Source: an uncultured Pelagibacteraceae bacterium (GTDB taxonomy: Bacteria > Pseudomonadota > Alphaproteobacteria > Pelagibacterales > Pelagibacteraceae). Taken from it: 37,572 nucleotides of DNA. The first letter of the stretch is position 1. Each line of letters starts with the position of its first letter. A program made the translations under genes and the position numbers. The notes under the pieces were generated by a model. It did not search any database. It had not been told where the DNA came from and was given only the letters and a program-made list of their open reading frames with translations. Where the stretch lies: contig CACJCG010000004.1 of the NCBI GenBank assembly GCA_902591845.1, positions 1 through 37,572 on the forward strand, written 5' to 3'. Positions 1-37,572 of the stretch are shown here, piece after piece.

Positions 1-147
1 GAAATTGATAAGGCGTCTCTTATACTAGAATTAAATAGGCCAAGAAAAAAACTCTGTCCAAAACTTGAAAAAAATGTAAAAATAAATCCAAATACAATTA
101 CTTTTAAACTTAAACTTTTAAACATAGAAAAAAATTATGACTTGTAA
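1..147 (+). CDS. C-terminal fragment of a CDS truncated by the window edge (unknown product)
   Basis: Frame 1 is open from base 1: EIDKASLILELNRPRKKLCPKLEKNVKINPNTITFKLKLLNIEKNYDL*, TAA at 145-147, overlapping the next ORF start at 137. Could be chance. Confidence 0.4.
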   Translation, partial: EIDKASLILELNRPRKKLCPKLEKNVKINPNTITFKLKLLNIEKNYDL

Positions 148-1012
148 TGTTGCTTTCATAGGTCTTGGGGTTATGGGCTACCCAATGGCTGGATATATAT
201 CAAAAGCCGGACACAATGTAACTGTTTTTAATAGAACTAAATCTAAAGCTGAAAAATGGATTGGTGAATATAAAGGTAAAATGGCCAATACACCTGCGGA
301 GGCTGCAGATGGTGCTGATTTCATTTTTACATGTGTAGGTAATGATGATGATTTAAGACAAGTAGCAACTGGAGAAAATGGATTATTTAACAAAGCAAAA
401 GCTGGGTCTATTTTTATTGATAACTCAACTGTATCTGCAGAAGTATCAAGAGAATTGAATAAAAAAGCAAATGATAAAGGGTTTAGTTTTTTAGATGCTC
501 CTATTTCAGGAGGTCAAGCTGGCGCTGAAGGCGGAATACTAACAGTAATGGTTGGTGGTGATGAAGAAGTATTTAAAAAGGCTGAGCCTGTAATTGATTG
601 TTATAGTAAAAAAGTAAAATTAATTGGTCCTTGTGGAAGTGGTCAGTTAACAAAGATGATGAACCAAATGTGTATTGCTGGAACAGTCCAAGGTTTATCT
701 GAAGCAATCAATTTTGGAATTAACGCTGGTTTGGATATGGATAAAGTTATGGAAACAATATCTAAAGGTGCAGCACAATCTTGGCAAATGGAAAATAGAT
801 ACCGAACTATGACCGATGATAAGTTTGATTATGGTTTTGCTATTGATTGGATGAGAAAAGATCTAAAAATTGCAATCGAGGAAGCAAAAAAAAATGGTTC
901 CCCTGTTCCTATAACAGAAATTATTGATGGTTATTACGCTGAGGTTCAAGAGATGGGTGGAAATCGTTGGGACAGCTCGGGTTTGATTGCTCGATTAAAA
1001 AAGAAAAAATAA
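137..1012 (+). CDS. NAD(P)-dependent oxidoreductase, 3-hydroxyisobutyrate dehydrogenase / tartronate semialdehyde reductase family
   Basis: N-terminal VAFIGLGVMGYPMAGYISKAGHNVTVFNRT Rossmann motif; FLDAPISGGQAGAEGGILTVMVGG signature; catalytic-Lys region GSGQLTKMMNQ. Confidence 0.93.
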   Translation: MTCNVAFIGLGVMGYPMAGYISKAGHNVTVFNRTKSKAEKWIGEYKGKMANTPAEAADGADFIFTCVGNDDDLRQVATGENGLFNKAKAGSIFIDNSTVSAEVSRELNKKANDKGFSFLDAPISGGQAGAEGGILTVMVGGDEEVFKKAEPVIDCYSKKVKLIGPCGSGQLTKMMNQMCIAGTVQGLSEAINFGINAGLDMDKVMETISKGAAQSWQMENRYRTMTDDKFDYGFAIDWMRKDLKIAIEEAKKNGSPVPITEIIDGYYAEVQEMGGNRWDSSGLIARLKKKK

Positions 1013-1017
1013 TATTT

Positions 1018-1623
1018 GTGACGGATACAGTTCCTTATTACGAGGACTTTGCAGAGATCAAAAAAAAAATTTGGTCAATGCTAGACAATGCTGTTAAAGA
1101 TAGAGGTTCTCCTTTTAGAATACCGGTATTCATTTGTGGTGATCAATCAGATCTAGATGGAAGAATTGTTGTTCTAAGAAAATCTGATCAATTAAATAAT
1201 CTTGTCCAATATCATAGTGATATTAGGTCGGATAAGATTGAAAAATTAAAAGCAAATAAAAATGCTGCAATGTTGTTTTACGACAAAGATGAAAAAATAC
1301 AGGTAAGATTAAAAGTTGAATGCACGATTAATCACAATAATGATGTAACAAAAGAATCTTGGTCTAGAACTCAACATATTAGTAGAAAATGTTATTTGGT
1401 TGATAATGGTCCTGGAACAGAGTCTGATATTCCAACTTCAGGTTTAAAACCAGAATTAGATAATTTTGATTACACCAAAGAACAAAGTGAAGAAGGTTAC
1501 AAAAACTTTACCGTCATTCAATGTAAGATTAAATCTATAGAATGGCTTTACTTAGCAGCTAAAGGCCATCGAAGAGCTAAGTTTAATTTGGAAAATAATA
1601 AAGATACCTGGTTAGTCCCATAG
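1018..1623 (+). CDS. Pyridoxamine 5'-phosphate oxidase-like FMN-binding protein
   Basis: GTG start at 1018 preferred over the listed 967 ATG, which lies inside the preceding gene. C-terminal HRRAKFNLENNKDTWLVP resembles PNPOx C-termini. Confidence 0.75.
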   Translation: MTDTVPYYEDFAEIKKKIWSMLDNAVKDRGSPFRIPVFICGDQSDLDGRIVVLRKSDQLNNLVQYHSDIRSDKIEKLKANKNAAMLFYDKDEKIQVRLKVECTINHNNDVTKESWSRTQHISRKCYLVDNGPGTESDIPTSGLKPELDNFDYTKEQSEEGYKNFTVIQCKIKSIEWLYLAAKGHRRAKFNLENNKDTWLVP

Positions 1624-1827
1624 ATGGTAACTGGATACATATTTACAGCATTTCTTATAATTTTAGGATTGGCTGTAATGAGATTTGGAAGTATTCATTT
1701 TAAAAAATTTAAAGAAGGTAAAACCAAAATTAAATCAAAGTTAAGTGGACAATTATCTTTTTTAATTTTATTTTTAATAATAATTGGATTGATAGTTTAT
1801 TCAGTCAACGATCTATTATTTAAGTAA
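1624..1827 (+). CDS. Small membrane protein, two predicted hydrophobic segments
   Basis: 67 aa ORF starting directly after the previous stop codon; hydrophobic segments flank a basic loop. Confidence 0.6.
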   Translation: MVTGYIFTAFLIILGLAVMRFGSIHFKKFKEGKTKIKSKLSGQLSFLILFLIIIGLIVYSVNDLLFK

Positions 1828-1840
1828 ATGAACTATTCTT

Positions 1841-2131
1841 TCAAATTCCTTTAATAATTATATTTGTACCTTCGGAATTATCTAATCTTATTTGTTTTAT
1901 TGGTTTATATTCTTCAGAATTGTACCATTCTAATGCTTTTTCATAACTAGGAAACTTAAGCACAATTATTCTTGGAAATTTTGTTTCTCCATCAAATATT
2001 TGGAATTCACCAGCTCTTACTAAAAATTCTCCACCAAATTTTTTAACAAGTGGAGTAACTTTTTCTACATACTCTTTGTAATTCTCAGAATTGGTTATTT
2101 TTAATTGAGCTATTACATATCCTGAGGGCAT
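1841..2131 (-). CDS. DUF1330 family protein
   Basis: MPSGYVIAQLKITNSENYKEYVEKVTPLVKKFGGEFLVRAGEFQIFDG...FPRIIVLKFPSYEKALEWYNSEEYKPIKQIR matches the DUF1330 pattern. Confidence 0.9.
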   Translation of the reverse strand: MPSGYVIAQLKITNSENYKEYVEKVTPLVKKFGGEFLVRAGEFQIFDGETKFPRIIVLKFPSYEKALEWYNSEEYKPIKQIRLDNSEGTNIIIKGI

Positions 2132-2140
2132 TTATCTCCT

Positions 2141-2653
2141 TTAAAAAATTGATTTAGAATATTTTTTCCAATTGTCTTGATAGTGTTTTGTGTTTTCAAA
2201 AACTGCTTTTTTTTCTTCTTCTGTTACTTCTCTAATTATTTTACCTGGTGAACCAACAACTAATGAATTATCTGGTATAACTTTATTTTCTGTTATTAAA
2301 GCTTTAGCTCCAATTATACAATTCTTGCCTATATTAGCTTTATTTAAAATAATAGCTCCAATTCCAATTAAACTATTATCTCCAATAGTGCATCCATGAA
2401 GCATAACTAAATGACCAACAGTAACATTTTTTCCTACTCTTAGTGGGCATCCAGGATCTGTGTGTAATACGCTTCCATCTTGTACATTAGATCCTTCACC
2501 AATATAAATATTTTCAATATCTCCTCTAAGCACTGTATTAAACCAAATACTTGTATTTTTTTCTAAAGTAACATCCCCTATTATGGTTGCATTAGGAGCT
2601 ACCCAATTTTCGCCAGAGTTTTTTGGTTTTTTATCTTTTAAATCATAAAACAT
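2141..2653 (-). CDS. Gamma carbonic anhydrase family protein (left-handed beta-helix)
   Basis: VLRGDIENIYIGEGSNVQDGSVLHTDPGCPLRVGKNVTVGHLVMLHGCTIGDNSLIGIGA hexapeptide repeats and His ligand positions. Confidence 0.95.
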   Translation of the reverse strand: MFYDLKDKKPKNSGENWVAPNATIIGDVTLEKNTSIWFNTVLRGDIENIYIGEGSNVQDGSVLHTDPGCPLRVGKNVTVGHLVMLHGCTIGDNSLIGIGAIILNKANIGKNCIIGAKALITENKVIPDNSLVVGSPGKIIREVTEEEKKAVFENTKHYQDNWKKYSKSIF

Positions 2654-2672
2654 AATCTATATATTTTACATT

Positions 2673-3227
2673 ATGCCTATACAAACTCCAATATGTGATT
2701 TTGGTCATAAAGCTGTTCCATTTAGATTAAAATCAACAGAAAATAAAATTCTTTCCTTAAATGACATCAAAGGGGAAAACGGAACTTTGATAATGTTCAT
2801 TTGTAATCATTGCCCATATGTAAAAGCTATTACAAAAGAATTAGTTGAGGATTGTAGTGAATTAAACAAAATTGGTATCAACTCAGTTGCTATTTGCTCA
2901 AATGACTTTGTTAATTATCCAGATGACTCGTTTGATAACATGATTAAGTTTTCAAATGAAAATCATTTCAATTTTCCTTACTTACATGATGAGACACAAG
3001 AAATTGCTAAAGCATATGATGCTGTATGTACTCCAGATTTCTTTGGCTATAATAAAAATTTAGAGCTTCAATACAGAGGACGATTAAGAGAACTTAAAAA
3101 GTTTATTCCAGTTAAAGAAGGAGAAAGTGATCTAATAAGAGCTATGAGACAAATAGCTGAAACCGGAAAAGGTCCTAAAGATCAAATTCCGAGTGCGGGC
3201 TGCGGTATTAAATGGAAGTATGATTAA
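2673..3227 (+). CDS. Thioredoxin-fold (AhpC/TSA/redoxin-like) protein
   Basis: FICNHCPYVKAITKELVEDC CxxC motif; GYNKNLELQYRGRL; typical length 184 aa. Confidence 0.9.
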   Translation: MPIQTPICDFGHKAVPFRLKSTENKILSLNDIKGENGTLIMFICNHCPYVKAITKELVEDCSELNKIGINSVAICSNDFVNYPDDSFDNMIKFSNENHFNFPYLHDETQEIAKAYDAVCTPDFFGYNKNLELQYRGRLRELKKFIPVKEGESDLIRAMRQIAETGKGPKDQIPSAGCGIKWKYD

Positions 3228-4309
3228 TGTATCTAATTGTAACTAGATCATTCCCACCTGAGCTTGGTGGCATGCAAAGTCTAATGTGGGGCCTATCAAA
3301 AGAGTTATCAAAAAACTTCATGATAAAAGTTTTTGCAGATCATATAGAAAGTCACACAGATTTTGATGAACAAGCTTCTTTTTCAATCGAAAGAGTTGGT
3401 GGAATTAAATTACTAAGAAAATATAGAAAAGCACAATTAATTAATGAATATATCAAAGAAAATAAAATTGATGGTATTATTGCTGATCATTGGAAAAGTT
3501 TAGAACTTATTAAAACTTCTAAGAAAAAATACTGTTTAATTCATAGTAAAGAAATAAATCATCCTAAAGGTTCTAATCAAAACAAAAGAGTAGTTAATGT
3601 TTTAAATAATGTTGAAAAAGTTATAGCAAATTCTCAGTTTACAAGAAATTTAGCGATAGAAATAGGTATTAATGCAAATAAAGTAATTGTAATAAATCCT
3701 GGTGTGTATCCTGCCGAAAAATTAAATAAAAAAACTTTAGATAAAGTTGAAAGCATACTTAAAGTTAAAAATCCAAGACTAGTTACAGTTTCAAGATTTG
3801 ATAAACGTAAAAATCACGAAAAAGTAGTAATGGCTCTAAGAAATTTAAAACAAAATTATCCTGATATTGTTTACATATGTGTTGGATATGGAGAGGAAGA
3901 AGAAAATATTAAGAAACTGGTGAAAGAACTAGATCTTGAAGCACAAGTTATGTTTTTTAAAGACATTAGTAATGATTTAAAAAATGCATTAGTTTCAAAA
4001 TCAAATATCTTTGTAATGCCATCCATAATTCATAAAAAATCAGTTGAGGGTTTTGGTATAGCTTATGTTGAGGCTGCACAATACGGTATACCGTCCATTG
4101 GTGGTAAAGATGGTGGAGCTGCAGATGCAATTGATCATGAAAAAACTGGTTTAATATGTGATGGAAATAATCTTGATGACATTTATTCCTCTATTTACTC
4201 TTTACTGGAAAATAAAAAATATTTGAAGTTTGGAAAAAATGCAAAAGAATTTGTGAATAAATTTCAATGGTCAAAAATAGTTGAAGAATATAAAAAGATA
4301 CTAAATTGA
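3227..4309 (+). CDS. Glycosyltransferase family 1/4 (GT-B)
   Basis: SFPPELGGMQSLMWGLSKEL N-terminus; VSRFDKRKNHEKVVMAL; EGFGIAYVEAAQYGIPSIGGKDGGAADAI. ATG overlaps the upstream TAA. Confidence 0.92.
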   Translation: MYLIVTRSFPPELGGMQSLMWGLSKELSKNFMIKVFADHIESHTDFDEQASFSIERVGGIKLLRKYRKAQLINEYIKENKIDGIIADHWKSLELIKTSKKKYCLIHSKEINHPKGSNQNKRVVNVLNNVEKVIANSQFTRNLAIEIGINANKVIVINPGVYPAEKLNKKTLDKVESILKVKNPRLVTVSRFDKRKNHEKVVMALRNLKQNYPDIVYICVGYGEEEENIKKLVKELDLEAQVMFFKDISNDLKNALVSKSNIFVMPSIIHKKSVEGFGIAYVEAAQYGIPSIGGKDGGAADAIDHEKTGLICDGNNLDDIYSSIYSLLENKKYLKFGKNAKEFVNKFQWSKIVEEYKKILN

Positions 4310-5196
4310 TTTCAAATAATAAATTAGCAATTTTTTTAATTATAATCTCAGTTTTTTGTGGAACATTAATGTTAACCTTTTTAAAATTAGCACAAGAAGA
4401 AGTTAATGTTTATGTTGCTGGATTTTTTAGATTTTTATTTGGTTTCCTAATTATTTTTCCTTATATGTTAAAATCTAAATTTACAGTTTTTAAAACTAAT
4501 CATCATAAAAAACATTTTTTAAGAGCAGTTTTAAATTTACCTTCAATGCTGTTATATTTCTCAGCTTTAGTAATGATGCCAATTGAAAAAGCTACTGCAA
4601 TATCTTTTGTTGTTCCTTTCATAGTAACTATTTTGGCTGTTTTGTTTCTTGGAGAAAAAATTTACATATACAGAAGTTTTGCACTAGTTTTAGGATTTAT
4701 TGGAATGTTAATAATTTTAAGACCAGGAATAATTAATATCTCTATTGGTGTTTATATGGCACTAGCCTCATCTTTTTTGTGGTCAATAGTGATTATAATT
4801 ACAAAAACTATTACAAAAGATGATAGCTCGATTACAATTTTATCTTATGGATACGTGTATATGACAATTTTTAGTTTCATTATTGCATTGTTTTATTGGC
4901 AAACACCTAGTTTACAAACTTTGATTTATTTATTTTTTGCTGGTCTATCTGGTACATTGTTACATCTTTGTATTAATCATGCGTATAAACTAGTTGATGT
5001 GAGCATGACACAACCATACTCGTTTCTAAGTTTAGTGTTTGCTTCTTTAATTGGATATTATGTTTTTAGTGAAACACCCGACCTCTTCACCTGGATTGGT
5101 GCAAGTGTAATATTTATAGGGGTTATTATTATGTCATATCGTGAAATGAAGCTTGATAAAGAAATTATAAGAAAACGAATAGATATTAAATCTTAA
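4306..5196 (+). CDS. DMT superfamily (EamA) permease
   Basis: About ten hydrophobic segments, EamA-type repeats; TTG start overlapping the upstream stop. Confidence 0.9.
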   Translation: MISNNKLAIFLIIISVFCGTLMLTFLKLAQEEVNVYVAGFFRFLFGFLIIFPYMLKSKFTVFKTNHHKKHFLRAVLNLPSMLLYFSALVMMPIEKATAISFVVPFIVTILAVLFLGEKIYIYRSFALVLGFIGMLIILRPGIINISIGVYMALASSFLWSIVIIITKTITKDDSSITILSYGYVYMTIFSFIIALFYWQTPSLQTLIYLFFAGLSGTLLHLCINHAYKLVDVSMTQPYSFLSLVFASLIGYYVFSETPDLFTWIGASVIFIGVIIMSYREMKLDKEIIRKRIDIKS

Positions 5197-6692
5197 TTTT
5201 TCTTCTTAAAAGTTTTGTAGATATGCCAAACTACAATTAAAATTGTAGTAGCTAAGATACATGCAGTTAAAGTTCTATCCCACAAAAATTCCCAAGAACC
5301 ATTACTTAATAATAAAGATCGTCTCAAGTTTTCTTCCATCAATCCACCAAGTACAAAAGCTAATATCAAAGGTGGCATCGGAAAATCATATAATCTTAAA
5401 AAGGTAGCTACTACAGCTATTCCAATCATTAAATAAATATCAAAATTATTAAATGACATTACATAAATCCCAGTAACAGAGAAAAATAAAATTAAAGGAA
5501 TTAAATAATTTTTAGGAACAGCAAGAATTCTAGCTATATAAGGAATGAGTGGTAAATTTAATATAAGAAGAATTACCATTCCAATATACATAGACATAAT
5601 TATTGACCAAAAAATCTCTGGATTAGTCATGTAAAGTCTAGGACCAGGCTGAACACCAAATCCTAAAAGTGCACCAAGCATTACCGCGGTTGTTCCACTT
5701 CCGGGAATTCCCAAAGTAAGCATAGGCACAAAAGAACCTGAGCAAGCTGCATTATTTGCAGTTTCTGGTGCAGATAAACCATTTACACTGCCTTTACCAA
5801 ATTTTTCTTTCTCTTCATCGCTAACAACATTTCGTTCCATCCCATAAGCTAAAAAGGACGCAATTGTTGCACCAGCTCCTGGAAGAACACCAATTAAAAA
5901 ACCAATTACTGATGATCTTGGAATTGTTTTATACATTTTGGTTCGTTCTTCTTTATTAATCTTAATAGAACCTAATTCAGTTAATGAAACTTGTTTAGCA
6001 GCACTGGTTGGATCATTTCTTTTTAAAATAATTGTTAAGGCTTCGCTCATTGCAAATGTTGCCATTACAACAAGTACAAAACTAATACCATCAGTTAAGT
6101 TCATATTGTTAAATGTAAATCTCGTAATATCAGACAAACTATCTTGACCAACGGAAGCTAACATCAAACCTAAAACAACCATCATCATTGCTTTTAAAAA
6201 TTGTCCTTTAGATGAAAAAGCAGCGATTGCAGTTAAACCTAAAATCATTAAAGCAAAATAATCTGGTGACCTAAAAGACAAACTTACTTTTGATAAGCTT
6301 GGTGCCATAAACAATAAATAAATTGCAGATAAAGTTCCACCTGCAAACGAGCTCCAGGCTGCAATCGCTAAAGCTTTACCCGCTTTACCTTGTTGTGCCA
6401 TAGGATAACCATCAAATGAAGTTGCAACAGTTCCGGGAACACCAGGTGCATTTAATAATATAGAAGAAGTAGAACCACCAAATACTGCTCCATAATAAAC
6501 ACCAGCCATCAAAATTAATCCTGTCGCAGGATCAAAACCATAAGTAATTGGTATCATTAATGCGATTGCTGTCATTGGACCAAGACCAGGAAGCATTCCA
6601 ATGATTGTTCCAAAAAAACAACCAACCATAACCATTAATATATTTTGTAAAGTAAGTGCAGTTGTTAATCCAATTAATATTCCTTCAATCAT
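5193..6692 (-). CDS. tctA: Tripartite tricarboxylate transporter large permease, TctA family
   Basis: GTIIGMLPGLGPMTAIALMIPITYG and GVLPGAGATIASFLAYGMER signatures; followed upstream by TctB and TctC. Confidence 0.97.
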   Translation of the reverse strand: MIEGILIGLTTALTLQNILMVMVGCFFGTIIGMLPGLGPMTAIALMIPITYGFDPATGLILMAGVYYGAVFGGSTSSILLNAPGVPGTVATSFDGYPMAQQGKAGKALAIAAWSSFAGGTLSAIYLLFMAPSLSKVSLSFRSPDYFALMILGLTAIAAFSSKGQFLKAMMMVVLGLMLASVGQDSLSDITRFTFNNMNLTDGISFVLVVMATFAMSEALTIILKRNDPTSAAKQVSLTELGSIKINKEERTKMYKTIPRSSVIGFLIGVLPGAGATIASFLAYGMERNVVSDEEKEKFGKGSVNGLSAPETANNAACSGSFVPMLTLGIPGSGTTAVMLGALLGFGVQPGPRLYMTNPEIFWSIIMSMYIGMVILLILNLPLIPYIARILAVPKNYLIPLILFFSVTGIYVMSFNNFDIYLMIGIAVVATFLRLYDFPMPPLILAFVLGGLMEENLRRSLLLSNGSWEFLWDRTLTACILATTILIVVWHIYKTFKKKN

Positions 6693-7159
6693 CCCATAAC
6701 TCCAATTGACTGTAAGAATGGATCTCTCAAATAAATATCAAGAATACCATGAAGAAGATACATAAATGCAGCAACAAATGGAAAGGATAATAAAAACATT
6801 AAAATCCATCTTCGTTCTCCTAAGAAATAATATGAAGCAAATAAAAATAAAGAAGTGGTTAAAAAATAACCAACTTTTAAAATTGTAGCTCCATAAATAA
6901 TAGCAATAAGTATAAGTATACCTGTTTTCTTGTATTCTAAATTTTTATGATCAACTTTAATAGTATTTGGGTCTGGTAAAATAAGTTTTAATCCAGAAAA
7001 AAATAATCCTGCATAACCTAAATAAATTGGAAATGTTCTTGCATTAAATGGTGCATTTTCGTCAAATGCAAAAACTTGAATTTGGTAAGCAGTATATAAA
7101 TAAAATGCTGAAAAAATAAAAAAGAGCAGTGATATAATTTTTGTAGTATTTATATTCAC
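6689..7159 (-). CDS. tctB: Tripartite tricarboxylate transporter small permease, TctB family
   Basis: 156 aa, four hydrophobic segments, GTG start, 4-nt overlap with tctA. Confidence 0.9.
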   Translation of the reverse strand: MNINTTKIISLLFFIFSAFYLYTAYQIQVFAFDENAPFNARTFPIYLGYAGLFFSGLKLILPDPNTIKVDHKNLEYKKTGILILIAIIYGATILKVGYFLTTSLFLFASYYFLGERRWILMFLLSFPFVAAFMYLLHGILDIYLRDPFLQSIGVMG

Positions 7160-7186
7160 TGCTCTAATTTTAAATAACCCTAAGGA

Positions 7187-8167
7187 TTATATCACTCCTA
7201 GTTTTTTCATAAGAGCTGTCATTTCTTGAGTTTGTTTTTCTAAGAAAGAAACAAACTTGCCTTCTGGGTTATAAATATTAACCCAAGCATTTCTTGCTCT
7301 GACAGTTTCCCATTCAGGAGTTTTTTGTACATCGCCAAGCATTTTTGCAATAGCTGATCTATCGGCATTGCTCATACCTGGAGGACCAAAGAAACCTCTC
7401 CAGTTAACAAATTGTACATCATATCCTTGTTCTTTAAGAGTTGGTGCATCTGGCGCATCAGAAACTCTTGAAGGAGCAGTAATACCAATAATTCTCACTT
7501 GGTCTCTTGCACCCATCAATTCACCTAAACCAGTTGAAATTATTTGAGTTTCTCCGGATAAAAGTCCAGCTAAAGCTTTTCCACCAGCATCATAAGGAAT
7601 GTATTGAACAGCATTTGGATCTGCACCTGCAGCTTGGAAAGCTAAAGCGCCAATTAAATGGTCCATACTTCCTCTTACTGATCCACCAGCCATTTTCACT
7701 GAACTTGGATCTTTTTTGTAAGCATTAACTACATCTTTAAAATTTTTAAAAGATGAGCTTTTTGCAACTGCAATAGCACCGTAGTCACCAATAACACCAG
7801 CGATTGGCACAACATCTTTATAAGATAAAGTTCCACTTCCTTTTACATAGCCTTTGTGTCTAGTAATTGATCTTAATACTAATGGCGTTGATTGAACTAA
7901 AACTGTATTAGCAGGTTTAGTATTAATCATGTAAGCCAAAGCTTTACCACCACCACCACCTGACATATTTTCAAATGATGCACTATTTAACATTCCAGCT
8001 TTTGTTAAAGCCTCTCCAGTACCTCTTGCAGTTCCATCCCAACCACCACCAGCACCACCACCGATTACAAAGTGCAATTTATCAATTGCTACTGAGCTTG
8101 TAGTTGTTGCTGAGAATAATAGGATTGCTGAGAATAATACTGAAACTATTTTTTTTAAGTTTTTCAT
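7187..8167 (-). CDS. tctC: Tripartite tricarboxylate transporter substrate-binding protein (TctC/Bug family)
   Basis: Signal peptide; VIGGGAGGGWDGTARGTGEAL; IPYDAGGKALAGLLSGETQ; in operon with tctBA. Confidence 0.96.
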   Translation of the reverse strand: MKNLKKIVSVLFSAILLFSATTTSSVAIDKLHFVIGGGAGGGWDGTARGTGEALTKAGMLNSASFENMSGGGGGKALAYMINTKPANTVLVQSTPLVLRSITRHKGYVKGSGTLSYKDVVPIAGVIGDYGAIAVAKSSSFKNFKDVVNAYKKDPSSVKMAGGSVRGSMDHLIGALAFQAAGADPNAVQYIPYDAGGKALAGLLSGETQIISTGLGELMGARDQVRIIGITAPSRVSDAPDAPTLKEQGYDVQFVNWRGFFGPPGMSNADRSAIAKMLGDVQKTPEWETVRARNAWVNIYNPEGKFVSFLEKQTQEMTALMKKLGVI

Positions 8168-8388
8168 TATTTATTCCTCTCTAATTTAAAAACGCTAGTT
8201 AATTATAGTCTTAATATTTATTCAACCTGTAATTAAGCAACACAACTTTTAATTGAAACTGTTTTAACAAAAAAATATCAATCAAATGTGATATTTTATT
8301 ATTTTTACAGATTAAAGTTTCTCTTAATTCACTAGTTTTAATTTCTTTTTTCTTATCTTTTAAAAAGTTGATGATAGAAGCTTAATAA

Positions 8389-9465
8389 ATGATTAATCAT
8401 AAAATCACATTTCATCTTAACAATACAAAAAAAATTTTTTCAATTAAATTTGTTTCTGTTCTATTAATTTCTATTCCTAGCGCAATTATTGCTGACTATT
8501 TTAATATTCCTCTAGCTTGGTTTTTAGGACCAATGATTATCACGTCAATTGCTGCTTTATCAGGTCTAAAAATCATGATGCCTAAAATTATGTTGAGCTT
8601 TATCTTGATAATTTTAGGTTTGCATATTGGAAATTACATAGACCAAAGTCTATTTAATCAAATGGTTGATTGGATTTGGACTTCATTAATTATGTTAATC
8701 TACATAATAATTTGTATTTTAGTTGTCGCTAAATACCTTAAAAAATTTGCAAGTTATGAAGAAAAAGCCTCAATATTTTCAGCAGCTCCTGGTGCACTGG
8801 GTCCTTTAATGATTTTAGCTGAAAATGAAAAAACAGATTTATCTCAAGTCGCAACCTCTCATTTAATTAGATTGATAATTATAATAACTGTCATTCCATT
8901 TATTATAGTTAATAATACTGACAACAATGTTTTGTTAAATGATGACTTTAATTATTTAGCTCAAAATCATTTAAATTTAATTTTACTTATTATTGCATCT
9001 TTATTTTTTATTTTTGTTTTTGATAAAATTAGAATTCCTGCAGCTTTACTATCTGGAACATTGTTTGCCAGTGGATTGTTACAAATTACAGATATAGCCT
9101 CATATAAATTGCCAGATGAAACAGTAAATTTTTGTCTGTTAATTCTTGGTGCTTCAGTTGGCTGTAGGTTTGCTGAAAAAACTGTTAAAGAAATAGCTAA
9201 TAATTCTCTTCATAGTATTGTAGCTACTACTATTTTGGTGATATTAGGTTTAGTTGCAGCCTATGTTGCAACATTATTTGTAGAGACAAATATTTTAACT
9301 TTAATATTGTCATTTAGTCCTGGGGGGATTTATGAGGTAGCAGTTATAGCAATTGCTTTTGATTTAGATCCAGACTTTGTCGCTTTTCATCATATAATCA
9401 GATTGCTTTTCATACTTTTCACTGTTCCTATATTTTTAAGAGTATTAGAAAAAATTAAGAAATAA
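8389..9465 (+). CDS. AbrB family membrane protein (duplicated AbrB-type transmembrane domain)
   Basis: IPLAWFLGPMIITSIAALSGLKI and SFSPGGIYEVAVIAIAFDLDPDFVAFHHIIRLLFI motifs. Confidence 0.93.
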   Translation: MINHKITFHLNNTKKIFSIKFVSVLLISIPSAIIADYFNIPLAWFLGPMIITSIAALSGLKIMMPKIMLSFILIILGLHIGNYIDQSLFNQMVDWIWTSLIMLIYIIICILVVAKYLKKFASYEEKASIFSAAPGALGPLMILAENEKTDLSQVATSHLIRLIIIITVIPFIIVNNTDNNVLLNDDFNYLAQNHLNLILLIIASLFFIFVFDKIRIPAALLSGTLFASGLLQITDIASYKLPDETVNFCLLILGASVGCRFAEKTVKEIANNSLHSIVATTILVILGLVAAYVATLFVETNILTLILSFSPGGIYEVAVIAIAFDLDPDFVAFHHIIRLLFILFTVPIFLRVLEKIKK

Positions 9466-10396
9466 TTTCAAAAAGTCTTTCAAAAACTTTTTCTGCTGAG
9501 AGTTTTGATAATTCAGGAGCTTCTATTGCTTTAAAATTTTCTGTTTCAATACTTACTTTAAAAGGAGTTGTATGAGATCCAAATAAAGCAATTCCTTTTG
9601 ATCCTAAGTGTGCTGTCATATGTGCTGGTCCAGTATCATTTGCAACAACGAAAGAGCTATCTTTAATCAATGCTGCTAACTGAGAGATATCTAAAGCTTT
9701 ACCGTTATCTAAAACACAAAGTGCATTAATATTTGATGCTTCTTTAATTTCACTTGGTCCAGGTGCAATTACTACTTTAAATTTGTTATCTGATTTTTCA
9801 TTAATCATAGAAATTAACTCATTATAATAAGGCCATTTCTTTGAAGTTAAATGAGGTGAGCAAAAAGGAAAAAGGAGAATATATTTATCTAATTGATGGT
9901 AATTTTTTATTTGAGATATGTCTGTTGTACTCCAAGAAAAATCAGGGCTCAAAGTATGATGTGTATTTATACCTGAACTTTTCAATTGATAGTCAAATCT
10001 AGACAAAACGGAATCTTTATCAAAATCTTGTTTTGTTGTTCCTTTGGGTAATGTTGTATCAGTAGATGACCAAGTATCTTTTGTTGCTTTTGGAAATAAA
10101 ATTTTTTTATAAAAAGCTGTTCTACTTGAATTCTGTAGATCATAAACTTTAGAAAAATTATATTTTTTTATGTTTTTCATTAATGAATATAAATAAATTA
10201 GGTTTAGTCTTGATAATCGCTTATCTAAAATAATGTTTGAAATGTGTGGATTTTTTTTAAATAAATCAAAGTATGGTTTAGTTGTAAGCAAATTAATTTC
10301 ATCTCCTTTATGATTCTCAGAAATATCTTGAATTGCTCCACAAGCTTGAGCTATATCACCCAAAGATCCATGTTTAATGATTAAAATATTAGACAT
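9455..10396 (-). CDS. Glycosyltransferase family 9 (heptosyltransferase-like)
   Basis: ILIIKHGSLGDIAQACGAIQDI N-terminus; VVANDTGPAHMTAHLGSKGIALFGSHTTP. Confidence 0.95.
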   Translation of the reverse strand: MSNILIIKHGSLGDIAQACGAIQDISENHKGDEINLLTTKPYFDLFKKNPHISNIILDKRLSRLNLIYLYSLMKNIKKYNFSKVYDLQNSSRTAFYKKILFPKATKDTWSSTDTTLPKGTTKQDFDKDSVLSRFDYQLKSSGINTHHTLSPDFSWSTTDISQIKNYHQLDKYILLFPFCSPHLTSKKWPYYNELISMINEKSDNKFKVVIAPGPSEIKEASNINALCVLDNGKALDISQLAALIKDSSFVVANDTGPAHMTAHLGSKGIALFGSHTTPFKVSIETENFKAIEAPELSKLSAEKVFERLFEIIS

Positions 10397-10428
10397 ATTT
10401 TTAACAATTTAACATAGTATAAAATTTA

Positions 10429-10818
10429 ATGAATAAAATTATAGTAGAAGTGTCTGTAGGCGAGCTTTTAGACAAAATTTCAATCTTAGAAATTAAAAAA
10501 GAAAAAATTAAAGATCCTGAAAAACTAAAATTCATATCCAATGAACATTCGATTCTTAAAGATCAGTTAGAAAAAAATGTTAAATCAGACGATAAACTAA
10601 ATAAACTATTTCAAGATTTAAAAGAAATTAATGCCAAACTTTGGGTTATAGAGGATGACAAAAGAGATTGTGAAAAAAATAAAGACTTTGGTGATAAATT
10701 TATAAAATTATCTAGAGATGTTCATTTTTTAAATGATGACCGAGCAAAAATTAAATTAGAAATGAATAATCATACTGGATCAAGTATTAAAGAAATTAAA
10801 GAGTATACTAGCTACTAA
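10429..10818 (+). CDS. DUF6165-like small protein
   Basis: VEVSVGELLDKISILEIKKEKI...LWVIEDDKRDCE...FGDKFIKLSRDVHFLNDDRAKIKLEMN; highly charged, helical; family by recognition. Confidence 0.8.
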   Translation: MNKIIVEVSVGELLDKISILEIKKEKIKDPEKLKFISNEHSILKDQLEKNVKSDDKLNKLFQDLKEINAKLWVIEDDKRDCEKNKDFGDKFIKLSRDVHFLNDDRAKIKLEMNNHTGSSIKEIKEYTSY

Positions 10819-11596
10819 AAACTTTAGGAAACCAATCATCTCTCATGAAATCTCCAGTTTTTAAATTAATCCCATCAAATGGAGGTGAAGTTGGCCCTCC
10901 TCTATCAATATATTTTACATCGTCTCCTATAAATCGCATCGAAAATGCTCTTCGTGATTTCGAAGAATTATTTCCTGTTGAACCATGTACAGTTTTAAAA
11001 TTAAATAAAACAGCATCCCCTAAACTTAGTTCTGGAATTAAAATATTTTTTTCAAATTCTTTTGATGGAGGTAAATCCATAAAAGCACTATCGTCATCAT
11101 ACCAAGATTGGTTATTTGACCATTTTGTAGGTCTAATTAACTTTAACCATTTGTGAGAGCCTAAAATTAATTTAAGATTATTTTTCTGATCAACCTCATC
11201 TAATGGAATCCAAAAACTTCCAGTATCGTTACCATCAACGCAATAATATGGCATATCTTGATGCCACGGTGTTTCCTTATAAGTACCAGGATCCTTTATA
11301 AAAATATGTTCATGAAAAATTTGGGTAGATTTAGAATTGGTTGCTTCTGCAACTATTTGAGCTCCAGGCGAATTAAATAAACAATCCTTAAATTCTTCTA
11401 TCCTCTCCCAGTTGCAATAATCTTCAAAAAATCTTCCATTATCATCAGTTACATTTTCTCTTCCGTGTTTACTTGGTTTGTCTAAAACTTTTTGAAATCC
11501 TTTTCTAAGAGGCTCCACCCAATCTTTAAATATATCCTTAATTATTATTACACCATCACTTTGATAATCATTAATTTGTTTCTCTGATAAAAACAT
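10808..11596 (-). CDS. Phytanoyl-CoA dioxygenase (PhyH) family Fe(II)/2OG oxygenase
   Basis: WHQDMPYY (HxD), distal H in FKTVHGSTGNNSSKSRRAFSMRF with Arg. Confidence 0.93.
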   Translation of the reverse strand: MFLSEKQINDYQSDGVIIIKDIFKDWVEPLRKGFQKVLDKPSKHGRENVTDDNGRFFEDYCNWERIEEFKDCLFNSPGAQIVAEATNSKSTQIFHEHIFIKDPGTYKETPWHQDMPYYCVDGNDTGSFWIPLDEVDQKNNLKLILGSHKWLKLIRPTKWSNNQSWYDDDSAFMDLPPSKEFEKNILIPELSLGDAVLFNFKTVHGSTGNNSSKSRRAFSMRFIGDDVKYIDRGGPTSPPFDGINLKTGDFMRDDWFPKVFSS

Positions 11597-11598
11597 TT

Positions 11599-12276
11599 TT
11601 ATTGTTGAAAGCTGTACTTTTTCTCTAAATATTTTATTACGTTATGAATAATGAAAGTCATGAACAAATAAATTCCACCTGCAACAATAAATACTTCGAT
11701 TGGTTTAAAAGTTGTTGAAATAATATATTTAGCAACACCAGTTAAATCCATTAGGGTAACTGTGCTTGCTAAAGAAGTTCCTTTCATCATCAATATGATT
11801 TCATTTCCATACGCAGGAAGTGATTGTCGAATAGCGATTGGAATTTGGATTTTATAAAAGATTATTTTATTTGATATTCCCAAGCTTTTTCCAGCCTCAA
11901 TTATACCTGGTTTTATTGTTTGAAATGCTGATCTTAAAATTTCTGAGGTATATGCGCCAGTGTTTAAAGTAAAAGCTATAATTGCACACCAATAAGGTTC
12001 TTTTAAAATTACCCATAGGAATGTTGTTCTTAAATATTCAATTTGGCCCAATCCAAAATAAATTATGAAAATCTGGACCAATAAAGGTGTTCCTCTAAAT
12101 ATATATGAATAGCCATAAGCAAATTTATTAATAAATATATTTTTATTTAATCTTAAAATTGCAAAAAAAAGACCTAGGAATAATCCAAAAAATAATGATG
12201 CTGATAATAATTTTAAAGTAACTACAGTTGCTCCTAAAAGCTTAGGGAAACTAGTAATCATTAACTCAAAATCCAT
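11599..12276 (-). CDS. Polar amino-acid ABC transporter permease (HisM/HisQ type)
   Basis: GTPLLVQIFIIYFGLGQ; AYTSEILRSAFQTIKPGIIEAGKSLGIS EAA loop. Confidence 0.95.
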   Translation of the reverse strand: MDFELMITSFPKLLGATVVTLKLLSASLFFGLFLGLFFAILRLNKNIFINKFAYGYSYIFRGTPLLVQIFIIYFGLGQIEYLRTTFLWVILKEPYWCAIIAFTLNTGAYTSEILRSAFQTIKPGIIEAGKSLGISNKIIFYKIQIPIAIRQSLPAYGNEIILMMKGTSLASTVTLMDLTGVAKYIISTTFKPIEVFIVAGGIYLFMTFIIHNVIKYLEKKYSFQQ

Positions 12277-12968
12277 TAATACCCCCTGCTATACCTAACT
12301 TCTAACTTATTAATTAATTTCATACTCACGTAAGTAAGCAACAGATATAAAACTGCTGCAAAAGAATAAAAGAACAGTGGATCTCGTGTTGAGCCAGCTG
12401 CAATATAAGATTGTCTCATTATTTCTACTAATCCTGTTACTGAAATAAGAGATGTGTCTTTTAATGTTATTTGCCAAACATTACTTAAATTTGGAATAGC
12501 CAACCTTAGCATTTGAGGTAAAATTATTTTATAAAACTGCCCAAACTTATTTATTCCAAGAACCTTTGCAGCTTCAAACTGACCTTTGTCTATTGATTGA
12601 ATTGCGCCTCGAAATACTTCTGTTGAATAAGCTCCAGAAATAATGCCAATAGCCATTGAACCAGTAATAAACGCGTTAATTTCTATGTATTCATAATAAC
12701 CAAAAATAGAAGCTACATACATGATTGCACCGCTTCCACCAAAGAAGAAAAGATAAATAACTAATAGTTCAGGTACTCCGCGAATAACTGTGGTGTAAAA
12801 ATTACCAACTAAATTTAAAGTTTTGTATTTTGAAAGTTTTAAAGGAGTAAAAATTAATGCAAAAAAGAAACCAACCAACATTGCTGTAATCGATACAGCG
12901 ATTGTCATCAAGGTTGCGTAAAATAATTCGTCACCCCAACCTGTTTTACCAAATGCGAGAAGTTCCAT
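12276..12968 (-). CDS. Polar amino-acid ABC transporter permease (HisQ/HisM type)
   Basis: VIRGVPELLVIYLFFFGGSGA; AYSTEVFRGAIQSIDKGQFEAAKVLGIN EAA loop. Confidence 0.95.
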   Translation of the reverse strand: MELLAFGKTGWGDELFYATLMTIAVSITAMLVGFFFALIFTPLKLSKYKTLNLVGNFYTTVIRGVPELLVIYLFFFGGSGAIMYVASIFGYYEYIEINAFITGSMAIGIISGAYSTEVFRGAIQSIDKGQFEAAKVLGINKFGQFYKIILPQMLRLAIPNLSNVWQITLKDTSLISVTGLVEIMRQSYIAAGSTRDPLFFYSFAAVLYLLLTYVSMKLINKLEVRYSRGY

Positions 12969-12974
12969 ATAGAT

Positions 12975-12999
12975 TGGCGACTATATATTATAGTCGCCA
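12975..12999 (-). promoter_or_regulatory. Perfect 11-bp inverted repeat with 3-nt loop between SBP gene and permease gene
   Basis: TGGCGACTATA-tat-TATAGTCGCCA (arms 12975-12985 and 12989-12999). On the minus strand it ends 6 nt before the permease ATG. No T-tract follows. Confidence 0.85.
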
Positions 13000-13012
13000 G
13001 ATCTGAAATGAA

Positions 13013-13864
13013 TTACATAGAAGCGTCGAAACCAAAGTGCTTAATAGCAAGTTTACTAATAATTCCTTGTTTTCTAGCTTTGTTAATAGCTTTATTAAAG
13101 TCTTTTAAGATTTTAGCATCTCTTTTACCTATAGCACTATCGCTAGCCTGTCTGATACCAACACCTACACCATTACCAAATGCACCACCTGAAAAAGTTG
13201 GTCCAACTAATACAACTGGTTTACCTGATTTATCTGCATAGTCCGTAAATGCTACTGCTGCTGCTAAAGCAACATCACATCTTCCAGATGTTAAATCTAG
13301 ATTAACTTCATCTTGAGTTTTGTAAGTTCTTACATTTACACTTCCTACATCACCTGACTCTAAAAAATTTTGGTGAATTGTACCTGTTTGAGTACAAACA
13401 GTTTTACCAGCAAGTGCGCCTGTTAATGTTTTAAGAGCTTTCTTAACATCAGATCCACCTAATGATAAATTAATACCTTCTGGCGTATCCATTCCTTCTA
13501 AACTAGAACCTTTCATTACCGCTAGAGAAGCTACTTCATCAGCATAACCTTGTGAAAAAGTAATTGTTTTTTGTCTTTCAGCAGTAATAGACATTCCAGC
13601 CATTATTGCATCAAATTTTCTCATTACTAAAGCTGGGATCATACCGTCCCAATCTTGTTCTACGATTGTACACTCATACTTCATTATTGTACAAAGTTCT
13701 TGAGCAAGCTCTACCTCAAAACCAATAAGATTGCCTGAAGCATCTTTTGAATTCCATGGAGGGTAAGCGCCTTCAGTTCCAATTTTTATTTTTTCAGCAG
13801 ATACATTTCCAATGATAAATAAAGAAGCAAGAACTGTTAAAATAGTTTTTTTGAATATATTCAT
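13013..13864 (-). CDS. Polar amino-acid ABC transporter substrate-binding protein (SBP_bac_3; Lys/Arg/Orn/His-type)
   Basis: Signal peptide; IKIGTEGAYPPWNSKDASGNLIGFEVELAQELC; WDGMIPALVMRKFDAIMAGMSITAERQKTITFSQGY. Confidence 0.95.
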   Translation of the reverse strand: MNIFKKTILTVLASLFIIGNVSAEKIKIGTEGAYPPWNSKDASGNLIGFEVELAQELCTIMKYECTIVEQDWDGMIPALVMRKFDAIMAGMSITAERQKTITFSQGYADEVASLAVMKGSSLEGMDTPEGINLSLGGSDVKKALKTLTGALAGKTVCTQTGTIHQNFLESGDVGSVNVRTYKTQDEVNLDLTSGRCDVALAAAVAFTDYADKSGKPVVLVGPTFSGGAFGNGVGVGIRQASDSAIGKRDAKILKDFNKAINKARKQGIISKLAIKHFGFDASM

Positions 13865-13870
13865 TATTTT

Positions 13871-13886
13871 CTCCTTTAATTAGGAG
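13871..13886 (-). promoter_or_regulatory. Small hairpin containing the Shine-Dalgarno of the SBP gene
   Basis: Minus strand reads CTCCT-AATTAA-AGGAG-AAAATA-ATG; AGGAG is the likely SD and CTCCT its upstream complement. Confidence 0.5.
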
Positions 13887-13923
13887 GAATTATTTCACAA
13901 ATTTTAATAAGAAAAAAGAAAAA

Positions 13924-14964
13924 TTAATGATTAATTGATGAAGAAAAATTCCAAGAACAATCAAAGCTAGGTATATAAACTCTTGCTAATTTTGCATTCC
14001 CGAAATTTTGATTAAAAACATTCAGCCAGTTTTCAACCTGTTGTGGTTTTTTATCCTGACTACCGACTTGTGCGGTAATAACTCCTTTGGGTTTTAAAAT
14101 TCTTACCAAGGATTCCATATTTTTTGCAGCTAAATCTATACAAAATTGATCATCATTAAGATCTACAAAAATATGATCATATGTATCATCGGTTACTGAT
14201 TTAATACTTTCAAACGCATCACCCCAAACACATTTTACAGAATTTTTTTCAGTTGCTTTTTTTCCAATATCTCTGAGATGCTTATTGCAAACATCAACTA
14301 CCTCGGGATCCAATTCATACCAATCTATAAAATTAAATTTTTTAGAAATACATTCTCTAGCAACTCCTCCGTCGCCACCACCAATAATTGCAGCTCTTTC
14401 GTTATCTTTGTTTAAATCTAAACCAGAACCAACAAATGTTGAGCTATACAAATGTTCGTCTGTTGAGGCAACTTGTATCTCGCCATCTATAAATAAAGAC
14501 TTCCCAAATTGTTCTAAGTCTAAAATTTCAATATGTTGACCTACTTTAGATTTGAAATCTTCCAAAACATCATTTACTACGTAAGATTTTTGCAAACCTG
14601 GTGAGCTATAAATATCATAATAAAGAGATTTTGTGTCTCTATTAAATTCTTTTTTAATTATTCTTTTGTGTTCAAATTCTTTTTTTATTATTTCAATTGC
14701 AACTGATGGGCTTACTTTGCCACAAGTAAAGAAATCAAAACTAATAATTCCTTTTTCTGGAAAAGTATGAAAACTAATGTGGCTCTCAGCCAACAAAGCA
14801 AGAATTGTAAAACCTTGAGGTTCAAATTTATATTTTGATATATTTAAGATTGTTACTTTTGCAGCTTTTGCAATATCGTGAATTACTTTTTCAAATATGG
14901 ATGGATCATACTCTTTAGTAGTTCCAATTATGTCTAGGGTTATATGTTCACCAACTTTTGTCAT
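13924..14964 (-). CDS. Fused S-adenosylmethionine decarboxylase (SpeD) - spermidine synthase (SpeE)
   Basis: N-terminus: LAESHISFHTFPEKGIISFDFFTCG (pyruvoyl Ser context). C-terminus: FGKSLFIDGEIQVASTDEHLYSS; AAIIGGGDGGVARECI; WYELDPEVVDVCNKHL; IFVDLNDD. Confidence 0.95.
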   Translation of the reverse strand: MTKVGEHITLDIIGTTKEYDPSIFEKVIHDIAKAAKVTILNISKYKFEPQGFTILALLAESHISFHTFPEKGIISFDFFTCGKVSPSVAIEIIKKEFEHKRIIKKEFNRDTKSLYYDIYSSPGLQKSYVVNDVLEDFKSKVGQHIEILDLEQFGKSLFIDGEIQVASTDEHLYSSTFVGSGLDLNKDNERAAIIGGGDGGVARECISKKFNFIDWYELDPEVVDVCNKHLRDIGKKATEKNSVKCVWGDAFESIKSVTDDTYDHIFVDLNDDQFCIDLAAKNMESLVRILKPKGVITAQVGSQDKKPQQVENWLNVFNQNFGNAKLARVYIPSFDCSWNFSSSINH

Positions 14965-15049
14965 AATATGCTTGATGAAACCTTACTAATCAAATTTTTT
15001 GCTTCTTTCAAACAAAAAACTATTATAATACTTCGCTGAGGTTGTAACT

Positions 15050-17083
15050 GTGAAAAACAATTGGTCAAATTTAGAAGCAAAAAAATACATCAAAAAGTAT
15101 ACAAAACTTGGTCATTCAAAAGACATGGCTTTAAGAGTTTATACAACCAGATTATTAGGAAGAAATAGTGAGCTTGTTCTTCATGGAGGTGGAAATACTT
15201 CTGTAAAAACATCAATTAAAGATATTGATGGCAAAAATTATGATGTACTCTGTGTTAAAGGAAGTGGTTGGGATATGGCTGAAATAGAGCCAGCCGGTTT
15301 ACCTGCGGTAAAATTAAATCCACTTTTAGCCCTTAAAAATAAAAAATATTTGAGTGATGAAGATATGGTTGCATATCAAAAAAGAAACTTAATAGATATT
15401 AAGTCACCTAATCCATCTGTAGAAACTTTTTTACATGCCTTTTTACCTTTCAAATTTGTTGATCACACCCATTCTGATGCAATTATGGATGTAACAAATA
15501 GGCCAAATGGTAAAGATCTTTGTAAAAAAATTTTTGGATTCAAGGTTAGTATTGTACCTTACGTAATGCCTGGATTTGGTTTGGCTCAAAAAATTAATGA
15601 AGTTTATAAGAAAAATCCAAATATTAACTGTTTAATACTTTTAAACCATGGAATATTTACTTTCGATAATGATGCTAAAAAATCTTATGACTTAATGATT
15701 AAATATGTTTCGATTGCAGAAAAAACTGTGAGAAAATTAAAAAGAAAAAAAATAAAACAAATCAAAAATTATAGCACTAAGTTTAAGCCTCATGAAATTG
15801 CACCAATTTTAAGAGGTCTATTAACTGAAAATAAAGATCAAAAATTTATACTAAATTTTAGGTCAAACAAAACTTTAGATTATTTTATAAATGGTAAAGA
15901 GGTTAAAAGATATTCTGGTATTGGAACTGCTACTCCTGATCATGTTATTAGAGTCAAACCTTTTCCACTAGTAATTACACCAAAACAAAATTCAACTATT
16001 GAAGATTTCAAAAAAATAGCTGAGAAAAGTTTCAAAGATTATAGAAAAAAATATGTAAAATATTTCAACACAAACAAAAAAAAAGTTAAAGGTAAAAAAA
16101 CAATGTTAGATACATCACCAAGGGTAATCCTGGTACAAAACGTTGGTTTATTTAGTGTAGGTGATAGTCTTAATGCATCCAAAATAGCTGGGGATTTGAC
16201 GGAAACTAATGCAAGAGTAATTTCATCAGTTGAGGAAACTACAAAATACAAATTCATTCCTGAAAAAGATTTATTTGATGTTGAATATTGGTCGCTAGAA
16301 CAAGCTAAAATTAAAAAAGCTAAAAAAATTCTTCAAGGAAATGTTGTTGTAATAACTGGTGGATTTGGTGCAATTGGTTCAGCTACATATAAACTATTTA
16401 AAAGTTATGGTGCCGAAATTATATTGCTTGATTACGATTCTAAAAAAGTAAAAGAAATGCAAAGTAAAATTAAAGATTTATGTTTACACTGTGATGTAAC
16501 AAACAAAAATAGTGTAAAAAATGCTTTTAAAAAGATTTGTGAACAATATGGTGGTATCGATATTTTAATATCAAATGCTGGAACAGCAGTTGGTGGATCA
16601 ATTGCTGAAGTGAATGATGATATCTTAAGACAAAGCTTTGAAGATAATTTTTTCTCTCATCAAAATTGTGCTTCAGAAACTATTAAAATAATGAGAAAAC
16701 AAAATATCCAAGGATGCTTATTGTTTAATATTTCGAAACAATCAGTTAATCCTGGAAAAAACTTTGGTCCTTATGGTCTCCCAAAAACAGCTTTATTAAG
16801 TTTATGTAAGCAATATGCGGTTGATTATGGATCACTTGGCATTAGATCAAATGGAGTTAATGCTGATAGAATTAGGAGTGGTCTTTTAAATGATGGGATG
16901 ATTAAATCTCGAGCTAAGGCTAGAGAGGTTTCAACAGACGAATATATGAGAGGAAACTTGCTTTTAAACGAGGTCAAAGCAGAAGATGTTGCAAAGGCTT
17001 TTTTTCATTTAGCTATATCAAAAAAAACTACTGGAGCAGTTTTAACAGTAGATGGTGGAAATATTGCTGCTTCTTTAAGGTAG
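15050..17083 (+). CDS. Bifunctional class II aldolase / short-chain dehydrogenase (RhaD-type fusion)
   Basis: GTG start. Aldolase: LVLHGGGNTSVK, VDHTHSDA, LNHGIFTF. SDR: VVITGGFGAIGSATYKLF, YGLPK (YxxxK), VNADRIRSGLL. Confidence 0.95.
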   Translation: MKNNWSNLEAKKYIKKYTKLGHSKDMALRVYTTRLLGRNSELVLHGGGNTSVKTSIKDIDGKNYDVLCVKGSGWDMAEIEPAGLPAVKLNPLLALKNKKYLSDEDMVAYQKRNLIDIKSPNPSVETFLHAFLPFKFVDHTHSDAIMDVTNRPNGKDLCKKIFGFKVSIVPYVMPGFGLAQKINEVYKKNPNINCLILLNHGIFTFDNDAKKSYDLMIKYVSIAEKTVRKLKRKKIKQIKNYSTKFKPHEIAPILRGLLTENKDQKFILNFRSNKTLDYFINGKEVKRYSGIGTATPDHVIRVKPFPLVITPKQNSTIEDFKKIAEKSFKDYRKKYVKYFNTNKKKVKGKKTMLDTSPRVILVQNVGLFSVGDSLNASKIAGDLTETNARVISSVEETTKYKFIPEKDLFDVEYWSLEQAKIKKAKKILQGNVVVITGGFGAIGSATYKLFKSYGAEIILLDYDSKKVKEMQSKIKDLCLHCDVTNKNSVKNAFKKICEQYGGIDILISNAGTAVGGSIAEVNDDILRQSFEDNFFSHQNCASETIKIMRKQNIQGCLLFNISKQSVNPGKNFGPYGLPKTALLSLCKQYAVDYGSLGIRSNGVNADRIRSGLLNDGMIKSRAKAREVSTDEYMRGNLLLNEVKAEDVAKAFFHLAISKKTTGAVLTVDGGNIAASLR

Positions 17084-17143
17084 TTGATTTAATTTTATTC
17101 TTGCAATTTCTAAATTTTGTCTTCAAAATTCAGATTATAAAAA

Positions 17144-18505
17144 ATGTCTGATACGATAAAATATTTTCTTGAAGAAGGCAAAATGCCAAAAACTTGGTAT
17201 AACATTGCTGCAGACCTTCCTAAACCTTTAGATCCAGTTTTGCATCCAGGAACTCTAAAACCAATAGGTCCAGACGATTTAGCTCCATTATTTCCAATGG
17301 CTCTAATTGGACAAGAAGTCTCTCAAGAACGAGAAATAGAAATTCCTGAACCAGTGAGAGATATTTATAAACAATGGAGACCTTCTCCACTTTACAGAGC
17401 AAGAAAATTAGAAAAATTTTTAGATACACCTGCAAAAATTTATTATAAATATGAAGGAGTAAGTCCTTCAGGTAGTCACAAACCAAATACAGCTGTAGCT
17501 CAAGCATTTTACAATAAAGAAGAAGGAACAAAAAAAATAACTACAGAAACAGGTGCAGGACAATGGGGAACTTCACTAGCATTTGCATGTAAATTGTTTG
17601 GAATAGAATTAGATGTTTATATGGTTAAAGTTAGTTTTGAACAAAAGCCATATAGAAAACTAGTAATGCAAACATATGGAGCAAGATGTGTTGCAAGTCC
17701 ATCAGATGAAACAGATAGTGGAAAAGCTATATTAGCTAAAGATCCAAACAATACAGGAAGCTTGGGTATAGCTATTTCTGAAGCTGTTGAGATGGCAGCT
17801 AAAAACCCTGATACAAAATATGCACTTGGTAGTGTCTTAAACCATGTTCTTATGCATCAAACGATTGTTGGTAATGAAGCTTTACTTCAAATGGAGATGG
17901 CTGATGATTACCCAGATATACTAGTAGGTTGTACAGGTGGTGGAAGTAATTTTTCAGGATTAGTTTTTCCTTTCATAGGTAAAAATTTTAGAGAAGGAAA
18001 AAAAACTAGGGTTATAGCATGTGAACCAAAATCTTGTCCTTCACTTACAAAAGGTAAATTTGTTTATGATTTTGGTGACACTGGAAGACTAACACCGTTA
18101 ATGAAAACTCACACATTAGGATCTCAATTTATTCCACCAGCTACGCACTCAGGTGGATTGAGATATCACGCTATGGCTCCAATGGTTAGTCATCTTAAGG
18201 AGATTGGTGCAATAGAAGCAAAAGCTTATGGTCAAAAAGAATGTTTTGAGGCAGGAGTATCATTTGCAAGAACTGAGGGAATAGTTCCTGCTCCTGAAGC
18301 AACTCATGCTGTTAAAGGCGCAGTAGATGCAGCATTAGAATGTAAAAAGAACGGTGAGGCTAAATCAATTCTATTTAATCTTTGTGGACATGGTCATTTT
18401 GATATGAAAGCTTATGGAGATTTCTTTGAAGGAAATTTAGCAGAAGATAAATTTGATCAGGCTAGTGTAGACAAGGCATTAGAGGAACTTCCAAAAATTG
18501 CTTAA
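17144..18505 (+). CDS. TrpB2-type tryptophan synthase beta-like PLP enzyme
   Basis: 453 aa; RPSPLYRARKLEKFL; YEGVSPSGSHKPNTAVAQA PLP Lys; TETGAGQWGTSLAFAC; VGCTGGGSNFSGL; long TrpB2 N-terminus. Confidence 0.95.
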   Translation: MSDTIKYFLEEGKMPKTWYNIAADLPKPLDPVLHPGTLKPIGPDDLAPLFPMALIGQEVSQEREIEIPEPVRDIYKQWRPSPLYRARKLEKFLDTPAKIYYKYEGVSPSGSHKPNTAVAQAFYNKEEGTKKITTETGAGQWGTSLAFACKLFGIELDVYMVKVSFEQKPYRKLVMQTYGARCVASPSDETDSGKAILAKDPNNTGSLGIAISEAVEMAAKNPDTKYALGSVLNHVLMHQTIVGNEALLQMEMADDYPDILVGCTGGGSNFSGLVFPFIGKNFREGKKTRVIACEPKSCPSLTKGKFVYDFGDTGRLTPLMKTHTLGSQFIPPATHSGGLRYHAMAPMVSHLKEIGAIEAKAYGQKECFEAGVSFARTEGIVPAPEATHAVKGAVDAALECKKNGEAKSILFNLCGHGHFDMKAYGDFFEGNLAEDKFDQASVDKALEELPKIA

Positions 18506-18513
18506 TATAAAAA

Positions 18514-19617
18514 TTGAGTCTCATTAAACCATTTAGCGGAATAAGACCTAAAAAAAAATTTGCAAAAAAAATTACCTCTCCTAACGTCAGTTATATTGAT
18601 AATTATAAACCAAATAAAAAATTAAATTTTCTTAATTTATTAAATTCTTCTAATATAAATAAATCAAAAAAAATGCTTAGTGCTCTTAAAGAGAAAGGCA
18701 TTATACAAAAAGATCCATCTAATCATTTCTATTTATATAGAATTACTCACAATAAGAAAAAATTACTTGGAATTGTTGGAAAAATAAATTTAGAAAATTA
18801 TGATGATAAAAAAATATTAGGTCACGAGGAAACTTTTGTTGAAAGAATAAGAAAAAGAAAAGAGCAATTATTAAAATTTAACAGTCAAATAAGCCCTATT
18901 TATACAACATATAAGACTGCTCCCAATTCTTTAAAAAAGTTAAATCGTATTTTTAAACACAAGCCAGATTATAATTTTAAATCTAAAGACAAATGCAGGC
19001 ATGAACTTTGGGTTGTTAAAAAGAACAATATAGAAAAATTACTTAGAAATTATCTTAAAAGTATAAATAAAATATATATATGCGACGGACATCATCGAAT
19101 TCAAGCAATGCTCAAGAGTAAAAAGAAAATTGCTCCTATGATAATTGCTTTTCCTTATAAACAGGTAAATATATTGGATTACAATAGAGTAATAAAAACT
19201 AATTTGAAATTTGATAAAATTAAGAAAATAATTTCAAAAAATTTTTCTTTAAATATTTCTAAAAAAAATAAAATACTAAAGCTCAATCAAATCGAAATGT
19301 ACACAAATAAAAAGTGGTATACTCTTAAGCCGTTTAAACAATCAAAAGAATTGGATGTAACAATATTAAGGAAATTAATATTAAATAAAATCTTAAAAAA
19401 TAAAAAAAATATAAAATTCGTATCAGGTTTTAAAGGTAAAAAAGTTTTAGAAAAATTTGTAAACTCTAAAAAATATAATTTAGCATTTAAGTTATATCCT
19501 ACTAATATTTCACAAGTTTTATCTTTTGCTGAAAAGAAAAAATATATGCCACAAAAATCTACTTGGTTTCATCCAAAACCTCTTGACGGATTAATTTCCT
19601 CTAATATTATTTTTTAA
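18514..19617 (+). CDS. DUF1015 family protein (divergent)
   Basis: TTG start; IKPFSGIRPKKKFAKKITSP N-terminus; IYICDGHHRIQAM motif; RKEQLLKF and SQISPIYTTY regions. Confidence 0.88.
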   Translation: MSLIKPFSGIRPKKKFAKKITSPNVSYIDNYKPNKKLNFLNLLNSSNINKSKKMLSALKEKGIIQKDPSNHFYLYRITHNKKKLLGIVGKINLENYDDKKILGHEETFVERIRKRKEQLLKFNSQISPIYTTYKTAPNSLKKLNRIFKHKPDYNFKSKDKCRHELWVVKKNNIEKLLRNYLKSINKIYICDGHHRIQAMLKSKKKIAPMIIAFPYKQVNILDYNRVIKTNLKFDKIKKIISKNFSLNISKKNKILKLNQIEMYTNKKWYTLKPFKQSKELDVTILRKLILNKILKNKKNIKFVSGFKGKKVLEKFVNSKKYNLAFKLYPTNISQVLSFAEKKKYMPQKSTWFHPKPLDGLISSNIIF

Positions 19618-20680
19618 ATAATTCTTTTAAACCGTCTGATGAGGCTTCTGAAATTCCTCTTTCTGTAATCAAACCTGTAACATATTTTGCAGGTGTAACA
19701 TCAAAAGCTAAATTTATTGCCTTGCTTTTTTTAGGGTATATCAAAACTTTCTTAAGTTCATTATTCTCATCAACACCCTCAACATGAGATAATTCCTCAG
19801 AATTTCTTTCCTCGATTGGAATATCTTTTGCATTTTTAATTTCCCAATCAATTGTTGAGCTTGGAAGGGCTACATAAAAAGGAACATTGTTATCATGGGC
19901 AGCTAACGCTTTAAGGTAAGTTCCAATTTTATTACAAACATCTCCATTAGATAAAGTTCTATCAGTTCCTACAATACACATATCAACCTCACCTCTCTGC
20001 ATTAAAATACCACCCGTATTATCAGCAATGATAGTATTTGGAATTTCTTCTTCATTTAATTCGTAAGAGGTTAAATTTGCACCTTGGTTTCTTGGTCTTG
20101 TTTCGTCTACCCATACATGCACAGGGATACCTTTTTTGTGCGCATGATAAATTGGTGATGTGGCTGTACCCCAATTAATTGTTGCCAACCAACCTGCATT
20201 ACAATGTGTTAATATGTTTACTGTATCTTTCTTTTTATTATAAATTTCTTCAATTATTTTTAATCCATTAATGCCAATATTTTCACAAAACTTTTCATCT
20301 TCATCACATATTTCTTTTGCTTCATTTAAGGCAATGCTTAATATTTGATCACTGTTAATTCCTGCTAATTTTTTTATCATTCGGTCTGTAGCCCATTTTA
20401 AATTAATAGCAGTAGGTCTTGATTGAATTAATTCTTTTGCACTTTTTTTTATAAATTCTGGATCATTATTTTCTTGAACTGCCAAAGCTAAACCATAAGC
20501 CGCTGTTCCTCCTATTAGAGGAGCTCCTCTTACCTCCATTACTTTAATAGCATTAATTGCATCTTTTACTGTCTTTAGTTCTTTGATTATAAATTGATGA
20601 GGAAGTTTGGTTTGATCAATTATTTTAACAATATTTTCCTCATACCATATTGTTCGATATTCTTTACCTTCAATCTTCAT
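19607..20680 (-). CDS. mtnA: S-methyl-5-thioribose-1-phosphate isomerase
   Basis: VRGAPLIGGTAAYGLALA; LTHCNAGWLAT; VWVDETRPRNQGANLTSYEL; VGTDRTLSNGDVCNKIGTY. Confidence 0.96.
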   Translation of the reverse strand: MKIEGKEYRTIWYEENIVKIIDQTKLPHQFIIKELKTVKDAINAIKVMEVRGAPLIGGTAAYGLALAVQENNDPEFIKKSAKELIQSRPTAINLKWATDRMIKKLAGINSDQILSIALNEAKEICDEDEKFCENIGINGLKIIEEIYNKKKDTVNILTHCNAGWLATINWGTATSPIYHAHKKGIPVHVWVDETRPRNQGANLTSYELNEEEIPNTIIADNTGGILMQRGEVDMCIVGTDRTLSNGDVCNKIGTYLKALAAHDNNVPFYVALPSSTIDWEIKNAKDIPIEERNSEELSHVEGVDENNELKKVLIYPKKSKAINLAFDVTPAKYVTGLITERGISEASSDGLKELFKK

Positions 20681-21549
20681 TTAGATAAAACTCTTCCAGC
20701 TATTGTTTTAAGTTTCTCAATTGTTTTTTTTGTTCTTTTTTCTGGAGCTGTTATTATTGCTACATCTAAACAATTATTAGTTGGATCTTTATGATCTATG
20801 TGATCTTCAAAATTATCAATTAAATTTTTAATCATAACTTTTGCTTTTTCTGCGTTTCCTAATAAAACTTTTATTACTTGTTGCACATCAACATTTTCAT
20901 GATCTGGATGCCAACAATCAAAATCGGTTACCATAGAAACTGATGCATATCTAATTTCAGCTTCTCTTGCTAATTTTGCCTCAGGCATATTTGTCATGCC
21001 AATTACGTCTGCTTTCCATGATCTATATAGATTAGATTCTGCTAATGTAGAAAATTGAGGCCCTTCCATAACAACATAAGTTCCGTTTCTTTGGTAATCT
21101 ATATTCGATTTTTTAATTGCCTCTTCGCATGCATTCATTAATCCATTTGAAGTTGGATGAGCCATTGATACATGAGCTACAATTTCATCATCGAAAAAAG
21201 TTTTTACTCTTGCGAAAGTCCTATCTATAAATTGATTTACAATTACAAATTTTCCAGGTGGTAAATCTTCTTTAAGTGATCCTACAGCCGAAACAGAAAC
21301 AATATCTGTAACTCCTAGTTGTTTGAGTGCATCTATATTTGCTCTAAAATTTATATTTGAAGGTGAAATAAAGTGCCCTCTTCCATGTCTTGGTAAAAAA
21401 TAAACTTCTTTACCATTATATTTAGTTTTTAAGACCTGATCAGATGGTTTTCCCCAAGGTGTTTGCAAATCAAGTAATTCTCTATCTTTAAATTCCTCAA
21501 CATCATAAAGACCACTTCCACCAATTATTGCTAATTTATTTGTTGTCAT
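20677..21549 (-). CDS. mtnP: S-methyl-5'-thioadenosine phosphorylase
   Basis: LAIIGGSGLYDVEEF; FLPRHGRGHFISPSNINFRANI; VVMEGPQFSTLAESNLYRSW; VIGMTNMPEAKLAREAEI. Confidence 0.97.
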   Translation of the reverse strand: MTTNKLAIIGGSGLYDVEEFKDRELLDLQTPWGKPSDQVLKTKYNGKEVYFLPRHGRGHFISPSNINFRANIDALKQLGVTDIVSVSAVGSLKEDLPPGKFVIVNQFIDRTFARVKTFFDDEIVAHVSMAHPTSNGLMNACEEAIKKSNIDYQRNGTYVVMEGPQFSTLAESNLYRSWKADVIGMTNMPEAKLAREAEIRYASVSMVTDFDCWHPDHENVDVQQVIKVLLGNAEKAKVMIKNLIDNFEDHIDHKDPTNNCLDVAIITAPEKRTKKTIEKLKTIAGRVLSK

Positions 21550-21590
21550 AATTAAAAATATATTTATTTATACTTTTATATTTAAAGATT

Positions 21591-22118
21591 ATGAACTTAA
21601 AAGATTACATTAGATCTATACCTGATTATCCAAAAAAAGGCATTTTATTTAGAGATATCACTACATTAATCAAAGATGAAAATGCATTTGCTGAAACAAT
21701 TAATCAAATTGTTGAAAGATCAAAAAAATTTAACTTCACTAAAATTGCAGCGATAGAGTCTAGAGGATTTGTTTTTGCATCTGCTGTTTCTTATATATTA
21801 AAAAAACCTTTTGTAATGCTCAGAAAAAAAAATAAATTACCTGCTGAAGTTCATTCGGTAGATTTTGAACTTGAATATGGAACTGCAACTATTGAGGTAC
21901 ATAAAGATTCTATTAATAAAGAAGATTCAGTTTTGATAATTGATGATCTAATAGCTACCGGGGGGACTGCAGAAGCTGCAGCAAAATTAGTTGAAATTTC
22001 TAATGGAAAAGTAGAAGCTTTTATTTTTGTAATAAACTTATTTGATTTGGGTGGGTCTGAAAAATTAATTAAAAGTAACTATAAAGTTGAGAATTTATTG
22101 GACTTTCCAGGACATTAA
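21591..22118 (+). CDS. apt: Adenine phosphoribosyltransferase
   Basis: LKDYIRSIPDYPKKGILFRDITTLIKD; AIESRGFVFASAVSY; VLIIDDLIATGGTAEAAAKL. Confidence 0.97.
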   Translation: MNLKDYIRSIPDYPKKGILFRDITTLIKDENAFAETINQIVERSKKFNFTKIAAIESRGFVFASAVSYILKKPFVMLRKKNKLPAEVHSVDFELEYGTATIEVHKDSINKEDSVLIIDDLIATGGTAEAAAKLVEISNGKVEAFIFVINLFDLGGSEKLIKSNYKVENLLDFPGH

Positions 22119-22164
22119 AAAAAATTGTTGAGTTTTTTATAATAATATAAAAATCTATAAATGA

Positions 22165-23319
22165 ATGGATTTACAAATAAATAGTGTATTAGAATTAATT
22201 AAAAATAAAAAGTTTAAAGAAGCTATTTTTGATCTTAATAAATTAGTTGAAGAAGATAAAAATAATATAAATTATTACCACTTAAGAGGAATATCTTATT
22301 TAAAATTAGCAAATTTTGATTTGGCAATAAATGATTTTAACCATCTTTTAAAATTAAAACCTGATTTCCCAGATGTTTATAATAATCTTGGAGTGCTTTA
22401 TTTTTCAAATGGTGAGAATGAACTTGCAATCCAAAATTTTCATAAAGCAATTGAATTAAAAGAAGATTTTCAACAGGCAAAAAATGGTTTAATTAAAGCT
22501 TTATGCCACAAGAATTCTACAACAATAAATAATTCTAATATCTTTGAAAATCATAATGAGATTAATAAAATAAAAGTTGAATATTCTCCTTACAGATTTA
22601 TAGAAGACAACACTATTGTAAATTTTTTAGATAAAAGTATAAAAGCGATTAGCAAAAAATTTGAAAAATTAGAATACCAACCAACACAAATTTATAGAAG
22701 AGATTTAATGTCACTTAACTGCAAGAGACATAAAAAAATATTCAATACTCATAAAATAATACCTGAGTTTTGTTTTGGTTGTTATAAAGTTCAAATTGAA
22801 CCTGAAAATATTATAGATTTAATTAAACTTTATATTTTATTTGATAATATTTACTTGAGTAATATACGAAAATGTATGGTCGAGTTAAGATCAAAAATTA
22901 AAGGAAATTATAAAGGTATAATATATTGCAAATCTATTGAAGAAGCAAAAAAAGTACAAAAAAAAATAACTAATCATATGGATCATAATTTTAATAAAAA
23001 AATACCCATCAAAATAAAAAGAGGCTGTACTGAATATGGCTTTGAATATCCACAATATAATAATCTTGAGAAGAATATTATGTATTATAAATCTGATTGG
23101 AAAAATTATGAAAATTTGATTGATAACAGCCTTCCCCACCTAGCATTTAATGAAAAGATTCAACCCACAATTAAAGGATCTACACTGCATGATATTTTGG
23201 TTATTAGAAATTGGATTTATTTTGCAAAATTAAATGGAGATGAAAAATTTGATTTATTAACAAGTCAATTATTTGAGTCTAATTATATTAAAAAAAAAAT
23301 AAGTTTAAAATATTCATAA
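22165..23319 (+). CDS. TPR-repeat protein with uncharacterised Cys/His-containing C-terminal domain
   Basis: N-terminal TPRs (NINYYHLRGISYLKLANFDLAINDFNHLLKLKPDFPDVYNNLGVLYFSNGENELAIQNFHKAIEL). C-terminus: LNCKRHKKIFNTHKIIPEFCFGCYKVQIEPENIIDLIKLY...RKCMVEL...IYCKSIEEAK...IKRGCTEYGFEYP. Confidence 0.88.
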   Translation: MDLQINSVLELIKNKKFKEAIFDLNKLVEEDKNNINYYHLRGISYLKLANFDLAINDFNHLLKLKPDFPDVYNNLGVLYFSNGENELAIQNFHKAIELKEDFQQAKNGLIKALCHKNSTTINNSNIFENHNEINKIKVEYSPYRFIEDNTIVNFLDKSIKAISKKFEKLEYQPTQIYRRDLMSLNCKRHKKIFNTHKIIPEFCFGCYKVQIEPENIIDLIKLYILFDNIYLSNIRKCMVELRSKIKGNYKGIIYCKSIEEAKKVQKKITNHMDHNFNKKIPIKIKRGCTEYGFEYPQYNNLEKNIMYYKSDWKNYENLIDNSLPHLAFNEKIQPTIKGSTLHDILVIRNWIYFAKLNGDEKFDLLTSQLFESNYIKKKISLKYS

Positions 23320-23346
23320 TTTTCAATAATTTTAAATTTTGAAAAC

Positions 23347-23355
23347 TTATCCACA
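23347..23355 (+). promoter_or_regulatory. Perfect consensus DnaA box (TTATCCACA)
   Basis: Exact 9-mer in the intergenic gap between the TPR gene and the GMP reductase gene. Confidence 0.5.
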
Positions 23356-23405
23356 GGTAAGAATCTAATTGAAAAAGTAATTTTTGCTAGGTAATTTCTT
23401 GTGAA

Positions 23406-24440
23406 ATGAGAATTGAAGAAGAGCTAAAACTAGATTATTCAGACGTTTTATTTAGACCTAAAAGAAGTACATTAAAAAGTCGTAAAGACGTAAATTTGTT
23501 AAGAACTTATAGATTCAAATATAGTAAAAATGAATGGTCAGGAATCCCAATAATGGCCGCAAATATGGATGGAGTTGGGGAATTAAGTATTGCTGAGAAA
23601 TTAAATGACTATGGAATGATAACATCTTTAACAAAACAACATGATGTTAAAAAAATTAAACAAAATAAAAATATAAAAAAAATATATCCTAATATTGCAC
23701 TTAGTGTTGGTATAAAAAAAGAGGATTTTCAAAATTTAGATAAAGTATTAAAAGAATTTAGTTTTTTTAAGTTTATTTGTATTGATGTAGCAAATGGATA
23801 CACAGAACATTTTACTAATTTTATTAAATCAGTAAGAGATAAATATCCTACTAAAACAATAATTGCAGGTAATGTAGTAACAGCAGATATGGCTCAAGAA
23901 TTAGTTCTTAGTGGAGCGGATATTGTTAAAGTTGGGATTGGACCTGGAAGTGTTTGTACCACAAGAATTCAGACTGGAGTTGGTTATCCACAATTAAGTG
24001 CGGTAATCGAATGTGCTGATGCAGCACATGGACTTGGTGCACATGTAATAGCAGATGGCGGGTGTACATGTCCTGGTGATGTTGCCAAAGGTTTCGGAGG
24101 TGGTGCAGATTTTGTAATGCTTGGGGGTATGCTTGCAGGACATGATGAAGGTAATGGTAAAATTGTAAAAGTAAATGGAGAAAAATATATAGAATTTTAT
24201 GGATCTAGTTCTGAAGTTGCTAACAAAAAACATTATGGTGGACTTTCAGATTATCGAAGTAGTGAGGGAAGAAAAGTCAGAGTAAAATATCGAGGAAAAA
24301 TAAACGATACAATTTTAAATATACTTGGTGGTGTAAGAAGTAGTTGTACTTATGTTGGTGCACCTTCACTCAAACAATTAAGTAAATGTACAACTTTTGT
24401 AAGAGTGTCTAATCAATTTAATGATAGTTTAATTAAATAA
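23406..24440 (+). CDS. guaC: GMP reductase / IMPDH-family protein
   Basis: LKLDYSDVLFRPKRSTLKSR; GADIVKVGIGPGSVCTTRIQTGVGYPQLSAV; VIADGGCTCPGDVAKGFGGGADFVMLGGMLAGHDE; YRSSEGRKVRVKYRG. Confidence 0.93.
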   Translation: MRIEEELKLDYSDVLFRPKRSTLKSRKDVNLLRTYRFKYSKNEWSGIPIMAANMDGVGELSIAEKLNDYGMITSLTKQHDVKKIKQNKNIKKIYPNIALSVGIKKEDFQNLDKVLKEFSFFKFICIDVANGYTEHFTNFIKSVRDKYPTKTIIAGNVVTADMAQELVLSGADIVKVGIGPGSVCTTRIQTGVGYPQLSAVIECADAAHGLGAHVIADGGCTCPGDVAKGFGGGADFVMLGGMLAGHDEGNGKIVKVNGEKYIEFYGSSSEVANKKHYGGLSDYRSSEGRKVRVKYRGKINDTILNILGGVRSSCTYVGAPSLKQLSKCTTFVRVSNQFNDSLIK

Positions 24441-24444
24441 TTTA

Positions 24445-24960
24445 CTATTCAAACTCAAAATCTTTTATATTTGTAGTTTCGTATTTCTCGAAAGGCATAT
24501 GTATCCATGGAGAATCTTTTAAATAATCTACAGAATAATCAGGTTTAAATTTTGAAGTTGATTTGTGCCAAATTACAGCTGTTTTAATTTTCTCTTCTAA
24601 ATAAAATCCATAAAAATGTTCTAACCATTTAATACTTTTTATCAACGTTTTCCCGCTGTCTGCTAAATCATCAACTAGTAAGACATGCGAGCCTAAGTTT
24701 GGGGTAGTTTTTGCTAAGTCTCTTGAAAAAGTAAACTGACCTTGTTGATTTTTAACATCATCACTATCACCATGGTAAGACTCAACAGATAAAATAGCTA
24801 AAGGCACATTGAAAAGCCTACTAAAAACATCACCTAATCTTAATCCCCCTTTTGCAATACAAATGATTTGATTAAATTTTAAATTATCCTCATTAACTTT
24901 TTTAGCTAATTGCTCTATCTTCTTATGATAATCGTCCCAACTAATGTATATATCTTTCAT
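24445..24960 (-). CDS. Purine (xanthine/hypoxanthine-type) phosphoribosyltransferase family protein
   Basis: YISWDDYHKKIEQLAKKV; IICIAKGGLRLGDVFSRLF; VLLVDDLADSGKTL PRPP motif. Confidence 0.88.
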   Translation of the reverse strand: MKDIYISWDDYHKKIEQLAKKVNEDNLKFNQIICIAKGGLRLGDVFSRLFNVPLAILSVESYHGDSDDVKNQQGQFTFSRDLAKTTPNLGSHVLLVDDLADSGKTLIKSIKWLEHFYGFYLEEKIKTAVIWHKSTSKFKPDYSVDYLKDSPWIHMPFEKYETTNIKDFEFE

Positions 24961-24965
24961 AATTT

Positions 24966-25042
24966 TGGTAGCGGGAAGTGGGATCGAACCACTGACCTCG
25001 GGCTTATGAGTCCCGCGCTCTAACCAACTGAGCTACCCCGCC
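24966..25042 (-). tRNA. tRNA-Met (anticodon CAU), CCA encoded
   Basis: Minus strand GGCGGGGTAGCTCAGTTGGTTAGAGCGCGGGACTCATAAGCCCGAGGTCAGTGGTTCGATCCCACTTCCCGCTACCA folds as a 77-nt cloverleaf; elongator-Met-like. A lysidine Ile2 identity is less likely but not excluded. Confidence 0.96.
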
Positions 25043-25113
25043 TTATTAATTGATTAATGATTTATAATATAAATCTTTATTGTTTCAATAAACTTTTTAA
25101 ATCTAATTCTAAA

Positions 25114-25323
25114 CTATATAATAAAATAAACAGCTAATGAGCTAACCAAACCAGCTAAAATAATTGTAAAAATAATTCTCTTCTTTAATGTTCTTTTTTT
25201 ATCCATTCTTACTCTATTTAACAAAATATTTACGTTAGTAGTTTTAATCTTGTCTTCATGTAAATCTTTGTTTGAAGAAACATCAGATTTTAATAATGTT
25301 GTATCTTGGTCGCTTTTTTTCAC
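25114..25323 (-). CDS. Small single-TM protein, unknown function
   Basis: 69 aa: charged N-terminal region, then KKRIIFTIILAGLVSSLAVYFII. Confidence 0.6.
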   Translation of the reverse strand: MKKSDQDTTLLKSDVSSNKDLHEDKIKTTNVNILLNRVRMDKKRTLKKRIIFTIILAGLVSSLAVYFII

Positions 25324-25372
25324 AGTTCATTTAAACAGTTATTACTTTTAAATACAATAAAATTAAGAAATA

Positions 25373-27817
25373 CTAAATTTTTTTAAAATCTTTTGAATTT
25401 AATGGTTTTAATAGTATTTCAACTGGATATTTGATTTTTTCAATTTCTATAAATAAATTTTGATTTCTCAGGGTTTCTATTGAGTGTCCCGAGTTGACGT
25501 ATCCAAATGATAAATTTTTCTCAAAACAAAAAGAATAATTTCCTGAGGTTGTTCTTCCAATAATTTTATCATTTAAATAAATAGGCTCTTCGTGCAACAA
25601 TAAAGGTTGACCAGGTTTGCTGTCTTTCAATGTAAACATCATCATTGTTTTTTCTAGAGATTTATCTTTAATTTTCAACAAAGCATCTTTGCCAATAAAA
25701 TTAATATTTTTTTTATAACTTATCGTAAATTTTAAACCGGCTTGATACTGATTTTCTTCTGGAGAAATATCATGACCCCAATGTAAAAAACCACTTTCCA
25801 TTCTCATTATATCCATTGCATGCATACCACAATGAGATAAATCGAAATTTTTACCTTCATTAATCAAAATTTTGTATAATTTTAAAGCGTTTTCTTTATC
25901 AACGTATAATTCGAACCCAAGTTCGCCAACATATGATATTCTTTGCGCCCAAACCTTAATGTTTTTTATTTTAACATTTTTGCCTGTACCAAATTTAAAT
26001 TTTTCTTTGCTATAATCATCGTTACTTACCTTTTCTATCATGTCTCGACTTTTAGGACCAAACAAACCAAGGCAACAAATGTTTTCAGTAACATCTGAAA
26101 ATTCAACATCTTCAGACAAGTATTTAAGGATATGATGTTTGTCTCTTTCTCTTGTTGCTGCTGAACTAACTATTCTAAAATGATTTTTATCAAGACAAAC
26201 AACTGTTAGGTCTGATTCAATACCACCATCATCATTTAGCATATGAGTATAAGTAGATTTACCAATTTCATTTTTAATATTAGCCGTACAAATTTTTTGC
26301 AATTCAATATGAGTTTTTTCACCTTTCAAATCAAATTTAGAAAATGTTGAAAAATCAAAAAGTCCAACGTTTTGCCTAGCATTTATAGTCTCATGTTTTA
26401 CTGATGGATACCAATTTTGGTGGTTAAAACTGTATTCATATTTTGGTTTTTCTCCATTTAAAGAATACCACATAGGTCTTTCAAAACCTCCTGTCACACC
26501 AAAACAAGCACCTGCTTTTTTTAATTCATCATGATAAGGTAATAATTTTTCATTTCTTGATGTTGAATGCTGTTTAAAAGGCCAGTGCATACCATATAAA
26601 TCTCCTAAAGTTTCTGTAACTCTCTCCATAATGAATTTTTTAGATGAATGAAATTTTTGAAATCTTTTTATGTCCAGTGAAAATAAATCTTCATTTATAT
26701 GACCGTTAATTATCCATTCTGCTGTTACTCTTCCTGCTCCTCCAGAACTTGCTATTCCGATACTATTGAAGCCACAACATGTATAAAGATTTTTAACTTC
26801 TGGTGTTTCTCCAAGTAAATACTGAGTATCAGGTGTAAAGGATTCAGGACCTGAGAAAAATTTTCTTATGCCTGCGTTTTGTAACATTGGAAGTCTATAA
26901 ATCGATTTTTCAAGGTATGGTTCAAAGTGATCAAAATCATCAGGAAACTCTCCAAATGAAAAATCATCAGGGACTCTTCCACTTTCTTTGAATGCAGGTT
27001 TTGCATTTGGCTCAAAAATTCCTACCAACATTTTTCCAGCGTCTTCTTTTAGATAAAGACAAGCATTGTAATCTCTTAAAACAGGTAAATCTTTAGGAAG
27101 ATCCTTCATTGGTTCCGTAATGACATAGAAGTGCTCATTCGGATATAATGGAACACTAGCACCAATATCTTCTCCAATTTGTCTAGACCACATTCCTGAG
27201 GCTAAAACAACATATTCACAATCAATTCTTCCTTGAGTAGTTTCAACACCACGTATTTGTTTATTTTTAACTAAAATTTTTTTTACTGGTAACTTCTCAA
27301 ATATTTGAACACCTAACATTTTAGCAGCTTTAGCTAATACATTGGTAACACCTACCGGATCTGCCTGGCCATCTTTTGGCATATAAACACCACCAATAAG
27401 ATCCTCGTTATTTACTACTGGATATAATTCTTTTACTCTTTCTTTATTTAAAACCTCAACCTCAACATTAGATAGTTGTGCTGTTGTGGCCTGTCTTAGT
27501 AACTCCTGCATTCTTTCTTTAGATGAAGCCACTGTTATTGCTCCGTTTTGTTTAAGACCAGTTGATAATCCTGTTATTTTTTCAAGTTCTTTATAAAGAT
27601 CTAAGGAATATTTTCTCAATTTTGTAATTGTTGAACTAGCCCCTAATTGTCCTATTAATCCTGCAGCGTGCCAAGTAGTGCCTGATGTTAATTGATCTCT
27701 TTCAAGCAAAACAACATCTTTACAACCAAACTGAGCCAAATGGTATGCGCAAGATGTACCTGCAACACCACCTCCAATAACAACAACTTTAGTAATTTTT
27801 GGAATTTCCTTGATCAT
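25373..27817 (-). CDS. Dimethylglycine/sarcosine dehydrogenase-like FAD oxidoreductase with C-terminal GcvT (THF) domain
   Basis: VVVIGGGVAGTSCAYHLAQFG; TSGTTWHAAGLIGQ (covalent-flavin His context); GcvT-like VGLFDFSTFSKFDLKG, YVGELGFELYV, GMHAMDIMRMESGFLHWGHDI. Confidence 0.94.
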   Translation of the reverse strand: MIKEIPKITKVVVIGGGVAGTSCAYHLAQFGCKDVVLLERDQLTSGTTWHAAGLIGQLGASSTITKLRKYSLDLYKELEKITGLSTGLKQNGAITVASSKERMQELLRQATTAQLSNVEVEVLNKERVKELYPVVNNEDLIGGVYMPKDGQADPVGVTNVLAKAAKMLGVQIFEKLPVKKILVKNKQIRGVETTQGRIDCEYVVLASGMWSRQIGEDIGASVPLYPNEHFYVITEPMKDLPKDLPVLRDYNACLYLKEDAGKMLVGIFEPNAKPAFKESGRVPDDFSFGEFPDDFDHFEPYLEKSIYRLPMLQNAGIRKFFSGPESFTPDTQYLLGETPEVKNLYTCCGFNSIGIASSGGAGRVTAEWIINGHINEDLFSLDIKRFQKFHSSKKFIMERVTETLGDLYGMHWPFKQHSTSRNEKLLPYHDELKKAGACFGVTGGFERPMWYSLNGEKPKYEYSFNHQNWYPSVKHETINARQNVGLFDFSTFSKFDLKGEKTHIELQKICTANIKNEIGKSTYTHMLNDDGGIESDLTVVCLDKNHFRIVSSAATRERDKHHILKYLSEDVEFSDVTENICCLGLFGPKSRDMIEKVSNDDYSKEKFKFGTGKNVKIKNIKVWAQRISYVGELGFELYVDKENALKLYKILINEGKNFDLSHCGMHAMDIMRMESGFLHWGHDISPEENQYQAGLKFTISYKKNINFIGKDALLKIKDKSLEKTMMMFTLKDSKPGQPLLLHEEPIYLNDKIIGRTTSGNYSFCFEKNLSFGYVNSGHSIETLRNQNLFIEIEKIKYPVEILLKPLNSKDFKKI

Positions 27818-28545
27818 TTTTTAATCTTAACTCTATTAAATAAAACCATCGGTATTAACTTTAAAGCATAAAAGTATCGTTTTATAAAAATTAATGGATT
27901 AAAAATTAACCTTACAAACCATCCTAAATAAAACTTGTCAATTATATTATTTATAGGAGCTTGATCACCTGTGAAAAAAGAAATTGCACCTCCAGTACAA
28001 AAAATTTTTGTTTTTTTATTTAATTTTTTATTTAGATAAAAAGCTAAAACCTCTTGAATGCCACCACCAATATTAATCATAATAAAATCTGGGTCTGTTT
28101 TATTAATTTCTTCTAATAACCTGTAATCTTTTAATTTTTTTGAATTATAATTTGGTGCCACATAGTTATATACTTTTTTTAATCCAAGTTTTTTTAAAAA
28201 ATTCTTATTTGATTTTGAATAACTGATATTTGGGTCAATACAAAAAACCGATTTTTTTTTATTTAATTTTAAAAATCTAAAAAAAAGAAATAAAAATTTA
28301 TATCCTGAAAATTTTGATACTTTAATTTTTTTAAATATTCTAAGTAGTAAAACAAAAAAACCACTATCAAAAAAAACATAATTAGCTCTTTTTAATGAAT
28401 TATAATATTCTTTACTAGAATTTATCGATGCAATTCCTGGGGCGCTTGGAAATGTATAATAGCCTTTCTTTTTTATAATCTTATTAAATTTTTGATTTTC
28501 AACATTATTGAAATCAATATTTTTAAACTCTATTTTTTTAATCAT
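27814..28545 (-). CDS. WecG/TagA/CpsF family glycosyltransferase
   Basis: FDSGFFVLLLRIFK; PDFIMINIGGGIQE; FCTGGAISFFTGDQAPINNIIDKFYLGWFVRLIFNP. Confidence 0.87.
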   Translation of the reverse strand: MIKKIEFKNIDFNNVENQKFNKIIKKKGYYTFPSAPGIASINSSKEYYNSLKRANYVFFDSGFFVLLLRIFKKIKVSKFSGYKFLFLFFRFLKLNKKKSVFCIDPNISYSKSNKNFLKKLGLKKVYNYVAPNYNSKKLKDYRLLEEINKTDPDFIMINIGGGIQEVLAFYLNKKLNKKTKIFCTGGAISFFTGDQAPINNIIDKFYLGWFVRLIFNPLIFIKRYFYALKLIPMVLFNRVKIKK

Positions 28546-28683
28546 TTTTTTAAAATTTAAATTTTAAATAACATTATTACAATTTTATTGAGAATTTTTT
28601 AAAAATTATAAATTTTTTATTATATATAAATAATTTAAATTGAGTATATAACTGTTTTATTATATTGGATTATCAAACTTAAA

Positions 28684-30429
28684 ATGAAAATAATTGGTAT
28701 TAATGCTTTTCATGCAGATTCTTCAGCATGTATTGTTATAAATGGTGAACTAATTACAGCTGTTGAAGAGGAAAGATTTAACAGAATTAAGCATTGGGCT
28801 GGATTTCCAATAGAATCTATTAAACACTGTTTGAGTGAAACTAAATTAAAAATATCTGATATAGATCAAATAAGTATAAATATAGATCCAAAAGCAAACT
28901 ATATAGAAAAATTTATTTTTTTAATTAAACATCGTCCAAGTTTAAATTTAATTTTAAACAGATTTAAAAAAAAGAAAAAATATAATTCAATTAATGAATT
29001 AATTAATAATGAATTTAAGGAAGATAAATTTGTAGGAAAAATTAACAATATTGAGCACCATTATGCTCACTTATCATCAGCGTTTCATGTTTCTCCATTT
29101 CAAGAAGCAAGCTTATTATCTGTTGACGGATTTGGTGACTTTGCAAGCACTGCCTGGGGATATGGTAACAATACAAATATAAGTATTGATAAAAAAATTT
29201 TTTTTCCACACTCTTTAGGAATTTTTTATCAAGCCTTAACTCAATTTTTAGGTTTCAAAAATTATGGAGATGAATATAAAATTATGGGATTAGCTCCTTA
29301 CGGAAAACCTAAATACGTCGAAAAATTAAGAGACATTATATTTATTAAAAATAAAGGAAAATTTGAGTTAAATTTAGATTATTTCAAATTTCACAAAGAA
29401 AATTTTAATTACAGATGGGAAAAAGGGAAAGTTGAAATTGGAGATTTGTATTCAAAAAAAATTTTGGACTTACTAGGTCCAGAACGCAAGAAGGAAGAGC
29501 CTTTAAACGATTTCCATAAAGATATAGCTCACTCTACCCAAAAAGTATATGAAGAAGTTTTTTTAAATATTTTAAATAATTTATACGACAAATATCAAAA
29601 CAAAAATTTATGTATTGCAGGTGGATGTGGAATGAATTCAGTAGCAAATGGAAAAATTAAAAATAATACAAAATTTGAAAATATATACGTTCAAGCAGCA
29701 GCTGGTGATGCTGGTGGTGCAATTGGGGCTGCTTTTGCATCACATTATCAAAATAAAAGAGAGAAAAGAAAATTTCAAATGAGGCATGCTTATTGGGGCA
29801 CATCATTTAGCGAAGATGAGGTTTTAGAATGTATAAAAAAATATCAAAAGAATATTGAGCAAGAAAAATGTAATTATCAAAAAATATCTAATGATAACGA
29901 GTTAAGCAAAGTAGTCGCGAAAGATATTCATGAGGGAAAAGTTATTGGTTGGTTTCAAGGTAAAATGGAATGGGGACCAAGAGCTTTAGGTAATAGGTCT
30001 ATTTTAGGTGATCCACGTAGGTCAGACATGAAGGATATACTGAACTTAAAAATCAAAAGAAGAGAAAGTTTTAGACCTTTTGCTCCTTCAATTTTAAGAG
30101 AACATGTTTCTGATTGGTTTGAAAATGATGATGAGGTTCCTTTTATGATGAAGGTTTATCAAATTAAGGAAAGTAAACGTCCAATAATACCTGCTATTAC
30201 ACATGTTGATGGTTCGGGAAGACTACAAACAGTTTACAAAGACACAAATGAAAAATATTACGATTTAATAAATGAATTTTACAAAATAACTAATATACCA
30301 ATTTTATTAAATACATCATTTAATGAAAATGAACCAATAGTAAGTAAACCTGATGAGGCTCTTGACTGTTTTTTAAGAACTAAAATGGATACTTTGGTGA
30401 TGGGTAACTATATTATTAAAAGATTATAG
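28684..30429 (+). CDS. Carbamoyltransferase (NodU/CmcH family)
   Basis: IIGINAFHADSSACIVINGELITAVEEERFNRIKHWAGFP; EHHYAHLSSAF; CIAGGCGMNSVANGKI; MEWGPRALGNRSILGDPR; ESFRPFAPSIL. Confidence 0.97.
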   Translation: MKIIGINAFHADSSACIVINGELITAVEEERFNRIKHWAGFPIESIKHCLSETKLKISDIDQISINIDPKANYIEKFIFLIKHRPSLNLILNRFKKKKKYNSINELINNEFKEDKFVGKINNIEHHYAHLSSAFHVSPFQEASLLSVDGFGDFASTAWGYGNNTNISIDKKIFFPHSLGIFYQALTQFLGFKNYGDEYKIMGLAPYGKPKYVEKLRDIIFIKNKGKFELNLDYFKFHKENFNYRWEKGKVEIGDLYSKKILDLLGPERKKEEPLNDFHKDIAHSTQKVYEEVFLNILNNLYDKYQNKNLCIAGGCGMNSVANGKIKNNTKFENIYVQAAAGDAGGAIGAAFASHYQNKREKRKFQMRHAYWGTSFSEDEVLECIKKYQKNIEQEKCNYQKISNDNELSKVVAKDIHEGKVIGWFQGKMEWGPRALGNRSILGDPRRSDMKDILNLKIKRRESFRPFAPSILREHVSDWFENDDEVPFMMKVYQIKESKRPIIPAITHVDGSGRLQTVYKDTNEKYYDLINEFYKITNIPILLNTSFNENEPIVSKPDEALDCFLRTKMDTLVMGNYIIKRL

Positions 30430-30437
30430 TATTCAGC

Positions 30438-31550
30438 CTATAAAATACTTGATGGTTTAACATAATCATGTCCAAAAGCATCTGCAACAGCTTTATACGT
30501 TACGTTGCCTTTGTATACATTTAAACCTGCAAGAAAATTTCTATCTTCACCAAGTGCCTTTTGATAGCCCTTGTTTGCTAATTTTACTAAAAAAGGAAGA
30601 GTTGCTTGGTTTAATGCAAATGTAGAAGTTCTAGGAACTCCACCTGGCATATTCGCAACACAATAATGAACTACATCATCAACTATATAAGTTGGATCTC
30701 CATGTGTTGTGGGTTTGCTTGTTTCAACACATCCGCCTTGATCAATTGCAACATCAACAATAACTGATCCTCTTTTCATTAGCTTCAACATATCTTTAGT
30801 TATTAGTTTTGGAGCTTCTGCACCTGGAATTAATACACCTCCAACCAAAAGATCTGCATCTGCAACTAATTTGTTTAAATCAATCTTATCGCTTTGTTCA
30901 GGTATAATTTTATCACCAAACATTTCTTCAAGTTGTTTTAATCTTGCTACTGACTTATCAACCACATGTACTTTCGCTTGCATTCCTGTTGCAATTATTG
31001 CTGCATTCTCTCCAACTACTCCACCTCCAAGAATTAATACATTAGCTGGCTCACCTCCTGGTGCTCCTCCTAATAATACTCCTCTACCTTTTTGATTTTT
31101 TTCTAAACAATGAGCTCCAGCTTGTACCGACATTCTTCCTGCAACAGCACTCATTGGAGCAAGAAGCGGTAATCTTCCATTATCATCTGTTACAGTTTCG
31201 TAAGCAATATTAATACTTTTAGATTTTATTAAACCTTCAGTTAATTCTTTTGCAGCAGCTAAATGTAAGTAAGTATAAACAATTTGATTTTCTCTTATCA
31301 TTTCAACTTCAACTTTTTGAGGTTCTTTAACTTTAACAATTATATCTGCGTCATTGAAAATATCAGAAGCTAAGTCAGTAATTTTAGCTCCAGCTTTTAA
31401 ATATTGATCGTTCTCAAAACCAGCTTCAAATCCACCATTTTTTTCAACCAATACTTCATGGCCCTCTGAAACCAAAGTCCTTACGCTATCTGGTGTTAAA
31501 CCAATTCTATTTTCTTGAGGCTTAATTTCCTTAGGTACGCCTATTTTCAT
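30438..31550 (-). CDS. ald: Alanine dehydrogenase
   Basis: MKIGVPKEIKPQENRIGLTPDSVRTLVSEGHEVLVEKNGG; VYTYLHLAA; ILGGGVVGENAAIIATGM; VVDVAIDQGGCVETSKPTTHGDPTY. Confidence 0.97.
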   Translation of the reverse strand: MKIGVPKEIKPQENRIGLTPDSVRTLVSEGHEVLVEKNGGFEAGFENDQYLKAGAKITDLASDIFNDADIIVKVKEPQKVEVEMIRENQIVYTYLHLAAAKELTEGLIKSKSINIAYETVTDDNGRLPLLAPMSAVAGRMSVQAGAHCLEKNQKGRGVLLGGAPGGEPANVLILGGGVVGENAAIIATGMQAKVHVVDKSVARLKQLEEMFGDKIIPEQSDKIDLNKLVADADLLVGGVLIPGAEAPKLITKDMLKLMKRGSVIVDVAIDQGGCVETSKPTTHGDPTYIVDDVVHYCVANMPGGVPRTSTFALNQATLPFLVKLANKGYQKALGEDRNFLAGLNVYKGNVTYKAVADAFGHDYVKPSSIL

Positions 31551-31581
31551 AAACTCTCTCTATTTTTAACTAAATAAAAAA

Positions 31582-32928
31582 CTAGTTTTTCTGATTTTTT
31601 TGATAGTTAGAAATACCTGTTCTTAGTTTATCAATAATCTCATCTATATGTTTTTCTTCACATATAAATTGTGGAGCTATTATTAAACAATCACCTGTCG
31701 CTTTAAAATTAACACCTGCTTCATAGCAAGCTTTAAAACATTCATAACCAGCTTTACCAGGTTTAGTATTCATTTTCATATCAATTCCGCCCATCATTCC
31801 GTAACCCCTAATATTATCCACTGACTCCAAATCTTGAAGAGAGAATAAACCTTTTTGGAAATAAGGTGCTAAGTTCTTAGCTCTATTAAAAATATCATCT
31901 TTTTCAAATATATCTTGCACAGCTAAACCAGCAGCAACAGCTACTGGAATCCCAGAATAAGTATAACCATGAAATAATTCAACAGATCCCATTGGTGAAG
32001 CATCCATTACTGCATCATAAATTTCATCTTTACATGCCACAACACCCATTGGAACAACTCCGTTTGTAGTTGCTTTTGCCATTGTCATTATATCTGGAGT
32101 TACGCCAAACTCATGACTAGCAAATGCAGAACCAGTTCTTCCCCATCCTGTGATAACTTCATCAAAAATTAAAAGTATTCCGTGTTTGTCACAAATTTCT
32201 CTTAGTCTTTGTAAATATCCTTTTGGTGGGACTAAAGTTCCAGTAGAACCTGCAATTGGTTCAACAATACATGCTGCAATATTTTCAGGACCAAAGTTGC
32301 TAGCTATTCTTTCTAAATCATCAGCAAGATCTCCACCTGTTTCTGGTTGACCGCTTATAAATTTATGTTCTGGTAAATGAGTATGTCTCATGTGTTGAAC
32401 GCCTGGCATTAATATACTTGCAAATGTTTTAACATTATTAATCATTCCACCAACTGAAACACAGCCAATGTTCATTCCGTGATAACCTCTTTCACGTCCA
32501 ACAAATCTAAACCTATGTGCGTTCCCTTTTGCCCTATGATATGCGACTGCAATTTTAATTGCTGTTTCTACAGCAGTTGATCCACAAATTGTAAAAAACA
32601 TTTTATTTAAATCACCTGGAGTGTGTTTAGAAATCTTAGTTGCTAATTCAAATGATCCACCAAAACCTTGTTGGAAAGGTTGAGCATAATCTAGTGTTTC
32701 CAATTGTTTAGTAACAGCTTCAGTTATTTCTTTTCTACCATGACCTAATGGATTACAAAATAATCCTGAGCTTGCATCAATTTGAGTTTTTCCATGATGC
32801 GTTTTTAGGTAAACTCCTTTTGCTTCAGTTATTAATCTTGGATTGGATTTAAAATCTTTATTAGATGTAAACGGCATCCAATGTTCATTTAATGAATTTG
32901 GAACTGAAGTTCTGTTCTCTGAGCTCAT
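31582..32928 (-). CDS. Class III aminotransferase, candidate taurine/omega-amino acid:pyruvate aminotransferase
   Basis: EHWMPFTSNKDFKSNPRLITEAKGVYLKT; CGSTAVETAIKIAVAYHR; LLIFDEVITGWGRTG; MTMAKATTNGVVPMG. Substrate inferred from tau/ald neighbours. Confidence 0.9.
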   Translation of the reverse strand: MSSENRTSVPNSLNEHWMPFTSNKDFKSNPRLITEAKGVYLKTHHGKTQIDASSGLFCNPLGHGRKEITEAVTKQLETLDYAQPFQQGFGGSFELATKISKHTPGDLNKMFFTICGSTAVETAIKIAVAYHRAKGNAHRFRFVGRERGYHGMNIGCVSVGGMINNVKTFASILMPGVQHMRHTHLPEHKFISGQPETGGDLADDLERIASNFGPENIAACIVEPIAGSTGTLVPPKGYLQRLREICDKHGILLIFDEVITGWGRTGSAFASHEFGVTPDIMTMAKATTNGVVPMGVVACKDEIYDAVMDASPMGSVELFHGYTYSGIPVAVAAGLAVQDIFEKDDIFNRAKNLAPYFQKGLFSLQDLESVDNIRGYGMMGGIDMKMNTKPGKAGYECFKACYEAGVNFKATGDCLIIAPQFICEEKHIDEIIDKLRTGISNYQKNQKN

Positions 32929-33122
32929 AAATCTCTTTCTATAATTTTGTTTTAATTTGTTTTTAAAATTAAACTCTAAGGCCTCTTTAGACTAAAATAA
33001 ATAGATTAACTACCACATTATTGACACAACCAAGGATTGTATAAGTTTCTTTTTTTGTTTTACTTCAGAGGCAATTTGAATTTAAATATCCAGAATTTAA
33101 TTAATTAAACATAGGGGAATAA

Positions 33123-34064
33123 ATGAAAAAAATACTAAGTTTTATTCTAGGATCTATTTTTGCACTTAACCTATCAATTTCAGTTGCTAATTCAGCTGCA
33201 AATGAAGTTAGAGTTGCATACTTTCTAGAATGGCCAAGCCCAAATTTAGAAGACATGCAGAAAAAGAATTTTGCTAAAGCTCTTGGTGTTCCAGTAAAAT
33301 GGACAAATTTCACTAATGGTGGAGCAATGACTGATGCAATGTTAGCAGGAGATATCGATATTTCTTACTCACAGGGATTAGTACCTTTTATCAATGCTGT
33401 AAAATCAAATGCACCTATCAAATTAGTTGATATTGCTATGGAATACGGAATGGGTGGAACTACGTGTGTTACATCTAATGCATCTGGAATTACAAAAGCA
33501 AACGCTACTGAATTAGAAGGTAAAAAAGTTGCTGTTCCATTAGGAACAATGGCTGAATACGTTTTTGATGAAAGTATGAAAGTTGTTGGTGCTGACAGAG
33601 GTAAAATGGACATTATTCAAATGGACCCTGAAGAAGGTGCTGCTGCATTAGTTAGTGGCGATGTTGTAATGGCATGTTTATTTGGTGGTAACTCAATCAA
33701 AGCAGCAACTGCAGTTGGATCAAGACTTTTAACTGTAGATGAAGCTAGAGCAGCTGGTATCTTAGGTATAGATATCACTTCTGTTACAGATAAATTCATG
33801 AAAGAAAACCCAGGTATGTTAAGAACTTTCATCGAAGTTACTCATGAAGCTAATGCTAGATACAAAGCTGGTAAGGCTGATATGAATGCTATGGCTAAAG
33901 CATCAGAAATGACAGTTGCAGATATGAAAGACACTTTAAGTGGTTTCAAATTCTTAACACCAGAAGAAACAAAAGCATCTATGGAAAGTGGTAATCTTGA
34001 TGGTTTCCTAAAAGGTATGGGAACTCCAGGAGGAGCTGTAGATACAAGTTTCTTACCTTTATAA
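33123..34064 (+). CDS. tauA: Taurine-type ABC transporter substrate-binding protein
   Basis: Signal peptide; RVAYFLEWPSPNL; GDIDISYSQGLVPFINAVKSNAPIKLVDIAMEYG; in operon with TauB/TauC-like genes. Confidence 0.9.
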   Translation: MKKILSFILGSIFALNLSISVANSAANEVRVAYFLEWPSPNLEDMQKKNFAKALGVPVKWTNFTNGGAMTDAMLAGDIDISYSQGLVPFINAVKSNAPIKLVDIAMEYGMGGTTCVTSNASGITKANATELEGKKVAVPLGTMAEYVFDESMKVVGADRGKMDIIQMDPEEGAAALVSGDVVMACLFGGNSIKAATAVGSRLLTVDEARAAGILGIDITSVTDKFMKENPGMLRTFIEVTHEANARYKAGKADMNAMAKASEMTVADMKDTLSGFKFLTPEETKASMESGNLDGFLKGMGTPGGAVDTSFLPL

Positions 34065-34086
34065 TTTTAAAGGTTTAAAACTTTTT

Positions 34087-34125
34087 AAATAGGCACTGAT
34101 TTTATAATTGGTGCCTATTTTTTTT
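34087..34125 (+). terminator. Intra-operonic intrinsic terminator/attenuator between tauA and tauB
   Basis: AAATAGGCAC (34087-34096), 14-nt loop, GTGCCTATTT (34111-34120), then a T run (34118-34125). Confidence 0.85.
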
Positions 34126-34150
34126 ATCAAATTTCTAATATAAGGCAGTA

Positions 34151-34948
34151 ATGAGCGATCTGGTTTCTCAAAATCTTAATATGATTTTCAAAACTCCTAA
34201 AGGAGAAACAGTTCACGCCTTAAAGGACGTAAGCTTTACTTTAAAAAAAGGAGAATTACTTACTGTTCTTGGTCCTTCTGGTTGTGGAAAAACAACTTTA
34301 CTAAATATTACTGCTGGATTTTTAAGACCTACATCAGGAAAAATAACACTTAATAATAATGAAATTGATGGACCTGGTGTTGAAAGAGGAATGGTTTTTC
34401 AACAAGGTGCATTGTTTGAATGGTTAACGGTAGCAGAAAATGTAAATTTTGGACTTAGAATGAAGAAAGAAGATCCTGAAATTACTGCTAAGAAAGTTAA
34501 TGAATGGTTAGATATAGTTGGGCTTAAAGGTTTTGGAAATACACCTACTTATCAATTATCAGGTGGTATGCAGCAAAGAGTTGCTCTTGCAAGATGTTTA
34601 ATAAATGATCCCGATTTAATTTTAATGGACGAACCATTAGGAGCTTTAGATGCATTAACTAGAGAAAAAATGCAATCATTAGTTTTAAAAATTTGGAAAG
34701 AAACTGGAAAAACAATTATCTTAATTACACACTCTGTTGAAGAAGCATTATTACTTGGTGAAAGATTATATGTAATGGCACCAAGACCAGGTAGGATACA
34801 TAAAGAGTATAATCTTCCATTTGCAGAAATGGGTCTTACACAAGACTTAAGAGAAATAAAAAAGAATAAGGAATTCTCTTCTACCAGAGAAGAAATCTTA
34901 TCAATGATTTGGAATATGGAAGAAGAAATTATGGGGAAAGAAAATTAA
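34151..34948 (+). CDS. tauB: Taurine/nitrate/sulfonate ABC transporter ATP-binding protein
   Basis: LGPSGCGKTTLLN Walker A; LSGGMQQRVALARCLI signature; LILMDEPLGALDALTREKMQ Walker B. Confidence 0.96.
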   Translation: MSDLVSQNLNMIFKTPKGETVHALKDVSFTLKKGELLTVLGPSGCGKTTLLNITAGFLRPTSGKITLNNNEIDGPGVERGMVFQQGALFEWLTVAENVNFGLRMKKEDPEITAKKVNEWLDIVGLKGFGNTPTYQLSGGMQQRVALARCLINDPDLILMDEPLGALDALTREKMQSLVLKIWKETGKTIILITHSVEEALLLGERLYVMAPRPGRIHKEYNLPFAEMGLTQDLREIKKNKEFSSTREEILSMIWNMEEEIMGKEN

Positions 34949-36874
34949 ATGTTAACCCAATTTATAACAATCTTGATATCTGTAGCTGTAATTGGATGTA
35001 TTCTTTATGGAAGAAGATTAATTAGAACTGAAAAAGTTGATGCAGTCTTTGGTAATCCTGAAAGAGCTAAAGGAGGAACGCACTGGGTAATCGTTGGTAG
35101 CAGTGCAATTCTAATGCTATGGCTTTATTATTCATGGGATATCGCAAAAGGTTTTTATCCAAAATCAGCAAATGAATTATGCCAGGTTGCTAAGATTAAT
35201 GAGTCATTATTAGGTTTAAAATATCAGTTCCCAATTGAAGAAAGAGAATTTAAAAGCACATCGATTATTAAAATTGAAAATAAAAATCTTGTAAAAATTG
35301 CAAATGATATAAAAGCATCTCCTGATCTAAATGATCAACAAAAAACAATCCTTGTAAGTTACATTGATAGAACCTCTAAATTAATTCCATTTTTAACAAG
35401 TGAAGAACTAATTGAAATGGAAACTAAAATTAAAATCAAAGAAATGACAGAGGAAATAAAACTTCTGAGCTTAAATTTTCAAAAGAAAGACTATCCCTTT
35501 GAGACAGATACTGAAAAAACTGAAAGACAAAAACTTATTAATGAACAAGGTGGCTGGGGAATTACAACTATAGACTCTGGAACCGGTACAATTGAAAATA
35601 CCATTGAAATACCTACTGCACCTCAAACCAATAAAGGTTTAAAATTTAATGCAGCTGCAGCAGAACTAAAAAAAATTGATGACAAATTTTTTAAATTAAA
35701 AAACCATAACCCACAGTTCAAAAGCGCAATCAAAGAACTTAAAGATGATATTAAAGCTTACAGAAAAGGATTAGATGATAGTGAAGAAATAGCATCTGAC
35801 TATGCAAAAAATATTGTTAAAATTGCAAGAAGAATAGAGTTTGCAAGCATCTATCCTCCTAATGCATTAAATGAAATGCAAGCAGCAATAATAGAGTTTG
35901 ATGAATTACAAAATAAAGAGCAAGGTGGATTAAGATTAATTGATATTCTTTTATTCCCAGCTGGAACAATAGTTGCAAGTGGACCAACATGTTCAGAACA
36001 GGGTTCAGGAAGATGGTTACCTAAACCATCAGATACATTTAATAAATTTGTATTGATGTCTAAACCAAGTGTTGGCTACAAAAATATTCCTCTTTTATGG
36101 ATTGAGATGGTTGATGTAAGTAAAATGGTTGGATTTATTTTACCTGATTGGATCGCAGATGTATTGCCTGGTGAATATCCAGTGCATTCAAAAGATGGAA
36201 TTGTAAAAGAAAACTTTAAAAGTAACGTTTTAAAAGTTGTTACTGGCGACTTTAAATTATTTAAAGTCCCAGTCCCATATGGACATATATGGGACTCATT
36301 CTTAAGGGTATTTTTAGGTTTAGTATTTGGAATTCTTATTGGGGTGCCATTAGGATTGTTTATGGGACTAAATCGATTTGCTAAAGGTTTCTTTGATCCT
36401 TTAATCGAATTATACAGACCTGTTCCACCGTTAGCTTGGGCGCCATTGATTATTTCAGTTCTTGGAATAGATAATACGGGTAAAATATTTTTATTATTCA
36501 TGGTCTCACTTTCAATTATGATTATTTCTGCAAGAGCTGGTGCATCAGGAACACAGCTTTCAAAAATACATGCTGCACATTCATTAGGAGCTACTAAAAA
36601 ACAAATTTTAAGATATGTGATTTTCCCTAATTCACTTCCTGAAATTCTTACAGGAATTAGAGTTGCTGTTGGTATGTGCTGGGGAACACTTGTTGCTGCA
36701 GAGTTTCTAGCAGGTACAACTGGTATTGGTTTTGTTGAAAATGTTGCAAAAAAATACTTTCAGTATGAAGTTATTTGGATAACAATTTTCATAATGGGTA
36801 TGCTAGGTCTTTTATTTGATATATCTTTAAGAAAAATAATAGATAAGACTATTCCTTGGAGAGGCAAGGGTTAA
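34949..36874 (+). CDS. tauC: Taurine/nitrate/sulfonate ABC transporter permease with large N-terminal extension
   Basis: C-terminal about 220 aa are classic: IWDSFLRVFLGLVFGILIGVPLGLFMGL; RPVPPLAWAPLIISVLGI; HAAHSLGATKKQILRYVIFPNSLPEILTGIRVAVGMCW. The N-terminal about 410 aa are extra. Confidence 0.93.
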   Translation: MLTQFITILISVAVIGCILYGRRLIRTEKVDAVFGNPERAKGGTHWVIVGSSAILMLWLYYSWDIAKGFYPKSANELCQVAKINESLLGLKYQFPIEEREFKSTSIIKIENKNLVKIANDIKASPDLNDQQKTILVSYIDRTSKLIPFLTSEELIEMETKIKIKEMTEEIKLLSLNFQKKDYPFETDTEKTERQKLINEQGGWGITTIDSGTGTIENTIEIPTAPQTNKGLKFNAAAAELKKIDDKFFKLKNHNPQFKSAIKELKDDIKAYRKGLDDSEEIASDYAKNIVKIARRIEFASIYPPNALNEMQAAIIEFDELQNKEQGGLRLIDILLFPAGTIVASGPTCSEQGSGRWLPKPSDTFNKFVLMSKPSVGYKNIPLLWIEMVDVSKMVGFILPDWIADVLPGEYPVHSKDGIVKENFKSNVLKVVTGDFKLFKVPVPYGHIWDSFLRVFLGLVFGILIGVPLGLFMGLNRFAKGFFDPLIELYRPVPPLAWAPLIISVLGIDNTGKIFLLFMVSLSIMIISARAGASGTQLSKIHAAHSLGATKKQILRYVIFPNSLPEILTGIRVAVGMCWGTLVAAEFLAGTTGIGFVENVAKKYFQYEVIWITIFIMGMLGLLFDISLRKIIDKTIPWRGKG

Positions 36875-36895
36875 GAGGAAACGTCATTTAAAAAA

Positions 36896-37405
36896 CTAGA
36901 CCTTTTTTATAAAACCAATGGCAGCACCAATGGTAGTCAAAAATCCAGCTAACGGTAGAATAGCAACTGCGTATTTTTTGGGCATATAATTTGGTTTAAA
37001 CTCAATACCTTGCATACTAATTTCAAAATACCACATTTCCCAATACTTACCACGCATACCTTCTACAAGTTCAATTCCATAAATAATTAAGACTACACCA
37101 ATTATCATAATCATAATTTTCCAAAACTGGCGTATGTATAATGAAAGTCGCTCTGGTAATTTTTCATAAATTAAATTTAAAGCTACATGCTCATTATCTC
37201 TAGCTGTCAAAGAAAGCGCTATAAACATCAACCATATATTACTTAATACTGTTAGCAAATCGCCCCAAACAGGAGGGTTATTAAAAACATATCGCATTGT
37301 AACATTGTAAAGAGTAAAACCAACCATAGCAGCCAATAAGAGTGAGCACATAGCTTCCAATATACGGTGAATAAAACGATCAATACTGTTTAAAAATTTT
37401 ATCAT
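36896..37405 (-). CDS. dctQ: TRAP transporter small permease (DctQ family)
   Basis: ILEAMCSLLLAAMVGFTLYNVTMRYVFNNPPVWGDLLTVLSNIWLMFIALSLTARDNEHVALNLIYEKLP. Confidence 0.93.
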   Translation of the reverse strand: MIKFLNSIDRFIHRILEAMCSLLLAAMVGFTLYNVTMRYVFNNPPVWGDLLTVLSNIWLMFIALSLTARDNEHVALNLIYEKLPERLSLYIRQFWKIMIMIIGVVLIIYGIELVEGMRGKYWEMWYFEISMQGIEFKPNYMPKKYAVAILPLAGFLTTIGAAIGFIKKV

Positions 37406-37572
37406 TAATTACTCAATAAGTTTGGAAGAAACATTGTTAATTCTGGAACAACTAATATAAAAAATAAAAGTAAAAACAATCCAATCAAATAAGGAATTAA
37501 CGCAATAGCAACCTTTTCAAGACGCACTTGCGCTATTGTTGCAGAGGTAAAGTAGGCAACCCCAACTGGTGG
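37405..37572 (-). CDS. dctM: TRAP transporter large permease (DctM family), C-terminal part only; truncated by window edge
   Basis: Minus-strand frame: PPVGVAYFTSATIAQVRLEKVAIALIPYLIGLFLLLFFILVVPELTMFLPNLLSN*; stop codon abuts the dctQ start. Confidence 0.85.
   Translation of the reverse strand, partial: PPVGVAYFTSATIAQVRLEKVAIALIPYLIGLFLLLFFILVVPELTMFLPNLLSN

Follow-up and report, generated by a model that had tools for sequence, protein, structure and literature searches.

The PRTase gene examined here, which encodes a purine phosphoribosyltransferase-like protein, begins almost directly behind a tRNA-Met gene, and the reading that we favour, with moderate confidence, is that both are carried on one transcript which is cut at the tRNA to release a near-leaderless PRTase message without a Shine-Dalgarno (SD) sequence, the layout being a product of genome streamlining and SD-independent translation starts rather than a dedicated device. 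The window, that is the whole stretch of 37.6 kb that was analysed, belongs to a 757-kb genome of SAR11 (Pelagibacteraceae) that is 59% complete. On the minus strand the letters across the junction are ...CCCGCTACCA-AAATT-ATGAAAGAT, where the tRNA-Met ends in CCGCTACCA and the AAATT that follows is succeeded by the PRTase start ATGAAAGAT. A preliminary description had placed the start of the PRTase ORF 5 nt past the CCA of the tRNA-Met, and this was confirmed by the sequence itself, ARAGORN, Rfam and the ORF (Table 1). The tRNA-Met(CAT) was assigned as the elongator by elimination when compared with the remaining CAT tRNAs found in a relative.

Table 1. Features at and around the tRNA-Met/PRTase junction (positions refer to the window)
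Feature	Position	Strand	Remarks
apt-like PRTase	21591..22118	(+)	conserved; placed right behind tRNA-Met in relatives that lack the block
TPR protein	22165..23319	(+)	Pfam TPR; missing from the empty site in relatives
guaC (GMP reductase)	23406..24440	(+)	convergent with PRTase, 4 nt gap; NCBIfam above cut-off
PRTase, purine phosphoribosyltransferase-like, 171 aa	24445..24960	(-)	ORF and Pfam PF00156
Spacer AAATT, CCA to start codon	24961..24965	(-)	6 nt (AAAATT, TAAATT, AAAACT) in most relatives
tRNA-Met(CAT)	24966..25042	(-)	CCA encoded; ARAGORN; Rfam tRNA 62.6 bits
-10-like hexamer TATAAA	25061..25066	(-)	16 nt from the -35; distance to the tRNA 18 nt here and about 15 nt in most relatives
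-35-like hexamer TTGAAA (TTGNAA in relatives)	25083..25088	(-)	position and sequence conserved in the 67-locus alignment; putative promoter

Upstream of the ATG at 24960 the PRTase frame remains open for 24 codons into tRNA-Met and contains no in-frame ATG, GTG or TTG, while across an alignment of 67 loci (65 loci among the matches listed, the window and one duplicate record) the ATG is invariant and codons 1 to 20 vary mainly at third positions. The lack of an upstream start codon and the third-position drift with conserved residues identify this ATG as the start, and both an earlier and a later start were ruled out, the latter as had been anticipated from the N-terminus. The protein scores 84.5 bits against Pfam Pribosyltran (PF00156; gathering score 26.3; 6e-24) and 52.6 bits against the xanthine phosphoribosyltransferase equivalog NF006613, where the curated cut-off of 138 is not reached; matches to xanthine/hypoxanthine PRTases are likewise weak and below cut-off, and the nearest solved structures are the purine PRTases 4trb and 1vdm. 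Median identity across loci is 97.6% at codon positions 1 and 2 and 77% at position 3, from which the PRTase is evidently under purifying selection and thus presumably expressed.

Relatives were scanned with one GTDB genome per species, yielding 141 matches, of which the 80 loci considered here are those listed, at 90-98% protein identity; all close matches to the locus are Pelagibacteraceae assemblies. Among these listed matches the same PRTase ATG comes 5-12 nt after tRNA-Met in 65 of 80 loci, so that the spacing, whose conservation in relatives had been proposed as a check, is retained, and in 57 of the 67 aligned loci (among the matches listed, with the window) the spacer measures 6 nt, mostly AAAATT, TAAATT or AAAACT, within a range of 5-12 nt. 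As PRTase nucleotide identity falls to 79% at the extreme among the matches listed, with the third-position median given above, conservation of the junction exceeds what chance would give and does not reflect recent identity. These loci were picked for carrying the PRTase and are uninformative on the frequency of the gene, a copy of which at no less than 79% identity occurs in only 3 of 37 genomes of the genus sample, many of which carry a relative of about 35-47% identity. A phage-borne copy of the junction was rejected, the phage matches listed being tRNA-like, at 77-83% identity, and mostly annotated tRNA genes.

The element upstream of the tRNA that resembles a promoter is conserved: TA[TG]TATAA[AG] is present in 56 of 67 loci (among the matches listed, with the window), its distance to the tRNA hardly varying, and TTGNAA-16 nt-TATAAA is conserved also in loci with differing upstream genes. 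A strict sigma-70 consensus scan of the minus strand from 24300 to 25500 called no promoter, this element included, and no terminator, and the spacer between tRNA-Met and the PRTase ATG has room for neither. Given the promoter-like element, the lack of room for intervening signals and the conserved linkage, tRNA-Met and PRTase are likely co-transcribed, and the tRNA-mRNA co-transcript envisaged in the preliminary description is thereby a well-supported proposal. Such a transcript would start at the element upstream of tRNA-Met, pass through the tRNA and PRTase and end against the convergent guaC. Also upstream of tRNA-Met, at 25114-25323, an ORF of 69 aa whose C-terminus is hydrophobic is conserved among relatives at about 48-77% identity; no match to it was found in Pfam or NCBIfam.

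In the processing route that we favour, RNase P would cut the 5′ end of the tRNA, an endonuclease, most likely RNase E, would cut in the AU-only spacer or the CCA, and exonucleases would trim the tRNA. Of the 41 genomes scanned, 37 have RNase E, 36 of these with a match above cut-off. RNase Z was rejected as the cutter, as none of the 41 genomes has a match above cut-off and the weak match in the genus is a 256-aa metallo-beta-lactamase-fold protein. No RNase PH above cut-off was found in the window's genus, where the weak matches fall on a protein of about 690 aa, presumably PNPase, while the sister SAR11 family has RNase PH; that family also has a longer RNase D-like form, the genus itself only a short RNase D-like protein. 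These absences are tentative since most sampled genomes are incomplete, G012, a member of the genus, being however closed. Propionibacterium acnes, a species without an obvious RNase Z, cuts CCA-encoding tRNAs a few nucleotides downstream (PMC3848588), and a cut of this type would here put the 5′ end of the resulting mRNA within the spacer.

The remaining mRNA would have a leader of 0-6 nt and a 5′-proximal AUG used without an SD; a near-leaderless PRTase message is thus plausible if tRNA-Met is excised. Neither the spacer AAATT nor the 3′ end of tRNA-Met contains an SD, so the absence that had been described for the junction is real; the significance attached to it did not hold, as it is ordinary for SAR11 and persists where no tRNA precedes, close PRTase copies having no SD with or without a tRNA in front. 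The closed genome G012 (1.34 Mb; analysed in stretches, with genes called by a simple codon-usage caller) has an SD 4-mer at -18 to -3 in 196 of 1196 ATG genes as compared to 80 in shuffles, with a peak at -8 to -12, indicating that SD sites are used by a minority of genes. The missing SD was therefore rejected as a special feature of the junction: 84% of ATG-start genes in G012 are without a 4-mer SD despite a 16S 3′ end that retains CCTCC, the anti-SD being intact. In the window's own genes the SD count is near chance.

Translation could also begin before the transcript is cut, and an alternative that we consider unlikely, albeit the strongest of those weighed, is that the co-transcript is translated mainly before excision, the 30S subunit binding the AU-rich AUG region with the tRNA folded upstream and excision inactivating or destabilising the message. 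RNA folding predicts that the leader and first codons are mostly unpaired, which suits the favoured route, and that the tRNA forms a separate domain. For the alternative, the folded tRNA would leave NCCA and 5 nt single-stranded before the AUG; the general scarcity of SD sites at SAR11 starts is in keeping with this order of events, and slow 3′ maturation is conceivable given that neither RNase Z nor RNase PH was found above cut-off in the genus. On the other hand, with only 9 nt between the tRNA body and the AUG the folded tRNA may not fit the mRNA channel of the 30S subunit, and tRNA processing in bacteria is usually fast.

The PRTase stands without an intact tRNA directly in front in 15 of the 80 loci among the matches listed, seven having the tRNA 3′ half only and three a sequence like a decayed version of that half, while one retains a degraded tRNA and the other four have no tRNA there. 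This persistence means that expression does not need tRNA excision, and since these relatives keep the PRTase another promoter must serve there, which would favour a reading in which a promoter dedicated to the PRTase lies within the tRNA or overlaps it and gives a short conventional leader beginning in tRNA sequence. Promoters inside genes are common in bacteria; we nevertheless regard such an arrangement at this junction as improbable, because no sigma-70-like site was found on the minus strand in the scan, the tRNA sequence is constrained and GC-rich, and the conserved element lies upstream of the tRNA instead. At three loci (L047, L096, L103) tRNA-Met is downstream, not upstream, of the PRTase-guaC pair, and L047 keeps a decayed tRNA copy upstream.

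Neighbourhood comparisons established that guaC travels with the PRTase, and that PRTase, guaC and the TPR gene form a block of variable cargo between tRNA-Met and apt in the window; at the empty site (L168, L170, L174, L177, L178) apt follows tRNA-Met after 0-2 nt. Other genomes have different cargo in this interval, often nucleotide-sugar and glycosyltransferase-like genes as judged by eye, and the interval (window 21591-25042; L156, L162, L177 and others) is, by these comparisons, an insertion hotspot, at which the PRTase-guaC-TPR block would have come to lie. In the more distant relative L003, guaC is directly upstream of the PRTase in the same direction. The seven loci (of 80 among the matches listed) with only a tRNA 3′ half have the usual spacer before the PRTase, and six of them also have, beyond an insert, an intact tRNA-Met at a distance of 0.6-2 kb upstream, behind which come TTCTAGA and, deeper in the insert, short repeats such as TGCTCCACTGGTGCTCCA. 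An intact tRNA-Met with a 3′-half copy has the appearance of site-specific integration into a tRNA, and partial tRNA-Met copies in other genomes (the 3′ half in G020, 1-63 in G008, 22-56 and a 5′ part in G011 and G027) mark past integrations; tRNA-Met is the attachment site of integrative elements in relatives. In five loci (L045, L050, L062, L076, L086, at ~2840-2950) differing inserts have a common end sequence, AGGGTTCATGGCGATAGACTCATAAG, beside the tRNA 3′ half, which suggests one family of integrative elements.

Several junctions of this kind occur in each SAR11 genome that was examined, and the present one is not unique. Co-directional CDS starts at most 12 nt from a tRNA, counted in five genomes with a simpler common method, amounted to 4 of 7 in the window's own genome, 7 of 16 in G012 (spanning 3-9 nt), 9 of 16 in G022 and 4 of 14 in the other SAR11 family, all four of these at 9 nt, as compared to 1 of 17 in G061, a non-streamlined alphaproteobacterium of 5.4 Mb; short junctions recur in SAR11 at 3-11 nt. 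Fisher tests against G061 gave p=0.017 for G012 and p=0.002 for G022, values that are not independent since SAR11 genomes share ancestry, with a single outgroup that is thin. The genes adjoining tRNAs include trigger factor (tig) behind tRNA-Leu(tag), NAD kinase, an NDUS4-like gene and a GIY-YIG protein. A CCA-transferase-like gene was also seen 3 nt after tRNA-Gln (L235, L207) and hisS 4 nt after tRNA-His (L208), some of all these neighbours scoring below curated cut-offs, and the position of tRNA-related genes right behind tRNAs is a possible feedback arrangement.

No orientation bias that would signal selection for tRNA-mRNA fusions was found, convergent genes abutting tRNAs about equally; they end 0-6 nt from tRNA 3′ ends and are as tight in 9 of 10 cases in G012. 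This crowding, together with a median co-directional CDS-CDS distance of 1 nt in G012, explains the spacing by streamlining. The same observations, and the changing neighbours of the hotspot, would suit a pure accident of streamlining, in which the tRNA promoter would drive little or no expression of the PRTase and deletion bias brought the genes together without functional consequence, a reading that we hold to be the least probable of all, as the purifying selection on the PRTase implies probable expression and the window shows no other promoter. Returning to the processed co-transcript, the spacing itself is owed to streamlining and the interest lies in its consequence for expression. A wider and more doubtful proposal is that SAR11 use tRNA punctuation regularly, with roughly one in four tRNA genes (as many as half of the co-directional junctions) releasing near-leaderless, SD-less mRNAs upon tRNA excision, those of hisS and the CCA-transferase-like gene included, and tRNA maturation setting protein level. 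A search of the open-access literature turned up no description of this layout in SAR11.

Tycheposons are tRNA-targeting integrative elements of streamlined plankton which in Methylophilaceae are bordered by tRNA-Met (PMC10872708). The locus resembles them in having tRNA-Met as border and attachment site, in its variable metabolic cargo and in the partial copy that insertion at the tRNA leaves at the far end (six loci of the junction and G020); the inserts beside the PRTase, which measure 0.6-2 kb, are candidate members. The locus illustrates a way in which insertion beside a tRNA could bring genes under the control of the tRNA promoter.

Co-transcripts of tRNA and mRNA are established in E. 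coli, where thrU-tyrU-glyT-thrT-tufB and metY-nusA have a shared promoter and a transcript that is cut at the tRNA, and messages of this type keep longer leaders with SD sites. The promoter shared by tRNA and protein gene and the cut at the tRNA would be common to both situations, whereas the leader at this junction would be just 5 nt. Leaderless mRNAs are also known in alphaproteobacteria, Sinorhizobium meliloti having 171 transcription start sites of leaderless mRNAs (PMC3616915); a 5′-proximal AUG and the lack of an SD are alike, but in S. meliloti transcription itself begins at the AUG, while here the 5′ end would come from tRNA processing. A close parallel in layout is the tRNA punctuation of animal mitochondria, in which likewise the start codon adjoins a tRNA, with neither an SD nor a further promoter at the boundary, and tRNA excision releases leaderless mRNAs; here it would leave a message almost without leader. 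SAR11 differ in that their tRNAs encode CCA, the spacer is 3-11 nt as opposed to about 0, only some tRNAs precede a co-directional gene and excision of the message is a prediction. If regular punctuation in SAR11 were true, tRNA maturation would be linked to protein output, leaderless, SD-independent initiation would become testable in a cultivated streamlined bacterium, and mitochondrial tRNA punctuation would have a counterpart in free-living bacteria; should the RNA ends agree, a bacterial group that ranks among the most abundant would make a set of its mRNAs by cutting out tRNAs and translate them nearly without leader, as mitochondria do.
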